DNA from: Pirellulaceae bacterium
GTDB taxonomy: Bacteria > Planctomycetota > Planctomycetia > Pirellulales > Pirellulaceae
Assembly: GCA_022448315.1 (NCBI GenBank)
Contig: JAKVCA010000015.1
Coordinates: forward strand, 180,837 to 244,836
Direction of reading: 5' to 3'
Length of the DNA: 64,000 nucleotides
The position numbers and the translations under genes were made by a program. The notes below the pieces were generated by a model. It did not search any database. It was given only the letters and a program-made list of their open reading frames with translations, and was not told the origin of the DNA. Every line of letters begins with the position of its first letter. The first letter of the stretch is position 1. This document shows positions 1 to 64,000 of the stretch, piece by piece.

Positions 1-237
1 GCGCTCCATGGATTGCAAAGTGCGATCGGGTTTTTGCAGAAAAAGGTGGGGGATCGACTCGATACCCGTTACATTCCTCGACTCAAGTTCGTTCTGGACA
101 AGGGAGTCAAATCGTCTCTCGCCGTGGCTCGAATCCTGGAGGATGTTCTCCCCGAAGATCCCGAGCCAGAAACCCCATCTGCGGATGGGAGTTCCTCGAG
201 TTTGCTCGGTTCCGATTATGAGGATTCAGAGGATTAG
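1..237 (+). CDS. rbfA: Ribosome-binding factor A, C-terminal part
   Basis: The reading frame is open from the first base of the window, so only the C-terminal 78 codons are present. The residues around RYIPRLKFVLDKGV match the end of the RbfA KH-like domain, where an aromatic-Pro-x-Leu-x-Phe strand is followed by a short helix. RbfA binds the 30S subunit and assists late 16S rRNA maturation. After the conserved part there is an acidic Ser/Asp/Glu-rich tail of about 30 residues ending in a TAG stop. The promoter and start lie outside the window. The assignment rests on this short conserved stretch, so it is good but not absolute. Confidence 0.8.
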   Translation, partial: ALHGLQSAIGFLQKKVGDRLDTRYIPRLKFVLDKGVKSSLAVARILEDVLPEDPEPETPSADGSSSSLLGSDYEDSED

Positions 238-391
238 TCCGTCGCCGGCTTCCGAGGTTTGCACTTCGGATCGTTAAAATACAAACGCCGAATGGATCGG
301 CATGCTCATCTGATGGGCTCGCTGATTACAATGAAAATTTCACCGAAAGTCCGTCATTCATTGACGACACAAAATTGAAGGCCACCCACTC

Positions 392-1519
392 ATGTCTGCC
401 GCGAACCGCGCCAACCTGATCGCTAAAGTACAGAAGGTCTGCAAGAAGCATTTTCAATCGGTGAAGCCGTCTGAAAGTCGCAACGTCTTTGAGACCATCA
501 TTTTTGGATGTTGTCTGGAGGACGCGACCTTCGAGCAAGCGGAAGAAGGCTTTGCTCGTCTGCAGGAACTTTATTTTGATTGGAATGAAGTTCGTGTGAC
601 CACGGCCAAGGAATTGTCGGAAGCCATGGTGGGTTATCACCAACCTTTGGTGGCAGCGACACGAGTGAAAAAGTGCCTCCAGTCGATTTTCGAAACGCAC
701 TACACCTTCGATATCGACTTCTTAAAAAAAGAAAATCTGGGGAAAGCGGTCGACAAGATTAAGAACTATCGGGGAATGACAAGCTTTGTGGTTTCCTATG
801 TGTCTCAGTCGGCTTTAGGTGGGCATTCTTTACCGCTGGGAGCGGCGGAAATGGCATTGATGCTCGCTGCCGGCGTCATCACGGAAAAAGAGAAGCAGAA
901 AAGCTCGGTGCCAGGATTGGAACGTGCAATTCCCAAGAGCAAGGGTGTTGAGTTCTTTTCCACTATGCACCAGTTGGCGGTCCCATTTTTGGTCACGCCA
1001 AATTCAACCAAAGTCTGGAGCGTCATCAGCGAAATCGACTCAAAGGCGAAGAGCCGATTCAATCAACGCGTGAAAGAAGAGAAAGCTGCAATCAAGGCGG
1101 CTGAGGAGAAAAAGGAGGCCGCCAAAAAGAAAGCGGCTGAAAAACGTGCTGCCATTGAAGCCGCAGCTAAAAAGGCGTCTACGAAAAAGGCTGGCAGTGC
1201 AACTTCGCCTAAGAAAAAGCCAGCGGCTACCAAAAAGGCGTCTCCAGTGAAAAAGCCTGCTCCCACGAAGTCTGCGACTGCGAAAAAGGCGGCAGTGACG
1301 AAAAAGCCCGCCACCAAAAAAGCAGCCACCAAAAAAGCAGCCACCAAAAAAGCAGCCACGAAGAAGCCCGCCACCAAAAAAGCAGCCACGAAAAAAGCAG
1401 TCGCCAAGAAGCCCGCCACCAAGAAGTCCGCGGCGACCAAAAAATCGGCGAAAACCGCAAAAGCGAAGACCGCTTCTCGATCCACGACGAAACGGGTGGC
1501 CAAGAAGAAACCCCGGTAG
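392..1519 (+). CDS. Endonuclease III-like domain fused to histone H1-like Lys/Ala tail
   Basis: This 375-residue protein has two parts. Residues about 1-225 look like a diverged HhH-GPD (endonuclease III) fold: the order of helices, the FETIIFGCC segment (Nth has LLIAVLLSAQ) and the NYRGMTSFVVSYV segment (Nth has the LPGVGRKTANVV hairpin) line up by eye. The catalytic Lys of GVGRKT, the catalytic Asp after it and the C-terminal Fe-S cysteines all seem absent, so glycosylase activity is not expected. Residues about 225-375 are almost only Lys, Ala, Thr and Pro, with repeated KKA/KKP motifs as in histone H1 tails. I infer a DNA-binding, perhaps nucleoid-structuring, protein. An AAGG ribosome site lies about 10 bases before the ATG. 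The fold call is by eye and unconfirmed. Confidence 0.7.
   Translation: MSAANRANLIAKVQKVCKKHFQSVKPSESRNVFETIIFGCCLEDATFEQAEEGFARLQELYFDWNEVRVTTAKELSEAMVGYHQPLVAATRVKKCLQSIFETHYTFDIDFLKKENLGKAVDKIKNYRGMTSFVVSYVSQSALGGHSLPLGAAEMALMLAAGVITEKEKQKSSVPGLERAIPKSKGVEFFSTMHQLAVPFLVTPNSTKVWSVISEIDSKAKSRFNQRVKEEKAAIKAAEEKKEAAKKKAAEKRAAIEAAAKKASTKKAGSATSPKKKPAATKKASPVKKPAPTKSATAKKAAVTKKPATKKAATKKAATKKAATKKPATKKAATKKAVAKKPATKKSAATKKSAKTAKAKTASRSTTKRVAKKKPR
1310..1399 (+). repeat. 15-bp coding tandem repeat in the Lys/Ala tail
   Basis: Six consecutive 15-base units (gccaccaaaaaagca and close variants) encode the five-residue repeat AT(K/K)(K)A/P. Three of the first units are identical, which suggests recent slippage expansion in the histone H1-like tail. 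Confidence 0.9.
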
Positions 1520-1560
1520 ACATTGGCGTTTCACCACCGTATCGCTTCCGCAATGTCGAG

Positions 1561-2106
1561 CTAATTCACGTCTTTTAGGTCAGTGTCATGGAGGGCGTTG
1601 GGATTCGACTCCGTGGGATCGCTCGGTTGGCTTTCGCAATCTTGCCTCGCGTTGCGGTCTCGGCTCCATTCCAGATAACCTTGCAGAATGATTTGAGCGG
1701 CCAGTTGATCGATCTTCTTTTTCTTCTTTTTGCGACTCATGCCGGCGTGGCTGAGGGCCTCGCTGGCGAAGCTTGAAGAGTACCGCTCGTCAAAAAACAC
1801 CACGGGCAACTGGGTGATGCTTTGCAGCCATGCTCCAAATTCTCTTGCTTCCTGCGATTTCTGACTTTCGTCCCCGCTCATATGCAATGGGAGACCGATG
1901 ATCCAACCTTCGAGGCGTTCTTCGCGGGCGAGCTGTTGGAAATATGATTCGTCCAACGCGGTCGTCCTGCGTTGGTAGGTCTCATAGGGACTTGCCAGCA
2001 CGCGATCGGGGTCCGTGATGGCAACGCCTACACGGACAGTACCAAAGTCAATCCCGCCAAGTCGCCCCTTCGAGGGAATCGCCTCACTCACTTGTCGAAT
2101 CTCCAC
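1561..2106 (-). CDS. yqgF: Putative pre-16S rRNA nuclease YqgF/RuvX
   Basis: This 181-residue protein belongs to the YqgF (RuvX) RNase H-like family, thought to process the 5' end of 16S rRNA. The first acidic site sits in GGIDFGTVRVGVAI near residue 20, the GLPLHMSGDES loop matches the family GLP-x-x-x-G motif, DERYSSS matches the DER-[LY]-[ST]-T motif, and DQLAAQIILQ carries the last catalytic Asp. The C-terminal 35 residues are a polar extension. The start is a GTG that lies inside the last codons of the upstream hydrolase gene (23-base overlap), which suggests translational coupling. A slightly later start is possible, since the family usually begins about 15 residues before the GIDFG strand. 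Confidence 0.9.
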   Translation of the reverse strand: MEIRQVSEAIPSKGRLGGIDFGTVRVGVAITDPDRVLASPYETYQRRTTALDESYFQQLAREERLEGWIIGLPLHMSGDESQKSQEAREFGAWLQSITQLPVVFFDERYSSSFASEALSHAGMSRKKKKKKIDQLAAQIILQGYLEWSRDRNARQDCESQPSDPTESNPNALHDTDLKDVN

Positions 2107-3169
2107 GCAAGGGGATCGGTTCTCGTGAATCCTCGGATTCGAAGTATCCGAACTTCAGGAAACGGACCGTGAGTACTTTCACTTCTTCCGAGGACGTGAG
2201 CCAGGTGTGGTAGGCCGTGACTCGCCGAAAATCGGCGGCCCCAGGCAGGCGAGTCTCTTCCACGCTGACGATCAGGTCGTCTTCACCTTGAACGAGGGGA
2301 TTGCTGAATCTGGATTCGCCGGCCCCACCCGCAAGGATTCCAAATTCGAAATCGGGGGTGGCCAATTCCGTTTCGACATGATCCCAGTTTCGGGCCAGTT
2401 GCTTCCCGCTCTTGCCCCAGACCAGATTGAGTAAAAGGTTCTTTTGAAAACGTCTCGCCAGTTGTGCACCAAGATTGGGTGGACCAAGCATCACCATCCT
2501 TGAAAATCGAGAATAATTGAGAGGGCTTTCCTGATCGAGCATACGACGAACCACCAGGTTGCCAAGGCTGTGACAAACAAAAGAGACTTCTTGAACACCC
2601 TGCAAATGTTGGAGCATATGGTGGAGTGCCTTGGCGTGATCGGAGAGCGTACCTCTTGTGCTTGCATATGAAAAGTTGACGATCTGAGCCTCGGTATTGG
2701 CTTCGAGATACTTGGCCATGGAGTCCATGGAGGACCGTGATCTGGCAAGGCCATGGATGAGGACAATGGCTTTGTCGGGGCTTGGCTCGGCTTCCGAGGC
2801 GGTGAGGATCCGGTCCATTTCGTTGATGCAGTGGGCGTAGTTCCCTGAAGCCATCCGGGTATCTGTGGGGGACAGCAGCCGAAAGCTTTTCGTGTAAACG
2901 TTTTGTTGAATTCTCCAGTCGGATCGGATGACGTAATCGGTCCAAAATTGCCAGCCACCAAGTGTCTTCAGGGGCAAATTGAAGTTCCGCTGAGGTGGAG
3001 CATCCAAATCAAGACTGCTGAGATCGCCGTTTTTCATCGGAGACTCTTGTCCGAACACTGACTTGTGCGAATTCCGCACAGTTGAGCAAAAAGGAGAAGT
3101 TGCGACGATCAGCATCGCGAGACCAATCATGTGGCCTCGCCTGCATCGTGGCATCCGGTGTGTTTGCAT
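2084..3169 (-). CDS. Secreted or anchored lipase-like alpha/beta hydrolase
   Basis: This 361-residue protein has a hydrophobic N-terminus (residues about 14-30) and then an alpha/beta-hydrolase core. IVLIHGLARS provides the oxyanion-hole HG motif, and the nucleophile elbow is CHSLG, where Cys replaces the first Gly of the usual GxSxG. LGPPNLGAQLA after it resembles the lid region of PGAP1-like and triacylglycerol lipases. A likely catalytic Asp lies in GEDDLIVS and a His in AYHTWL. The substrate is unknown, an ester or lipid being most likely. A second ATG at 3130 would start directly at the signal sequence and could be the true start, since no strong ribosome site precedes either one. It overlaps yqgF downstream. 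Confidence 0.8.
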   Translation of the reverse strand: MQTHRMPRCRRGHMIGLAMLIVATSPFCSTVRNSHKSVFGQESPMKNGDLSSLDLDAPPQRNFNLPLKTLGGWQFWTDYVIRSDWRIQQNVYTKSFRLLSPTDTRMASGNYAHCINEMDRILTASEAEPSPDKAIVLIHGLARSRSSMDSMAKYLEANTEAQIVNFSYASTRGTLSDHAKALHHMLQHLQGVQEVSFVCHSLGNLVVRRMLDQESPLNYSRFSRMVMLGPPNLGAQLARRFQKNLLLNLVWGKSGKQLARNWDHVETELATPDFEFGILAGGAGESRFSNPLVQGEDDLIVSVEETRLPGAADFRRVTAYHTWLTSSEEVKVLTVRFLKFGYFESEDSREPIPLRGDSTSE

Positions 3170-3316
3170 AAAAGCGAGGTCTCATTGGGGGATCATTGAG
3201 GCCGAGCCCCAATAGGTGAATTGCAGAAAAGTAATAAACAAAGGCTTCTGGCCTAAACCAGTCCAAAAATCCGGGCCGTTCACACGACAGATATTCTGTG
3301 ATCGGAGGTCTCAGGT

Positions 3317-5143
3317 TTAACGGCGAATACCGTATTCCTCGATTTTTCGATAGAGCGTTGCTCGGCTCATGCCAAGGAGTTTTGAGGCCTCAGGAACGGT
3401 GTCGCCCGTCCTTTGAAGCGCCTGCTGGATCAGTTTGCGTTCCCAAAAGTCGATTCTTAATGTTTCAAACTCGTCATTGTCGACACCACGCAACGCCAAG
3501 TCTTCCGGAAGGATGGTGTCACCCTCCGCCATCACCACGGCGCTATCGATTACGTTTCTCATCTGTCGCACATTGCCCGGCCACTGATAGCCCAGAAGTC
3601 TTTCCCTTGACTCGTCTGCCAGTGTCAGATCGGGACGGCCGTGCTCGGTGCGGAAGAGGTCGAGGAAGTGCTGGATGAGCAGCATCATGTCCTCCCCTCG
3701 ATCCCGCAGTGCGGGGACGTTGAGTTCAAAAACGCTGAGCCGATAGTAGAGGTCGTCTCGAAACTTCTTTTCATTCACATAGTCGCGCAAATCCCGGTTG
3801 GTTGCAGCGATCACACGGACATCCACATTCACCTCAGTCGTTCCCCCGACCGGTAAAAATGGATGACCTTCTAGAATCCTCAGGAGTTTGGCTTGGCCTT
3901 CCAGTGTCAGTTCACCGACTTCGTCAAGGAACAACGTGCCCGCGTCGGCCTGTTGAAAATAGCCGTCATGATCACTGTCGGCACTCGTGAAAGCTCCCCG
4001 TTTGTGGCCGAATAACTGACTTTCCATCAAGTCCACCGGAATCGCGGCGCAATTCACCGACAGCATGGGACGGTCTGAACGATTGCTGGATCGATGGATG
4101 GCTCGTGCGACAAGTTCCTTTCCGGCGCCGCTTTCGCCGCGGATCAGGACGCAACCAGAGGCACGGGCGACCTTGGCGATTCTTGTTTTCAGCCCGAGCA
4201 TCGGCTTGCTTTCTCCGAGCAATTCATTGGTTTCTCCGATAGAGCGTTGGAGTCGCTGTTTCTCCTCATGGAGGACGGCTTGTTTCCGCGCCCTGATCAA
4301 CGCCTTCAAGAGCACGTTCGCGAGTGACCTTGAAAGCTGGTACTGAGAAAACTGAAACCGACCTTCGTCTCGAAACAAATAAGCCGCACCTTTTACCGTT
4401 TTACCGTCGACCAGTGGGACGCAGATTGAGTCGGCAAAAGACTCAAATTGTCCGGTCTTCAGCCTTTGAGGCACGTCCATTCTCAGTGCTCGCCGCTGTC
4501 GAACGAGATCGTTTACCAGTTGGTCCAGTTGGATTTCTGAGGACCGCTCTTCGGGAATCACCATCTGCGGGCGAAACACACCTTCGTCGTCCAACCACAA
4601 AAAACTGACTACTGCTGCTTCCGTTCGTTCCTGAAGCATGAGCAGACATTCTCGGATGACCTGGTTGACGTCGTCGTAAGACAACAGGCGGTAGGTCAAT
4701 CGAAAGAGTTCGAGCAAGTCTTCGCCCTGATCGGCCCCGAGTTCTTCTTCTGCAAAGAACTGTCCCACCTCCTCACCCCCAACCACTTCGTCCGTCAAAA
4801 TGGTGACGCCATGACTTGTCGAGGTTGGTGGCTTTTCTGAATCGCTATCGCCTGAGCAGTTGAAAAGAAACTGCGTCGAGCCCATCCGGATTTCATGACC
4901 ATCTGCTAACTGTGCCTGGTCAATCTTTTGACGGTTTACGAAAGTCCCATTGCTGCTCTCACGATCCTCCAGCCACCATGTTCCTTCCTGTTTCCAGATG
5001 GCCGAGTGAATCCGAGAACACTTGGGGTCGGGTAAAACGACGTTGCACTCGAGATCACGACCAATCAGATTTTGCTGGTCTTCCGAGAGCAGGAAGCGGG
5101 ATTTAGCCTTGTTTCCATCGGTGATAAGCAAGTAGGCGGGCAT
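3317..5143 (-). CDS. FHA-GAF sigma-54-dependent transcriptional activator
   Basis: This 608-residue protein has, in order, an FHA domain (1-95, with IGRD and SSNGTFVN phosphopeptide-binding motifs), a GAF-like domain (about 140-285), a sigma-54 AAA+ domain (about 310-545; Walker A GESGAGKE near 336, Walker B LFLDEVGE near 404) and a Fis-type helix-turn-helix (about 565-605). It should activate sigma-54 promoters in response to a Thr-phosphorylated partner. The loop that contacts sigma-54 reads GAFTSA instead of GAFTGA. I chose the ATG where the FHA domain begins, with GAGAAG just upstream. The frame stays open to 5410, and starts at 5218 or 5314 cannot be excluded. It is transcribed away from the protease gene and has no partner kinase next to it. 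Confidence 0.9.
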   Translation of the reverse strand: MPAYLLITDGNKAKSRFLLSEDQQNLIGRDLECNVVLPDPKCSRIHSAIWKQEGTWWLEDRESSNGTFVNRQKIDQAQLADGHEIRMGSTQFLFNCSGDSDSEKPPTSTSHGVTILTDEVVGGEEVGQFFAEEELGADQGEDLLELFRLTYRLLSYDDVNQVIRECLLMLQERTEAAVVSFLWLDDEGVFRPQMVIPEERSSEIQLDQLVNDLVRQRRALRMDVPQRLKTGQFESFADSICVPLVDGKTVKGAAYLFRDEGRFQFSQYQLSRSLANVLLKALIRARKQAVLHEEKQRLQRSIGETNELLGESKPMLGLKTRIAKVARASGCVLIRGESGAGKELVARAIHRSSNRSDRPMLSVNCAAIPVDLMESQLFGHKRGAFTSADSDHDGYFQQADAGTLFLDEVGELTLEGQAKLLRILEGHPFLPVGGTTEVNVDVRVIAATNRDLRDYVNEKKFRDDLYYRLSVFELNVPALRDRGEDMMLLIQHFLDLFRTEHGRPDLTLADESRERLLGYQWPGNVRQMRNVIDSAVVMAEGDTILPEDLALRGVDNDEFETLRIDFWERKLIQQALQRTGDTVPEASKLLGMSRATLYRKIEEYGIRR

Positions 5144-5508
5144 GACTTCTCGGGCGAGTTTGAGGCGTTCCGAGTGGGAAATTGGGGAGCGTACGAATTC
5201 TGAGAGTAGGGCCGGCATTATATCCCGGTCTGCCCTGCAACGCGAAAACTGTGTCTCAAATTGAGAAGAAATGTGGGCCGGAGATTTTGATCGCGAGCGC
5301 GGTGATATTGTCATGAACAACAGGGCCTTCTGGGCGTACTCGATGTAGCCAGTGGACTTAGACGATGAAGCCAGCCTGACCCGAGGCTTAGGTGTGTGGC
5401 GGCGAATCACGCGTGCGGCCTGAATAACGGTTCTGGCACCATGTCCGGGTTTTTACAGCGTTTCCCGTCGAGTTATCGATCTTGTCGGGGATATACGGAG
5501 GAGCTAAC
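5144..5508. other. Divergent intergenic region
   Basis: This 365-base stretch separates the sigma-54 activator from the protease leader. The part up to 5410 may encode an N-terminal extension of the activator. No convincing promoter, hairpin or RNA gene was seen here, although promoters for both sides should lie within it. Confidence 0.5.
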
Positions 5509-5568
5509 ATGATTCGGTTGAATATGCACTTGGAGTTACAGACAACCGTGGGTGCACCCGCGAATTGA
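5509..5568 (+). CDS. 19-residue leader ORF upstream of the tail-specific protease
   Basis: A GGAGGAG ribosome site sits five bases before this ATG, the best Shine-Dalgarno match in the area. The ORF encodes MIRLNMHLELQTTVGAPAN and stops with a TGA that overlaps the GAGGAG ribosome site of the protease gene, whose ATG comes nine bases later. The layout is that of a translated leader peptide coupled to the downstream gene. The peptide has no recognisable sequence feature. It may regulate, or simply raise, protease translation. Confidence 0.55.
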   Translation: MIRLNMHLELQTTVGAPAN

Positions 5569-5577
5569 GGAGTGATT

Positions 5578-7638
5578 ATGCGCCGATCTGAGAGACTGAT
5601 CCGTTGGGGGGCGAGACGGCCCGTCTTGTCCGTATTGCTTTTGCTTTCGGCGGTGATCTGCACACCTTTGGCCATTCGAGCGCTGGAGGTTGACGAACCC
5701 AACGCTCAAGACCGGCAAATCGTCCGAACGATCGCGAAACGCATGAAGCTGTTTCATCTGTCGAATCAGGACATGGACGATGACATTTCCAAGAAAGGGT
5801 TTCAGCTCTACCTGAAAAGCCTTGATCCGTCGAAAATGTACTTCTACCAAAGCGACATTGATGAGTTTAGTGCTTCGGCAGACGAACTCGACGACCTAGC
5901 CAAATCAGGTGACCTCTCCTTCGCTTTTGCCGTTTTCAACCGATTTCTCAAACGCATTGAAGAACGTCTGGTCGTGATCAATCAGCTCATCGAGAGTGAA
6001 CATGATTTCACTTTGGATGAAGTGATGATGACAGATTCTGACGAACTGGAATTCGCAAAGAACCCGGCGGAACTTAAGGACCGGTGGCGGAAGAGAATCA
6101 AGTACAGCATGTTGGTCGAGAAGAGCGAAGAGACGGCGAACGAAGACGCAAAAAATAAACTGAACCGTCGATACACGTCTTTTGCAAAACGAATGAATCA
6201 GTTCGACGCAGAAGAGGTGACTGAGCTTTTCCTGACCTCGCTTACGACCGCCTACGACCCGCACTCCACTTACTTTTCGCAATCCACCTTTGACAACTTC
6301 ATGATTCAGATGCGATTGAATCTCGAAGGGATTGGGGCGTCTTTGCAGAGTGAAGACGGAGTCACGGTCGTCAAAAGAATTGTCCCCGGAGGCGCCGCAG
6401 ATCGTAATGGTAAACTGAAGGTCGAAGATCGAATCGTTAGTGTCGGTCAGGGTGACGATGGCGAAATGGTCGATGTTGCTGACATGAAACTTGACGACGT
6501 GGTTGCGATGATTCGTGGAGCGGCTGGGACTACCGTGCGACTTGGAGTGATGCCCGAGGGCAGCAACGAAATCAAAACCTACCCGATTGTTCGAGAGAAG
6601 ATTGAGCTGAAGGATAGTGAGGCTCAGGGACAGGTTTTCGACGCCGGGACCAAGCCCGACGGGTCGGCCTACAAGATCGGGGTGATCGATCTTCCCAGTT
6701 TCTATAGTGACATGGAAGGTGCTCGGTTAGGGCGTGCCGATTACAAGAGCACCACTCGAGATGTACGTCGAGTCCTTGAAGAGTTCAAGGAAGAGGGCGT
6801 CGACGCGGTGGTCCTTGATTTGCGATCGAACGGTGGTGGCAGTCTGCCCGAGTCTGTGAGTTGCACTGGACTGTTCATTGATCAAGGCCCCGTGGTTCAA
6901 GTCAAGAATTCGGCGGGCGAGAAAGAGCGACTGGACGACGAGGTTGCCGGAATGACCTGGGACGGTCCGCTCGTCGTGGTGACCAGTAAATTCAGCGCCA
7001 GTGCGAGCGAGATTCTCGCCGGTGCAATCCAGGATTATCAACGCGGTCTTGTCGTTGGCGATACCGCCACCCACGGAAAAGGGACGGTTCAGCAATTGCG
7101 GGATGTCGGTCGGATCATCTTTCCTATTGCGGCTGCTGTGCCGAAGAACTTTGGCGCTCTGAAAGTCACGATGCAGCAGTTTTACAGGCCCAGTGGCGAC
7201 AGTACCCAGAAGCGAGGTGTTCTCGCGGATGTGGTACTGCCATCCATCAGCGATCAGATGGATGTGGGTGAGGCCGACCTGCAACATGCTCTGGAATTTG
7301 ATCAGATCGAAAAGGCGGAGTTTAACCTTTATCCCTACGTCACTCCAGAGATTGTCAAAGCTGTCCGTGCCAAATCGGATTCGAGAATCAAGGGGTCCGA
7401 AGATTTTGCGGATCTGATGTCAGACATCGAGCGTTACAAGGTTCAGAAAGGACGCAAGTCCGTGACGTTGAACGAGGCAAAATTCCTCGAACAGCGCAAA
7501 GAGTTCGATGCGGAAAAGCAAGATGAGGAGACGCTCGAACAGCAGGTCAACAAGGACAGCACCAACATCGAACGGACCTTCTATCTTGACGAGGTTCTTG
7601 CGATCACGGTCGATTACCTTGAGGCCTTGAGGAACTAG
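5578..7638 (+). CDS. prc: Tail-specific (carboxy-terminal processing) protease, S41
   Basis: This 686-residue protein matches the full Prc/Tsp layout and length. It has a signal or anchor segment (about 12-33), an N-terminal Tsp domain containing the LDPSKMYF and DPHSTYF motifs, a PDZ domain (about 245-330), the S41 core and a C-terminal helical region. The catalytic dyad is visible as Ser475 in SASASEI and Lys501 in HGKGTVQQ. Such proteases cut exported proteins near their C-termini in the periplasm. The ATG at 5578 is preceded by GAGGAG with a good spacing; an in-frame GTG six bases earlier lies inside that site and is unlikely. A hairpin terminator follows the stop, so the gene is probably transcribed with only its short leader ORF. 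Confidence 0.95.
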   Translation: MRRSERLIRWGARRPVLSVLLLLSAVICTPLAIRALEVDEPNAQDRQIVRTIAKRMKLFHLSNQDMDDDISKKGFQLYLKSLDPSKMYFYQSDIDEFSASADELDDLAKSGDLSFAFAVFNRFLKRIEERLVVINQLIESEHDFTLDEVMMTDSDELEFAKNPAELKDRWRKRIKYSMLVEKSEETANEDAKNKLNRRYTSFAKRMNQFDAEEVTELFLTSLTTAYDPHSTYFSQSTFDNFMIQMRLNLEGIGASLQSEDGVTVVKRIVPGGAADRNGKLKVEDRIVSVGQGDDGEMVDVADMKLDDVVAMIRGAAGTTVRLGVMPEGSNEIKTYPIVREKIELKDSEAQGQVFDAGTKPDGSAYKIGVIDLPSFYSDMEGARLGRADYKSTTRDVRRVLEEFKEEGVDAVVLDLRSNGGGSLPESVSCTGLFIDQGPVVQVKNSAGEKERLDDEVAGMTWDGPLVVVTSKFSASASEILAGAIQDYQRGLVVGDTATHGKGTVQQLRDVGRIIFPIAAAVPKNFGALKVTMQQFYRPSGDSTQKRGVLADVVLPSISDQMDVGEADLQHALEFDQIEKAEFNLYPYVTPEIVKAVRAKSDSRIKGSEDFADLMSDIERYKVQKGRKSVTLNEAKFLEQRKEFDAEKQDEETLEQQVNKDSTNIERTFYLDEVLAITVDYLEALRN

Positions 7639-7680
7639 CCTTGGTCAAGCCGTCGGGCTTACCTACATGTCGAAAGCAGC

Positions 7681-7716
7681 ACGGGGGTCATTTCAACGAA
7701 GTGGCCCCCGTTTTTT
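7681..7716 (+). terminator. Rho-independent terminator after prc
   Basis: ACGGGGGTCA pairs with TGGCCCCCGT across a 12-base loop, with one mismatch, and is followed by six T residues. The T run abuts the first codons of the next frame. Confidence 0.85.
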
Positions 7717-7740
7717 ATGGTCAGGTGGAGAAACGGTCCA

Positions 7741-8751
7741 ATGGCTCAATTGCTCGTGGTGGGAGGGAGGCAGCGTCGAGGAGCCGTAGGGCTTCAGGAA
7801 TGGCAGGCTTATGATCAGGCGCGAGTGGTTCTTGTCGATACAGACTCGGGAATGGCGGAACTGTACTGGACTTACGAAACCCCTCAGCATCTAAGTGCCC
7901 CCAGTCATCCTAGCCAAGTGTTCAAGAGCGGTTTTCTGGAGGGTGATCGCCTGTGGTTGGTCACCCAGACGGAGGTGACTGTCTGGGATTGTCATCAACG
8001 TCGTGTGGTGTCGCGGTGGTCGCATCCGTGGTTCAACGACCTGCACCACGTGCGGCCCCTGGGCGCGGACCATTGGCTCGTTGCGAATACGGGCCTTGAC
8101 CAGGTTCTGAAGTTGAACTGCCGCGGCGAGGTCACCGAGCAATGGGGGGTGGGGCAGGTTCCGACCTGGGAGCGATTCGATCCGGAGGTTGATTACCGTC
8201 AGGTGCCGACCACGAAGCCACACGAGACTCACCCGAATTTTGTCTTCATCGTTGAGGAGGATGTTTGGGTCACCCGTTTCCATCCGCAAGATGCGATCTG
8301 TATCTCAACCGAGCGGCCCGCCCTTTCAATTCAGGCAGGGGGGCCTCACGATGGCGTTGAGTTTGAAGCGGGAATCGGTTTCACTACGGTGAATGGATTT
8401 CTGGGTGTTTGCCCGCGATCGGTTTTCTCTGAACCTAAAGATGCCCAGGATCCCATGAAATGGACGGAACTTCATTCTTGTCGACCCGATTCGGACCTGC
8501 TGGGATGGTGCCGAGGATTGCATTTTTTTTCCGACAGTGAAGCGTGGGTTGGGTTTTCGCGTTTGCGACCCACGAAGTTTCGCCGACATGTCAGTTGGTT
8601 GAAGCACGGATTTCGAAGCGTTGGGTTGCACGGAACCGCGCCGACAAGAATCGCAAGGTATGATGTTCGAACCGGGGAGTGTTTGCAGGAGATCGATCTT
8701 GAAGCGGTTGGGCTCAATGCGGTCTTTGGCATTTACGAGTGGGATGCGTAA
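7741..8751 (+). CDS. Uncharacterised beta-propeller-like protein
   Basis: I do not recognise the family. The 336 residues lack a signal peptide or membrane segment and are rich in Trp, His and beta-strand patterns. Phrases such as LWLVTQTEVTVWD, HWLVANTGLDQVLKLN and VWVTRFHPQDAICI recur at spacings typical of propeller blades, similar in style to NHL or PQQ-like propellers. The start at 7741 is preceded by GGTGGAG ten bases upstream. A further in-frame ATG at 7717 sits on the terminator tail and has no ribosome site. The gene begins only about 25 bases after the prc terminator, so its promoter must overlap that hairpin or the terminator must leak. Its 3' end converges on the glycosyltransferase gene. 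Confidence 0.75.
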   Translation: MAQLLVVGGRQRRGAVGLQEWQAYDQARVVLVDTDSGMAELYWTYETPQHLSAPSHPSQVFKSGFLEGDRLWLVTQTEVTVWDCHQRRVVSRWSHPWFNDLHHVRPLGADHWLVANTGLDQVLKLNCRGEVTEQWGVGQVPTWERFDPEVDYRQVPTTKPHETHPNFVFIVEEDVWVTRFHPQDAICISTERPALSIQAGGPHDGVEFEAGIGFTTVNGFLGVCPRSVFSEPKDAQDPMKWTELHSCRPDSDLLGWCRGLHFFSDSEAWVGFSRLRPTKFRRHVSWLKHGFRSVGLHGTAPTRIARYDVRTGECLQEIDLEAVGLNAVFGIYEWDA

Positions 8752-8814
8752 CCCGCGAAGACGGTTTTCTAAACGACTCTCGGCGATTATTGAGTGAGAA
8801 GCCACGCTTGGAGG

Positions 8815-9804
8815 TTAATTTCCAAGACGGTATCGAAGAATGCACCAGGCCGCCCAAAACGCATCCTTCAGACCGATCTTCTTGCCCTCGGAATAGCCCC
8901 TTTTCTGATAGCGAATTGGGCGCTCATAGTATTTCAGTTTTGGATAGCGAGCGAGCTTGGCCGTAAGTTCAAGTTCAATACCAAAGCCCCGTTCTTTGAG
9001 CGTTGGACCGATCTCCTGAATGACAGACGCTCGGATCAGTTTGTAGCAAGTTTCGACGTCGCGCCAATCAAGACCGGTCGTCAGGTTGGACGCAAACGTA
9101 ATGAGTTGGTTCCCCCAACGATGCCAGAACGGGCTGTCCGCAAGACTTCCTCGACTGAAGCGACTCCCGTAGACGACATCTGCTTGATCCATCACCAAGG
9201 GGCCAAGGAGCCAGATAAAGTCCGTTGGGTCATATTCGAGGTCGGCATCCTGAATGGCAATGACGGTTCCACTGGCTTTCGCAAAGCCCGTTTTCAATGC
9301 GGCACCTTTTCCAAAATTGCTGCTGTGCAGCGCAAGTTCGATCGTTTTGCGTGCCGGAAGTTCTTTTGCAACTTGAGGGACCAGGGTGGTGAGTAGTTCC
9401 CGAGACCCATCTTTGCTGCCATCGTCAACCACAATGATCTCCAATGGCAAAGGCAGCTTTACAAGCCGCTGGAGTACTTGTTCGATGGTCTCTGTCTCGT
9501 TGAATACAGGAACAATGATGGACAATTTGAAAGTTTCATCAAGCTTCAGCAGGGCAAGTCGTTCAGTCGCCTGGGAGCCGAGGTGGGTTGCCGGGGCGTC
9601 CGTGTGGTCTGAGTGAAAGGCATCGAAGTTGTTCGAGCCTTCGTCCGCACTTTCGAGAAGGTTGTCCGTGGATTTAGCCGCTTCGGTGTGAGTGACCTGT
9701 GAAGACGCGACGTCGTCGCTCTCAAAGAGATTGATCAATGCATCTCGCGCGGCCAACCATTCCTCAGGGGAACAATCGAAAAGGTCACGTTGAACCTTGG
9801 ACAT
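8815..9804 (-). CDS. Family 2 glycosyltransferase (DPM1/dolichyl-phosphate type)
   Basis: This 329-residue protein has a GT-A family 2 core from about residue 92: LSIIVPVFNETET begins the first strand, IVVDDGSKDGS is the nucleotide-sugar site, and IQDADLEYDPTD holds the metal-binding DAD motif. The arrangement resembles polyprenyl-phosphate mannosyl- or glucosyltransferases without the C-terminal membrane segments. It probably makes a lipid-linked sugar donor for surface glycans. The first 90 residues are a low-complexity acidic extension not usual in the family. The ATG at 9804 is preceded by GGAAGGA at good spacing, so I chose it over an upstream in-frame codon at 9888. The acceptor is unknown. 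Confidence 0.9.
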   Translation of the reverse strand: MSKVQRDLFDCSPEEWLAARDALINLFESDDVASSQVTHTEAAKSTDNLLESADEGSNNFDAFHSDHTDAPATHLGSQATERLALLKLDETFKLSIIVPVFNETETIEQVLQRLVKLPLPLEIIVVDDGSKDGSRELLTTLVPQVAKELPARKTIELALHSSNFGKGAALKTGFAKASGTVIAIQDADLEYDPTDFIWLLGPLVMDQADVVYGSRFSRGSLADSPFWHRWGNQLITFASNLTTGLDWRDVETCYKLIRASVIQEIGPTLKERGFGIELELTAKLARYPKLKYYERPIRYQKRGYSEGKKIGLKDAFWAAWCILRYRLGN

Positions 9805-10134
9805 CAGGGGGTCCTTCCGTCTGCGACACCGACCGTTGGTGATGCCAGAATCCAAGTGTGATAGGTTGGAATCGATCGCGCGTAACAAAGATTTTGATCG
9901 AGTTGCGTTTCCATGCTGCGCCCCGACTTTGTTTGTCTTTCAAAAATGAAAATTTTATTTCGTCACGATTTAAAAAAGATGAAGGTCCTTTGCTTGACAA
10001 CCACGTTTGGGTCGAGAGAATGAGAATCCTAGTCAGTGACTGAGATTCCTCGAAGCACGTTTTTTGACACTCATGGTTGTGGTGAACCCCAAAGGTCCTC
10101 TCCACACTTTTGAATAACAATTTCAAGATATCAC

Positions 10135-10376
10135 TTCGAGGTTTCTCGAGGTCATCGAAACAGGTTTGATGGTGACATCCAAGCTGTTTTACCTTCTTTC
10201 GGCAGCGAAAGGGGGCGGCGACTGAGGGAAACGACTGTCGGCGGCTCTTGAGCCGGTGGACCGGAGGTCCCCCCTATTTTTTACATACGTGAGTAGAGTG
10301 AGAACGGTTTCTGTTCACGCACCAGAAGACAAGTTCATGTTTTCCTGAGAGGGAAAATGAGGACTTGTTTTTTTTG
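10135..10376 (+). ncRNA. Candidate structured non-coding RNA
   Basis: This part of a 610-base gap between two minus-strand genes has no ORF but is full of hairpins on the plus strand. TCGAG/CTCGA lies at 10136-10150. A 14-position stem with two mismatches closed by a GTGA tetraloop lies at 10158-10189. CTTTCG-GCAG-CGAAAG is at 10196-10211, GGCT-CTTG-AGCC at 10243-10254 and GGACC-GGA-GGTCC at 10258-10270. A run of G at 10211-10215 can pair with the C run near 10270, which is followed by T6. A terminator ends the region at 10376. It fits no RNA family I know (RNase P, SRP, tmRNA and common riboswitch signatures are absent). Boundaries and strand are inferred, and it could instead be an untranslated region of the glycosyltransferase on the other strand. 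Confidence 0.4.
10330..10376 (+). terminator. Rho-independent terminator with no plus-strand gene upstream
   Basis: A 16-position stem (10330-10345 with 10351-10367; one A-A mismatch and three G-T pairs) with a five-base loop is followed by eight T. The polarity is plus, although the nearest genes on both sides are on the minus strand. It therefore supports a plus-strand transcript from the preceding non-coding region. Confidence 0.7.
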
Positions 10377-10414
10377 TGCTGAAAATCTTTCCCGGCCAAT
10401 TCTGCTCTTTCCCA

Positions 10415-10822
10415 TCAGCGGTCTTCAGATGTGTACACGTAAGCGCGCTCGAGGAGCAAGTAATTCCGACCGTTGTATTCTGTCACCATGCCGTCAACTT
10501 GCCATCCAAGTTCCACCTCCTCCTTCAGCTCATCCTCGACGCGTTGGAGCGTCAAGTTTTCCAGGACTAACCAGGTGGAGTCGCCTTTTTCGGGGAGGAA
10601 TTCCACTCGATCGAAGTCAGCTTGGAAGCGGCCACGGACTTTCTCGAGTTGCGTTCCTTCACGGTAGCGTTCTTCTGATTTTTCTGGGGTTTGCGAAGCC
10701 CCTTGTTTCATCGGAGAGGTGGACTGCTGGAGCAATGCGGAGGAGGCCCCGCTTGTGGCAAACCATAGGCACAGCATGATGAGCAATGGGGTAGCGATTC
10801 TTACTTTTTTCATTCGTTTCAT
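10415..10822 (-). CDS. Small secreted protein of unknown function
   Basis: The 135-residue product starts with a clear signal peptide (Lys/Arg-rich start, hydrophobic 9-28, likely cut after GASSA). The mature part has YREGTQLEKVRGRF and LVLENLTLQRV segments, reminding me of a conserved planctomycete periplasmic family that begins with an 'REGT' strand, but I cannot name a domain. It would be a beta-rich, periplasmic protein. It lies 31 bases downstream of a small membrane-protein gene on the same strand, so the two may be co-transcribed. The function is unknown. Confidence 0.75.
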   Translation of the reverse strand: MKRMKKVRIATPLLIMLCLWFATSGASSALLQQSTSPMKQGASQTPEKSEERYREGTQLEKVRGRFQADFDRVEFLPEKGDSTWLVLENLTLQRVEDELKEEVELGWQVDGMVTEYNGRNYLLLERAYVYTSEDR

Positions 10823-10853
10823 GCGTCCCTTCCGCCAGTCGCCCGCCTGTCGG

Positions 10854-11144
10854 TCAATTGGGGCGTGGTAGTGCTAGGCTGTGCAGAATCAGTACTGAGC
10901 CGATGGAGATCAAGGCCCAACCAAGCCATGTTGGAGGCGAGATCGAATGCTTGACCAGGGGCCTCGGACCTGAGGCTGCAAGATACACCCCGACCGATTG
11001 AGGTTCTTCAACAAGTGGATTCTGGACATGCTTCGCCAAAAACGTGGTCGCCTGCTCGGTCAAGACGAAGTTTTTCACCATGTGGATTTGAATCCCGAGG
11101 AAAAAAACTACCAACCCCAGTGCAAAATAATGATTTCGGTTCAC
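10854..11144 (-). CDS. Small inner-membrane protein, two transmembrane segments
   Basis: The 96-residue product has two hydrophobic helices (about 6-24 and 70-90) separated by a periplasm-sized loop. I chose the GTG at 11144 because GGGAGGT lies six bases upstream and the product then starts MNRNHYFALG, directly at the first helix; a longer frame reaches 11183. The domain is unknown. The gene precedes a secreted-protein gene on the same strand and diverges from the transporter-ligase fusion. Confidence 0.7.
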   Translation of the reverse strand: MNRNHYFALGLVVFFLGIQIHMVKNFVLTEQATTFLAKHVQNPLVEEPQSVGVYLAASGPRPLVKHSISPPTWLGWALISIGSVLILHSLALPRPN

Positions 11145-11298
11145 GTCGACCTCCCGATCTCCCAACGCTTGCCAAAGTTCCAAGGCCGGGTGCTGCCCGA
11201 CTCAGATTGTTCACAAGCAAGCTTAACACCTTCCTCTCCAATCGAAGTTATCGAAATTGAGCCCCGAAGGATTGAATCGCGAACGAGATTTGGAGTTT

Positions 11299-11352
11299 GT
11301 CACGAATACATCGTGGTCAGCGATCGTGACACCTGTAACGGTCTGTTAAACT
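11299..11352 (+). promoter_or_regulatory. Candidate operator and promoter of the transporter-ligase gene
   Basis: GTCACGA (11299-11305) and TCGTGAC (11324-11330) form a perfect 7-base inverted repeat with an 18-base gap. The right arm overlaps a GTGACA that could be a -35 box, with TAAACT 15 bases further as a -10 box. The rest of the 350-base gap (11145-11494) shows nothing else. The spacing is short for a sigma-70 promoter, so this is tentative. Confidence 0.3.
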
Positions 11353-11494
11353 TTAGAGTCCGCCACACCCCCTTACCCGATGCCTCGGGCGGTGAGAATG
11401 ATGACGAGATGGATGCCGCTGAACCGACAGGCCTGAGAAGGTCGCATCCTTCATTCAGCGGAATCGAGATTCCACGTTACTTTTGACTTGCCAA

Positions 11495-14400
11495 ATGACA
11501 TCAGTCGAAAACAAGACGCGGTATGCTGAACTTGGGCAAGAGGATCTTGGGTCGCCAAGTTTCGTGGGGTTACTGCTGACCCAATGGCTAACCATTATCA
11601 ACGACAACACGTTTCGTTGGCTTGTGGTTGGCATCGGGAAGGAGTATGTGTCACCGGAGCGACACAACTTGATTTTGACGCTCGGGCTGGCACTTTTTGT
11701 TCTGCCTTATTTGACCCTCGCATCCCCAGCGGGTTACCTTGCCGACCGATTCAGTAAACGGCAGGTTATTTTGATCTGTAAGATGGCTGAAATCGTGGTC
11801 ATGGCTTTAGGGATCTGGGCCATCTATCTCGGCAGTCTCTCTTTTTTGTTTGTGGTCGTGGCCATGATGGGGGCCCAAAGTGCCCTTTTCGCGCCCTCAA
11901 AAATGGGCCAACTTCCGGAGATGCTGCCTGCCCATCGAATCTCGGCGGCCAACGGTTGGTTCGCGTTTGCAACCTTTACGGCGACCATCATCGGAATGTG
12001 GATCGGTGGTTGGTTGGCTGATGCGACAAGACCACTCGGTCAAAATCATCTTTGGATTTCGGCTGCCGTATTGGTTGGCGTCGCTGTGCTGGGAACCTTT
12101 TTCAGCTTCTTGATTCAGGCATATCAACCTGCCAACCCGACACGGCAGTTTCCTCGCAAGCCCCATGTTGAATCCTGGCGTGATCTGAAGTTGTTGGTCG
12201 GCAATCGATCGTTACTCCTCGTCATGCTTGGGATCGTTTTTTTCTGGTCGGTGGGTGCCATTTCGCAATTGAATATCGATCAGTTCGCCTATGAAAGCGG
12301 CACTTTTTTCGAGTCAGAGAGAACGCCATTGCTGATCAGTATGGTGTTTGGGGTCGGGCTGGGCAGCATTCTCGCGGGAAGTCTATCGCGAGGGCGGATC
12401 GAGTTGGGGATGCTTGCTTACGCGTTGTTTGGGCAGGCCTTTTTTGCCGCGTTGCTTGCGACTTTGACCCGCCCATTTTTCAATACGGGAACGCCGTGGA
12501 ACATCAGTCTCGTTCTTTCCATGTTTTTCCTGTTGGCGATGGGCGCATGTGCAGGACTCTTCAATGTGCCACTCGCTTCGTACATTCAACATCGAAGCCC
12601 GACGGCAAAACGAGGTTCCATTCTCTCCGCGACGAACCTTTGTGTTTTTGCCGGGATTTTTCTTTCGGCTGGGATCTACTTGCTGCTGAGAGTGCCTGCT
12701 CACACTGGAAGTCAGGAGCGGGCACTGGCAGAAGTTCGCGCATCGCTCGGCGAAACTGATCTGGAAGAAGCAGAAGGGGTGCTTGAGTCGTTTGCTGTGA
12801 CCCGAAAAGGACAGAATATCACGCCCGGCCAGTTGCGGGTTTTCCTCGAGCAGGTTTCTCCAAATCAGTACCTTTACACGCTGGGCGGGCTCATTTGGGA
12901 GGACGTTGAGCAAAGGAGGTACGGGAACGAGAAGCCGAAAGAGTTCGACTACTACAAAGAGTTCAAAAATCCACGCGAACGTCAGGTGATCAAGCAGGTG
13001 TTCCGGCAGAGCAGTCGCTTACCCTTCCTGACGAGCCATCAGATCTTTCTGGGCGTGGGGGTGGTGACTCTGCCCGTGGGCATGCTGACTTTTTTGCTCT
13101 TGCCTCAAATCACACTCAGGTTTCCACTGAATCTGCTGCTCCACCGCCGCGACTTGATCAAAGTGCGTAATTCGGCGACATGGAATCAGGGTCGCCCTAC
13201 AATCTTGGTGGTCAATGATTGTTCCAGATGGGCGAGGTTTGTACTCCAACTGATTGCGCCTTCTCGGCTGATACAGGTGAACTGGTGCACGCCGCCCGAA
13301 TCATCGTGGCAGCGGTGGTCCGCCAGGTTTTGGGGCGCGGTCTGGATTCATGGTGATGGAGACTCTTTGGCATTGGCTTGTGGAGTCCTACAAAAACATC
13401 TTGATCGTGGCCAGACGGTGGCCCTTTTTGACCCGATCGGATCGGACAAAAATATCGAGCAAAACCGCACGTTGCTGGAGACGTTGGGCTCCAATTCTTC
13501 CGTGGAACTTATCCCCGCATTCGTTGATGAAGATCGGCAAGGTGGTGACTGGCCCGGGGGTTTTTCAGGTAAACTCTTTGCTGGTATAGGAACACGAGTC
13601 ACCGTTGAGCTAGGCGAGCCGCGTCATGCCGAAGACGAGAACCTTAAATCGATTCAGGGCAGGTTGCGTACATTAGGAGAGCAGGCGATGAGCCAGAGTC
13701 ATTCAGATCCAGGTCGTTTCCCGGCCAGTCGTTTTATAGAATCTTGTCGAGCTAACGGTAATGCCAGACGTGCGGTCGATTCCGCGGGAATGGAACTCAC
13801 GGGCAGTGAGCTGCTGATGCGGTCACTGATTGCTCGGAATGTCCTGCGCAAACACTATCTCGCTGACGATGAACAATATGTAGGTGTCTTGCTGCCTCCC
13901 AGTGTGCCGGGTGCGCTCACCAATCTCGCTTTGGCCATCGATTCCCGGGTCTCTGTAAATCTGAATTACACGGTCTCGGAGGATATTCTGAATGCTTGCA
14001 TCGAACTCTGTGGCATCAAGCATGTGATCACCAGTCGGAAGGTCATGGATAAGCTGAAATTCAAGCTGAATGCGGAAGTGGTTTGCCTTGAAGATTTTCG
14101 GGAACGTGTTGGTGTGATGGATAAATTGGTCGGTTTTTGGCAGGCCAAAATGACATCCCCCAGCGGTTTGATTCGCAAGCTGGGACTTGATCGACTGAAA
14201 GGTGATGACCCGCTGACCGTGATCTTTACGTCGGGCTCAACTGGAGTCCCCAAGGGGGTTGTCCTGACGCAGGCGAACATCTCTTCGAATGTGGATGCGA
14301 TCGACAAGGTGGTCAAACTAACGGATTCCGATGTTCTTATTGGCGTGCTCCCCTTTTTCCATTCGTTCGGCTACACGGCTTGCCTCTGGCTCGCGATGGA

Positions 14401-15301
14401 TCTGGGGGTCTGCGGTGTTTACCACTTCAATCCCTTGGATGCCAAGCAGGTGGGTAAACTGGCTGAGAAGTACAACGGGACCTGTTTACTTGCGACGCCA
14501 ACGTTCCTGCGATCGTATCTTCGCAGATGTACGCCCGAGCAATTCAAGCATCTGGACATCGTAGTGACGGGCGCAGAAAAGCTACCCATGGAGGTGGCGG
14601 ATGAGTTTGAATCGAAGTTTGGTGTTCGTCCGCATGAAGGTTACGGAACCACAGAGCTTTCACCACTCGTAAGTCTCAATGTACCCGCGTCGCGTCAGCC
14701 TGATGACGGTCAGCTCTACTCAAAATCAGGAACGGTGGGCAAGCCGGTTGATCGAGTTCAAGTCAAAGTTCTCGACCTCGATACCGGAGAGGAGTTGGCC
14801 GCAAATCAGTCGGGGATGCTCTGGGTGTCCGGGCCCAACGTGATGAAGGGGTACTTCAATCGGCAAGATTTGACCGACGATGTGATCCAGGATGGATGGT
14901 ACAAAACTGGGGACGTGGCGATGGTGGATGATGATGGCTTCATCCATATTACAGGTCGCGTGAGTCGTTTTTCAAAAATCGGCGGGGAGATGATCCCACA
15001 CGTCAAGATTGAGGATACCCTCAATGAAATCCTCAAAGATCAGGTCGAGGATGACGGAACCTATAAGCTGGTGGTGACCGCCGTTCCGGATACAAAGAAA
15101 GGGGAGAGATTGATCGTGTTGCACGTCGAGCTCCCTCTCAACGCGGAAGTCCTAAGAAAGGGCCTTCAAGACGCAGGTTTGCCACCCATCTATATTCCCT
15201 CAATGGACAGCTTCTACAAGATTGAAGAGATCCCTTTGCTGGGAACAGGGAAAATGGATCTGAAAGGGATGCAGAACCTGGCGAAAGAACTCGCCGGCTG
15301 A
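11495..15301 (+). CDS. MFS transporter / degenerate acyltransferase / acyl-adenylate ligase fusion
   Basis: This 1268-residue protein has the domain order of LplT-Aas-type phospholipid remodelling fusions. Residues 1-530 form a 12-helix MFS lysophospholipid-transporter-like unit, with a hydrophilic insert near 410-500. Residues about 565-705 occupy the place of the PlsC acyltransferase. Residues about 760-1268 are an acyl-CoA/ACP synthetase-like adenylating domain with TSGSTGVPKG near 912, GYGTTELSPL, GWYKTGDV, and the C-terminal GTGKMD lysine. In the middle domain the HX4D motif reads NDCSRWA and the FPEG motif region reads FDPIGSD, so the acyltransferase seems inactive. The enzyme family flips and reacylates lysophospholipids; whether this one still can is open. 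The ATG at 11495 lacks a strong ribosome site, and a TTG at 11483 is the alternative. Confidence 0.9.
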   Translation: MTSVENKTRYAELGQEDLGSPSFVGLLLTQWLTIINDNTFRWLVVGIGKEYVSPERHNLILTLGLALFVLPYLTLASPAGYLADRFSKRQVILICKMAEIVVMALGIWAIYLGSLSFLFVVVAMMGAQSALFAPSKMGQLPEMLPAHRISAANGWFAFATFTATIIGMWIGGWLADATRPLGQNHLWISAAVLVGVAVLGTFFSFLIQAYQPANPTRQFPRKPHVESWRDLKLLVGNRSLLLVMLGIVFFWSVGAISQLNIDQFAYESGTFFESERTPLLISMVFGVGLGSILAGSLSRGRIELGMLAYALFGQAFFAALLATLTRPFFNTGTPWNISLVLSMFFLLAMGACAGLFNVPLASYIQHRSPTAKRGSILSATNLCVFAGIFLSAGIYLLLRVPAHTGSQERALAEVRASLGETDLEEAEGVLESFAVTRKGQNITPGQLRVFLEQVSPNQYLYTLGGLIWEDVEQRRYGNEKPKEFDYYKEFKNPRERQVIKQVFRQSSRLPFLTSHQIFLGVGVVTLPVGMLTFLLLPQITLRFPLNLLLHRRDLIKVRNSATWNQGRPTILVVNDCSRWARFVLQLIAPSRLIQVNWCTPPESSWQRWSARFWGAVWIHGDGDSLALACGVLQKHLDRGQTVALFDPIGSDKNIEQNRTLLETLGSNSSVELIPAFVDEDRQGGDWPGGFSGKLFAGIGTRVTVELGEPRHAEDENLKSIQGRLRTLGEQAMSQSHSDPGRFPASRFIESCRANGNARRAVDSAGMELTGSELLMRSLIARNVLRKHYLADDEQYVGVLLPPSVPGALTNLALAIDSRVSVNLNYTVSEDILNACIELCGIKHVITSRKVMDKLKFKLNAEVVCLEDFRERVGVMDKLVGFWQAKMTSPSGLIRKLGLDRLKGDDPLTVIFTSGSTGVPKGVVLTQANISSNVDAIDKVVKLTDSDVLIGVLPFFHSFGYTACLWLAMDLGVCGVYHFNPLDAKQVGKLAEKYNGTCLLATPTFLRSYLRRCTPEQFKHLDIVVTGAEKLPMEVADEFESKFGVRPHEGYGTTELSPLVSLNVPASRQPDDGQLYSKSGTVGKPVDRVQVKVLDLDTGEELAANQSGMLWVSGPNVMKGYFNRQDLTDDVIQDGWYKTGDVAMVDDDGFIHITGRVSRFSKIGGEMIPHVKIEDTLNEILKDQVEDDGTYKLVVTAVPDTKKGERLIVLHVELPLNAEVLRKGLQDAGLPPIYIPSMDSFYKIEEIPLLGTGKMDLKGMQNLAKELAG

Positions 15302-15320
15302 CCTCAGAATCGAGAGAGGA

Positions 15321-16217
15321 CTAAGGTGTGTTGGTGAGTCGACTGGGGCGAGCCATGGTTGGCTGTGTGGCAAAAGGGATGCGGATTGATGAGGCCTCTC
15401 TTGCAACCGCTGCCGAAGCATTCTGGAATCGATAGATTGCTCGGCGATGCGTAAGCATGGCCAAGTCGCTGAATTCCTTCCGCGTTTTCGCGTCAACTGA
15501 GTCCAATTGCTGGGCGAGTTGCTGAACTCCCCTTCCGTTTTCTTCTGCTGTCTTTGAGAGACGCCCCATGAATCTCGCCGTTTCGACGAAGTTGTGATCG
15601 GCGGCTTTGCCAACAAGGGGGTGAAGCGTTTTTGCCAACATGGCGATGCCACGCTGGTCTATCGTAAGAAATACGTCCAGCCGATTTTGAACCAACGTTT
15701 CGCCCGATTCACCCTTGTAGTAATCGCTTTTCAGGGCCATCACGCACTTACCTGTAATACGATTCTTAAGCAGGGGCCCCTCGTAGTCGCCGACACCATA
15801 AAAGACGTGCAATTTCGGCGTTCCATACACCAACTCGATACGGCTTCGCGTTCCAGCGCCATCGGCTGCATTGACCACGTAAGGAGCAACCCGCTCTGTC
15901 TCCACTTGCGTGATACCCATGAGGTGCCAGATACTCACGACCACTTCTGGATGTCGAATCATGTGGAGATACAAATCCGGGTCACATTCGATAGAAACCA
16001 CGGGCAACCGGCGGTAGATGTCCGGTCGATTTACAACGGACCAAAGCTTATCGCGCGTTTCGGGAGTCATTTGGTCGAATGGAATGGACCGGAGGGCGGC
16101 GTCTCGGTCCTGACTGGACGTTGATGCTTTGGTCAACTCTTGGGCAACCGCCCCGCGAAACCCACAGCCGTGGAGGGCAAGCAAAGAGGTAAATGCAAGT
16201 ACTAAAGCCCGCCTCAT
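15321..16217 (-). CDS. Exported (possibly lipoprotein) protein of unknown function
   Basis: The 298-residue product starts MRRALVLAF and has a signal peptide that ends in LHGC at residue 18, close to a lipobox, so it may be a lipoprotein. The mature part has conserved-looking segments (PDIYRRLPV, DPDLYLHMIRHPEVVVSIWHLMG, NRITGKCVMALKSDYY), but I know no named domain for it. The C-terminal third is helical. I preferred the ATG at 16217 over a TTG at 16280 because the signal sequence begins there. It converges on the transporter-ligase gene with a 19-base gap. Confidence 0.75.
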   Translation of the reverse strand: MRRALVLAFTSLLALHGCGFRGAVAQELTKASTSSQDRDAALRSIPFDQMTPETRDKLWSVVNRPDIYRRLPVVSIECDPDLYLHMIRHPEVVVSIWHLMGITQVETERVAPYVVNAADGAGTRSRIELVYGTPKLHVFYGVGDYEGPLLKNRITGKCVMALKSDYYKGESGETLVQNRLDVFLTIDQRGIAMLAKTLHPLVGKAADHNFVETARFMGRLSKTAEENGRGVQQLAQQLDSVDAKTRKEFSDLAMLTHRRAIYRFQNASAAVAREASSIRIPFATQPTMARPSRLTNTP

Positions 16218-16638
16218 GCCGCCAAATCCGGTGGCCAGACTCGTTGATCGGGATCTCTTGCAAACTGAAAACGCACGCAATTTTCAGGCCCTTCACCAAT
16301 GACCGATCAACGAATTGAATTAGCTTCAAATTGTTTCTTCGGCATAACCGCGCCTCGACCCTAAGCGACACATGCGAATTAGAGCAACTGCTATGATTTG
16401 CCTATTTTCACAATCGCTGGTCGCTGCTTGAATCCATTGCCGTTTCAAACACGGATTTTCATGTGTTTTCCCTTCATTCAGTTGGTGAGGGCCCTCGGGA
16501 ATCGGTCGTGCAGTGCAGGGCCGAGGTCGGACTAGCGGGTAGAATAATTGGACTTGGGCTCACAGGATGTGAACGAGGCTGATCTTCAAAGCCCGGAATC
16601 GGGGCAGATTGGGATTTCATTTTTCTGGAAAATCTGGG
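16218..16638. other. Divergent intergenic region
   Basis: This 421-base gap holds no convincing ORF. A short inverted repeat TCACA-GGA-TGTGA lies at 16560-16572, about 65 bases before the plus-strand gene, and could be a regulator site. No clear -35/-10 pair was found. Confidence 0.4.
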
Positions 16639-18051
16639 ATGCATAAGTCGTCAGGTCCCAACGCAGCTGCCACGCTCAGTCCATTAACGCGGTCTGCGGA
16701 CTTCCTCGAAAAAGATGTTTCACGCATGACAATCAAGCGTATTCGAAGATTTCAGGCAGAATCCCCCTCAGTAAAGCGGCTTAATGAAATTCGGCGTGCA
16801 GCCGGGCTCGTCCCGAGTGGAGGCCATTATCGACGACGGCTTCAGGTTCTCGGTCTAACGATAGTGATCTTGTTTGCAGCGATTGGGGGGAATTATGCCT
16901 TGGACGGGTGGTCCTATTTGAAAAGCCGCCAGCTTGTGAGACAACTCGATTCTGCGGATGACCAAGAGATTGATGAGGCTGTCGGAACGCTTTCCCTGCT
17001 AGGGACGGCTGGAGTCGCAGGACTCGTCGAAGGTTTGGCCCACCCCAGGCCGGAGGTGCGGCGTTCGAGTCAGGAAAAAATCACAGATCTGGTCGACAGT
17101 TGGCACGCTCGGGCGTTGCCAACTTCGTCTGAGCGTGTTCTGCATCTTTCGAGATGCCTCGCGACGAAAGTCGATGCAATTCCGATTGAAGATCGGAAGT
17201 ATGCCGCAAATCTGGCAACCGAGTTGTTGTTGTGGCCTATCAATGTGAATACCGCGAAAACAACACAGTTCATCATGAATTGTGAACTGATCCTCCGTTC
17301 GGGGCTGCGAAGCCCAGAGCCCACTGCGGACCCTCAAGATTCGGCTTTCGAGGAAAGGTTGGATCTGGCCAGGTCTAAATCGGTCGACCGGATTTTGCAA
17401 AGCGGTAATGGTCGTCCTCCTGCCCATTTTGGTTGGGCCGATCCGTTCGTGGCCGGAGGTGGTTTGCCCATTCAACCTCTTGATGTTCCACCAAAAGAGC
17501 CAGAGTTGAGCAAGCACGACTTGGAAGTTCCACAGCGTTTCACCCCGCACCGAGATATGACGGCGTTGCCGATGGTCTCCAAGCCCGGCAACATCCGGGC
17601 CAATCCGTTTAAATCTCCAGTGCAGGACCCTGCGGTGATGCCCCCAGAATTGGTTCGATCCTCACCGATCGAGTTCTCTTGGGTTCGACTCTCGCACATC
17701 GAGGTGCTTCATCGTTTGCACTTCAGCGAACACGGTGTTCGCGAGGAAGCGCTTGCGGAATTGCAACGACGCGGCTTTAGCAACGAGTTGATCAAAGTAG
17801 GCCGTCAAGCAACGTCGACCACCGAATCTGAGCGGCTGGAACTTGTCGCTGCCTTACGGACTAGAAAAGACATTGATCCGCTGCCCTGGTTGCGTTATCT
17901 CGTGAAAGATCAGCAAGCCGAAATTAGTGATCAGGCCTTGCTGGCCCTAACTGAACTGGCGGACCCGGTCGAAGCGCGACTTGCACGCGAGCAATTGGCT
18001 TCGAGTCGAAACCTGACGCAAGATCGGGGCGGTGTTCAGCTACAACGCTAG
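16639..18051 (+). CDS. Single-pass membrane protein with HEAT-like repeats
   Basis: The 470-residue product has a basic N-terminus, one membrane helix at about residues 73-92 (LTIVILFAAIGGNYAL) and a long outer region. The first part of that region (about 100-150: DDQEIDEAVGTLSLLG, GLVEGLAHPRPEVRRSS) and the end (about 365-465: LHRLHFSEHGVREEALAELQ, DQALLALTELADPVEARLA) resemble HEAT or Armadillo repeats. The middle is Pro-rich and unstructured. The role is unknown; a scaffold function would fit. The start is uncertain: the ATG at 16639 is used here, and one at 16726 is also possible. It is followed 100 bases later by a coiled-coil protein gene on the same strand. Confidence 0.75.
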   Translation: MHKSSGPNAAATLSPLTRSADFLEKDVSRMTIKRIRRFQAESPSVKRLNEIRRAAGLVPSGGHYRRRLQVLGLTIVILFAAIGGNYALDGWSYLKSRQLVRQLDSADDQEIDEAVGTLSLLGTAGVAGLVEGLAHPRPEVRRSSQEKITDLVDSWHARALPTSSERVLHLSRCLATKVDAIPIEDRKYAANLATELLLWPINVNTAKTTQFIMNCELILRSGLRSPEPTADPQDSAFEERLDLARSKSVDRILQSGNGRPPAHFGWADPFVAGGGLPIQPLDVPPKEPELSKHDLEVPQRFTPHRDMTALPMVSKPGNIRANPFKSPVQDPAVMPPELVRSSPIEFSWVRLSHIEVLHRLHFSEHGVREEALAELQRRGFSNELIKVGRQATSTTESERLELVAALRTRKDIDPLPWLRYLVKDQQAEISDQALLALTELADPVEARLAREQLASSRNLTQDRGGVQLQR

Positions 18052-18151
18052 CATTTTCCTTGCCTGCCTCACTTCTCTATCCTTTTCCTGATTCTCTTCA
18101 CGCGATGATCTTTCATTGGAGATGGACCTTACCGCGCCCACTTTTCGCTGA

Positions 18152-19495
18152 ATGAAGTTGATGCTTGCCGCCGATGATTCTGGAAGCGTATCACGCTTCA
18201 TCCGTCCCCCAAGCTCAGGCAGCTTCATTATGGAATCTAGGAAGTACTTCGATTCGGAAACAGGCTCAGACTGCAAAAAGGGATCGCTTCCGTCAGATCA
18301 AGGGCCTGGTGAATCGATCTTTGACGAGCCAGATTTCTTTGAAACCATCCTGATGGGGTCGCCCCAAGCGGCGGATGACGACCGGGATGATGCCTTTCCT
18401 TCTGGGAATCGTAACGAGTCCCTCGAACGAGGCCGTCTGATGCGGCAGGCCACGGAGATTTCAAAACGTTTCCGTAGTCAACAAAAGGAGCTTGATCGGC
18501 GTGAGGCCAATCTTCAGGCAGCGGTGGCCGCTCAGCAAGTGGAGCAACGGGCGTGGAGACTCTCGGTAGCCGAGGCTGACGGACAGATTGCTGCAGCTCG
18601 AAAACAGTTGGATTCAGAGGCACAGAGTCTTCAGGAGCAAGCAAACGAAATCGCCGCCTGGGAATCTGCTGCGACCGAAGAATTGAGAGAGAAAGAGAAG
18701 GATTTAGAGGTTAAATGCACTGAAATCGAAAAGCGAAGAAAGATGTTGGAGAGTCAACTCCGTTTACTCCAGCATCAACGCAGCGAATTGGATCAGCAGA
18801 AGCGTGACTATGCTGAGAGTGTGACATCCCACGACCGACAACAGCAGCTCGAAGTCGAGGAACTGTCGAAGGGGCAGAAGCTCCTTCAAGATGGACTGAA
18901 AGATCTGCGTGTCAAGCAAGCGGCGATCGAGCAATGTCAAACACAGATGGAATCATTCTTCCAACAGCAAACACGGCATTTGGCCAAGGATACTTCGGAG
19001 TCAGCGGAACTCCCGGAAATGGCGTCAGAGTGCAAGCCGCATAAACCTTCAAATGCGATCGCAGAGATTTCTGGCAGAGTGCTCCAGCATGGCGCAGACT
19101 TTGAATGTGAACTGGACCAGATGCAGGTTGCGCTGAAATCACTGATGGACGACATGGTTTTGCCAATGCAAAAGCGGCTGTCGCAATCGACTTCTTCCGT
19201 CACTGCGCCATCCAAAGAGATGTCTCGTCTTGGTCAGCACTTGCGAACCTTACTGCAGCACTCCGAGAAGGTTCTTCACCATTTTCAGGGTGAGAACCAG
19301 ACGTTGCAGACTCAGCTGAAGGTTCGACTAAAGCAACTGGCTGTGGAAGAGCGGGAGATCGTTGAAGCGGTCAGAAATCAACTGGACGAAATTCACAACC
19401 ATTGGTTACGAATTGATGCCGCACATGCACCGGAAGCACCTCACTTCCTTCGACGGCCCGAGGTGAATGAAACCAGAGACGAATTGATCCAGTGA
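18152..19495 (+). CDS. Long coiled-coil protein
   Basis: The 447-residue product is dominated by heptad patterns from about residue 100 to 290 and again from about 320 to 425, rich in Gln, Glu, Leu and Lys. The N-terminal 90 residues are acidic and Gly/Ser/Pro-rich, without a signal peptide. No catalytic motif was seen. It looks like a cytoplasmic structural or scaffold protein. It follows the HEAT-repeat membrane protein on the same strand, and the two might work together. An internal ATG at 18230 is an alternative start. No family name can be given. Confidence 0.75.
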   Translation: MKLMLAADDSGSVSRFIRPPSSGSFIMESRKYFDSETGSDCKKGSLPSDQGPGESIFDEPDFFETILMGSPQAADDDRDDAFPSGNRNESLERGRLMRQATEISKRFRSQQKELDRREANLQAAVAAQQVEQRAWRLSVAEADGQIAAARKQLDSEAQSLQEQANEIAAWESAATEELREKEKDLEVKCTEIEKRRKMLESQLRLLQHQRSELDQQKRDYAESVTSHDRQQQLEVEELSKGQKLLQDGLKDLRVKQAAIEQCQTQMESFFQQQTRHLAKDTSESAELPEMASECKPHKPSNAIAEISGRVLQHGADFECELDQMQVALKSLMDDMVLPMQKRLSQSTSSVTAPSKEMSRLGQHLRTLLQHSEKVLHHFQGENQTLQTQLKVRLKQLAVEEREIVEAVRNQLDEIHNHWLRIDAAHAPEAPHFLRRPEVNETRDELIQ

Positions 19496-19534
19496 GCCAC
19501 TGATCCCACTCGTTGGATAGAGGCGTTTTCCGTC

Positions 19535-21448
19535 TTAACGAAGTTGATTCTTGTGATCCAGGGGCTGGCCGGCGAGTTGAGCAAGTTGTTGCCCGGCGCG
19601 AAGGACTCGAATGCTGCGCGGGCGAAGCACCTCAGCATGTTTTTGAGCGACGATCGCCTTCTCAAACTCCCCCGCATTCTGGAGGCTGAGCGCTAATGTC
19701 AGGTAAGCTTCCGGTTCGTTCGAGACATGACTTAACGCTTTTTCACACAACCGCTTCGCATGCGCCATGTCACCGTTCGTTGTGCACAACAGGCGAGCGA
19801 GACTCACGCATTGATTGGCGAGTTCACGCTTCAAACGAAGCTCTTCGTTAGGCAAGGTCAGTCGCGAAAGATCTTGCTCAATAAACTTGATTTGATCTTC
19901 CAGCCGCCCCATTTGAATCTCAATTTTTTGACAAAGTGTATCCGATGGTTTGTTACCACGGGTCGATTCATTTTCCCATTTAAGGGTAAGCAGGTGTGTC
20001 CCTTGTGGGTTGAGTTTCAGCGCTTCATCGATCAATTTGGCAGCTTCTTGCGTTTCCTTGGGGGCTGACCGTATACGAGCAATTGCCTTGAGTCTGAGAT
20101 GCTCGCTTCGGATCAGATTGCGAGTCTCCTTCTGCTCGACTGAATTCCAGCCTTCATCGCGTGAATCTGCGGCGTCAATGGCATCTTCAAGTATTTTTGC
20201 TGCCTCTTGCCAGCGGCATTGATCTTCGAGCCAAAGTGCAAGATCGATGCGTACACGCCAATCCATTTCTGTACCCGCTTGCAGGTCGTCAAGGTTACTG
20301 ATCAGGACCTCGATTGCCCAGTGAGGGTAGTTCATTGCAAACAGACTGTGTGCGATTGTTTCTCGGTCTTCCACGATGCTCGGCAGCGATTGTAGGCCGA
20401 GTCGACCATAATTGTGTGCCGACTTGAGGTCGCCCTGCTGCCGATACGCTTCTGCAACTCGGAATTGAGTTTCCGCCCACATTTCGATCTGGGAGTTGTG
20501 GACGCTGGCCCACCGGCAGACAGCATCCCATTGTTGAAGCATGGCCAACCAGTCCAGATGCTCCTTGGCTGCCGGTTCTTCGGAACCCACCAGCCACGCA
20601 ATTTGATCGATCAGTGCTTCTGATTCCGCGGGCGGAAGCTGCTCAATTTTCTGTTCAATGAACCAGCGGGTCAGGGCAAGAGTCTGTATTGCGTCAAGTT
20701 TCGTTTTGTCTTTCGTTTGTGCTACCCTTGTCAACTCTTGCTGGACTAAAGTCTCGAATGAATTCACGCAGGCAGGCAGATTGTTGACCAGAGATGGATA
20801 AAGCTGAAGCCAGGTTGCTGCAGTTCTCCGGCTGGACTCCACGTGTGTTAGCAGAGTTTCCTGCCACTGTGGCGAATGGGACCGCGAGCCGCTTCTTTTC
20901 ATCAACGAGAGGGCGGCCCATTTCGAAATCACTTCTGACGCATCAAACCGGACAATGCGGACGAGAACCCAGCAGTCCCACGACTCATCAAGCTTTGAAA
21001 GTTGAGAGACGATAGCCTTTCTTTCGTGAAGGTTCTTTTTCGGAAAGTCTTTCATGATTCCCAGAATCACTTCGGGGTCACCTTTGTGTGTCCATTGAAT
21101 CTGCACGTTGCCGAGAATTTCGCGGACCGCGAGGCGAATTTCGGTATCCGCATGATGTTGTGCTTCGAACAACGCATCGTACGCACGCTCACGCATCTGA
21201 TTAAGCTTGTTCCGAGCAAAGCGACGCTTTGTGAAGTTCGGTGAATTCAGGAGTTCAATGTGTTGCCATGCGGTTTCAATGTCGGAAGAACTTGGCTGCG
21301 AGCGATTGGAGTCCTGAGCTTGAAGGTTGGGGGCGGCGGCTTGGCAGACGTCAATGCAATGGGACAGAAGAAGACTGGTGACGAGAAGAGGAATCTGCCC
21401 TGCCCCGAAAAGGAAGGACCATCTCGCTGACAAGAGAACGCGAATCAT
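19535..21448 (-). CDS. Secreted HEAT/TPR-repeat protein
   Basis: The 637-residue product starts with a signal peptide (hydrophobic about 15-36, likely cut near CQAAA). Residues about 60-200 read like HEAT repeats (LNSPNFTKRRFARNKL, DTEIRLAVREILG). Residues about 330-620 carry TPR-like repeats (AEAYRQQGDLKSAHNYGRLG, EAYLTLALSLQNAGEFEKAI). A protein-binding role in the periplasm is likely; no catalytic motif is visible. It converges on the coiled-coil gene. The response-regulator gene lies upstream on the same strand with a gap of 184 bases. Confidence 0.8.
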   Translation of the reverse strand: MIRVLLSARWSFLFGAGQIPLLVTSLLLSHCIDVCQAAAPNLQAQDSNRSQPSSSDIETAWQHIELLNSPNFTKRRFARNKLNQMRERAYDALFEAQHHADTEIRLAVREILGNVQIQWTHKGDPEVILGIMKDFPKKNLHERKAIVSQLSKLDESWDCWVLVRIVRFDASEVISKWAALSLMKRSGSRSHSPQWQETLLTHVESSRRTAATWLQLYPSLVNNLPACVNSFETLVQQELTRVAQTKDKTKLDAIQTLALTRWFIEQKIEQLPPAESEALIDQIAWLVGSEEPAAKEHLDWLAMLQQWDAVCRWASVHNSQIEMWAETQFRVAEAYRQQGDLKSAHNYGRLGLQSLPSIVEDRETIAHSLFAMNYPHWAIEVLISNLDDLQAGTEMDWRVRIDLALWLEDQCRWQEAAKILEDAIDAADSRDEGWNSVEQKETRNLIRSEHLRLKAIARIRSAPKETQEAAKLIDEALKLNPQGTHLLTLKWENESTRGNKPSDTLCQKIEIQMGRLEDQIKFIEQDLSRLTLPNEELRLKRELANQCVSLARLLCTTNGDMAHAKRLCEKALSHVSNEPEAYLTLALSLQNAGEFEKAIVAQKHAEVLRPRSIRVLRAGQQLAQLAGQPLDHKNQLR

Positions 21449-21632
21449 CCCAGAGTCTCCCTCCTGGAGTTCAACACGAGGCCACGTGTCCAGTTGTTTT
21501 TGTAACGCTGGATGCGGGATCGCGATATGGATTCGTAGCCGTTTTGGTTTCCCCCCCGAAGGACACAGTCTCCGTATTCAATTCTTCTCGGTGGGGTCGT
21601 TGGGTTGGGCATTCAAAGTGATGCTTGACAAA

Positions 21633-22082
21633 TTAGCTTGCCCGGGTTTCGTCCTGCTCCATCGCTTCAATGTATTGGCGCAGTCGTTCATTTTCATCCG
21701 ACACAGATTTCAACTGAAGCATGTTTTCAACACGCTTCAGTAATTCAACTTTATTGACCGGTTTGGTCAGGAAGTCGTTGGTGCCCGCATCGACCGCTCG
21801 TTCAATGTCCCCGAGTTCGCTCAACGCAGTCACCATCAAGATCATGATGCCACGTGTTTCTTCGGCCGATTTGAGTTTCTTGCAAACTTCAAACCCACTC
21901 AATTTTGGCATCATGACGTCAAGCAGGATCAAGTCCGGTTTGAAGGTGTCGGTTTTGTCCAAGGTCTGTTGACCGTCAATCGCGATTTCGACTTCGCAGT
22001 CAATTTCAGAAAGGTATGCCTCGAACAATTCACAGTTTGGCTGATTGTCGTCTGCAATCAAAATGCGATTAGTATTCGTCAT
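21633..22082 (-). CDS. Single-domain response regulator (CheY-like)
   Basis: This 149-residue protein is a stand-alone receiver domain. The acidic pair is in IADDNQ near residue 11, the phospho-acceptor Asp lies in LLDVMMP near 56, the switch Thr in VTALSE near 84, and the conserved Lys in TKPVNK near 107. About 25 C-terminal residues form a coiled-coil-like helix beyond the receiver. There is no output domain, so it should act through protein partners. No histidine kinase gene is nearby. Its partner cannot be told from this window. Confidence 0.92.
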   Translation of the reverse strand: MTNTNRILIADDNQPNCELFEAYLSEIDCEVEIAIDGQQTLDKTDTFKPDLILLDVMMPKLSGFEVCKKLKSAEETRGIMILMVTALSELGDIERAVDAGTNDFLTKPVNKVELLKRVENMLQLKSVSDENERLRQYIEAMEQDETRAS

Positions 22083-22331
22083 TAACCCTATCCACCAGTG
22101 GGTAAGGAGATCGTTCGGGATTCAAGTCGACTTTCAAGCTCAACGGCCGCAAAGAATTACATTAGGGTCTCGCTGACAACGCCTTTAAGCTTGAGTTGAT
22201 CACTTTCAACGGGTCTCCATTCTGTGTCAGTTCGACCTGCACAGTATACGAAATTGCGTCAAGATCGACGAGTCGAGTTCGCTGGATCAGGCGGACCTCA
22301 GGAGTTTTTTGGGAAAACAAGATCCTTATAT

Positions 22332-23948
22332 TCAGGTTGCATCGTCCGTCGCATCGGTGGAGTGAGCATCGAGTTGGGAATCTGTCGGGTTGAAGGCGCG
22401 AAGGAGTTTTCGACCTTTGTACAGGGAGTACACGTCCGCAGCGGTAAAAGCACGTTCTTTTTGTTGGGCCGGAAACCAGAAAACATCGACTCGATCCGTT
22501 ACAGCAACTCCCGGTTTGCCCAACTTGCCTGCGTCTGCGACCAGCGTTTTGTCGCCAAAAAAAAGGCCAAAAATGCGAGGCTCAATGTTGTCGAGGCCCT
22601 CGTCTTTCAGGCGACGTTCAAGACGAGCGATTTCCGGGGCATAACCTGAAGCCAATTCTTCAACCGGCTGCTCTTGGATCTCTTCGTGGCGAGAATGGAC
22701 TCCAGCGAAAAGTGCGTAGATCTCCTCGGGCGGCATGTCCAACAGATCCACCGTGGCCGCCAACGCAATCGGACCGGACATGCCGATATTGCTGTAGTCG
22801 CCTCGCCCCAGGTTATAGCTGAAACGGAAAAGGAAACAGGTTTGCTGGTCCTCGAAACCAGGCCACGCCATTTCTCGTTGGTCCAATAGTTCGATCGAGG
22901 TTGGCGCGAGTCCCATCTGTGCGGGTTCAGAAAGCCAGACCACAAGTTCAGCTTCAGCCCTCGCGACGAGGCTTTGGTGTTCCGCCGGGATCTGATCGAG
23001 GATGCCAAGTTCTTCGGCGTAGGCCAAGACCCTTAGCCTTGCCACCGGTTCCGCTGAGAGCTGAATCAACTCCTTTGTCCCTCGGGAGTCACCTAGACTT
23101 GCGACCGCCCACGCGGCTTCGCATCTTAGACGGCGATGCCCCAAATCCATGGCTTCAAGAACGCAATCCATTGCGGGTTCGTAGCGTGTCAGGGCAAAGC
23201 AGTCGCAAATGGAGACGCCGAGACTGATGCTGGCCAAGACCTGTTCCTGCATGAGTTCGGCCGTTCTGGAGTCGTCGTACGATCCGGATTCGATGCGACT
23301 CAGGTTCGCTGAGATCCCCTTGAGCAGGTTCGCCAACTGCGGCAGTTGATCGGTCGCGGGATGAAAATCGGCCTCGCCTTCTCGGGCGAGGAAATTCGCC
23401 AAGTCCAAGATGCCTGGTGCCAGCTTAGGGTGGCTAAGGCCATCGAGGAGACGTGGGAAAAGATCGAGGGTGTGTCGAGACCTTCGCTGGATCAGTGTGC
23501 CGAGAACCAGGTCGATGCCAATCACCTCGGATGGAGGATCCTCAACAAGGCAGTCTGCGACAAGTCGGATCGACTCACTTGAGCCTTCTCTCGCGAGGAT
23601 CGTAAGCAGATAGGGTCTGCCCCGATGCCGTTCTCCAAGGTGGTAGTACCAAGAGACCAAGGATTCGATCAAAAGGGGCGCGAACCAGCCTTCGTCTTCC
23701 ACCTCGCATGACAAAACCCGTTTGTGCAAAACCTCAAGAAGGCGTTCGAGCAAAAGGTTCTTGGGTGACTGCGGATCTGAAGCGGTTGGCCGAAGGGAGC
23801 TGCAGGCGACGAGCCAGTCTTCGATGGTTTCCGCACCTTCAAGATCAGATCGCTCGACGGCCTGCCAGCCATGATCCAACTGTTCGGCGGTGGGCTCCGC
23901 GGCACTGAGGCAATCCAAGGTCGTTGCCAAATCGTAGCTGGCTTCCAT
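22332..23948 (-). CDS. Large HEAT-like protein of unknown function
   Basis: The 538-residue product has no signal peptide. From about residue 30 to 330 it is made of helical pairs like HEAT repeats, for example RRLRCEAAWAVASLGD followed by TKELIQLSAEPVARLRVLAYAEELG. The C-terminal 200 residues are different, mixed alpha/beta, with VFWFPAQQKERAFTAADVYSLY near the end. No catalytic motif or named domain is recognised. It is the last of a minus-strand run that begins with two transglutaminase-like genes. The gap of about 250 bases downstream of it shows nothing clear. Confidence 0.75.
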   Translation of the reverse strand: MEASYDLATTLDCLSAAEPTAEQLDHGWQAVERSDLEGAETIEDWLVACSSLRPTASDPQSPKNLLLERLLEVLHKRVLSCEVEDEGWFAPLLIESLVSWYYHLGERHRGRPYLLTILAREGSSESIRLVADCLVEDPPSEVIGIDLVLGTLIQRRSRHTLDLFPRLLDGLSHPKLAPGILDLANFLAREGEADFHPATDQLPQLANLLKGISANLSRIESGSYDDSRTAELMQEQVLASISLGVSICDCFALTRYEPAMDCVLEAMDLGHRRLRCEAAWAVASLGDSRGTKELIQLSAEPVARLRVLAYAEELGILDQIPAEHQSLVARAEAELVVWLSEPAQMGLAPTSIELLDQREMAWPGFEDQQTCFLFRFSYNLGRGDYSNIGMSGPIALAATVDLLDMPPEEIYALFAGVHSRHEEIQEQPVEELASGYAPEIARLERRLKDEGLDNIEPRIFGLFFGDKTLVADAGKLGKPGVAVTDRVDVFWFPAQQKERAFTAADVYSLYKGRKLLRAFNPTDSQLDAHSTDATDDAT

Positions 23949-24040
23949 CCAATTTCATTTTCTGTGTCAAGGGAAAGGCCAACTCCCTCAAGTCCACCAT
24001 GCCTGCCGTTAGATATGCCGGAGGTCAACACGCCGGGGAG

Positions 24041-24274
24041 TCATTCGCGTGGGCTGCAGTCAATCGACTCATCATCAACCGGGTACGCATTGTCTCCCAC
24101 GAGGTCGCTTTCGACTAGTAGCCCCTTAAAATCGTCCCGGGACTCTTCAGAACGGATCCGAAAACCGACGGCGTACAGCTGGCAGGCTGATCGAGGAGAG
24201 ATCACGCCCTTGAATGCGGCGGCAAAGGCGACATCAGCCAGACGCCCAATATCATTGATTGTGCTGGGAGACAT
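24041..24274 (-). CDS. Possible small cytoplasmic protein
   Basis: This 77-codon frame fits between the transglutaminase gene (ending 24329) and the HEAT-like gene (starting 23948), all on the minus strand. Its composition (FKGVISPRSACQLYAVGFRIRS, then an acidic end) and codon use look like those of its neighbours, and it fills the gap. There is no clear ribosome site and no recognised domain. It may be a real small gene or a chance frame. Confidence 0.45.
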   Translation of the reverse strand: MSPSTINDIGRLADVAFAAAFKGVISPRSACQLYAVGFRIRSEESRDDFKGLLVESDLVGDNAYPVDDESIDCSPRE

Positions 24275-24328
24275 TGCGATGTGATGCGAGATTCACCACC
24301 GGTGATCGCTTGGATACCGGCCCTTGTG

Positions 24329-25294
24329 CTATGGGGTACGGGCGGGGCGAAGAATCCACTCGATTTTCGGCGTCCCGGTCGCATTCTTTGCTGTCAGGGT
24401 CGGTTTGACGTAACGTTGCACCGATCGTGCGCCGGTGATCCGAAATCGATCGCCTTTCTGAAGGATAGGCTTGTGTTCGGGCATGCGTCCAAAGTCATGC
24501 CCCTCTCCTGCAATCTGGCAGGGGAACCAATGTCCTTGGCCGTTAGCATCATTCAAATAGAATTCTGGGTAGGTATGACCCGGAATCCATACGGCCCTCG
24601 CGGGGATGCCCGCGGCGCGGCAGGTTGCGATGAAAAGGGACGACATTTCTTCGCAATCTCCGACTCCATCGTTGAGCGCTTGCACACAGCTTTTGATTTT
24701 CTCGTCGAACCGATATTCGATATTCTCGCGAATCCAGTCAAAAACACCTTCCACCTCCTGCCATGCAGGCTCGTCGTCATCGAGAAGTTGTTCGGCAAGA
24801 GCTTGGATTTTTCGGTCCCGACTTTCGATGAACGGACTGGGCTGCAAATACGTCCTCAGGGTGCTGGGAATCTTACGGGGTCTGGTCAAAGACGCGGTTT
24901 GATTCGGCGCTTCGATCCAGGATTTTGAGATCTCGATACGTACGATGGCCTCTGCCGTTTGGCCCGCCTGAAGTCGCGGGACCACGATAATCATTTGTTG
25001 GACGGCTTCGTCAAGTTCTTTGAAAGTGACGCGTGAGACATTGTCTGAAATGTCCTTGGTCAGCAACTTGATGGACTGCTCCGGCCATTCCACAGGTAAG
25101 GGGCAGGTCGCCACGATGCCTGTCGCTTCGCCTCCCGCAACGCTGAGTCGAAGGCCCATTTCCCATTCTGAGGTGGTTGGATTTACCAGGCGGATGGATG
25201 GCTCTTCATCATCTCCCGTTGTCTGGGCATGACATGTGGCGTGGTTCCAGCACAGAGCCACGAAAAACAGATGGAGGACTGGAGAGATCTTCAT
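24329..25294 (-). CDS. Secreted transglutaminase-like protein, catalytic Cys present
   Basis: The 321-residue product has a signal peptide (cut probably after CHA, residue about 23), a beta-rich N-terminal domain and a transglutaminase-like core at about 175-265. The catalytic Cys is residue 214 in GDCEEMSSLF. His240 in PGHTYPEFYL and an acidic or polar residue in the following strand would complete the triad. Such domains act as periplasmic proteases or amide-forming enzymes; the substrate is unknown. The ATG at 25294 begins the signal peptide; the frame is open for 87 codons further upstream without a better start. The adjacent upstream gene is a paralogue of equal length that has lost the Cys. 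Confidence 0.88.
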   Translation of the reverse strand: MKISPVLHLFFVALCWNHATCHAQTTGDDEEPSIRLVNPTTSEWEMGLRLSVAGGEATGIVATCPLPVEWPEQSIKLLTKDISDNVSRVTFKELDEAVQQMIIVVPRLQAGQTAEAIVRIEISKSWIEAPNQTASLTRPRKIPSTLRTYLQPSPFIESRDRKIQALAEQLLDDDEPAWQEVEGVFDWIRENIEYRFDEKIKSCVQALNDGVGDCEEMSSLFIATCRAAGIPARAVWIPGHTYPEFYLNDANGQGHWFPCQIAGEGHDFGRMPEHKPILQKGDRFRITGARSVQRYVKPTLTAKNATGTPKIEWILRPARTP

Positions 25295-25403
25295 GAAATG
25301 GATCCGATCTGTTGTCCTGCGAGTCCCGGAGTCACTGAATATGAATAGCGGCAAGTTTTGATATGACGGTTTCGAGCCATGTCCGAGATGAGCTGGAGGA
25401 TGA

Positions 25404-26366
25404 TTATTCGGTGGGTAACAGTTCGCGAATGAACTTGACAGAAGGTCGACCTCCGCCCGCAGAGCCTTTGACCAATTCAGGGACATAGCGATACGGATTT
25501 TTCTTCTCGGGAACTTTGATGTTATCACCACGTTGAAGAATGGGGCGAACTTCACTCATGCCACCAAAGTCGCGATTGCCGGCAACCTGACAGGGAAACC
25601 AGTGTCCTTCGCCATCCTCATCCTGAAGATAAAATTCGGGATAGTAATGACCTTGCACCCACACAATTCGTGAAGGGACCCGATGGGCTCGGCACATGGC
25701 AACGAACAGGTTGACCACATCCTCTGCAGTGCCCGCGCCATCATCGAGTGTCTCATTCGCCCCTTTGAGTTTTTCGTTGGTGGTTTCAATATTCTCTCTG
25801 ACCCAGTCGTAGATGGCTTCGACTTGCGCCCATGCCATTTCCTGACCTTCAACTACCTCCAGTGTTTTACGTCGGATTTCCCGATGACGACTGTTGATGT
25901 AGGGGCTGATTCCGAGGTGTCGCCGGACGTCGCGAGGCGGGTTTCGGGGAATCACCAGGCCCTCGGTTTCTTCGGGGGGCGCAACCTGATAGGTGGTGAT
26001 TTCAAAAGTCAGTACCGCGTGAACTTCTCCGCCAGGCGCAACGGCAGGAATCGTTACGATCATCTGCTTGACGCCTGCGTCCACCGTGCGGTAACCCACT
26101 CTGCCAATATTGGGACTCAGATCTTCCTGCACGACTTTGACGACCTGTTCAGGCCAGTTGGTCGGTACCGGAATGGTGATCAAAAGATTCCTTACGGGGC
26201 CGTTCGGAGCCTGGACCACAGCTCCCACTTGCCATCTTTGAATGACAGGATCACCCAGTTGAATTCCGTGAGGTGACAGCGGTGGTTTTTCATTGAGTTG
26301 GGCCATGCAGGTTGATGAGCCGAGCATGGCGCAAAAGACAATCAAGATTGCGACACGGTTCAACAC
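25404..26366 (-). CDS. Secreted transglutaminase-like paralogue without catalytic Cys
   Basis: The 320-residue product aligns with the next gene over its whole length: signal peptide, WPEQ segment in the N-terminal domain, AWAQVEAIYDWVRENIE before the core, and GHYYPEFYL after it. At residue 214, exactly where the paralogue has the catalytic Cys of GDCEE, this protein reads GTAED, so Cys is replaced by Ala. His240 is kept. It is probably a binding or regulatory partner rather than an enzyme. I chose the GTG at 26366 because GAGGA lies seven bases upstream; the frame reaches 26390. The two genes are separated by 109 bases and are likely to be one transcript. Confidence 0.88.
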   Translation of the reverse strand: MLNRVAILIVFCAMLGSSTCMAQLNEKPPLSPHGIQLGDPVIQRWQVGAVVQAPNGPVRNLLITIPVPTNWPEQVVKVVQEDLSPNIGRVGYRTVDAGVKQMIVTIPAVAPGGEVHAVLTFEITTYQVAPPEETEGLVIPRNPPRDVRRHLGISPYINSRHREIRRKTLEVVEGQEMAWAQVEAIYDWVRENIETTNEKLKGANETLDDGAGTAEDVVNLFVAMCRAHRVPSRIVWVQGHYYPEFYLQDEDGEGHWFPCQVAGNRDFGGMSEVRPILQRGDNIKVPEKKNPYRYVPELVKGSAGGGRPSVKFIRELLPTE

Positions 26367-26621
26367 AGAACGTTCCTCGCGAGTAAACAATCAGATTGGG
26401 GACATCTTTGGCGGGTGGGACATCGCCCGTTCCAAACACCGGCCGCCCAGAATCTCAGTAACGATCGGAAGGTACGGACTTGCTCATCTTTCGATCGATC
26501 TAGGTCATGAACCGGATGACACGTGCTCGGTGAATCGCGAGCCAAGTCACCTCCGAAAGTGCAAATTCCATAGGTAGTGTAAGTCGCCCCTTATACTCGT
26601 GTGGTTGTTTTTTGCAAAAGT

Positions 26622-26652
26622 TGCGTCGCAGAATCGCCCATTCTGCGACGCA
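26622..26652. other. Perfect 13-bp hairpin
   Basis: TGCGTCGCAGAAT and ATTCTGCGACGCA pair perfectly across a five-base loop. On the minus strand it is followed by a weak T run. It lies between the lipoprotein gene and the transglutaminase genes and does not belong to a convincing ORF. Confidence 0.75.
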
Positions 26653-26661
26653 TCAACTGAA

Positions 26662-26721
26662 AACGCCCGGACTCCATCCTGTCGTGAATGTCCAACAGAA
26701 TGGAGACCGGGCGTTCTTTTT
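26662..26721. terminator. Long hairpin terminator, likely bidirectional
   Basis: AACGCCCGG pairs with CCGGGCGTT, and inner CCAT/ATGG and CTGT/ACAG segments extend the stem. TTCTTTTTC follows on the plus strand and TTTTC on the minus strand. It is about 100 bases after the small lipoprotein gene (minus) and probably ends that transcript. Confidence 0.65.
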
Positions 26722-26815
26722 CGAAACGATCCGTTAGCCTCTCCGGAGCGTTCCTCGCGATCTTTCGGTCGCTGGGAGTGCACACACAAAGGTCTCGTTC
26801 GAGGAGGGAGACTCG

Positions 26816-27040
26816 TCAGTTGACTCCATCAGGACCCGGGGCCGGCAATTCGCTGACTCCCGACTGGGGAACCACGTAGCCGCCGTCCACGTACGGCTTG
26901 GAAGGGTCAAAGGAGGTGGTGGCGCAAGGTGCGGAGTGACACCAAAAGGGCCGAGCAATTCGCCAGTTTTGCATCCCATTGCATCCGCTAAACAACGCGG
27001 CAGACGATGCAACGGCCGCTAACAATATGAGCTTTTTCAT
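26816..27040 (-). CDS. Small lipoprotein
   Basis: The 74-residue product starts with MKKLILLAAVASSAALFSGC, a lipoprotein signal with the modified Cys at residue 20. The mature part is only about 54 residues, with two further Cys and a Pro/Gly-rich end. An AGGGGA ribosome site precedes the ATG. Such tiny lipoproteins are common in the cell envelope, and no function can be assigned. The downstream region forms several strong hairpins. Confidence 0.8.
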   Translation of the reverse strand: MKKLILLAAVASSAALFSGCNGMQNWRIARPFWCHSAPCATTSFDPSKPYVDGGYVVPQSGVSELPAPGPDGVN

Positions 27041-27308
27041 CGAATCTTTCCCCTGTCAGTCGTGTGGTTGGCGAAACGGCTTTCCACCAAAAAATCTGAG
27101 CAACTCTACATCGCCGTTTGTGTTGTGCAAATGCAACAGGTGTTTTTTTCCAACAACGTAAAATCGGTAAAAACAACTGGCTAGGGTCTTGTTACGTGCT
27201 AGGTTGTTTACATCGATCCACAATGTGGCCGTTTTGCAACGTCAGACTATCCCGCAAGTTGCATTAATCCTTAAATCTGTTTCAACGCGAAGTGAGCTTC
27301 GGATTTCG

Positions 27309-28439
27309 ATGGCAAACCTCAATGACACGAATCCTATTCAGAGTATTTCCGTCACATCGCGCCTTCGTTGGAATCTCACCTGGATCGCTCTAGGGATCGT
27401 GGTTGTCGTTTCGTTATTCCCATGTGATGCGGACGCAAACGCGAATTCATCGAAGCATCGCGGGGCCGACGCTGGTCGAGATTCTGCGGTGAACGTCGAA
27501 GCGAAATTTGAAAAGAACGACCCACTCCGAGTGGGTCAGCCGGGCGACTCAGAAGAAATATGGCTCGTCAGCTCGAGGCATGTGACATGCCCATCCGGAA
27601 AGTTGGAGGGTCTTAAGTACTACCGGCGCTCAGACAACGATTGGGTGACCGGGTCCGAGAAAGAGTTTTATGCGTCCGCGAAGATACCCAAATTGAACGT
27701 TGTATTCGTTCATGGCAATCGTACCGATTTCACTTGGGCGAGCAGGCGAGGTTTGCAGGCTCATCAAAACTTTGTCGCATCTCAGAATCCTGGAGTACCG
27801 ACACGTTACATCATATGGTCGTGGCCGAGTGACCAAGCTGGCGGACCGGTTTCTGACTTTCGGATCAAGGCGCAAAGAGCGAGTCGTGAAGGCCAATTAT
27901 TTGGCGCTTTTCTCGCCAAGATACCGAACGAGAATCGAGTGAGTCTTTTGGGTTATAGCTACGGAAGTCGAATCGTCCTTGGTGGTTTGCAGAGTCTTTC
28001 TGGGGGAAGTCTGTTAGGAGAAAGACTGTCGCTTCCAGAAGCTTACGAGCCTCCTCCCTTGCGTGTCACGCTGATTGCCGCAGCGATTTCCAGTGACAGC
28101 TTGAATCCTCAATCGACTTATGGAAATGCGTATCCGATAATGGACCGACTCCTTCTCCTCAACAATACGGCTGATCGAGCCTTAAAGCTTTATAAGTTCC
28201 TCGATCGTCAACGGCGTATTTCGCCCATGGGCCGTGGTATTGCGGGACGTTCTCTGTTAGAAGACGAAGGGGAACGGGTCGAGCAGTTCGACTTCGCGAA
28301 GACGATTGGACACAAGCATGGTCTAAGCGGCTACTTTTGTTCTCCAAAGATTCGCCGTTTGCTGAAGCAGCAACTCTTCTGGATGGACGATGATGGAGCG
28401 ATCACCGAAACTGTTGATTCTCGGAGCGCATCCCGATGA
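27309..28439 (+). CDS. DUF900-type alpha/beta hydrolase, exported
   Basis: The 376-residue product begins with a signal or anchor helix (about 23-42). After a 60-residue linker the hydrolase core starts with VVFVHGNRTD; the nucleophile elbow is GYSYGS, matching the GxSxG rule, and WSWPSD is typical of the DUF900 group of hydrolases. The catalytic His is probably in GHKHGLSGY near the end. The substrate is unknown. A longer frame opens at 27189; I chose 27309 because the signal sequence starts there. Its last 50 bases overlap the start of the PIG-L deacetylase gene, so the two should be translated from one mRNA. Confidence 0.8.
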   Translation: MANLNDTNPIQSISVTSRLRWNLTWIALGIVVVVSLFPCDADANANSSKHRGADAGRDSAVNVEAKFEKNDPLRVGQPGDSEEIWLVSSRHVTCPSGKLEGLKYYRRSDNDWVTGSEKEFYASAKIPKLNVVFVHGNRTDFTWASRRGLQAHQNFVASQNPGVPTRYIIWSWPSDQAGGPVSDFRIKAQRASREGQLFGAFLAKIPNENRVSLLGYSYGSRIVLGGLQSLSGGSLLGERLSLPEAYEPPPLRVTLIAAAISSDSLNPQSTYGNAYPIMDRLLLLNNTADRALKLYKFLDRQRRISPMGRGIAGRSLLEDEGERVEQFDFAKTIGHKHGLSGYFCSPKIRRLLKQQLFWMDDDGAITETVDSRSASR

Positions 28440-29205
28440 TGCCGAGTTTCATGCCGGTGCCCTGTCAATCCGTTATCGGGAACAGGGCTATTCGGTACGT
28501 TGGGTTTCCGCGACGAACGGTCAGTCTGGGCATCACACCGAGCCGGCCGATGTTCTCGTCCCTCGTCGTCGGGCAGAAGCCGCTCTATCGGCCCAACTGA
28601 TTGGTGCCGAATGCGAAGTCTGGGATTTTCATGATGGTAGTCTTCAGCCAGATCTGGATTTGCGACACGCCATCATCCGAGAAATCCGAGCCTATCAGCC
28701 TGACCTTGTCCTGACTCACCGGCCCTGGGACTATCATCCGGATCATCGTGCTTTGGGACAGGCCGTTCAGGACGCCTGCTATCTGGTCACCGTGCCGAGA
28801 GTCTTGCCTGACTGTCCCGCGGTCGCCCATGATCCGGTAGTGGCTTATATGGTTGACCTCTTTCAGCGCCCCACGCCTTTTCATGCGGACTTTGTTTTGG
28901 ATGGAACCGGTGAACTCGAGTGTGTTTTGGAATTATTGGCCTGCCATGCTTCTCAGGTTTTCGAGTTCCTTCCGTTTAGCTTCGGATCCGACGAACCCGT
29001 CCCCGATCGACCGGACGATCGAAAACGTTGGCTTTCAAAGTGGTTTCAGCAATCGATTCAAAGGCGGGTGGAGACCTTCGCCCCACTCCTCGATCGACCT
29101 GGTGCGAAACTCGTTGAGGCCTACGAAGTGAGTGAGTATGCCTCGCAATCGAACCCCAAAGAATTGGCAATCCTCTTTCCCGGTTGCCAGAAAACTCAAC
29201 TATAG
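28390..29205 (+). CDS. PIG-L/LmbE-family zinc N-deacetylase
   Basis: The 271-residue protein has the two zinc motifs of the PIG-L family: AHPDDAE near residue 13 and HPDH near residue 117. The family removes acetyl groups from N-acetylglucosamine-containing sugars, as in GPI precursor, mycothiol or bacillithiol synthesis. Which sugar is used here cannot be told. There is no signal peptide, so it acts in the cytoplasm. Its start codon lies 50 bases before the end of the upstream hydrolase gene, in another frame. Confidence 0.93.
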   Translation: MMERSPKLLILGAHPDDAEFHAGALSIRYREQGYSVRWVSATNGQSGHHTEPADVLVPRRRAEAALSAQLIGAECEVWDFHDGSLQPDLDLRHAIIREIRAYQPDLVLTHRPWDYHPDHRALGQAVQDACYLVTVPRVLPDCPAVAHDPVVAYMVDLFQRPTPFHADFVLDGTGELECVLELLACHASQVFEFLPFSFGSDEPVPDRPDDRKRWLSKWFQQSIQRRVETFAPLLDRPGAKLVEAYEVSEYASQSNPKELAILFPGCQKTQL

Positions 29206-29545
29206 ACCGTCCGGGATCCTTATTTTGTTATGGATTTCCCCCTTGCTAGGGGTGGTTGGGTCGCACTTTCTGGAAAGCGTTCGGAAACTGCACAAAGTTT
29301 CAAAAAAGACCGGTAAAATGTATCGCTTTGTAATAAAAATGCCACAACTTTCGACGATTCGTGTGGTTAAAAGTGCGGTTGCGACCGTTGCCAAGGTGTA
29401 ATCGCTACAAGGCGGGACGTTCCGACTGAATAGCGCGTTGTCGATTAATTGGATGAGCTTCATCGCTTGCTCACGGTCGAAGGCTTCGCGGGCTAGGTAA
29501 AAAAGATAACGATTGTTTGATTCGATACAGCAAAGGTTGATGGAA
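29206..29545. other. Intergenic region upstream of the Gly-rich protein
   Basis: This 340-base gap holds no convincing gene. It is AT-richer than its surroundings between about 29300 and 29350, which would fit a promoter for the downstream plus-strand gene, but I cannot fix -35 and -10 boxes. Confidence 0.4.
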
Positions 29546-30385
29546 ATGAAACGATTTGCATTTGTTGCGACATTCGCGATGGCACTGTGCTTGCTCGCTC
29601 AGGCGACCAGCATGGCACAACCCGGTGGTCGCGGTGGCGCCGGTGGACGAGGTGGATTTGGCGGTTTCGGCGGAGGTGGTCAACGTGGTGGCGGCCTCAC
29701 TCAGCTTGTGATGAATGAAGCGATTCAGAAAGAGATCGAGCTGGAAGACTTCCAACTCGAGGGCATTGAACTGGCAATGGAGGAGCTGGAACGGCCTCAG
29801 TTGGACTTCCGGGGACTGCGAGAACTGGATGAAGACGAGCGTCGAGAGAAGATGACCGAGTTCCGAGAGACGATGACAGAGTTTTCGAAGAAACAAGAGG
29901 AAGCGATTGCCGATGTTCTTTCCGAAGACCAGATCAAGAGGGTTCGGGAGATCGAGGTTCAGATTGCTGGCGTTCGCGCCGTTCAAATTCCCCGAGTCGA
30001 AGAGGAACTGGACCTGACCAAGACACAGAAGGAAAAGGTTCAGGAAGTATTTGAAGATATGCAATCTGAAATGAGAGAGATGTTCGGCAATTTTCGTGGT
30101 GGACAACGAGGCGGTGGACAAGGAGGCGGCCGACCGAACTTCGAGGAGATGCGGGAGAAAATGACCGAACTCAACGAAGGGCTCGAAGAAAAGGTCATGG
30201 ATGTCTTGTCCTCCAAGCAACGCAGTAAGTTGAAGAAGCTCAAAGGCGACGAGTTCGATGTTGAGCAGCTACGTGGAGGTCGCGGCGGCCGCGGCGGTCG
30301 TGGTGGCGAGGGTGAACGCGGAGGTCGCGGTGGCCAAGGAGAACGCGGTGGTCGAGGTGGCGATGACGGCGGAGAGGATTTTTAA
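29546..30385 (+). CDS. Exported Gly/Arg-rich helical protein
   Basis: The 279-residue product has a signal peptide (cut probably after SMA near residue 24), a Gly/Arg-rich stretch (26-50), a long helical core (about 50-245) and a second Gly/Arg-rich tail of about 40 residues. The core is charged and amphipathic with repeats such as LSEDQIKRVREIEVQ and LSSKQRSKLKKLKG, recalling Spy/CpxP-type LTxxQ motifs of periplasmic chaperones or metal sensors. I infer a periplasmic helical protein; the function is open. AAAGG lies nine bases before the ATG used; another ATG is six bases upstream. A strong terminator follows. Confidence 0.8.
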   Translation: MKRFAFVATFAMALCLLAQATSMAQPGGRGGAGGRGGFGGFGGGGQRGGGLTQLVMNEAIQKEIELEDFQLEGIELAMEELERPQLDFRGLRELDEDERREKMTEFRETMTEFSKKQEEAIADVLSEDQIKRVREIEVQIAGVRAVQIPRVEEELDLTKTQKEKVQEVFEDMQSEMREMFGNFRGGQRGGGQGGGRPNFEEMREKMTELNEGLEEKVMDVLSSKQRSKLKKLKGDEFDVEQLRGGRGGRGGRGGEGERGGRGGQGERGGRGGDDGGEDF

Positions 30386-30411
30386 TCTTCTCGCTGTGCT
30401 GAACAGATTTT

Positions 30412-30450
30412 AAAAAACAGGGTGCGACTTTTGTCAGCACCCTGTTTTTA
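30412..30450. terminator. Bidirectional terminator between convergent genes
   Basis: ACAGGGTGC and GCACCCTGT pair perfectly around an 11-base loop, with an A run on the left and a T run on the right. It can stop the Gly-rich gene from the left and the glycosylase operon from the right. Confidence 0.88.
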
Positions 30451-30537
30451 TGCGCCCGGGCGATGGAGCCTCAACCATGAGTTGTACATTGAACATCCGA
30501 GTATACTTTCCCCCCAACAGCCCAATCGCTTCAATAT

Positions 30538-31203
30538 TCAGAAACGCCACCTCCTGGGCCCGCTGACATAGGGGTTGCCTTTGATCAGATAACGCAGCAT
30601 GAGATCTTGACCTGATGTGACGCCAATCCGCTCCGAAATTCGGAGTGGCAAGTCTCCTGCCGTCAGATCAGATTCTTGAATCCAAAGCCTTTGTGCGGAG
30701 GTGAGGTCATGACCATCCCACTCGCGCGTCACATTCATTGCTTCGCATAATCGTCCGGGGCCTGTTGTCAATTCTCGCTTTCCCGAACGACCCCTGCGTC
30801 TGGTGGTCATCAGGTCAATGCCGCACCTTGGCTCAAGAGCTCGAATCAGTACGGCGCTGCCGAGACCCTCTTCGTCAGTCACGACATTTAAACAGGAACT
30901 TCCATGGATCACATAGACATAAGCGCGACCCGCAGGGCCAAACATGGATTTGTTTTTTCGATTGAGTCCGACCGCGGCATGGCAGGCGGGGTCATGGGCA
31001 GCAAGATAGGCTTCCGTCTCAACAATTAATCCCCCGGTGAGCCGCTCGCCTTCCTCTCGAAGCAACCACTTGCCCAGCAGTGCGGGGGCAACGTCTCGAG
31101 GATCACGTGCAAAGAATCCAACGGGGATCCCAACGCTCTCCATAGGGATCGTACAGGTCCGGGGCAATGATTCCGAGCATGGAGTGGAGGCTGATTTACC
31201 CAT
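30538..31203 (-). CDS. mpg: 3-methyladenine DNA glycosylase (AAG/MPG family)
   Basis: The 221-residue protein matches the AAG/MPG family that removes alkylated purines in base excision repair. VETEAYLAAHDPACHA contains the catalytic Glu of the VETEAY motif, and YVYVIHG and PGRLCEAMN are the other signature segments. The length is usual for bacterial members. The start is uncertain among several nearby ATGs; the one at 31203 is preceded by GGAG that belongs to the end of the upstream gene, with an 8-base overlap, which suggests translational coupling to the PHP phosphatase gene. Confidence 0.93.
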   Translation of the reverse strand: MGKSASTPCSESLPRTCTIPMESVGIPVGFFARDPRDVAPALLGKWLLREEGERLTGGLIVETEAYLAAHDPACHAAVGLNRKNKSMFGPAGRAYVYVIHGSSCLNVVTDEEGLGSAVLIRALEPRCGIDLMTTRRRGRSGKRELTTGPGRLCEAMNVTREWDGHDLTSAQRLWIQESDLTAGDLPLRISERIGVTSGQDLMLRYLIKGNPYVSGPRRWRF

Positions 31204-31933
31204 CATGCTCCGGTTCACCGCCCATCAAGATCTTCCTGGGCCGATCCCACAGAAGTGTTTTGAGTGATTCTTGAGTCAGATTCTGCTTGAGTTCGTCAAA
31301 ACCCTGCCATCTTGAGTCAAGGCTTGTGGGGCCATGTGAGTCACTCGCAAGGATGTAGTAAACGCCACGATCCAGCAGTTGTCCGGCTCGAGCTTTGACC
31401 TCGGGTCGCGAATCGTCGGCAAAGCTTTTGAAATTGCCCTGAAGCAGGATACCGCGGCCGAGAAGTTCAGTAATTTTGGCTTCCCACTCCGAGTCACCCA
31501 GAAGCATGCGTTCAGGATGAGCAAGAATCGGGACGTAGTTTTGTGCGAGCAGCCAGTCGAGGCTTCTGTCCAGAAAAGCATGCCATTGTCGCTCCCATGT
31601 ATCAAATAACACGAAGCGACTCTCACCCAGCACCGGGACCGTGAATTCCTTCCACCACTCAATCGAATCTTTGACCAATCGGAATTCGCCTCCCCCGTAG
31701 ATTTCAATCTCAATCCCGGAGTCCAGAACCGATTGCTTGAGTGCCGCGACCCGTAAATCGAGATTTCGTGGAGTGTTCTGCCGATAACGCGGGAGCCCCA
31801 TATGAGGCGTGCACGCAACGGCTTGGCAGCCAGCATTCGAAAGTGCCTGAAGGCACGCAAGGCTCTCAGACAAGTCAACACAGCCGTCGTCTACACCCGG
31901 GAGTAGATGAGAATGGAGATCGTAATACTTCAA
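31196..31933 (-). CDS. CpsB/CapC-type PHP-domain phosphatase
   Basis: The 245-residue protein has the PHP metal site: DLHSHLLPGVDDG at residues 5-17, CTPHMG near 41, AHPER near 138 and ASDSHG near 194. This matches the CpsB/YwqE tyrosine-phosphatase family, which dephosphorylates the tyrosine kinases that steer export of surface polysaccharides. No such kinase gene is in the window. Other PHP enzymes share parts of the site, but the LLPGVDDG phrase is typical for CpsB. It overlaps the glycosylase gene downstream. Confidence 0.88.
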   Translation of the reverse strand: MKYYDLHSHLLPGVDDGCVDLSESLACLQALSNAGCQAVACTPHMGLPRYRQNTPRNLDLRVAALKQSVLDSGIEIEIYGGGEFRLVKDSIEWWKEFTVPVLGESRFVLFDTWERQWHAFLDRSLDWLLAQNYVPILAHPERMLLGDSEWEAKITELLGRGILLQGNFKSFADDSRPEVKARAGQLLDRGVYYILASDSHGPTSLDSRWQGFDELKQNLTQESLKTLLWDRPRKILMGGEPEHDG

Positions 31934-32001
31934 GCCAACGTGGTACTTTCATTAAAACGAGGGTGGAATCATCTTGTTCACGTCGGGTCGCCAGAGAAGG
32001 A

Positions 32002-33855
32002 TCAGAACTTGCGAAGCTCGCGTTTGTTTTCCAGTCGCTCCTCTTGCTTCAGGTCCAGATCAACAAGGCGCCAGTCGCCTTCCGATGGGCGAACTTTAAA
32101 TATTCCGAGATACTGGTTTTTCCGGCGGTGAATATGCCCCCAGTGCTCAATCGTTCCAGAAACGTTCCAACGACACTCCACGAGGTAAGCAGGAGGGCTC
32201 GCCTCGTGCTCCATGAAGTCCAACGCGGGAGTGACATCAAGAAACTCAATGTCATCCACCAGAGCGACTGCCCCGCCCTGCTCTTGGACCTCAAGGCCAT
32301 TGCGGATTTCCAAATAGACGTCGCTTAAAAGCTCGCCCGTCACACTTTGCGCCAGACAATCATAGACCTCTTCATTGTCACGATAATCAAAGGCGCGATA
32401 GACGTTGGAGAGCAGTGTCTTGAAAACATTCTCTTGTTGGCTTTCAGAAATCGAAGGAGGCTTGTCCCATGGAATGGGTAACCAAAGATTGGGCGAGAAA
32501 CAGATGACCATGGCTGGAAGCAGTGCGGCTATGCCTGAACCCAACGCCATGGATCGACGTGCACGACACGCCGGAATGAAGGCCAGCATTCCCAACCACC
32601 CGAGAATGATGATTGCCGCGAGCCAAGGATAAAACTTTTGGGGGGGAAGGTCAGCAGCGATCGGTCCAAGATCCTGTTGGTCTTTCTGCTCTGGATTGAG
32701 CCAGGCGAAGGTGTTTTCCTCCTTGAATCGAGAAAATTCGAATTTGCTACTTTCTCCAGGTGTGAAAACCACCGTCTCGACCTTGCGAATGTCACTGGTG
32801 AATTTGGTCCACGTCAATTCCACGCGGTTTGGTTCCCCTTTGCAGGGGTAGGCCAGGATGATCCCTACTCGCCCGCTTGCCATGCTCACATCACGGGGTT
32901 CTGCTCGCTGCGCAAAGTCCTTGAGGCTGAGGCCGTAGAAATCGATTCGGTCGGCAATGGGAGCCACATCGATCCCATCAATTTTGATCGGATTGCCTTC
33001 TGCGTAGTATTGCTCAATCAGAGCTCGCGCCGTTTCCTGTTCCGCGATTGTCAAGAAGTCCGGGTCGGCCCGGGGGATCTCGAAAATTCTCGCGAGTGTG
33101 CCAAGTGGGATCAGAATCTCGTGCCGCACCTCGCGTCGCGTGATGTACAGGAATGAATAGACACTGTCGTAACTGGTGATGCCCAGTGTGGCTTCACGAT
33201 CCCGGTTCAGCCATTTTTCGATTTCTTCTTCGGATGCTTCCAGTCCGGGCTGCCCCGCGCTCCAGTCGAATCGAACCGTATAAGGGTCACCGGGTCTCAG
33301 GATGGATGTGGACAGGTTGGCTTGGCCTTCCTGCCGAACCACAAGTCGTAGCTCGGACCGGAAAACAAAGTTGGCGTCGACGATATCCTGAACAATGGTC
33401 AGGTATTCGGGTGCCTCACTCAAATCGAATTCCAGATCGTAGTCGATTGTGTGGTCCATCAACTTATCGACACTCCAGCCCTTCTCGTCTATCCCGAGAG
33501 CTGAAACTTCAACCACCCGCGAGGGCAACGGTTGTCCATCCGCATTCAGGATTTTTACTCGATCAAGAAGAAATTGCTTGTGCGCCATTCGAGCGGGTTC
33601 AAGATCGGCGGAATAGAGGCGATCCTCGTCGTCGGGCTCCATTTCATGGAATAGATAAAGGTCTTCGACGAAAATGGTGAGCCTGGCCGAGACGCGACTT
33701 TTGGAAACGTAAAACGTTCCGGTGACTTGAGAAAAGGGATGAACTTCGCGGCAGGTGGCGGTTCCGTGGAGCAAGACTCCATAGAGGAGGGTGAAATATA
33801 ATGAAGTCAAAAGCCACGTTTTTTTGGGTTGGGGCATCATCGTTGCCTTGTTCAT
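32002..33855 (-). CDS. Large exported membrane protein of unknown function
   Basis: The 617-residue product has a signal segment (about 14-33), a long periplasmic region of about 400 residues rich in beta strands, two hydrophobic helices near 432-455 and 460-480, and a C-terminal domain of about 130 residues. The C-terminal part contains VYRAFDYRDNEEVYDCLAQSV, a helical pattern. I have seen no named domain. The order suggests an envelope protein with a soluble domain on each side of the membrane. It stands alone, with a terminator-like hairpin of the pseudogene upstream of it. Confidence 0.75.
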   Translation of the reverse strand: MNKATMMPQPKKTWLLTSLYFTLLYGVLLHGTATCREVHPFSQVTGTFYVSKSRVSARLTIFVEDLYLFHEMEPDDEDRLYSADLEPARMAHKQFLLDRVKILNADGQPLPSRVVEVSALGIDEKGWSVDKLMDHTIDYDLEFDLSEAPEYLTIVQDIVDANFVFRSELRLVVRQEGQANLSTSILRPGDPYTVRFDWSAGQPGLEASEEEIEKWLNRDREATLGITSYDSVYSFLYITRREVRHEILIPLGTLARIFEIPRADPDFLTIAEQETARALIEQYYAEGNPIKIDGIDVAPIADRIDFYGLSLKDFAQRAEPRDVSMASGRVGIILAYPCKGEPNRVELTWTKFTSDIRKVETVVFTPGESSKFEFSRFKEENTFAWLNPEQKDQQDLGPIAADLPPQKFYPWLAAIIILGWLGMLAFIPACRARRSMALGSGIAALLPAMVICFSPNLWLPIPWDKPPSISESQQENVFKTLLSNVYRAFDYRDNEEVYDCLAQSVTGELLSDVYLEIRNGLEVQEQGGAVALVDDIEFLDVTPALDFMEHEASPPAYLVECRWNVSGTIEHWGHIHRRKNQYLGIFKVRPSEGDWRLVDLDLKQEERLENKRELRKF

Positions 33856-33934
33856 AGCCTTGGAGACTGAGAAGATCGCAATTACCTATTATTGTGGGCT
33901 TTGTTCAGTAAAAAAAGGCGTTGGAACCCGACAC

Positions 33935-33962
33935 AAAAAAGCCCTGACCTTATCGATCAGGG
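33935..33962 (-). terminator. Terminator at the end of the sugar-transport operon remnant
   Basis: Read on the minus strand, CCCTGA pairs with TCAGGG around a nine-base loop and is followed by C and six T. It overlaps the stop of the pseudogene and would end the transcript of the transporter operon. Confidence 0.8.
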
Positions 33963-34207
33963 TGCCTGTGCCGCTGCAAGGTTGCGAATGAACGAGAATG
34001 GGTCCGCGAGGCGTTGCTTCAAATCCCGGATCCTGATGTTTTTCCGACGACACAGCCATCTTCAACGCGATAGGTTGCAGTCCCATTCTTTTGCGTTCAT
34101 CCGTCCAGTGTTTTGCCGTCAAAGAGGCTTTGGAACCCGTCATCTGCCTGAGCGAATGTGTGTCCAAAAGTTATCAGAATGGGAGTCAAAACGAGGGAGC
34201 GTAGCAT
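33957..34207 (-). pseudogene. Broken DUF1080 (3-keto-disaccharide hydrolase-like) gene
   Basis: From an ATG at 34207, with GGAG eight bases upstream, the frame gives a signal peptide (MLRSLVLTPILITFGHTFAQ) and then FQSLFDGKTLDG, the start of a DUF1080 domain. The next codon, where the family has Trp (TGG), is TGA at 34097-34099. The same frame continues for 25 codons with NGTATYRVEDGCVVGK, again typical for DUF1080, before another TGA. A different frame then gives KQRLADPFSFIRNLAAAQAP and a stop inside the terminator. The remnant is 250 bases against about 600 or more expected, so a large part is deleted. It follows the sugar ABC transporter genes on the same strand, and a hydrolase for the imported sugar or its precursor would fit. 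Confidence 0.75.
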
Positions 34208-34278
34208 GGAAAGTCTCCGGGGGAGCGTGTGGTGAGTCCGAGATTCTCAGGCGAAAGCGCGGGTTGGGTCATCAGGGA

Positions 34279-35271
34279 TTATGAATCCGCTTCGCGTCGT
34301 CGTCTCAATCGCGTGACGGCCCGTTTTGCAACTTCATCAACGACTGCGCCAATCAGAAGCACGATGCCGACCAGTGCGAATTCAAGGTCATCGGAGATGC
34401 CAAGGAAGTTGGATGCTTTGAAAAGAAGGCGAAGCACGGCGGTGCCAAGCAGAACACCCACAATGAGGCCCTCTCCCCCCGTGAGCGCGAAGCCACCGAG
34501 GACCGCTGCCGCGATGGCATAGAGTTCATAAAAATTACCAAAACTTGCCGCCTGAACCGAGTTGGCATCAATGGCCAACAGGACACCACCGATGCTGGCA
34601 AGTGTGGAGCATAAAATGTAGGCGAGTATTTTCATTCGATCGGTACGAATGCCGCTGTACTGTGCGGCTTGTTCGTTGCGCCCGATGGCTTGAAGGTATC
34701 GGCCATAGATCGTGCCGTGCAGGAAAAGCGAGAAAACGGCGGTCAGAGCCAGCAGAATGAGAAATGAGGAGGGGATGTCGTAGGATTTGCCAAAAATTGG
34801 AATGGGAAATGGGATTTCGGTCGAGATGATTTTTGTCAAACCTTCGAGGTGTTCACCAAACCCCAAGGATCTTGTTCCCGCAATCCAACGTCCGGCTCCA
34901 CGGTAGATTAAAAGGCCACAGAGCGTGACCACGAACGGTTGAAGTTTGAGCTTGGTGATCAGAAGCCCGTGAGCGAGCCCGAGAAACGAACACAGGGCGA
35001 TTGCCAGTAGAATCGCCGACCCGGGTGAAAAATCTTTTTCCTGCAGGAGAAAAGTCACTAGGGTTCCTGTGAGCCCAACAATCGATCCAATGGAAAGGTC
35101 GATGCCTCCGGTCATGATGACCAACGCCGCACCAATGCCAAGGATTCCAAACAGGCCAATTTTGACCTGCAGGGTTTCCATACTGTACGGTTCGATAAAC
35201 TTGGGGTTCTGAAGTGCCGTGATGACGAACACCAGCAGAAATAGACTCAATATACCGAGCAGCTTTTTCAT
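34279..35271 (-). CDS. Sugar ABC transporter permease (RbsC type)
   Basis: The 330-residue protein is a membrane protein of eight or more helices from the RbsC/XylH family. The conserved GGIDLSIGS segment at about residue 56 and the cytoplasmic AIGRNEQAAQYSGI loop near 195, which touches the ATPase, are clear. It forms the membrane channel of a monosaccharide importer with the ATPase encoded just before it; the start ATG overlaps the stop of that gene by four bases (ATGA). The sugar cannot be read from the sequence. The short C-terminal tail is Arg-rich. Confidence 0.95.
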   Translation of the reverse strand: MKKLLGILSLFLLVFVITALQNPKFIEPYSMETLQVKIGLFGILGIGAALVIMTGGIDLSIGSIVGLTGTLVTFLLQEKDFSPGSAILLAIALCSFLGLAHGLLITKLKLQPFVVTLCGLLIYRGAGRWIAGTRSLGFGEHLEGLTKIISTEIPFPIPIFGKSYDIPSSFLILLALTAVFSLFLHGTIYGRYLQAIGRNEQAAQYSGIRTDRMKILAYILCSTLASIGGVLLAIDANSVQAASFGNFYELYAIAAAVLGGFALTGGEGLIVGVLLGTAVLRLLFKASNFLGISDDLEFALVGIVLLIGAVVDEVAKRAVTRLRRRREADS

Positions 35272-36803
35272 GAAACCGCAGACTCACTGGACAAAGTTGA
35301 GGACTCACTGAGAGACTGGCCAGTTGCCAGTCGCATGACCGATTCTTCGGACAATTCGTTCTTCGATAGCTCCCCTAGGATCGCGCCTTCGTGCATCACC
35401 AAGACACGATCGGACACTCCGAGTATTTCTTCCATTTCGCTGCTGACGAACAGGACCGCCATCCCTTCCTTGGCCGAACGATCCATCAGTTGGTAAATTT
35501 CTTCTTTTGCACCGATGTCGATGCCGCGGGTTGGTTCATCAAGCAGAAGAACTTTCGGGCCCAGTTCAAGCCATTTTCCGAGGACGACCTTTTGCTGATT
35601 GCCACCGGAGAGGAACTCCAGCATCTGGTGTCGTGAGGGGGTTTTAACATTGAGTTCCTGAATCACATTTTCGGCCGTGGATTTCTCTTCGTGAAAGTTG
35701 ATGAAGCATCTTCCTTTGACTTTCTGGTCCAAGCCCGGAAGTGAGCTGTTGAAATCCACGGGCCAAGTGAGAACGATGCCTTCGGCCTTGCGATCCTCTG
35801 GCACGAGCGCCAAGCCAGCCTCAATCGCCTGTTTGGGGTGAGTGAAAGAGGTGATTTTGCCAGCAACTTCGACCGATCCGGCAACCTTTGGGTCGATGCC
35901 AAACAAAACGCGAAGCATTTCAGTGCGTCCTGCCCCTACAAGGCCTGCGATACCAACAATCTCGCCTTTGCGGATCGAAAACGAGACTTTTTCCGATGGA
36001 AACGCTCGGGTGGTCAGCTCTGTGACTTTCAGGACCGTATCGCCTGGTGAGTGGGACTGTCTCGAAAAGTGGCTCGAAATATCGCGGCCCACCATCAGTT
36101 CGACCATGCGTTCGTGTGTCACATCCTCTCGATTCAATTCACCCGAGTTTTCGCCATCACGAAAAACCATAACTCGGTCCGCAAGCTTTCTGACCTCACC
36201 GAGGCGATGAGAAATGTAAATGATGGCCACGCCCTGATTTTTCAGGTCCTCAACGACTTCGAACAGGCGTTCCGCTTCGCGACTCGAAAGGGATGAGGTC
36301 GGCTCGTCCATGATGATGACCCGAGCATTCATGGATAACGCTTTGGCGATTTCCACCAGCTGACGCTGACCAATGGAGAGGCGAGAAACGCTGACGTCGG
36401 GCGAAAAGTTCAAGCCAACTCGTTCGAGAACCGTTGCGGATTCCTGCCGTATTTTGGCCCGATCGATCCAGCCAAAGCGACGTGGCTCCCGCCCCAGAAA
36501 GATGTTCGCGCCAATATTGAGGTTGTCCGCGAGATTCAACTCTTGATGAATCAACGCAATTCCCAAGTTCATGGCATCCTGAACCGAACGGATGGACGTG
36601 GCATCGCCACGCCATCTGATTTCGCCTTCATCGGGTTGCTGGATTCCAGCAAGAATTTTCATCAACGTACTTTTGCCTGCCCCGTTTTCACCAATCAGCG
36701 CGAGGGCTTCGCCCTCCGCGACTGACAGAGAGACGTTTTTGAGCGCTACGACGCCGGGAAAGCGTTTCGTGACGGCGCGAGCTTCGAGCAGAGAAGACGT
36801 CAT
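35268..36803 (-). CDS. Sugar ABC transporter ATPase (RbsA/MglA type, two ABC domains)
   Basis: The 511-residue protein has two ABC domains, as in RbsA and MglA. The first half has Walker A GENGAGKST (about residue 38), the signature LSIGQRQLVEIAKAL and Walker B IIMDEPTSSL. The second half has a changed Walker A (GLVGAGRTE), signature LSGGNQQKVVLGKWL and Walker B LLLDEPTRGID. This asymmetry is normal for the family, where only one site hydrolyses ATP well. It powers import together with the permease (overlapping downstream) and the binding lipoprotein (26 bases upstream). Confidence 0.96.
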   Translation of the reverse strand: MTSSLLEARAVTKRFPGVVALKNVSLSVAEGEALALIGENGAGKSTLMKILAGIQQPDEGEIRWRGDATSIRSVQDAMNLGIALIHQELNLADNLNIGANIFLGREPRRFGWIDRAKIRQESATVLERVGLNFSPDVSVSRLSIGQRQLVEIAKALSMNARVIIMDEPTSSLSSREAERLFEVVEDLKNQGVAIIYISHRLGEVRKLADRVMVFRDGENSGELNREDVTHERMVELMVGRDISSHFSRQSHSPGDTVLKVTELTTRAFPSEKVSFSIRKGEIVGIAGLVGAGRTEMLRVLFGIDPKVAGSVEVAGKITSFTHPKQAIEAGLALVPEDRKAEGIVLTWPVDFNSSLPGLDQKVKGRCFINFHEEKSTAENVIQELNVKTPSRHQMLEFLSGGNQQKVVLGKWLELGPKVLLLDEPTRGIDIGAKEEIYQLMDRSAKEGMAVLFVSSEMEEILGVSDRVLVMHEGAILGELSKNELSEESVMRLATGQSLSESSTLSSESAVS

Positions 36804-36829
36804 GAGTTCTGGTTCGCGATTCGCGAGGG

Positions 36830-37876
36830 CTATTGAGGAGGTTCTTCGCCGAGTTTCTGATTCAGGTCTGTCCAGAACTCCATCACATTTTCGCTCCGAA
36901 TCTGTCGAGCTGGGATATAGACGACAGGGTCTTCGGGAAGGTCTCCCGTGTTGCCGCTGGCAAGCTTATACAGTACCTCTACGGACATTCGGCCGTACTC
37001 ATAGGGGTTTTGGACCACGGTGCCGTACATTTCACCATCTCGAATTGCTGATAATGTATCGGCGTCCTCATCAAAAGCCACAATTTGGACATCTTCCAGT
37101 CGTCCGGCATCTTTGGCCGCAGCAAGAAGGGCGGGCGGGTTATACGCAAAAAGCCCGACCATGCATTTCAACTCAGGGTACTGAACGAGCGCGTCTTGAG
37201 CTTGTTCTTTTGCTCGGACGGTATCAAAGCCGTCAGTTTTTGTTGCGACGATCGTGTACTTGTCACCCTTGATGACCCCATCTTGATCGTCGTAGTAATC
37301 CTCTTGTCGTTCCCGATCCAGAAGTTCATCGATCACGCCTTGTCGACGCAACTTCGCGTTCAACTGCTCGAGGCGACCGACCGTGATGAGAATCTCGCCT
37401 CCATCTGGAATGGCCTCTTTGATCAGTTGCCCGCAGAGGCGTCCAGCATCGTAGTTATCCATGCCCACGTAATAGCGACGGTTGGATTTTGGAGCGTCAG
37501 AGTCATGCGTGATCAACAGCGTATTTTCACCCAACTTGTTCAGGAAAGTGGTTTGGTTTTCTGGATCAATCGGGCTGACCGCAATGCCATCGATACCTTG
37601 GCTGAGCAAGTCTTCAAGGGTCTCCTTTTGATCCAACGCGCCATCCGGCATGCGCACTTCAACTTCGCAGGAAAACTCTTTGGCTCCGGCGTCCGCGCCA
37701 GCTTTCGCAACATCCCAAAATGAGGCGATTCCATTGGTGACGTAAGCCAGTTTGATGGATGTCTCTGTTTGGGCAGCGCCTGGATTCTCAGAATCGGAGG
37801 AGGATCCGCCACATCCAATAACGGCAATAAGAATTGCCAGGCCCAAAAGGTGCGTGAGCGGCTTGTTCGAAGACAT
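36830..37876 (-). CDS. Sugar-binding lipoprotein of the ABC transporter (RbsB-like)
   Basis: The 348-residue product has a lipoprotein signal with Cys in AVIGCGG at about residue 22 and a periplasmic-binding-protein type 1 fold: KLAYVTNGIASFWDVAKAG begins the first lobe, GIDGIAVSPIDPEN and LLITHDSDAP are conserved strands, and VVQNPYEYGRMS closes the second. Asn, Asp and Arg residues at these places usually bind a pentose or hexose. The ATG at 37876 is supported by GGAGG nine bases upstream; the frame reaches further upstream without a better start. It is the first gene of the transporter operon. Confidence 0.94.
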   Translation of the reverse strand: MSSNKPLTHLLGLAILIAVIGCGGSSSDSENPGAAQTETSIKLAYVTNGIASFWDVAKAGADAGAKEFSCEVEVRMPDGALDQKETLEDLLSQGIDGIAVSPIDPENQTTFLNKLGENTLLITHDSDAPKSNRRYYVGMDNYDAGRLCGQLIKEAIPDGGEILITVGRLEQLNAKLRRQGVIDELLDRERQEDYYDDQDGVIKGDKYTIVATKTDGFDTVRAKEQAQDALVQYPELKCMVGLFAYNPPALLAAAKDAGRLEDVQIVAFDEDADTLSAIRDGEMYGTVVQNPYEYGRMSVEVLYKLASGNTGDLPEDPVVYIPARQIRSENVMEFWTDLNQKLGEEPPQ

Positions 37877-38509
37877 TCGAGGGAACCTCCAAGTGCGAGC
37901 AATGTTTGGATTTTGGGCCATTAAGGCCTGAGTATGGGGACCATTACGACGAGGGACCAATTCGACATGCAGTCCTGCACCTAGGTGACCTTGCTGTGAG
38001 CAGAGGACAGCGCATGGTACGAGCAACAAAAGCCTCGAGAACCGTCGCGAAATCGATCGTCGTTCATGGTTTCGGGTGGCACGAAACCGCTTTCCGAAAC
38101 TCGATCATGCGAACTTCGAAACGGGCAAACTTCCTCGACTTCAGGCGCGAATGTGCCAAGACGTCGACAACGCTTGTTCGGGCGATGGCCAACTCCAGTA
38201 ACCGGCGGCCATTTTAGTTTTACCCCAATCGCTCAACAAGTGTTTCCTGCCCTGAACTACGGTGAATCACCAAGTTCTAGAGGTTGGCCGCCAGTCTTGG
38301 TCCCTCCATTCTTGTGCCGTATGGTGCTGGGAGCATCGGCGATTGGATGGGATTAAAGAGGATGTTGATGGAAAAGTCGGCAAACTCGACTCAAGTTGCC
38401 AATTTGTTTGGCCGATGCTCGACGAGTGGGGAACAAGAGCAACATTCCCTCATGATGGTTATTGTGTTTGAGTCTGTGAGGTTGGTCGTGCTTGAGAAGG
38501 AGTTGGGAC
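37877..38509. other. Large divergent intergenic region
   Basis: This 633-base gap separates the transporter operon from the kinase gene. It should hold promoters for both. I see no clear -35/-10 pair, no strong hairpin and no convincing ORF. Frames at 38284-38619 that run into the kinase gene look like chance. Confidence 0.4.
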
Positions 38510-39439
38510 GTGGCAGACGCGATTGTGCGAAAGCAATTGGGCGAATGGCAACTCCAACGCTGTCTTGGCCATTCTCACTGCTCCGAAGTCTATCTCGCGA
38601 CCCATCGGTCCGAGTTTGACGGGACGTCCCAATCCTATGTGGTAAAAGTGGCCACCTCGCATGCCTCGAAGTGGTCCCGATTGACGCTGCGTCAGGAGAG
38701 ACGCGTGCTTTCCAAGTTGGCTCACCCCAACATTGTCAGCTTGCTCGGCTCGGGTACCGAGAGAGGGGTCGACTTTCTGGTGTTGCCCTATCTCGACGGG
38801 GTCTTGGCTCCGGGAGGCTCGCAACCCCGGATCGCACCCGCTCAGTATGGTCGGCTCGCATGGATCACACGCCAGATGGTCTCGGGTCTACGTGCCATTC
38901 ACGAAGAGGGATGGTGCCATGGGGATTTAAAACCGGATCATCTTTCGATTGATCGTCATTTCCATGTCACACTGCTTGATTTTGGGATGGCACTTCCCCT
39001 ATTTCAGCGGACCTCGGACATGTTTTCAGATTGGATTGAATCGGAGGCCGTGGACGATGCGAAATGCAGCGATGTTCCGGTGTGGGGTTCTCCGGTCTAC
39101 ATGCCTCCAGAGGCATTTCTGAAAAATGCTCTGATCGAACCCTCGCGAGATGTTTACTCTCTCGGTTGCATGCTCTACCTCTGGATAACCGGGCAGAGGC
39201 CTTTTTATGCCAAGTCACTTTCAGATTGGAAAAAATCGCATCTCAGTCAACGCCCGAAAGACCCTCAGGTTTGGGTTCCGGAACTGCCAGATCAAATCGC
39301 AAAAATCCTGATGGACATGTTGGCAAAACATCCTTCTCGCCGTCCTGGGCTATCCGAGATTGAGGAGGCATTTGCAAGGCTGGAGGTCGAGAGTTTCGGC
39401 GACTGGTTGCCTGCTGAGACTGTAGGGAGAGTGGCCTGA
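38510..39439 (+). CDS. Small Ser/Thr protein kinase, soluble
   Basis: The 309-residue protein is almost only a kinase domain with no membrane segment or sensor domain. Lys near residue 45 (VVKVA), catalytic Asp139 in HGDLKPDH, the metal-binding LLDFG near 156, MPPEA (APE) and DVYSLGCMLY are visible. The Gly-rich loop is poor (LGHSHCSEVYLA instead of GxGxxG), the residue before the catalytic Asp is Gly instead of Arg, and His replaces the usual Asn after KPD. It may still be active, but it is unusual. The GTG start is supported by AAGGAG seven bases upstream. It ends three bases from the stop of the convergent Fur gene. Confidence 0.88.
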   Translation: MADAIVRKQLGEWQLQRCLGHSHCSEVYLATHRSEFDGTSQSYVVKVATSHASKWSRLTLRQERRVLSKLAHPNIVSLLGSGTERGVDFLVLPYLDGVLAPGGSQPRIAPAQYGRLAWITRQMVSGLRAIHEEGWCHGDLKPDHLSIDRHFHVTLLDFGMALPLFQRTSDMFSDWIESEAVDDAKCSDVPVWGSPVYMPPEAFLKNALIEPSRDVYSLGCMLYLWITGQRPFYAKSLSDWKKSHLSQRPKDPQVWVPELPDQIAKILMDMLAKHPSRRPGLSEIEEAFARLEVESFGDWLPAETVGRVA

Positions 39440-39442
39440 CCG

Positions 39443-39970
39443 TCAGATCATGTCTTGGCGGCGTTTTGTGCGCCGAGAAGCTTCTCTGCCCTCTTTACTG
39501 GCCCCGTAAATGATCAGCCGGTGACTTGCGATTTGAAAGTCGTACTGCTGTGCAATCTTCTCAATTAACTCAACAAGTTCACGGTTGTGAAATTCGATGA
39601 GCTTTCCTGACTTGTCGCAGTAGAAATGGTCGTGAGCAGGATAGCCATAGTCGTGTTCGTAGACCGAACGGCCGTCCAGTTCAAACCGTCTCAACAACCC
39701 CGCTTCGACAAATTCGTTGAGCGTGCGATAAACGGTAGGGCGACTCACGTGCCCAGCTTCTCCGCGCTTGGGGAGTTGTTCAATCAATTCGTCAACGTCG
39801 AAGTGTTGATGTCGCTCAAAAACATGCTGGAGCAATACTTTCCGCTGCTCCGTCATTCTCATGCCTCGGATTTGCAAAAATTCTTCGAATCTCTCCTGAG
39901 GCGTTGAGGAGACATGGACCGATCCGAGAGATTCGTCGCTAGGCTGGCTCACAGTGTTAGGCTTGCTCAC
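39443..39970 (-). CDS. Fur-family metal-responsive regulator
   Basis: The 175-residue protein has the Fur winged helix (RMTEQRKVLLQHVFER, VSRPTVYRTLNEFVEAGLLRR) and part of the metal site (HDHFYC with following IEFHN). The C-terminal structural zinc site is weak: only one Cys of the CxxC pair remains (CDKSG) and no second pair is seen. It could sense iron, zinc, manganese or peroxide; the neighbouring His-rich lipoprotein hints at zinc or another divalent metal. No start has a good ribosome site; I used GTG at 39970, while a TTG at 40006 or a GTG at 39952 also fit. The sequence around these codons is a short tandem duplication. Confidence 0.88.
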   Translation of the reverse strand: MSKPNTVSQPSDESLGSVHVSSTPQERFEEFLQIRGMRMTEQRKVLLQHVFERHQHFDVDELIEQLPKRGEAGHVSRPTVYRTLNEFVEAGLLRRFELDGRSVYEHDYGYPAHDHFYCDKSGKLIEFHNRELVELIEKIAQQYDFQIASHRLIIYGASKEGREASRRTKRRQDMI

Positions 39971-40038
39971 AGTAAAACAATCAAAAAAGGTCGAGCGGAT
40001 AAACAAATGGCCCCGCCATTGGCCACTACGATAAATGT

Positions 40039-40052
40039 AACATAAAAATGTT
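40039..40052. promoter_or_regulatory. Inverted repeat upstream of the Fur-family gene
   Basis: AACAT-AAAA-ATGTT is a perfect inverted repeat about 70 bases before the regulator's start. Its AT-rich dyad form fits a Fur/PerR/Zur-type operator and autoregulation, but it does not match the E. coli Fur box closely. Confidence 0.4.
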
Positions 40053-40111
40053 GGGGTGGACTCTGAATTGGTTTCGAAACTATCCCGGAAGCCAGGGATT
40101 TAAACGCCCAC

Positions 40112-40447
40112 TCAAGTTTCGACGGACTCCTCTTCGAGATCTCTGAGGTACTCAAACGTATAAATGCCCTTGTTACAGCCCTTTGAGAAAGAGATCGTGT
40201 ATGCGTAGTTTCCAACGGGCGTCATGCTCATCACCGAAACAGGTTCCGGCCGGACCGACCCCACAATCTTGAGTGGCGATTCGGTTGCCGTCGGCGTCTC
40301 CTTCTTTTCTCGACATGTCGCGCACGGGCACGCATCAAGTAACATTTTTGGGGGAAGCATTTGACTGTGGCCGTCTGACCACCTAATGAGAAGATGGCCT
40401 TCGGAAGTCCGTTCGAGTCCCTTGGGGACCGGCGTAAGATCAGACAT
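40112..40447 (-). CDS. DUF971 domain protein
   Basis: The 111-residue protein is a stand-alone DUF971 domain, the N-terminal zinc-binding module also found in gamma-butyrobetaine hydroxylases. LLIRWSDGHSQMLP and DACPCATCREK (CPCAxC zinc-ligand motif), VGNYAYTISFSKGCNKGIYTFEYLR match the family well. In bacteria the stand-alone protein is linked to Fe-S cluster handling. It lies between the Fur-family gene and the His-rich lipoprotein gene on the same strand, so a role in metal handling is likely. Confidence 0.92.
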   Translation of the reverse strand: MSDLTPVPKGLERTSEGHLLIRWSDGHSQMLPPKMLLDACPCATCREKKETPTATESPLKIVGSVRPEPVSVMSMTPVGNYAYTISFSKGCNKGIYTFEYLRDLEEESVET

Positions 40448-40581
40448 AAGGGCCCCTGATCAATTTAAGAAAACGGTGAGAACCAATAACAACGGCGGGC
40501 ATCAATCTCGCGCTGACTCCGACTTCACAATTCGCTTGGAATGACCATCGCCTGGAATGACCATTGTGTGTCCAGACAGCA

Positions 40582-41070
40582 CTAATGGTCGTGGTTGTGA
40601 GGTTCAATCTTCTTGGTGTACTGCGTCCCATCAATTTCGACGGATACATCGACACCCAAGCCTAAGGCGACGATCAGGGCTCCATCTCTGGTCTCGAATG
40701 CGGATGCTTTTCCTTCCTCATCCGGTGAAACGGCCGCCAGCGTGAACACTTGCGGCTCCTGACCCGCATTCGAAGTCAGCGAGAGGGACTCTGCAGCCAC
40801 GGCAACCGCCTCTTTCTGGCTCTCGTCGAGGATGACGATTTTTACAAGCTGAGCTGTATCGTCGTGGATCCATTCAAAAGTGTAGCCAGGTTGGTCAAAT
40901 GTTTCGGTGTGACCCCCGTTAGGGCCTGCTGGCCCATGGTCGTGCTCGTGATCGTGATCATGAGCGTCGGCTTCGCCCGTTGTATTTCCCGTGTCAGTTG
41001 AGGTTTGGCAACCTGCAAAAGCAAAGCAAAGGAGTGCTACTGAAACGATGCCGGTAAATACTCGACTCAT
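40582..41070 (-). CDS. His-rich lipoprotein, probable metal binder
   Basis: The 162-residue product has a lipoprotein signal with Cys at residue 21 (FAFAGCQ). The mature protein starts with a His/Asp stretch (AHDHDHEHDHG, about 36-46) and ends in HNHDH, both able to bind divalent metals such as zinc, nickel or copper. The middle is a small beta domain with no known name. It may store or hand over metal at the outer face of a membrane. The Fur-family regulator two genes downstream on the same strand makes metal control likely. Confidence 0.82.
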   Translation of the reverse strand: MSRVFTGIVSVALLCFAFAGCQTSTDTGNTTGEADAHDHDHEHDHGPAGPNGGHTETFDQPGYTFEWIHDDTAQLVKIVILDESQKEAVAVAAESLSLTSNAGQEPQVFTLAAVSPDEEGKASAFETRDGALIVALGLGVDVSVEIDGTQYTKKIEPHNHDH

Positions 41071-41481
41071 AGGGATGTCCTCTGTTTTCGTTCAAAACTT
41101 CAAGGAGTGATGCGTTGGTTTCCGCGACGTGACTTATATGGTGTTGCCTTTTCAGGCGGTTTTGCTGTCGAAAACCTTTTCCAGCCAACGCTCGACTATT
41201 TACTCTCACTTGGAATAACCGCGAAACTTACATATTTTTCACGACGAGGTGAGCGGCGCCAAGACGAGACACGTTCGACTTCCATTAAAATACCCTCGCT
41301 GGGCCCCATTGGACTCACTTTGCCTGCCGCGTCGTTGGTGGGAAGCCGATGCCGTGACCTTTCTCTAAGCGATCTGCAAGGTTTCGGAAGCCCATGGTTC
41401 CGGAACCGTCGAACGGTTTATTGAGTATGATGGGGCCGTTACTTCACGTTCTCTCATGACCCATTTCGAAGAGTTCCGCAG
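41071..41481. other. Divergent intergenic region
   Basis: This 411-base gap between the His-rich lipoprotein and gamma-glutamyltranspeptidase genes shows no convincing gene. A 105-codon frame on the plus strand has no ribosome site and no recognisable sequence, so I leave it out. No firm promoter was found. Confidence 0.4.
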
Positions 41482-43275
41482 ATGTTGCACCCAGTAAACG
41501 ACGCCGCTTGTAGTTCGGAACGATTTGCATCGATGCGATGTCGATTATCGACACGTGAAGACGAATCTTTTCGACATCGGATGATCGTGTTCGGAATCCT
41601 AACGGTTCTGGCGGGTATGCCCTCGTTCCTCTGCGCCGAGGATCGCCTGACCGGACGGGCTTTCGGGACCAGAAGCGAAGTGATTGCGAAGCATGGTATG
41701 GTGGCTACCAGCCAGCCGTTGGCCACGCAAATTGCCATGGACATTTTGCGGCGAGGGGGCAGCGCCGTCGATGCTGCCATCGCAGCAAACGCTGCATTGG
41801 GACTGATGGAGCCAACCGGTTGTGGCATGGGGGGAGACTTGTTTGCCATCGTCTGGGATGCAAAAACCGGGAAACTGCATGGCTTGAACGCAAGCGGGCG
41901 ATCACCACAGTCACTGACCATTGAGGAATTTGAACGCCTTTCCCTCAAGACCATTCCGGCGACGGGGCCCTTGCCGATCACGGTACCAGGGTGTGTGGAT
42001 GGTTGGTTCGAATTGCACAGGAAATTTGGTCGTCTACCGATGGCGGACGTGCTGGAGCCGGCGGCCAAATACGCGGAAGAGGGGTTCCCCCTGAGCGAGG
42101 TGATCGCGTGGGCTTGGAAGCGAGGCGGAGAAAAATTGAAAGACCAACCTGGGTTTGCTGAAGTCTTCATGCCGGAAGGTCGAGCACCCGGGAAAGGTGA
42201 GGTTTTTCGCAATCCGGCATTGGCGAAAACTCTTCGAACTCTGGGACATAAAGGACGTGATGAGTTCTACCGTGGTGAGATGGCGAAGGCCATCGCCAAG
42301 TTCGTTCAAGATCAGGAAGGGTTTCTTGGGTACGAAGATCTTGCTCAACATCAGAGTGAGTGGGTGGAGCCCGTCGCGACCGACTATCGCGGTTACCAAC
42401 TTTGGGAATTGCCTCCCAATGGCCAGGGAATTGCCGCGTTGCAAATTTTAAATGTTCTCGAAGGTTATGACCTGAAATCCGCCGGTTTCGGAAGTCCCAT
42501 GCATCTCCACCTGTTTCTGGAGGCCAAAAAGCTCGCCTTTGAGGATCGCGCACGATTTTACGCCGATCCAGATTTTCATAAGTTGCCGGTTCCGACGCTG
42601 ATTTCGAAAGAGTACGCCAACGAGCGTCGCGAGCTGATTGATCTTGATATCGCAGCAAAGACCTTTGATGCCGGTAAAATAGAACTCAATGAAGGGGATA
42701 CGATTTACCTGACCGTCGCCGACAAAGATCGAAACATGGTTTCTTTGATTCAGAGCAATTACCGCGGATTCGGTTCAGGCCTCTGTCCTCCGGGACTCGG
42801 ATTCTGCCTGCAGGATCGGGGGCAATTATTCGCTTTGGAAAAGGATCACGTGAACGCTCTCGAACCCCGCAAACGACCGTTTCATACCATCATCCCGGCG
42901 TTCGTCACTCGGCACGGGAAACCTTACATGAGTTTTGGCGTCATGGGGGGGGCAACGCAGCCTCAGGGGCATGCCCAGATCCTGATCAACATGATTGACT
43001 TCGGAATGAATCTTCAGGAAGCGGGGGATGCACCCCGAATTGTCCATACCGGATCGTCTCAGCCCACCGGTGAAAAAATGGAAGATGGAGGGACTGTTCA
43101 TCTCGAGCAGGGTTTTTCGATTGAAACCCGTCGTGAACTTCTCTTGAAGGGGCATCGGCTTCAGGAGAAGCTGGGTGTCTACGGAGGCTATCAGGCGATC
43201 CTCTATGACGCCGATCATGACGTCTATTATGGAGCAAGCGACTCCCGGAAAGATGGCGCGGCCGCCGGTTATTGA
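41482..43275 (+). CDS. ggt: Gamma-glutamyltranspeptidase
   Basis: The 597-residue protein matches gamma-glutamyltranspeptidases, which split glutathione or transfer its gamma-glutamyl group in the periplasm. A hydrophobic signal stretch (about 34-52) precedes the core. HGMVATSQPLAT and GGSAVDAAIAANAALGLMEP are the usual N-terminal motifs. The nucleophile Thr that starts the small subunit is in the GDTIYLTVADKD segment near residue 410. GVMGGATQPQGHAQ is the conserved C-terminal motif. GAAGAG is found a few bases before the ATG used; an ATG at 41581 directly before the signal peptide is the alternative. It ends 15 bases from a convergent small-protein gene. Confidence 0.94.
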   Translation: MLHPVNDAACSSERFASMRCRLSTREDESFRHRMIVFGILTVLAGMPSFLCAEDRLTGRAFGTRSEVIAKHGMVATSQPLATQIAMDILRRGGSAVDAAIAANAALGLMEPTGCGMGGDLFAIVWDAKTGKLHGLNASGRSPQSLTIEEFERLSLKTIPATGPLPITVPGCVDGWFELHRKFGRLPMADVLEPAAKYAEEGFPLSEVIAWAWKRGGEKLKDQPGFAEVFMPEGRAPGKGEVFRNPALAKTLRTLGHKGRDEFYRGEMAKAIAKFVQDQEGFLGYEDLAQHQSEWVEPVATDYRGYQLWELPPNGQGIAALQILNVLEGYDLKSAGFGSPMHLHLFLEAKKLAFEDRARFYADPDFHKLPVPTLISKEYANERRELIDLDIAAKTFDAGKIELNEGDTIYLTVADKDRNMVSLIQSNYRGFGSGLCPPGLGFCLQDRGQLFALEKDHVNALEPRKRPFHTIIPAFVTRHGKPYMSFGVMGGATQPQGHAQILINMIDFGMNLQEAGDAPRIVHTGSSQPTGEKMEDGGTVHLEQGFSIETRRELLLKGHRLQEKLGVYGGYQAILYDADHDVYYGASDSRKDGAAAGY

Positions 43276-43290
43276 GTCTGCATGCAAGGG

Positions 43291-43509
43291 TCAGGTCGTC
43301 CACGCTGCCAAGGCAAGGAATGTAAACCACAACACGACGAGCGTCCCGAGAATCATGGTCAACGTCTTGTGCCGCTGTGGAGGATTTACCGAACGCGTGG
43401 CGTGACTCGTTGAGGGAGGTTGGGCTACCTCCTCGGGGTGACACTCGGCAGAGGGGTCGGTTTTGGGTCTCATCGATTGTGGGGGTTGGCGACGTTTTCG
43501 ATTAGCCAT
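43291..43509 (-). CDS. Small single-pass membrane protein
   Basis: The 72-residue product starts MANRKRRQPP, is Pro/Arg/Ser-rich over 48 residues, and ends in one membrane helix (ILGTLVVLWFTFLALAAW). It is a tail-anchored type of protein with no known domain. No strong ribosome site precedes the ATG; the frame continues to 43587 through a tandem repeat, which is unlikely to be coding. Confidence 0.5.
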   Translation of the reverse strand: MANRKRRQPPQSMRPKTDPSAECHPEEVAQPPSTSHATRSVNPPQRHKTLTMILGTLVVLWFTFLALAAWTT

Positions 43510-43560
43510 GACGTGACTCGAAAGATCGTATTGGGAGTGTTCGTGGGTGGTTGTCGCGGG

Positions 43561-43606
43561 GCACCAGGTTATCGCTCGGCGAGGCACCAGGTTATCGCTC
43601 GGCGGA
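43561..43606. repeat. 23-bp tandem duplication
   Basis: Two copies of a 23-base unit starting gcaccaggttatcgctcggc lie side by side in the gap between the small membrane-protein gene and the Minf_1886 gene. They differ only in the last two bases. Confidence 0.92.
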
Positions 43607-43624
43607 GGTCATTCCTGACGATCT

Positions 43625-44056
43625 TTACTCGTCAGCGGCGAAGTCGAAATTCTTGAGGAACACCGTTTCAAAGTCGTACACGGCATCAAAATGTTCGCGA
43701 AGATCGTCCTCGCTTTTTCGCATCCAACCGATGGAAATCAAGTTGTAGACCACGTTGCCAAAATCGCCGGTCGCATTGAGCCCCCATTGGTTCAGGACGG
43801 TCTTCGAAAGGTAGCCGTATTGGCTCAGGGCGTAGAGTCGGATGGCCTCACAGAGTTCCTGTCCGGTTAGATGACGTTCCGGTCGTTGCGACGCTTCAGC
43901 AGAATGCTGTGACGCCGCGTTGGTTGCATTGTCTGTGCCCATGTCCAAGTCGTCTTGTGCGAATGACAATGCGTCTCGGACGAACTGGTAAGCTTCGAGC
44001 GGATACCTCGTATCCTCTTTAAGCAAGCGGTAAAGCGGGTAGATCTCGTCATTCAT
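43625..44056 (-). CDS. Minf_1886 family protein
   Basis: The 143-residue protein matches the Minf_1886 family, a conserved protein of unknown function common in Planctomycetes and Verrucomicrobia. Its features are the start LLKEDTRYPLEAYQFVRDALSFAQ, the middle HLTGQELCEAIRLYALSQYGYLSKTVLNQWG and the end DFGNVVYNLISIGWM. It has no signal or membrane segment. The ATG at 44056 gives the usual family start; the frame is open upstream into the RicT gene region in another frame. It lies 104 bases downstream of the RicT gene on the same strand, and the pair is likely to be an operon. Confidence 0.88.
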   Translation of the reverse strand: MNDEIYPLYRLLKEDTRYPLEAYQFVRDALSFAQDDLDMGTDNATNAASQHSAEASQRPERHLTGQELCEAIRLYALSQYGYLSKTVLNQWGLNATGDFGNVVYNLISIGWMRKSEDDLREHFDAVYDFETVFLKNFDFAADE

Positions 44057-44089
44057 GAGTGATTCATACTGAGGGTGAGCGCCAAATGT

Positions 44090-44119
44090 CTTGGAACAGA
44101 AAAGCTTGGAACAGAAAAG
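44090..44119. repeat. 15-bp tandem duplication
   Basis: Two identical copies of cttggaacagaaaag stand in tandem in the short gap between the RicT gene and the Minf_1886 gene. Confidence 0.9.
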
Positions 44120-44159
44120 CCAGAGGTAAGCTCCGTAAAGGGCCGACTCTCTGCCGGGC

Positions 44160-45170
44160 TCAAGAGGGATTCGGCTCGTCGTTTCCCTCTGCTTTGGGTG
44201 GAGCGGGGCCCTCTTTCCTTTGAGATTGCACAGACGATTTGCCAGGCGGTTTCGAGTTTCCTTTTTTTTGATTCGCGGGAGGCGTGTCTCCGCCTGAGCT
44301 GCTTTCGTGATCGCGATCGGCGTCTTTTGGTCTTCGTCTTCCTCGTCCGCCACTTCGATTCGAGCCGCGGCGAATGATGGAAAGAACCTCTGAGGCATGG
44401 ACCAAGCGACGCCGGTGGTCTTCCGTTTCAACAAGGAGTTGTTCGGTCAGAACCTCCTGATTCAACACGCGACACTGCCCCTCGCGGGTCAGAATGTCGG
44501 AGCCGATGGGTGGAAGCTGCTTGTAGATTTCCTCATAGGTGTCGTACTCATACCTGAGGCAACATTTAAGTCGGCCGCATCGCCCCGAAATTTTATTTGG
44601 GTCAAGCGTGGCTTTCTGAATCTTCGCCATCTTCATGGATACCGGCGGCATTTTGCTCAGATGGGTGTTGCAGCAGACCGGTTTGCCACAGTCACCATAA
44701 TCCGCCAAAAGTTTAGCTTCGTCCCGTACACCAATCTGTCGCATCTCAATTCGGGTCTGCAGGTCGGAGGCCAAGAGGCGAACCAGTTCCCGGAAATCAA
44801 CACGCTGTTCAGCAAGGTAATAAACAATGATCCGTTCACCGCCGAAAAGTTGCTCGACATCAACCAGTTGCATCTCCAGTTTCAAGTCCCGGATGTGTTG
44901 CCGGCAAACTTTGAAGACCTCGTCTCTGCGCGTCTCAATATGAGCCAGTTCGTGCTGGTCATCGTCCGACAACGAACGCAGGATCTGTCCCTGCTCGGGT
45001 TCATCAAGGTGGCTCAACGCATCTTCGGTCGCCTCGCATAAGACATCACCGATTTCCATGCCGCGTTTGGTACGAGCGATCACGCGATCGCCCCGCGTCA
45101 AAGCGTTGATGCGTGAAGTCATCACTCCAAGTTGTCGCATCGATCCGTAGCGGACCACAAATTTGGACAT
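44160..45170 (-). CDS. ricT: PSP1-domain protein RicT (YaaT)
   Basis: The 336-residue protein is a PSP1/RicT family member. VYYLAEQRVDFRELVRLLASDLQTRIEMRQIGVRDEAK is spread over the core, and the Cys set YGDCGKPVCC and RCGRLKCCLRYE can hold an Fe-S cluster, as shown for B. subtilis RicT. There RicT works with RicA and RicF in mRNA processing by RNase Y. RicA and RicF are not in the window. The C-terminal 75 residues are a basic, Ser/Gly/Pro-rich tail not part of the family core. The Minf_1886 gene follows on the same strand. Confidence 0.93.
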   Translation of the reverse strand: MSKFVVRYGSMRQLGVMTSRINALTRGDRVIARTKRGMEIGDVLCEATEDALSHLDEPEQGQILRSLSDDDQHELAHIETRRDEVFKVCRQHIRDLKLEMQLVDVEQLFGGERIIVYYLAEQRVDFRELVRLLASDLQTRIEMRQIGVRDEAKLLADYGDCGKPVCCNTHLSKMPPVSMKMAKIQKATLDPNKISGRCGRLKCCLRYEYDTYEEIYKQLPPIGSDILTREGQCRVLNQEVLTEQLLVETEDHRRRLVHASEVLSIIRRGSNRSGGRGRRRPKDADRDHESSSGGDTPPANQKKGNSKPPGKSSVQSQRKEGPAPPKAEGNDEPNPS

Positions 45171-45550
45171 AGGATGGAACGAGGTCTTTGATAAAGGTCT
45201 TCAGCTTTGCCCTTGTCGATCTACGATGGATTGGATGGGGCGGCCAAAGTCGTTAAAAAAATGACTAACTGAGTTGTCTTAAGGGGGGCAATCCAAGAGC
45301 GTATTCGTAACTTGACTCAGAGTACCAACCCGCTTTCAGGGTTCCATTTCCCGCGATGTTGTCTTTGGACGTTGCAGGAAACCTGAGCAACTCATCGCCG
45401 TTGGCACCCCTTACCACGGCAAAACAGTATACCTTGGTACTTGAGGGGGTGAAACAAGCGTTTTGCTCCAGCCGTTGGGTTCGCCCGACTGCACCGCGAC
45501 CGATCCCGGTGACCCTGCAATATTCTTATTTCAAGAGAAAGTGCGGTTTG
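45171..45550. other. Divergent intergenic region
   Basis: This 380-base gap separates ricT from the esterase gene. No RNA gene, hairpin or clear promoter was recognised. The esterase frame stays open back to 45356, but that part does not look like protein. Confidence 0.4.
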
Positions 45551-47140
45551 ATGAAACGCCCAATAATGCATCGGCGGTTTTTCGCATGTTGGCTCGTCGT
45601 GAATGCGATGGCTGGTCTGATGGTGGGCTCGCTCGCCGGTGGGCAGGCTATGGGGCAAGCGGATCAACCTGTGGACTCAAAGTCGACCCGGGAGATTGTC
45701 GTCGAGCTGCCGGGGGACGTTACGGAAACCGCTTTGAATGGTCGTTTATTCGTCTTCATGACCCAACGTGGCGGCATTCCCATGAACGGGCCAAACTGGT
45801 TTTCTCCGGAGCCATTCTACGGCCTTGATGTGAAAGGCTGGAAGGCCGGTGAAATGCGGTCTGTTAAAGATGATGCCGATCATTTTCCGGTTCCCTTGTC
45901 AGAATTGCCGGCAGGCAAGTATCGCATTCAGGCGTTGCTGGATCAGGACTTTTACTTTCCATCGCCGGCTGATGGCGTGGATAACCGATTCAGTGAGCCG
46001 ATGGAGGTGGAATTCCAGCAAGGGGAGTCTACCAAGTTGCGTTTGACGCTTGATCGCGTTGTCAAAGCCAAGGCTTGGCCCGACTCTGATCGCGTCAAAT
46101 TGGTGGAGTACAAAAGCGAATTGTTGAGCAAATTTCATGGTCGTGATGTGCTGGATCGAGTTGCCATCGTTTTACCGGCGAGCTACGCAGAGAATCCTGA
46201 ACGACGCTATCCAACGCTCTATGAAATTTCAGGATTTGGCGGGACGTTATCCAACATGGCTCGGCGTTACATGCGAGGCGGCCTGGTCTCCAAGGAAGAC
46301 GGTGAGGCAGAGTTCATTCGGGTCCTGATGACGGGGGAGTGCAAGTGGGGGCACCACGTCTATGCCGATAGCGAGACCAATGGTCCCCGCGGTCAAGCCA
46401 TGATCGAAGAACTGATCCCGCGTATCGATGAGATGTTCAGGACGGTTTCGGATCCTAGGGCACGTATGGTGGGAGGCCACAGCTCTGGGGGGTGGTCATC
46501 GCTTTGGCTGCAGGTGAGGTACCCAGATACTTTCGGCGGGGTCTGGAGCACGTCGCCTGATCCCGTGGATTTTCGAGACTATCAGCAGACCAACCTTTAT
46601 TCCAACCCACCCGAGAGTATTTACTTTTTTGAGGATGAAGAGAAGAAACCGTTGGCACGTCGAGGCGAGACGCCCATCGTCTGGTATCCGGACTTCGCAA
46701 AAATGGATGATTGCTTAAAACGAGGGGGCCAGCTTCGCTCCTTCGAGGCCGTTTTTAGCCCCCGGGGTGACGATGGGGAGCCATTGAGAATGTGGGACCG
46801 AGTGACAGGCAAGGTCAATTCAACGGTTGTTGAAGCCTGGAAATCCTACGATATCAGTCTCCAACTCCGAAAAAACTGGGAGGAGCTGTCACCAAAACTT
46901 GAGGGGAAGATTCATGTCACGATGGGAGACCTCGACACGTTTTACTTGGAGGGGGCGACGATTCTTCTCAAGCAGGTTCTTGAGGAACTGGGGAGTGACG
47001 CCAAGATCGTGATCATTTCCGGGGCAAGCCACGGAAGTTACTTGGGCGATCCTGAATTTCAGCAGAGGCAGCGACGGGAGATGTCTGCCCAATATTTCCG
47101 GCACTTTGATGATCAGGGCGCGCTCAAAAAAACACGTTGA
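45551..47140 (+). CDS. Secreted esterase (enterochelin-esterase-like alpha/beta hydrolase)
   Basis: The 529-residue product has a signal peptide (hydrophobic about 12-33, cut near GQA), a beta domain (about 50-185) and an esterase-D-type hydrolase core. VAIVLPASYAENPERRYPTLYEISG starts the core in segments typical of Fes/esterase families; the nucleophile lies in GGHSSGGW near residue 312, and the His is probably in SGASHGSYLGD near the end. The substrate is unknown. ATG 45551 is preceded by AAGAGAAAG; ATG 45566 is possible. A small secreted protein gene follows on the same strand. Confidence 0.87.
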   Translation: MKRPIMHRRFFACWLVVNAMAGLMVGSLAGGQAMGQADQPVDSKSTREIVVELPGDVTETALNGRLFVFMTQRGGIPMNGPNWFSPEPFYGLDVKGWKAGEMRSVKDDADHFPVPLSELPAGKYRIQALLDQDFYFPSPADGVDNRFSEPMEVEFQQGESTKLRLTLDRVVKAKAWPDSDRVKLVEYKSELLSKFHGRDVLDRVAIVLPASYAENPERRYPTLYEISGFGGTLSNMARRYMRGGLVSKEDGEAEFIRVLMTGECKWGHHVYADSETNGPRGQAMIEELIPRIDEMFRTVSDPRARMVGGHSSGGWSSLWLQVRYPDTFGGVWSTSPDPVDFRDYQQTNLYSNPPESIYFFEDEEKKPLARRGETPIVWYPDFAKMDDCLKRGGQLRSFEAVFSPRGDDGEPLRMWDRVTGKVNSTVVEAWKSYDISLQLRKNWEELSPKLEGKIHVTMGDLDTFYLEGATILLKQVLEELGSDAKIVIISGASHGSYLGDPEFQQRQRREMSAQYFRHFDDQGALKKTR

Positions 47141-47312
47141 GTTGGCCTTGGATGCCAGCGGTGGAAGAGGATTTCCTAGGGGTTGAACATGACGGCTAAA
47201 GCCAAAAAGGAGCAAGCAACGCCTTCCTCAAATGGCCTTGCCTCGATGTTCTCTTTGTTCTACAAGAAGGCGTGAAAAGGATTTGGTTCGAGCTAGCAGA
47301 AGGGATGCTGCG

Positions 47313-47696
47313 ATGTGGAGTCGTTTCCGTATTTATTTTCTGATCGGTCTTGCGATGGTCTTCGGGATGACTGTGAGTCAGTGGGCAGGCAAACCAGCGA
47401 TCGCAGTCCAGCAAGAAGATCCTCGCACCGCGGACCTGCGCGATCGACTGATCAGCGGCCTCAAAATCAGAACGACCAGCGAGAGAAAGTTCATCGAGCA
47501 GGTACTGCAACGCGTTGAGTCAAACGAGATCCCACAAAAACTGGTCGATTCAGCCTTTTTGTGGGTGCGGTCCAATAAGGCCAATCACGACTACCCGTTT
47601 TTCTATTTTGAGCGAGTTCTGCGTATTCGTGGCAAACGGGCCGGGGTCGCCATTCCGCCATTCACCTACCCCACGAAATCTCTGAAAAACGATTAG
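47313..47696 (+). CDS. Small exported protein of unknown function
   Basis: The 127-residue product has a signal sequence (about 7-28, cut near AIA) and a basic, helical mature part of about 95 residues containing RTTSERKFIEQVLQRVES and YPFFYFERVLRIRGKRAG. No domain is recognised. GAAGGG eight bases before the ATG supports this start. It lies downstream of the esterase gene and converges on the isomerase gene. Confidence 0.72.
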   Translation: MWSRFRIYFLIGLAMVFGMTVSQWAGKPAIAVQQEDPRTADLRDRLISGLKIRTTSERKFIEQVLQRVESNEIPQKLVDSAFLWVRSNKANHDYPFFYFERVLRIRGKRAGVAIPPFTYPTKSLKND

Positions 47697-47702
47697 CGCA
47701 TA

Positions 47703-47734
47703 AGAAAGCCCCTTGGCCAATCCGACCCAGGGGC
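47703..47734 (-). terminator. Terminator of the sugar isomerase-like gene
   Basis: GCCCCTTGG and CCCAGGGGC form a stem with one weak pair. On the minus strand TTTCTTA follows. It lies just after the stop of the isomerase-like gene. Confidence 0.6.
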
Positions 47735-47761
47735 GATCCATCTACGGGTTGCGGCGGAAAT

Positions 47762-48766
47762 TTACTCCTGTCCTTCCTCGAACGCTGCGTCGAAGGCGCG
47801 ACCACTTGGGGCAAAGTCAATTCGCTTGGTGAACTCGCAGGCCTCACGAGCACCGAACTCTCGATCCATGCCGGAGTCTTCCCACTCGATCGACAGCGGG
47901 CCGTTATAGCCAATGTCGTTCAAAGCTCGAATGATCTCTTCGAAGTTGACCGCACCACGGCCAGGCGATCGGAAATCCCAACCGCGACGGTGATCCCCGA
48001 AATTGATGTGGCTTGCCAAAATACCACTCCGTCCATTGAGCGTGGTAATGGCATCTTTGACGTGAACGTGGTAGATCCGGTCTGGAAATGCTCGGATAAA
48101 CTCGACGGGGTCCACTCCCTGCCAGATCAAATGACTGGGGTCGAAATTGAAGCCGAATTCTTCACGATGTCCCAAGGCTTCGAGCGCACGCTCCGCCGTG
48201 TAGAGGTCGAATGCAATTTCTGTGGGGTGAACCTCAAGGGCAAACTTAACACCGCATTCGGCGAAGACGTCGAGAATCGGATTGAATCGTTCCGCAAGCA
48301 ACTCAAAACCGGCGTCAATCATTTTCGGGGGGACCGGTGGGAACGAGTAATTCAAGTGCCAGATGCTGGAGCCTGTAAAACCGTTCACAACGTCGACACC
48401 AAATTTCTGGGCAGCGCGAGCGGTGTTCTTGAGTTCTTCAATCGCCCTTTCGTTGACCCCATCAGGATCGCCGTCTCCCCAAACGTACTCGGGAAGAATC
48501 GCTTGATGACGTTCGTCGATGTGATCGAGGACAGCTTGTCCTACAAGGTGGGCGCTGATGGCGTGGCATTGGAGTTCGTAACGGTCCAACAGTTCCCGCT
48601 TCTGCTTGACATAGTTGTCATCTGCCAATGCTTGGTCGACTTCGAAATGGTCGCCCCAGCATGCGAGTTCGATTCCATCGTATCCGAATTCATGGGTCAT
48701 CCGTGCCATGGTTTCGATCGGCAAATCAGCCCATTGGCCAGTGAATAAAGTGACCGGTCGATCCAT
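47762..48766 (-). CDS. Sugar phosphate isomerase/epimerase-like TIM barrel
   Basis: The 334-residue protein belongs to the xylose-isomerase-like (AP endonuclease 2) TIM-barrel group. [34 protein letters not shown] is the first barrel unit; metal ligands are seen in [29 protein letters not shown] and [11 protein letters not shown]. Such enzymes interconvert keto and aldo sugars, inositols or related acids; the exact substrate cannot be told. There is no signal peptide. The ATG at 48766 has GGGAG eight bases upstream; the frame reaches 48922 without a better start. It may serve sugar use together with the ABC transporter 11 kb away, but this is only a guess. Confidence 0.9.
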
Positions 48767-49111
48767 TCTGGTCTCCCTGTGGTAGGTCCCGTGAGTGTGA
48801 GATGAAAAAACAACCTCGCGGCCCGAGGTCCTTGAAATCGCCGAATTCTCATTAAAAAATTCGCCCGTATTGTGATCTGCTTTCCGCTCCGATGCAACCG
48901 ACGCGTATCGCCCCCTTGCCAAAGTTGCGGGAAGCGAATCAACTGAAAGGTCAGCGAAGACAACTTCGACTCTCCTGTGATCAAAGGAGCCTTCCGGCGG
49001 GAAGAAGTTTCAACTCTTATGAGATCACAGGTTTCGCCGGAAATCTTTGCGTAGAGTTCACAAGTTCCAATTTCATTTCTTGAACTGGCTATATCGAGGG
49101 AGTATCAATCG
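48767..49111. other. Divergent intergenic region
   Basis: This 345-base gap lies between the isomerase-like gene and the peroxiredoxin gene. I see no gene and no strong dyad that would suggest an OxyR or PerR site. Promoters for both genes must be here but could not be fixed. Confidence 0.4.
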
Positions 49112-49705
49112 ATGAGCGTTTTAGTCACGAAGGAAGCACCAGAATTCAAAGCTCAAGCTGTCATGCCTGATGGTTCGTTCAAAGAAGTCTCGTTGAGCGA
49201 TTATCGTGGCCAGTACACGGTGCTTTTTTTCTACCCTCTGGATTTCACATTTGTTTGCCCGACCGAGATCATTGCCTTTTCGGATCGGGTCAAAGAATTC
49301 GAAGCTCTGGGTGTTCAACTCTTGGGCGTCTCCATCGACAGTCACTTCAGTCACCTTGCATGGCGGAACACGCCGCGTGCTCAAGGTGGAATTGGCCAGA
49401 TCGACTATCCGCTTGTCGCCGATTTGAACAAGGATATCGCTCGGGACTACGACGTTCTCCTTCCCGGTGGCATTGCCCTGCGTGGATTGTTCCTGATCGA
49501 CAAAGATGGCGTGGTTCGCCATCAAGTCGTCAATGACCTGCCGCTGGGCCGTAGTGTGGATGAGACCTTGAGAATGGTCCAAGCACTACAGTATTTTGAG
49601 ACCAATGGCGAAGTCTGCCCTGCGGATTGGAAAGAAGGTTCCCGGACCATCAAGGCCGATCCGGAGAATAGCAAAGAGTTCTTCGAAGCTGAGTATCAGG
49701 ACTGA
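49112..49705 (+). CDS. 2-Cys peroxiredoxin (AhpC/Prx type)
   Basis: The 197-residue protein is a typical 2-Cys peroxiredoxin. The peroxidatic Cys is in DFTFVCPTE near residue 50, and the resolving Cys is in NGEVCPADW near residue 170, followed by a C-terminal tail. It reduces hydrogen peroxide and organic peroxides in the cytoplasm. The reductant (thioredoxin or AhpF-like) is not encoded nearby. A GAGGGAG ribosome site precedes the ATG by about ten bases, and a strong terminator follows, so it is transcribed alone. Confidence 0.96.
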
Positions 49706-49752
49706 TTGCATCCTGGAACCCTGTCATGGTTTCCAGACTGAAATACAGACCG

Positions 49753-49783
49753 AAAACCCGGACCGATGAGTCCGGGTTTTTTT
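49753..49783 (+). terminator. Terminator of the peroxiredoxin gene
   Basis: AACCCGGAC and GTCCGGGTT form a perfect stem with a six-base loop, followed by a run of T. The remaining gap up to 50078 (about 295 bases) shows nothing clear. Confidence 0.92.
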
Positions 49784-50078
49784 ATGGACTTCGAGTCCTG
49801 ACACCAAAGTCAGCGAAGACCGATCAAAAATCTCCGAGTGCCCGCGATTTCTTTCCGCATCCTGCAGAAATGTGATCTTGAAACATGACCGACTTCCAAG
49901 CAAATTAGAAAAGGTTGCCGCGCCCCGAGTTACGCCAGCAAGATTCACTCAATCTGAGTTGGATGGACGCGGGGGCGTCATGCATCGTCTGGCCTAACAC
50001 ATCGGGTGCCGCCATCTCTCGATGCTCGCCGCCTATTCCCACCACCCTGCCTTCCTCAGTTTGCAGCGTTGAAGTTTC

Positions 50079-51098
50079 ATGTCCGTTTATGTAGTCACTG
50101 GAGCGACAGGTTTCATCGGATGGACGGTAACGCGGAAGCTCCTCAGTATGGGGCATGACGTTCGTTGCCCCGTTCGCAACGCGGAAAAGGCGAAACTACT
50201 GGCCGAAGAAGGCGCTCAGGTCCGTGAGATCGATTATGACGACGAAGCGGCTCTGGTTTGTGTGATGAAGGGGGCGGACCACGTGATCCACCTCGCCGGG
50301 GCGACCAAGGCACGGACGCGACAACTTTTCTGGCAAGCGAATGAAGGCCTTGTCGAAAAGGTCCTTACTGCGTGCTCGCATTTGGATTCATCGCCCGTCG
50401 TGATTCTAGTTTCCAGTGTCGCCGCTTCAGGACCCTCTCTTCCTCACGCTCCTAGATCCGAAGCCGAGGTTCCACAGCCCGTTTCCGAATATGGGAGGAG
50501 CAAGCTGGCGGGAGAACGTCTTGGCGCGAAGTTTGCCGCAACAGTTCCGGTCTCCATTGTCCGACCGGGGATTGTGTTTGGCGGCGACGATCGTCTGACT
50601 CTGGAGATGTTCAAATCGATCCGGCTTTTTCGGACTCATGTTTCAGCAGGTTGGAAAAAGCGACAGTTCTCTCTGATCTTTTCCGATGAGCTCACGGACC
50701 TGCTCATTGCGATCAGTCACTCGGGAGAACGTCTCCCTGCCCCGGGAACGAGCGGGGACAAGTCTGGGTATGGCATTTACAATGCTTGCCGGCCAGAATC
50801 GCCCACCTTCCCTGAATTAGGTTTACTCGTCGCCAAATCCATGGGACTGCGAGGGGTCCTGAATGTTCGTTTGTTCCAACCGCTGCCTCAACTCGTCGGT
50901 TGGTCTGGGGACTGTTTCTCGTGGCTCACAGGGAAGCCCGCATTTCTTAATTCGGATAAAATTCGCGAGTCGCTCGCCGACTCTTGGATTTTTGATGGAG
51001 CCAAGGCCGCGGGGCAATTCGGTTTCCAGCCTGAAATTCCGCTGCTGGAAAAATTCGAAGAAGTTACGCTTGGCTATCGAAAGAAAGGCTGGCTATGA
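50079..51098 (+). CDS. NAD-dependent epimerase/dehydratase
   Basis: The 339-residue protein is an extended short-chain dehydrogenase. The NAD-binding motif GATGFIG is at residues 8-14, the catalytic Tyr-Lys pair is in YGRSK near residue 138, and VSSVAASG carries the catalytic Ser. VRPGIVFGGDDR is a family-typical strand. These enzymes act on nucleotide sugars or on sterol/hopanoid-like and dihydroflavonol-like substrates; the substrate here is not known. It starts with the Rossmann strand, so the start is secure. It converges on the peptidase gene, with a terminator between them. Confidence 0.9.
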   Translation: MSVYVVTGATGFIGWTVTRKLLSMGHDVRCPVRNAEKAKLLAEEGAQVREIDYDDEAALVCVMKGADHVIHLAGATKARTRQLFWQANEGLVEKVLTACSHLDSSPVVILVSSVAASGPSLPHAPRSEAEVPQPVSEYGRSKLAGERLGAKFAATVPVSIVRPGIVFGGDDRLTLEMFKSIRLFRTHVSAGWKKRQFSLIFSDELTDLLIAISHSGERLPAPGTSGDKSGYGIYNACRPESPTFPELGLLVAKSMGLRGVLNVRLFQPLPQLVGWSGDCFSWLTGKPAFLNSDKIRESLADSWIFDGAKAAGQFGFQPEIPLLEKFEEVTLGYRKKGWL

Positions 51099-51158
51099 CC
51101 AACCCAACAATGTGTCGGGATCTCTTTGAATTCGGAAACCGCTGCTTGGTGGTGGTGA

Positions 51159-51196
51159 TAAAAAAACTCCAGCCGCCTCGATGTGCGACTGGAGTT
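51159..51196 (-). terminator. Terminator of the first M28 peptidase gene
   Basis: AACTCCAG and CTGGAGTT pair perfectly around a 16-base loop. On the minus strand seven T follow, so it stops the peptidase transcript 30 bases after its stop codon. Confidence 0.88.
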
Positions 51197-51225
51197 CTGT
51201 AATCGCCGGAATTGGAAACCCAGAG

Positions 51226-52728
51226 TTAAGGCTTTGAAGGCTCATTCAGCTGATATTTCCCATTCTCAGCCGCCGCCATAGCAACGAGGTAGTAAAGTCG
51301 CGCGGCATTGGCGATTTTGCTGTAGTTGATTCCATCAAGGCCGTCGGTGGTCTGGTGATAGTATGGATTGAAACCGCCGAACAAAAACGTACTGGGGATG
51401 CTTTTGCTGGCAAAGCTGTAATGATCGCTTCGACGATAGACTCGTTCCTCGTCATATTCAAAACGAAAACCCACGTGTTGATTGGCCTGCAGGACTTCTT
51501 GGTGCAACGCATCTGAAAGGTGCTTGGTTCCCACAAGGTGGATGCTGTCTTCATTTTCCGAAGCAGGCTCATCGTCCTTTTCTTCATTCCGACCAATCAT
51601 GTCGATGTTCAGCATGCAGACCGCTTTTGATAACGGCTTGATTGGATTTTCGACATAGTGCTTTGAGCCGATAAGTCCCATTTCTTCGGCCGCGAAAGCC
51701 ATGTAGAGAATGCTGCGTCGGGGCTTTCGCGGATTGGCGTGCAACGCTTTGGCAATCTGCAAAATCGCCGTTGAGCCCGAGCCATTGTCGTCGGCCCCTG
51801 GGAACAGTTCTTCTCCTCTTACCCCAAGGTGGTCAAGATGCGCACCGATGACAATGTACTCATCATTGACCTCAGGGTCAGAACCTTGAAGCCAGCCGAC
51901 GACATTGGGCACCGCGATCCCGCGTTCGATCGCCTTTAGGTTAATGGCTGCCTGTGCATCCAGAGCCTTCATCTCGAGGCCTTCTTCAGCAGGTGGGGCA
52001 AGCTTGGTGGGTTCAAGGCCCAAGGCTTTGGCCATTCTCTCGAGATGCTTCCGTCCGATTTCAGCCCGGATCCCCTGACTGCGGATGGAGCCACCCGGTC
52101 GAATTTGAGTCGGCTGGTTTCGGGCCTTTGCCTCAGAGATACTCAAGATCGCTGCTGGGTTTCCTCTCTGAATGGTGGTGTCAAAGCGTGGATCTACGTT
52201 TTCAGTCACGAGCACCACAACTTTACCATCCACCTTCTCTCGATCTTCAAAGCGGGTTCCGAGGCCCTTTGCCTTGATCATCACCACGTTGCCGGAGATG
52301 GGCTGGCTGCCTGAAACGAGGCTGAATCCGATCGTGCCATCGCCCGTAAAAGTCTCGTCTCCGATTTTTATCGAACTTGCGGAAGAGTCAGCGACAACCT
52401 GCCGAAAAGGGAGGTTTTGAAAAAACGTCCCCTCATCTCCAATCGGCTGAAATCCATACTCTGCGAGTCGACCCGCAACGAAGTGTGCCGCTCGTATATA
52501 CCCTTCCTGCCCCGTGCCTCTTCCGTCAAAGCCATCGCCTGTGAGAATTCTAAGAAACTTCTCGCTTTCCGCTTCGGTGATGGTGTCAAAGCCCGTCTTG
52601 ACCGAGGGGTTAACAGGTTCTGTCGCGGCATACTGCGCCTCAACGACGGTCGACATGGCAAAAAAGATGGCGGCCGTCTTGAGGATATTTACGACTTGTA
52701 AACCATTCATTTCATAAAAGGCCACCAC
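51226..52728 (-). CDS. M28-family metallo-aminopeptidase, exported
   Basis: The 500-residue product has a signal peptide (hydrophobic about 12-30, cut near VEA), a protease-associated-like insert and a zinc aminopeptidase core. All M28 metal ligands and the catalytic Glu are seen in order: GAHLDHLG, GADDNGSG, AAEEMGLIGS, LNIDMIGR and NPYYHQTTD. It should cleave N-terminal residues from peptides in the periplasm. The GTG at 52728 has AGGAG seven bases upstream; an ATG at 52710 is the alternative. A second M28 enzyme with a PDZ domain is encoded 3 kb away. Confidence 0.93.
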   Translation of the reverse strand: MVAFYEMNGLQVVNILKTAAIFFAMSTVVEAQYAATEPVNPSVKTGFDTITEAESEKFLRILTGDGFDGRGTGQEGYIRAAHFVAGRLAEYGFQPIGDEGTFFQNLPFRQVVADSSASSIKIGDETFTGDGTIGFSLVSGSQPISGNVVMIKAKGLGTRFEDREKVDGKVVVLVTENVDPRFDTTIQRGNPAAILSISEAKARNQPTQIRPGGSIRSQGIRAEIGRKHLERMAKALGLEPTKLAPPAEEGLEMKALDAQAAINLKAIERGIAVPNVVGWLQGSDPEVNDEYIVIGAHLDHLGVRGEELFPGADDNGSGSTAILQIAKALHANPRKPRRSILYMAFAAEEMGLIGSKHYVENPIKPLSKAVCMLNIDMIGRNEEKDDEPASENEDSIHLVGTKHLSDALHQEVLQANQHVGFRFEYDEERVYRRSDHYSFASKSIPSTFLFGGFNPYYHQTTDGLDGINYSKIANAARLYYLVAMAAAENGKYQLNEPSKP

Positions 52729-52961
52729 GGGCAATCTCCTCGTTGGGGAACAGCGAGTTACTAAAAAGCACGGCGCAGGTCGTTGAGTCGATTCAAGGTC
52801 TTGAGGGTGAGGTTCAGGCAACAATCGATATCGACGACAGGGTTCTGCCGTAGGCACTGGTTTGCATCGACATGCATCCTGTACATGTTTTCCTCATCCA
52901 TGATCGTGCCCGCTTTAACCACTCATGGCGTCGGGTTGTCTTGATTCTGGCAGCTGTGCTC

Positions 52962-54143
52962 TTAATCTTGGGCAGTCACCTCAAAACGCAGTTTCAGGAG
53001 CTTGGAGGGCGAAGCCCCGGAGGAAAGTGGATCGATGACTTCAAAAGGTTTTCGAAAACTGTTTCCGCAAGCGTCTGCAAGGCGAGAGTCGATGACTACG
53101 ATGTAGGTCTTAGCCTCCCATTTCACTTCGGGTTGCCAATACCAAACCGTTTCGTGCTGATCCAATCTGCTCTCGCCCTTCAGTGAGCTGCCCTCGGTAT
53201 CGGTGATACGAATCATTCGGTTGGCCAGAGAAAAATCCATCGAAGAGTCAAATTCAATGGTGAGCCGATTTCTTGTATTTGCTCGAGGTGACTGGATACG
53301 CCATTGTTTCAGATTGGGCTGAGTGTAGTCGGCCGGTTGGATTCGCCATTCCCGGGTCAGGCCCTCCGACAGAGGTCGCCCTGTTGCATCGGGCCATTGT
53401 TGATCGATGACAAGTTGGTATCGCTTTCCCGCCTCTAATGCACGACCCTCGTCCAAATTCGGTTTGAGTCCGCGTTTGACGCGGGCTGGATCGAGCAACA
53501 ACGTCAACCGGGTCAGGCTCCCATTCCAGAGTTCATCTTCCAGTTCGAGAAAAGGGAGGTCGACCTCACGGCCATCACTGTCGAGCAGTCGGACGGACTT
53601 GGTGGCATAGCCTCGCGACATGGGGGCATCAAACAGCAGGTAGCAACGGAGGAGGTTCTCCGGAATGGCGGTGTCCGAAGGGAAAACGCCGACGAGCTGC
53701 GTCGGTTTTTCTTGCTCTTTCGGGGCAAGTTGAAGTCTCCTGTAGATTTCGACCGTAGGCGAAAGCGTCCCCTTCATGAGTACCACGTCGTACGTGAGAC
53801 CTTCCTCGAGACGAAACCGGGGATGAAGTTCCCAGGTTGTCTCCGTTCTTTTTAACTTGGAAAGCACGGCGTCTTGCGCCCTTTTTCCGTCCTCAACAAC
53901 AAAGATCTGAAACGTTCTTTTGAGCTCGGCATGCAATTGCGCTGACGAAAGATTGTGACGGACATCTTGAAGTCGGTCGCCTTCCAGAACTGCGAAGGGG
54001 GACTTGTCCGCTGCAGTAACCGATTGCCATCTTAGGCTCAGTGCCGCGTCGTTTGAATCCGATTCGCCTTGTGCGACGGCCGGTTTTTCGAGTCCCCAAC
54101 CCAGTGTCAGCATCAGCAAAATCCGGCTCACAACTCTGCACAT
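52962..54143 (-). CDS. Exported protein with Ig-like (SbsA_N-type) domains
   Basis: The 393-residue product has a signal peptide (about 8-24, cut after PAVA). The mature part is beta-rich. The segments EEGLTYDVVLMKGTLSPT, EAGKRYQLVIDQQWPDATGR and KTYIVVIDSRLADACGNSF follow the strand pattern and D-x-x-G ends of bacterial Ig-like SbsA_N domains, so three such domains are likely. No catalytic motif is visible; a structural or surface role fits. The start is uncertain: the ATG at 54143 sits at the signal peptide, the one at 54194 adds 17 basic residues, and neither has a strong ribosome site. Confidence 0.72.
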   Translation of the reverse strand: MCRVVSRILLMLTLGWGLEKPAVAQGESDSNDAALSLRWQSVTAADKSPFAVLEGDRLQDVRHNLSSAQLHAELKRTFQIFVVEDGKRAQDAVLSKLKRTETTWELHPRFRLEEGLTYDVVLMKGTLSPTVEIYRRLQLAPKEQEKPTQLVGVFPSDTAIPENLLRCYLLFDAPMSRGYATKSVRLLDSDGREVDLPFLELEDELWNGSLTRLTLLLDPARVKRGLKPNLDEGRALEAGKRYQLVIDQQWPDATGRPLSEGLTREWRIQPADYTQPNLKQWRIQSPRANTRNRLTIEFDSSMDFSLANRMIRITDTEGSSLKGESRLDQHETVWYWQPEVKWEAKTYIVVIDSRLADACGNSFRKPFEVIDPLSSGASPSKLLKLRFEVTAQD

Positions 54144-54338
54144 ATCCGCGCGGAGGATCTTCTGTTGACGGTGTTGTGTTGATCGTCTTCGCATCTTGGT
54201 GAGCAGGATCTGAATTGTGGGAGAGGTGATTGGGACCAGAATGTCTTGTTTCGTTCTTGCAAGTCTTTGGGATCTGTCGAGGCCAGCGTGCGGCTCTTGG
54301 TAGGCCGTTAATCTCTTATCCGTTATTCTAGAGAAAAC

Positions 54339-55214
54339 TTGGCCGTCTGCGAGTTTTGGTGGTCTCGAATTCAAACTTCAAGGTCACGTCCAACCTCTCA
54401 CCGTAAGTCGCCTTTTATCGCGAGTTCGTTCTTGGATTCAACGTCGCTTGACGAGATCGTCCATTCCGAGGTTTGGCTCCGAATCCCGTGGGCCTACAGC
54501 ATTGCCATGTTGCTATCGGTGGCGATTTTCTTTCTCGTTGCCAAGCTGTTTCCCATGCCTCGGGCGAGAACAGGCCTCTCCCCCTTTGAAAAGTGGACGC
54601 TGATCGGGGCCGCATTCATTGGTGGAACACTTGGAGGCAAGCTCCCGTTTGTTTTGGCGCAGAAAAGCTGGTGGTCCCTTGAACCTTGGTTCATGGATGG
54701 CAAGACGATCACGACAGGACTGGTCGGCGCGTATGTTTCAGTGGAGGTTGCCAAAGCCATTCAGGGCATTCGAGTGAAGACAGGGGACGGTTTTGCCCTG
54801 CCACTTGCTGCCGCGCTCGCGGTGGGGAGGTGGGGCTGTTTTTTTAATGGGTGCTGCTACGGAGCGGTGTGCAGTTTCCCTTGGGGCGTTACATTTGCGG
54901 GAATTGATGGCGTCAGGCACCCCACACAAATCTATGAAGCGATATTTCATTCGGCGTGTTTTGGCCTGTTGTGGTTCATCAGGAAAAAGGGGCTCTGCAA
55001 GACCCATCAATTGCAACTCTATCTAGTGACATACTGTTTCTTTCGATTTCTTACCGAGTGGATTCGACCTGAGCCAGAGGTTCTGTGGCGATTGACATTT
55101 TACCAGTGGACGGTTCTGGGTTTTGCTGGCCTGCTGATGACCCAGTGGTTGTGTGAGGCTCCCCGTCAATCTCCTCTCGTGACCGGACAATGTGATATCG
55201 AGCCAGAGGAATGA
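54339..55214 (+). CDS. lgt: Prolipoprotein diacylglyceryl transferase family protein
   Basis: The protein of up to 291 residues has six to seven membrane helices and the Lgt motifs: TTGLVGAY near residue 128, GRWGCFFNGCCYG near 165, HPTQIYEA near 193 and RFLTEWIRPE near 231. Lgt moves a diacylglyceryl group from phosphatidylglycerol to the Cys of prolipoproteins. It is shorter at the N-terminus than E. coli Lgt and may be a paralogue with a related role. The start is open: the TTG used here has AGAGA before it, but the first 50 residues do not look like the family, and a start nearer to residue 40 is likely. The window holds several lipoproteins that would be substrates. Confidence 0.82.
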   Translation: MAVCEFWWSRIQTSRSRPTSHRKSPFIASSFLDSTSLDEIVHSEVWLRIPWAYSIAMLLSVAIFFLVAKLFPMPRARTGLSPFEKWTLIGAAFIGGTLGGKLPFVLAQKSWWSLEPWFMDGKTITTGLVGAYVSVEVAKAIQGIRVKTGDGFALPLAAALAVGRWGCFFNGCCYGAVCSFPWGVTFAGIDGVRHPTQIYEAIFHSACFGLLWFIRKKGLCKTHQLQLYLVTYCFFRFLTEWIRPEPEVLWRLTFYQWTVLGFAGLLMTQWLCEAPRQSPLVTGQCDIEPEE

Positions 55215-55265
55215 CCCATCGTTAGCGCGGACAAACCAGGCGGTACTGAAAAGTTGAGTTTAAGC

Positions 55266-55937
55266 ATGCACACCTTGATTGATCAGCTCCCTCAAGATTG
55301 GCGGAGGCTCTTGATGGACGAAACGAAAAAAGACTACTGGGACTCGCTCGAAGAATTCGTCTTGGAACTGCCAGAAGAGCCTCCCACCTTTCCACCTCGA
55401 GAGTTGATTTTCAACGCGTTTCATCAGACTCGATATCACGATGTCAAAGTCGTGATTTTAGGACAGGATCCGTATCACAATGAAGGGCAAGCACACGGAC
55501 TCAGTTTTTCTGTTCCTCGTGGAGTGTCTTTGCCGCCGTCGCTAAGAAATATTTATCGCGAACTTGAGGATGATCTGGGTGCAAGTCCTGGATTGGACGG
55601 CGATCTTCACCACTGGGCAAAGCAAGGTGTTCTCTTGCTCAACACTGTGCTGACGGTTGAGGCTCATCAGCCACACTCGCACCGGAAAAAAGGTTGGGAG
55701 GACTTTACCGATGCTGTGATTCAAAAATTGGTGGAACGAGAATCGCCGATCGCCTTTGTGCTTTGGGGTAAGCCGGCCCAAAAGAAAAAAGACCTGATTC
55801 TGATCCCGCCTCATTGCATCATTGAATCGGCTCACCCCTCGCCTCTGTCGGCAAGGCGAGGTTTTTTCGGAAGTCGCCCGTTTTCCAAAATCAATGACTG
55901 GCTGAACGAGCAAAGCCAGTCTCCGATTCAATGGTGA
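55266..55937 (+). CDS. ung: Uracil-DNA glycosylase (family 1)
   Basis: The 223-residue protein is a family 1 uracil-DNA glycosylase that removes uracil from DNA for base excision repair. The water-activating motif VVILGQDPYH is near residue 65, the uracil-contact segment VLLLNTVLTVE is near 122, and the DNA-intercalating loop AHPSPLS is near 190. The length is usual. I prefer the ATG at 55266 to a TTG at 55254; neither has a strong ribosome site. It follows the Lgt-family gene on the same strand. Confidence 0.97.
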   Translation: MHTLIDQLPQDWRRLLMDETKKDYWDSLEEFVLELPEEPPTFPPRELIFNAFHQTRYHDVKVVILGQDPYHNEGQAHGLSFSVPRGVSLPPSLRNIYRELEDDLGASPGLDGDLHHWAKQGVLLLNTVLTVEAHQPHSHRKKGWEDFTDAVIQKLVERESPIAFVLWGKPAQKKKDLILIPPHCIIESAHPSPLSARRGFFGSRPFSKINDWLNEQSQSPIQW

Positions 55938-55942
55938 AGCGC

Positions 55943-55986
55943 ATAAAAAGGACCGAGCAACGGTAATGAAGACGGTTGCTCGGCCC
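55943..55986 (-). terminator. Terminator of the second M28 peptidase gene
   Basis: CCGAGCAAC and GTTGCTCGG pair perfectly around a 12-base loop. On the minus strand CC and five T follow. It lies between the convergent ung and peptidase genes. Confidence 0.85.
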
Positions 55987-56030
55987 TTGGGAAAATCTCA
56001 AGATTGCTGATCAGTTTCTCACATGAAACG

Positions 56031-57893
56031 CTATCGCGGTGTTCGGCCAAGGGTGACCATCACCTCGAGCGTATCATCCCCACGCTGGACCTTCAGGACC
56101 AGTTCATCGCCCGCCCTGTTCTCTTGCAACATCTCGAGCAGGTCCTCCCGCGTTTTCAGGGCCTTGTCACCGCTGGCCACAATGACATCACCGGTTTTGA
56201 GCCCCGCAGCAGAAGCAGGAGAATCGTCGGTGACATCTTCGACGTACAGCCCGGTGATCTCATCCGAGAAATTGATTCGAGCACCGAGGTAGGCCGTTCG
56301 GCGGCGAGCCGGTCGGCTTCCTGCTCCGGCGAAGGTAGGAGCTTCTTCGAGCTTGAGCAATTCCTTGATCAAGTCCTCCGAGTAATCGATCACGCGGACG
56401 CAACCGGGCATGTTGAGCGTTTCATAGTCGTCATCGGGGGTATGGTAAGTCGAAGTCAGGCCGGTATGTAGGAACAATGCGGGAACTTGCCGCTGTTGAA
56501 ACGGCAGGTGATCACTTCCAGCAAAACCTGCAGCGATGGGTTTGAGGTCGAGGCCCGAGTCCGTTCCAGCAGCCTCGATGACTTCACGAAAATCGGGTGA
56601 GGTTCCAGCTCCGTAAATGGTCAAGGCGTCATCGCGTAGCCAACCGATCATGTCAAAGTTGATCATGGCAACGGTGGATTCGATTGGCACGACAGGGTTG
56701 TCGACGTAATACCGACTGCCGATAAGTCCGCGTTCCTCTCCTGAGAAGCCGATGAATACCAAGCGACGGGAGGGTTTTTCATCACTGGCTGCAAATCGAC
56801 GGGCAAGCTCAACGACGGCGACGGTTCCAGTTGCGTTGTCGTCTGCACCGTTGTGGACTTCAACTCGTCCTGGGGTTCGGGAGCCAAAAAGGCCCATGCC
56901 CAAGTGGTCGTAGTGGCCACCAATAACAATGGTCTCGTCGGCATGTGGGCCCTCACCTTCGATGACTCCGATGACATTGTTGCCGACCAATTTGCTCGTA
57001 TCGGATTTGAGTTGATAAGAACCCTTCCAGTTCGATAGAGGTTGGCTGAGTGGTTGAAGTTCTTCGTCAATGTGATCCGAAATTGCTTTGATGGTGTCCA
57101 GCTTTTCGCCGGATTCCAAAGTCACGGGCGAGGCCTTGAGGATCTTTTCCAAGACGGACTGCTTCATGTGAGCGAAGGGGACCGCATTTCCACGGGAGCC
57201 GAACAGGTCAGGCGTCGCCAAGACATCACCCTCTTCTTTTTCCGTAGTATACCAATCGTTGACGAGGATCAGTGCCTTGGCTTCCTTGGCACCCGCAAAT
57301 CCAAGCTTCGTTGCAATACGCGCGTAGTTGGAGTTCTCGAGTCCGTCGAAAACGCTCTCCGGATCATCCTGCTGGGGTTCGCGTCGCAGGGCGATCACGA
57401 TTTTATCCGTGACATCCACGTCGGCATACTCATCGAAGTCATGCTCATCCGCTGAAATGCCGTAGCCGACGAAGACCAATTCCCCTTCGACACTCCCATC
57501 GCTACCGGTGAGTTGGGGTTGATACTGATCCCCAATTTTGAGTTCGTGTTTCGTGCCGTCCGGGCCGGTCAGGACCAAAGAAGTTTCTTCTTCAATCACG
57601 TCTTTCTGGCCAGTGATATCAAAAGGTTGGTAATAGGAGCCGTCTTCAACACCACTCGCAATTTCCATCTTTTTGAATTCACTGCGGATGTATTCGGCCG
57701 CCGCATCAATTCCCGGTGTGCCGACGTCCCTTCCTGCGAGTTCGTCCGACGCAAGGTATTTGACTTCGTTACTGACTCGTTCAAGAACAGCCTCCTCCGA
57801 TCGATCCAGATTCTCTTTTGCCGAGGATATGCTGTGGAGCAGGGTCGCAAGGGTATAAATCGTGAAGGCGAAAAGTGTACGATACGTCGTCAC
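56031..57893 (-). CDS. M28-family metallo-aminopeptidase with PA and PDZ domains, exported
   Basis: The 620-residue product has a signal peptide (about 5-24), a protease-associated-like domain (about 130-300), an M28 core (about 305-510) and a C-terminal PDZ domain (about 530-618). The metal ligands are in GGHYDHLG, GADDNATG, SGEERGLIGS, INFDMIG and STYHTPDDD. The PDZ part contains SPASAAGLKTGDVIVAS, the peptide-binding turn. It should trim peptides in the periplasm. AAAGGAG precedes the ATG by ten bases. It is separated from the other M28 gene by four unrelated genes and differs in domain layout, so a recent duplication is unlikely. Confidence 0.93.
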   Translation of the reverse strand: MTTYRTLFAFTIYTLATLLHSISSAKENLDRSEEAVLERVSNEVKYLASDELAGRDVGTPGIDAAAEYIRSEFKKMEIASGVEDGSYYQPFDITGQKDVIEEETSLVLTGPDGTKHELKIGDQYQPQLTGSDGSVEGELVFVGYGISADEHDFDEYADVDVTDKIVIALRREPQQDDPESVFDGLENSNYARIATKLGFAGAKEAKALILVNDWYTTEKEEGDVLATPDLFGSRGNAVPFAHMKQSVLEKILKASPVTLESGEKLDTIKAISDHIDEELQPLSQPLSNWKGSYQLKSDTSKLVGNNVIGVIEGEGPHADETIVIGGHYDHLGMGLFGSRTPGRVEVHNGADDNATGTVAVVELARRFAASDEKPSRRLVFIGFSGEERGLIGSRYYVDNPVVPIESTVAMINFDMIGWLRDDALTIYGAGTSPDFREVIEAAGTDSGLDLKPIAAGFAGSDHLPFQQRQVPALFLHTGLTSTYHTPDDDYETLNMPGCVRVIDYSEDLIKELLKLEEAPTFAGAGSRPARRRTAYLGARINFSDEITGLYVEDVTDDSPASAAGLKTGDVIVASGDKALKTREDLLEMLQENRAGDELVLKVQRGDDTLEVMVTLGRTPR

Positions 57894-58194
57894 TGTAAAT
57901 CTCCTTTGGGGCCAGAATGTCTGGATGCCCGCAATGTAATTGTGAACCTTTAAGGCGGCGTCTCGTCCAATTGTCTGGGATTCTCAGGTTAAACTCAAGG
58001 TGGTACTTTTCTCAAATCGTACCTTCTTGCTGGCAGGATTGTCTGTTTCAGTTTTAGGGCCGATTACAGTGTAGTTTGGGGCAAGCTTGGTATCTTTTCT
58101 CGCATTTTCCCACTCGAAAACAACTCGCTGATCTTGATATCCAGCCCAGCCGACTATCGAACGGAACTTTAGAAAATTGCCTCCGAGAAGAAGA
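57894..58194. other. Divergent intergenic region with a coding-like minus frame
   Basis: This 301-base gap lies between the peptidase and the metal-binding lipoprotein gene. A minus-strand frame ending at 57984 has protein-like composition over about 60 codons (VGWAGYQDQRVVFEWENARKD) but no start or ribosome site. It may be a gene remnant. Confidence 0.35.
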
Positions 58195-59148
58195 ATGACG
58201 ATGACATGCACGGTCAATTCGCTCCGATTTATCGCGACAGTATGGATCGGTTCTCTGTTTTTGGCGTTGATGTCTGGCTGTCGAGGCGACTCCGTCTCCA
58301 CCGAATCATTACCGAATGAGACCTCCAAGGTGATTACCAGTAATTATCCCTTGTGGTTCTTCGCTGAACGGCTTGGCGGTGACGAGATCGAGGTGGAACT
58401 GCCTGTTCCGACATCCATTAACCCCTCTTTCTGGCGGCCTGATGCTGAGGATGTCCAGGAGATGCAGCGCGCGAAACTTGTCGTCTTGAATGGTGCAGGT
58501 TACGAGCATTGGTTGCCCTCCGTGACGCTGTCGGCCCGAAAATTGGTGAAGACAGCCGAGCCCTTCCAAGCCCAGTGGATTCAAATTGAAACGGAAGTGA
58601 CTCATAACCACGGTCCCGAAGGCGAGCATTCTCACACGGGTTGGGCGGACCATACGTGGTTAGCTCCCGCACTTGCCAGCGAGCAGCTGCGGTCCTTGTC
58701 ACTCAGCATGGCCAAGGCCTTCCCGAACCAAGCTGCGGAAATTGAAGGTCGCGAAAAAGAGCTTCAAGTCTCACTTTCTCAGCTCAGCGAAAGCATGACG
58801 CAGAACCTTGGGGGCTACGTGGGGCAACCGTTGCTTGCTTCTCACCCCGTTTACCAGTACCTGGGAAGGCAATTGGGTGTCGAACTCGAATTGGTGGAGT
58901 GGGAGCCGGGCACAACTCCGGATGCGGCCCAACGTGAGTCTTTTGAGCAGTTACTGGAAAGGCATCCAGCTTCTGTGATGTTGTGGCAAGCGGAGCCGAC
59001 GCCATTGACTCGAGATTATCTTGAGACCCACGGTGTTAAGGTCGTTGTCTTCGAGACTTGTGGGAATCGACCCCCGCAAGGAGACTTTCTGACGAAAATG
59101 CAGTCCGGGATCGACCGTCTTGCCAAGGCACTTGAGACGAGTCCGTAG
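58195..59148 (+). CDS. Zinc/manganese-type ABC substrate-binding lipoprotein
   Basis: The 317-residue product has a lipoprotein signal with Cys in ALMSGCRG near residue 29 and a cluster A-I (ZnuA-like) binding-protein fold. ITSNYPLWFFAERLGGD begins the first lobe. The ligand-bearing loop near residue 140-155 is His-rich (HNHGPEGEHSH) and is followed by ADHTWLAP, the DPHxW-like motif; LLASHPVYQYL gives a further His. It probably binds zinc. No permease or ATPase gene is next to it, which is unusual. GAGAAGAAG precedes the ATG used. It ends three bases from the convergent coaB stop. Confidence 0.87.
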   Translation: MTMTCTVNSLRFIATVWIGSLFLALMSGCRGDSVSTESLPNETSKVITSNYPLWFFAERLGGDEIEVELPVPTSINPSFWRPDAEDVQEMQRAKLVVLNGAGYEHWLPSVTLSARKLVKTAEPFQAQWIQIETEVTHNHGPEGEHSHTGWADHTWLAPALASEQLRSLSLSMAKAFPNQAAEIEGREKELQVSLSQLSESMTQNLGGYVGQPLLASHPVYQYLGRQLGVELELVEWEPGTTPDAAQRESFEQLLERHPASVMLWQAEPTPLTRDYLETHGVKVVVFETCGNRPPQGDFLTKMQSGIDRLAKALETSP

Positions 59149-59151
59149 TAC

Positions 59152-59805
59152 TCAGGCGTTCGTTGAGCACTTTGCCTTCTCGATCAATTGCCGTTCGACC
59201 ATATCCATGATCTGTTTTGCAATCTCGGTTTTCGCGCCTTCGCACTCTAGAAGTGTGCGACCTTGTGGGTCAAGCAGTTCAATGGAGTTTCGATCACTCG
59301 TCATGGCCTCAGGGCCGTTGAGAACGATGAGGTCGCAGGACTTTCTTTCCAACTTCGTGATGGCTCGGAAGTGAGGATCTTCGGTTTCAAGGGCGAAGCC
59401 GACGGTCCACTGGTTGGCTCGTTTTGTTGCGCCGAGTGTGGCGACCACATCGGGAGTTTCCCAAAGTTCGAGTTTCAGAGATTCACCCGTTTTTGAAATC
59501 TTCTGTGAACTGACGGAAGTCGGCATGTAATCGCAGGGAGCCGCTGCACCAATGAGTCCGTCGCACGCTGGAAATTCGCGTTGGCAAGTGGCGAGCATTT
59601 CGTCCGTTGTCAGCACTTGCCGAACTTCTGCCTCCGAGGGGTACTTGAGATCAACTGGCCCGGTCACCACGACCACCTGATGACCAAGATTGAGGGCCGC
59701 GCCCGCAAGGGCGGATCCCATCTTGCCACTGGATGAATTGGTCAGGTATCGGACGGGATCAAGATATTGCCGGGTGGGTCCCGACGTAATCAGAATACGA
59801 GCCAT
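59152..59805 (-). CDS. coaB: Phosphopantothenate-cysteine ligase (CoaB)
   Basis: The 217-residue protein equals the C-terminal half of bifunctional CoaBC. ILITSGPTRQYLDPVRYLTNSSSGKMG is the usual nucleotide-binding start, AAPCDYMP the substrate loop, and KLERKSCDLIVLN the conserved Lys/Asn segment. It joins cysteine to 4'-phosphopantothenate on the way to coenzyme A. The decarboxylase half is encoded by the separate gene just upstream, 58 bases away on the same strand. The protein is complete at both ends. Confidence 0.94.
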   Translation of the reverse strand: MARILITSGPTRQYLDPVRYLTNSSSGKMGSALAGAALNLGHQVVVVTGPVDLKYPSEAEVRQVLTTDEMLATCQREFPACDGLIGAAAPCDYMPTSVSSQKISKTGESLKLELWETPDVVATLGATKRANQWTVGFALETEDPHFRAITKLERKSCDLIVLNGPEAMTSDRNSIELLDPQGRTLLECEGAKTEIAKQIMDMVERQLIEKAKCSTNA

Positions 59806-59863
59806 GGGGAATTTCTGGAGCCTCCGAGGTCAAGAGCCGCTGGGTCGTTGCAAAATGCGAAGG

Positions 59864-60397
59864 TCAGTGTTGACCGATAAATTCCAGAATCTGCTCGGGT
59901 TCCGCCATGCGGCCGCTCCCTACGTCGCGACAGCTCAGCCAGCCCTCTCCGGGCGGGACGCACACCACCCCATCGCTTTGCAGCTGTTCCAGGTTACGCT
60001 GCACCGCGGGGTGCTCCCACATGTTCGTGTTCATCGCTGGCGCCATCACAACGGGACCCTTAAACGCGAGATAGGCGGTCGAAATCAGATCATCCGCGTG
60101 GCCCTGAGCAGCCTTGGCGATGAAACTTGCTGAAGCCGGCGCAATGCACAGTAAATCGGCATTCCGTGTCAATTCAATGTGAGCGCCCAAAGGGAACGCC
60201 TGAGATTCAAAAACTTCTCGTGCCACAGCTCGTTGCGTCAGTGCCGCGAAGGTTGCCTCGCCGACGAATTTTTCCGCCGAGGGAGTCATCATGACTGTCA
60301 CACCATTACCCTGCTGTACGAGTCGACTCACCAGCGTCGCTGCCTTGTACGCAGCAATGCCCCCCGTAACGGCGACTAGAATCTCTCGACCTTGCAT
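59864..60397 (-). CDS. coaC: Phosphopantothenoylcysteine decarboxylase (CoaC)
   Basis: The 177-residue protein is the flavoprotein half of CoaBC. VAVTGGIAAYKAATLVSRL starts the fold, a His in GAHIELTRNADL is the catalytic base, and PAMNTNMWEHPA is the substrate-binding clamp motif. It decarboxylates phosphopantothenoylcysteine with FMN. The active-site Cys of the family lies near the C-terminal end (SCRDVGSGRM). It is not fused to CoaB, which follows downstream. A strong hairpin sits 15-43 bases before its ATG. Confidence 0.94.
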   Translation of the reverse strand: MQGREILVAVTGGIAAYKAATLVSRLVQQGNGVTVMMTPSAEKFVGEATFAALTQRAVAREVFESQAFPLGAHIELTRNADLLCIAPASASFIAKAAQGHADDLISTAYLAFKGPVVMAPAMNTNMWEHPAVQRNLEQLQSDGVVCVPPGEGWLSCRDVGSGRMAEPEQILEFIGQH

Positions 60398-60411
60398 GCT
60401 TTCCCTACCAT

Positions 60412-60440
60412 CAAAAAGGCCGGCGTGGTAGGCCGGCCTT
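60412..60440 (-). terminator. Hairpin terminator or attenuator between rpoZ and coaC
   Basis: AAGGCCGGC and GCCGGCCTT form a perfect 9-bp stem with a six-base loop. On the minus strand TTTTT follows partly within the stem end. It lies between rpoZ and coaC, so it may stop or reduce read-through into coaC-coaB. Confidence 0.8.
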
Positions 60441-60556
60441 GAACGTGTTCATGATATCTTCGGTCACGCTCCGCATCCCATCACGGTCGAAAGGCTAATT
60501 TTCCCGAGTCAATCTCGAAGAAATCAGCAAGTCAGCGCGAAGTCAGCTTGCGTCGA

Positions 60557-60817
60557 TTAAAGCATGTCGAGATCTAATTCCGGCGTCTCTCCAGTACCCC
60601 CTTCTTCCGTGGGGCGAGGTTCGTTGGACGCGTCAAGGAAAATCTTGTCTTGCTTGATTTCCTGCAGGACGATTTCCATGTTGTTGTTGGTTGCCATTTC
60701 GACCAGCGGGCGACTTCCCTTGTTCAGTTGCACAAGCCTTTTCTGAATCAAAGTCGACAGCTTGAACCGGCCACCGAGTTTGTTGACGATTTCTTCATTC
60801 TTCAGTTCGTCATACAT
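60557..60817 (-). CDS. rpoZ: RNA polymerase omega subunit
   Basis: The 86-residue protein matches RpoZ, which stabilises RNA polymerase and takes part in the ppGpp response. [26 protein letters not shown] is the conserved helix pair, in which RF-LS-L-KR residues contact the beta-prime subunit. The end is acidic. Its place directly after gmk is the usual order in many bacteria and supports the call; the gmk stop is three bases upstream. Confidence 0.92.
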
Positions 60818-60820
60818 TGC

Positions 60821-61405
60821 TTAATGATCTCCAACGCTCATAAGAATCCGACTAATTTCGTCAGCGGCTTCATCCGCAGCGCGATTAATGATGGTGTGCT
60901 GATAGCGAGACGCAAACTCCATTTCGCTGCGAGCGACTTCGAGCCGTCGATGCAGAGAGCTCTCGGTTTCGGTCCCTCGTTGACGCAATCGTGTCTCCAG
61001 TTCCGATGGTGATCCTGGATCGATAAACAGGGTGATTGCCGATGGGAACTGATCCAGTACCGACATCGCTCCTTGAACGTCAATCTCTAAAAGTACCCAT
61101 TTTCCTTCTTCAAGACCAGTGGCCACGCTCGACTTGAGGGTCCCGTACCAGTAGCCACGGCCGAAAACCTCCATACACTCCAAAAATTCGCCCTTACTTC
61201 GCCGGCTTTGAAACTCTTGATCAGTCAAAAAGTGGTAATCGACCCCTTCGGTCTCCCCTGATCTGGGTGGTCGGGTTGTCGCAGAGATACTCAATGCGAT
61301 TGGAAGCGGGCATATTTTCAGCAGTTGGCGAATCACCGTCGACTTTCCTGCTCCCGAGGGCCCAGAAAGTATGATCAGGTGAGGTTGATGTGAGGTGGAA
61401 TCCAC
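60821..61405 (-). CDS. gmk: Guanylate kinase
   Basis: The 194-residue protein turns GMP into GDP. The P-loop GPSGAGKST is at residues 15-23, SISATTRPPRSGE and GVDYHFL are the GMP-binding motifs, and LLEIDVQGA is the Walker B-like strand. The length is normal. The start is a GTG. It stands between yicC and rpoZ, as in many genomes, and is probably co-transcribed with rpoZ (gap of three bases). Confidence 0.97.
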   Translation of the reverse strand: MDSTSHQPHLIILSGPSGAGKSTVIRQLLKICPLPIALSISATTRPPRSGETEGVDYHFLTDQEFQSRRSKGEFLECMEVFGRGYWYGTLKSSVATGLEEGKWVLLEIDVQGAMSVLDQFPSAITLFIDPGSPSELETRLRQRGTETESSLHRRLEVARSEMEFASRYQHTIINRAADEAADEISRILMSVGDH

Positions 61406-61445
61406 AGCCGACGGACCTGAAGAAACGAGGATTTAGAGCCTGTGG

Positions 61446-62327
61446 TTACTCGACATTCTGAACCATTTCTCGAATTCGCTCGATGGCCGTTTTTATTTCC
61501 ACGACGAAATGAGCGATTTCAGAATCATTGGCCTTCGAGCCAATCGTATTCGTTTCGCGGAACATCTCCTGTGTCACGAAATCGAGTTTCCGCCCGTTGC
61601 TGTCCGCTCCTCGAGTAATCGATCGGAACTGCTCGAGGTGACTCTTCAGGCGAACGGTCTCCTCGGAAATATCACAGCGATCTGCGAAAATCCCGACTTC
61701 TCGAACCACATCGCTCGATTCGAGTCCCACCTCGTGCTTCTCGAGTAATTTTTGAAGTTTCTCGGTGAGTCGATTCTGATACTGCTCGACCACGACCGGG
61801 GCTCGCACGACAATACTGTCAAGTTCTTGTTCGATCAGATCGACGTTCTGCAAAAGGTCCTCTGCCATAGCAGAGCCTTCGCGCTCGCGCATTTCCTGCA
61901 AATGTTGGATCGCTTGGTCCAGCGCCTCCTTGATGAGGGGCCAAACGGCTTCGGAGTCCTGTTGCTTTCGTGAAGGATCCTGGAGTACTCCAGGGAGACT
62001 CAGTAGCCACTCGGCTCGGATATCGGCTTGTCCCGTTGAATTTTGCAAGCGGGACAGATGGCCGATGTATCCGTTGAGGACTGACTCATTGACCTGAATG
62101 TCCGTCGAAGAAAGTTGCCTCTCAATTCGAACATTGAGGTTCACCGTTCCTCGCTTGAGCTGCCCTCGGACGTAATCTTCAATCTTGGGGTCGAGCAAAC
62201 CAAAGCCGTCCGAGCACCGCACATTGACTTTCAAGAAACGATTGTTGATGGAACGGGCTTCTGCGAGGACATGCAGTTGACCATTAGTCGACTGCCCCTC
62301 CCCGTGTCCTGTCATGCTCAAAAGCAA
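61446..62327 (-). CDS. yicC: YicC-family endoribonuclease
   Basis: The 293-residue protein matches the YicC/YloC family from the start MLLSMTGHGEGQ through RSINNRFLKVNVR to the C-terminal motif GRKLDFVTQEMFRETNTIGSKAND in separate parts. Family members degrade small RNAs such as RyhB in E. coli. It lies 40 bases upstream of gmk, the typical neighbour. Confidence 0.95.
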   Translation of the reverse strand: MLLSMTGHGEGQSTNGQLHVLAEARSINNRFLKVNVRCSDGFGLLDPKIEDYVRGQLKRGTVNLNVRIERQLSSTDIQVNESVLNGYIGHLSRLQNSTGQADIRAEWLLSLPGVLQDPSRKQQDSEAVWPLIKEALDQAIQHLQEMREREGSAMAEDLLQNVDLIEQELDSIVVRAPVVVEQYQNRLTEKLQKLLEKHEVGLESSDVVREVGIFADRCDISEETVRLKSHLEQFRSITRGADSNGRKLDFVTQEMFRETNTIGSKANDSEIAHFVVEIKTAIERIREMVQNVE

Positions 62328-62416
62328 TGAAAATCTCCCGCCTCAGACGGTCATCGATCCGAAAGTGGTTGCTCATCACTGAATGGCTTCAGTTCTACTC
62401 CATCGGTTCCGAAGCC

Positions 62417-62938
62417 TTACTGATCTGAGTTGCCGTCACCCGTTTCTTCACCAGGTGACTCTGGCTCATCTGGTGTGGAACTCTCGGGCGAACTTTCCTC
62501 CGGGGCATCCTCCGGTTTCGCCCCATCGTCGATCGGATTCTGCGGTTCGGGTGCTTCATCTCCGCCCGGAACACCGCTGAACCCGTCATCGATCGCGGGA
62601 TTCACTTCAGGTTTTTCTTCGCTTTGTCCACCTTGCATTAGCGAGGGTTCGCTTGAACCTGCCGTATCCAATGTTTTTGGCGGTTCATAAATCTTGTAGG
62701 TCAGCATGCAAAGCAAAATCCAGATCAATGCGGTGATGACGGTGATCTTGGTGAATACATCACCAGCTCGGGTACCCAGAGCACTTTCTCCACCCATGCC
62801 ACCGAGAGCACCTGCAAGACCGCCCCCCTTGCCTCTTTGGACAAGGATCAGCAGGATGAGAAACAGCGTGACCAAAAATAACGCAGTCCCAAGCAGGAAG
62901 CCGCCAATATTAAATCCTAAAAGTGCGAATTCGAGCAT
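62417..62938 (-). CDS. secG: Protein translocase subunit SecG with acidic tail
   Basis: The 173-residue protein begins with the two SecG membrane helices (about 8-30 and 60-82) joined by the signature loop LVQRGKGGGLAGALGG. SecG supports protein export through SecYEG. The normal length is 75-110 residues; here a Pro/Glu/Asp/Ser-rich tail of about 85 residues follows the second helix. The ATG at 62938 is preceded by GGGAG eight bases upstream. It is downstream of tpiA, a common neighbour of secG. Confidence 0.93.
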   Translation of the reverse strand: MLEFALLGFNIGGFLLGTALFLVTLFLILLILVQRGKGGGLAGALGGMGGESALGTRAGDVFTKITVITALIWILLCMLTYKIYEPPKTLDTAGSSEPSLMQGGQSEEKPEVNPAIDDGFSGVPGGDEAPEPQNPIDDGAKPEDAPEESSPESSTPDEPESPGEETGDGNSDQ

Positions 62939-63046
62939 GGTGCATTCTCCCACCTTCAACTCCTGTGGACCCTGTTCCGACCAGCGAGGGTCAAGGTGCT
63001 GACAAATTTAACTGAATCGGGTTTGATTGACCGACAATCTATTTCT

Positions 63047-63808
63047 TTATCGGGTTGCCTGAGCCGCTTCGATAATTGCGAGAAAACTCTCGGCTTGGAG
63101 TGATGCTCCACCCACCAATGCTCCGTCGATGTTGGGTTGAGCCAACAGTTCTTCGGCGTTGCCGGGCTTCACGCTTCCTCCGTACTGGATCCGCACTTTC
63201 GAAGACGATTCCGTATTGTAGCGAGATTCAAGCAAGCTGCGAAGGTCGGCATGGACCTCTTCTGCCTGTTCCGGCGTCGCGACTTTCCCGGTTCCGATTG
63301 CCCACACAGGTTCGTAGGCGATCACAATCTGGGCAACCTGCTCGGGGGTTAAGCCTGCCAAGCTGCCCTCCACCTGTTCCTGAACCACCTGCTGGGTCTG
63401 ACCGGCCTCGCGTTGTTCCAGCAATTCGCCGACGCAGACGATGGGAATCAGCCCTTTTTCGAGTGCCACCATCAACTTCTTGTTGACCGAAGCATCGGTC
63501 TCGCCAAAAAATTGTCGTCGCTCGCTATGGCCCAGGATGACGTATCTGCAACCGATATCGACCAGCATGTCACCACTGGTTTCCCCAGTGAAGGCGCCAT
63601 TGGGTTCAAAATGCATGTCCTGACCTCCGACTCCAACCGGGCTTCCGTCGGTTTCCGCCAGGCAGTCGCCCAGGTAGACCGTGGGTGGGCAGATGCCAAC
63701 TTCAACGCCTTCGGGCAGTGTCGCCTGAGCGATGGCTTTTGAGAGTGCCACGGCACCGGTCCGATCCAGGTTCATTTTCCAGTTGCCAGCGATGAACGGG
63801 GTTCTCAC
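63047..63808 (-). CDS. tpiA: Triosephosphate isomerase
   Basis: The 253-residue protein interconverts dihydroxyacetone phosphate and glyceraldehyde 3-phosphate. Lys in AGNWKMN near residue 11, His in LGHSERR near 97 and Glu in AYEPVWAIGTG near 167 are the catalytic residues, and QYGGSVKPGN binds the phosphate. The length is standard. It is followed by secG on the same strand. Confidence 0.98.
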   Translation of the reverse strand: MRTPFIAGNWKMNLDRTGAVALSKAIAQATLPEGVEVGICPPTVYLGDCLAETDGSPVGVGGQDMHFEPNGAFTGETSGDMLVDIGCRYVILGHSERRQFFGETDASVNKKLMVALEKGLIPIVCVGELLEQREAGQTQQVVQEQVEGSLAGLTPEQVAQIVIAYEPVWAIGTGKVATPEQAEEVHADLRSLLESRYNTESSSKVRIQYGGSVKPGNAEELLAQPNIDGALVGGASLQAESFLAIIEAAQATR

Positions 63809-63872
63809 GAAATTATCTCCTCGGTATCAGGGGATTCAAACTTGTAGGATCGATGGGGTTGGAAATCGAGAT

Positions 63873-64000
63873 TCAGGAATTTGAAATGGTTTTACCCATC
63901 AGTTCCGCCAGCGATCTCATCCGCTGCACCACCTCCGCATACTCATGGGGCAGGAGTGCCTGCGGGCCATCCGATTTCGCTTCTTCAGGGCAGTCGTGGA
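63873..64000 (-). CDS. DAHP synthase, C-terminal end (partial)
   Basis: The last 41 codons of a minus-strand gene are present, ending with TGA at 63873-63875. [20 protein letters not shown] matches the end of AroA-type 3-deoxy-7-phosphoheptulonate synthases, where the family has H-x-x-PE-x-ALSDGPQ-(A/S)L. This enzyme starts the shikimate pathway. The call depends on this short end only; related KDO8P or NeuB-type synthases have a different end. Confidence 0.7.

Follow-up and report, generated by a model that had tools for sequence, protein, structure and literature searches.

Evidence for a degraded DUF1080 gene behind a sugar ABC importer operon in a Pirellulaceae genome

Introduction

Proteins of the family PF06439 (DUF1080, 3-keto-disaccharide hydrolase), which includes BT2157 and CCNA_01705, have been linked to the hydrolysis of 3-keto-glycosides, and a periplasmic site is proposed for CCNA_01705 in the portion of that report considered here (PMC9007349). 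The gene remnant described below and its intact homologue in another genus both match this family, and the signal-peptide-like start of the remnant fits the periplasmic site proposed in that portion of the report (PMC9007349). Unlike BT2157 and CCNA_01705, the remnant keeps only model positions 1-43 of 187, with a stop. DUF1080 is abundant in Planctomycetes, with many copies per genome, as stated for Thermogutta terrifontis in the excerpted text of PMC5673643; the genome analyzed here likewise has many copies, with 31 matches. The copies of T. terrifontis are tied to xanthan in the same excerpts (PMC5673643), and nothing in our sequence bears on xanthan. Literature searches pairing 'PF06439' with 'ABC transporter' and 'DUF1080' with 'pseudogene' returned only PMC9007349 and PMC5352709, respectively.

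The stretch of DNA analyzed (hereafter the window) comprises 64,000 nucleotides of a draft assembly that totals 5.03 Mb over 126 contigs, and the remnant lies on a contig of 345 kb. It follows an operon for an importer that we take to be a CUT2 sugar ABC importer, Rbs-like. The assignment is based on a sugar-binding protein (SBP) matching Peripla_BP_4, an ATPase with two ABC_tran matches and a permease matching BPD_transp_2. As in other CUT2 importers, the SBP, the two-domain ATPase and the permease are encoded in one run. A DUF1080 neighbor is unusual for such importers and, among the loci tested, was found only in the window (as the remnant) and in two genomes of another genus, G017 and G235. 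The features of the locus are as follows.

30538..31218, minus strand: methylpurine-DNA glycosylase (MPG), shared flank
31196..31933, minus strand: CpsB/CapC-like gene, shared flank
32002..33855, minus strand: 617-aa protein without a Pfam match; preceded by DUF1080-LolD-FtsX in the other genus
33942..33962, minus strand: terminator-like hairpin with a T run, after the remnant
34019..34021, minus strand: second in-frame TGA (codon 63), past the part with detectable homology
34034..34207, minus strand: remnant of a DUF1080/PF06439 gene, with start codon, signal-peptide-like stretch and the first 34 domain residues
34099-34097, minus strand: first TGA, at a conserved Trp (codon 37 of the remnant)
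34279..35271, minus strand: importer permease (BPD_transp_2 by Pfam, RbsC-like)
35268..36803, minus strand: importer ATPase (two ABC_tran matches by Pfam, RbsA-like)
36830..38029, minus strand: SBP (Peripla_BP_4; best solved relative 5er3)
38492..39439, plus strand: protein kinase, shared flank
39443..40006, minus strand: Fur-family regulator, shared flank

Results

A DUF1080 gene interrupted by stop codons

When the whole genome was searched with PF06439, the remnant was matched at 34025-34138 of the window (21.8 bits, E = 5e-4). Read on the minus strand from the ATG at 34207, which lies 71 bases behind the permease stop codon and has a GGAG 7 bases upstream, the frame translates as MLRSLVLTPILITFGHTFAQADDGFQSLFDGKTLDG up to the first TGA and as TQKNGTATYRVEDGCVVGKTSGSGI from there to the second. 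After the signal-peptide-like stretch, which was recognized by eye in the translation, it continues as FQSLFDGKTLDG, a stop, and TQKNGTATYRVEDGCVVGKTS. The first TGA replaces the near-invariant Trp of 'DGW', which is common to at least 28 of 30 intact relatives. The remnant does not behave as a functional member of the family, given that its score is below the curated PF06439 cut-off of 26.8 bits along the domain and that TGA codons 37 and 63 interrupt the frame. With the intact DUF1080 protein of G017 as the tblastn query, the remnant was matched at 53% identity over 62 residues (E = 5e-12). It is thus homologous to a gene, yet disabled, and we consider it very probable that the stretch is a degraded DUF1080 gene (pseudogene). 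Because of its short length and its stops, the remnant would be most unlikely to act as an enzyme.

The original prediction, made from the letters of the window, had described such a pseudogene, with an intact domain start, a conserved Trp turned into TGA, a second TGA and most of the domain missing. All of these points hold: the first 34 residues of the domain are present, both TGA codons are there, and 43 of 187 model positions remain, with no frame beyond them showing the rest.

Were TGA read through as Trp, or otherwise recoded, the stretch could encode a short functional secreted protein, and the good conservation of the remnant on both sides of the first TGA would fit this. We nevertheless regard recoding as exceedingly improbable, as TGA terminates 7 of the 11 neighboring genes checked, the remainder of the domain is missing, and just one of the 31 PF06439 matches of the genome, the remnant, has a stop inside, the other 30 being free of internal stops. 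A short form of the protein was also absent from the 137 permease loci and 19 longer regions tested, which, apart from the window's own locus, come from genomes of other genera; a conserved short form in relatives had been named beforehand as an observation that would speak against a pseudogene.

The same locus in another genus

Comparison with relatives at the same locus, as had been proposed, identified the full gene. In G017, an intact 218-aa DUF1080 homologue (166.5 bits to PF06439) lies directly behind the permease. G235, from the genus of G017, has a DUF1080 copy there as well, but an N divides it into two frames, so that this copy is not callable as intact. The order in G017 is DUF971-Fur-kinase-SBP-ATPase-permease-DUF1080-LolD-FtsX-617aa-CpsB-MPG, and that of the window is the same minus LolD-FtsX, so that the order is common to both over ten genes. 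Identities between the window and the other genus are 55% over 56 residues for DUF971, 75% for Fur and 32% for the kinase on one side; 41% for the SBP, 58% for the ATPase and 46-50% for the permease within the importer; and 50-55% for the 617-aa protein, 45-50% for the CpsB-like protein and 54% for MPG on the other. A tree of 30 sequences places the 617-aa proteins from the window, G017 and G235 together in one clade (100/100). Based on the shared gene order and this clade, we conclude that the locus is homologous and that the DUF1080 gene of the window is the broken one, its counterpart having been retained there in G017 (intact) and in G235 (with the N).

An assembly or base-calling artefact, with a full gene in the real genome, has to be considered for a draft in 126 contigs, the more so as the draft of G235 has an N inside its own DUF1080 copy. 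Such an artefact would have to combine two kinds of lesion, a base change at the Trp and a missing stretch of about three quarters of the domain, and would have to do so on a 345-kb contig where 11 of 11 neighboring genes checked are open, with no internal stops; we therefore think it very unlikely. We give almost no credence to the idea that the real gene is one of two other frames, of 92 aa (33889-34167, same strand) or 130 aa (33892-34284, other strand), and that the DUF1080 likeness is incidental. Both frames are open, but Pfam gave no match for the 92-aa product, and the DUF1080 reading is backed by the tblastn E-value of 5e-12 and by synteny.

The extent of the loss

We favor a degraded gene with the following history. 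In the ancestor, a CUT2-type sugar ABC operon would have closed with a gene for a secreted DUF1080 protein, which was probably a periplasmic 3-keto-glycoside hydrolase; G017 still has this arrangement. In the lineage of the window, a Trp-to-stop change and the loss of roughly the last three quarters of the gene would have followed, in either order.

A profile of 30 intact relatives scored -0.0 bits against the three frames of 34040-33900, a result equaled by 17-18 of 500 shuffles, of which 406 gave any score. Similarly, the best tblastn score of DUF1080, LolD and FtsX against 34040-33861 was 16.9 bits, the median of 200 shuffles being 16.5. With these null results, no exact position can be given for where the remnant ends or for the right edge of a deletion. 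The frame change that had been proposed to follow the second stop is not supported, since past 34034 the likeness of each frame to the rest of DUF1080 is no greater than that of shuffled DNA; judged on this comparison, the missing part is better called lost than frame-shifted.

A LolD-FtsX pair lies between DUF1080 and the 617-aa gene in G017 and G235 and is absent there in the window. The simplest reading of the break, we infer, is a single deletion from inside DUF1080 through LolD-FtsX, which would explain it; the pair may instead have been gained in the other genus rather than lost in the window. In other relatives, a LolD-FtsX-type pair follows the 617-aa gene (G087 and G106), an FtsX match immediately precedes it, the G017 arrangement (G012 and G092), or the two are on separate contigs (others, e.g. 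G139). A single LolD-FtsX pair is present in the window genome; it lies on contig C68 (L243 8254-10171), away from the 617-aa gene. This pair groups with that of G084 (100/99) and not with those of G017 and G235. A clade with the latter two was not rejected by the AU test (p = 0.095; the FtsX group was chosen once a first tree had been seen), and the C68 pair could still be the moved neighbor of the DUF1080 locus.

DUF1080 is rarely found beside this importer

We compared 137 loci of permease homologues by tblastn, a set that includes the window's own locus, distant homologues and some genomes twice. DUF1080 was beside the permease only in G017 and in the window, where it is the remnant; G235 is a further case, found in addition to this test. 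Among 19 longer regions, of which 15 come from loci in the count above, DUF1080 accompanied the importer in G017 only. Conversely, at 30 loci of the closest DUF1080 relatives in the family, among the matches listed, the importer permease was adjacent only to the gene of G017. These loci are fewer than all 241 genomes searched: of the 84 permease matches in those genomes, the first 30 gave loci and some of the others were read separately, and most loci were compared with about 1.5 kb of flank, some contigs ending sooner. Within this sample, it is rare for DUF1080 to adjoin this importer.

When 396 genomes of the order were searched at the DNA level with the remnant, 53 had matches, its own included, and the matches outside its own genome were all shorter than 100 bases. 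Of 19 non-own loci from this search, 18 hold a stretch of a DUF1080 gene (tblastn); the importer or the 617-aa gene was in none of the 19. A plasmid search found nothing. In the window genome itself, 28 of the 31 PF06439 matches are over the cut-off, none of these with an internal stop, and with so many unbroken DUF1080 domain matches left the pseudogene matters little. One of the copies, on contig C90, is about 58-63% identical to the gene of G017 (among the matches listed).

Different importers at one locus

The importer proteins of the two genera do not come out as sisters in the trees. For the SBPs of the window and G017, a sister relationship was rejected (AU test, p = 1.7e-6, 16 rows), as it was for the permeases of the window, G017 and G235 (p = 0.010, with a long branch and a group chosen once a first tree had been seen); for the ATPases the test was undecided (p = 0.37). 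Tree rows came from 15 of the 19 regions for the SBP and from 18 of 19 for the ATPase, and the G235 stretch was compared without SBP or ATPase. The permeases of G017 and G235 group with longer permeases carrying an insert, which the window permease does not have. A long insert is present near residue 80 in many permease relatives, whose open frames reach about 500 aa versus 330 in the window (e.g. L177 3177-4733 and L176 1-1533).

This pattern suggests that the importer was exchanged in one lineage, or that different copies of a former tandem pair were lost, and one lineage may thus have swapped its importer. As the importers do not come out as sisters, the former neighbor of the DUF1080 gene may have been a different importer. 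A tentative, rather doubtful scenario is that the importer was swapped in place for a distant relative in one genus and that DUF1080, the partner of the earlier importer, then decayed. If true, this would be a traceable loss of a partner after a transporter swap. Other importers of the G017 type, e.g. in G015, G142, G143, G040 and G198, with no DUF1080 in the stretches read, count against a simple partner story.

That the loss deprived the importer of the enzyme making or using its sugar, as had been proposed, is a possible but weak claim, considering that DUF1080 is rare beside this importer, that 28 other unbroken DUF1080 matches are kept and that the importers are not sisters. Redundancy or a changed importer would explain the loss as well. 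The SBP, ATPase and permease genes of the window are still open. No sugar dehydrogenase was recognized by Pfam among the neighboring genes scanned. We regard the remnant as ordinary gene decay and the importer exchange as one side question worth a look: the locus is a small natural comparison, with the same flanks, a different importer type and an enzyme kept versus lost, and could help to find the partner substrate of a DUF1080 protein.

Age of the loss

The 34-residue domain piece of the remnant fits the family at 0.68, and 30 intact members scored mutually gave 0.61-0.77. With 15 of the 16 near-invariant residues still in place, the loss appears fairly young. Under neutral change from the loss onwards, 15 of 16 would be compatible at the 5% level with no more than ~0.14 changes per site, a rough estimate that assumes neutral change at 16 codons chosen for conservation. 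As judged from the two loci, the loss is later than the split from the genus of G017. Most proteins shared between the window and G017 are 41-58% identical (Fur 75%, kinase 32%), and the data agree with a loss well after that split.

A fairly recent loss, as put forward in the original prediction, is thus in line with the little further decay and with a loss younger than the genus split. The prediction had dated it by an intact ribosome site and terminator. The GGAG and the hairpin do exist; neither dates the loss, and the hairpin is not assignable as the terminator of this gene, one such site having been found in 33700-34500 where shuffles give 1.2 by chance.

Further observations on the neighborhood

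Many of the nearest 80 permease relatives are titled Planctomycetota or Verrucomicrobiota, and some relatives share an identical permease with planctomycete records (L011/L041, L161/L113 and L162/L117). Amid the titled hits is contig L095, titled as a Klebsiella pneumoniae MAG, with a permease 48% identical to that of the window; this title is probably wrong. A cluster of a His-rich lipoprotein, Fur and a DUF971-like protein (39443-41070) lies on one side of the importer and the 617-aa protein, which LolD-FtsX pairs adjoin in several relatives, on the other, and these surroundings may be a metal-related cluster. Further along, on the plus strand at 29513-30385, the window has a Gly- and Arg-rich open frame of 290 aa with GGRGG repeats.
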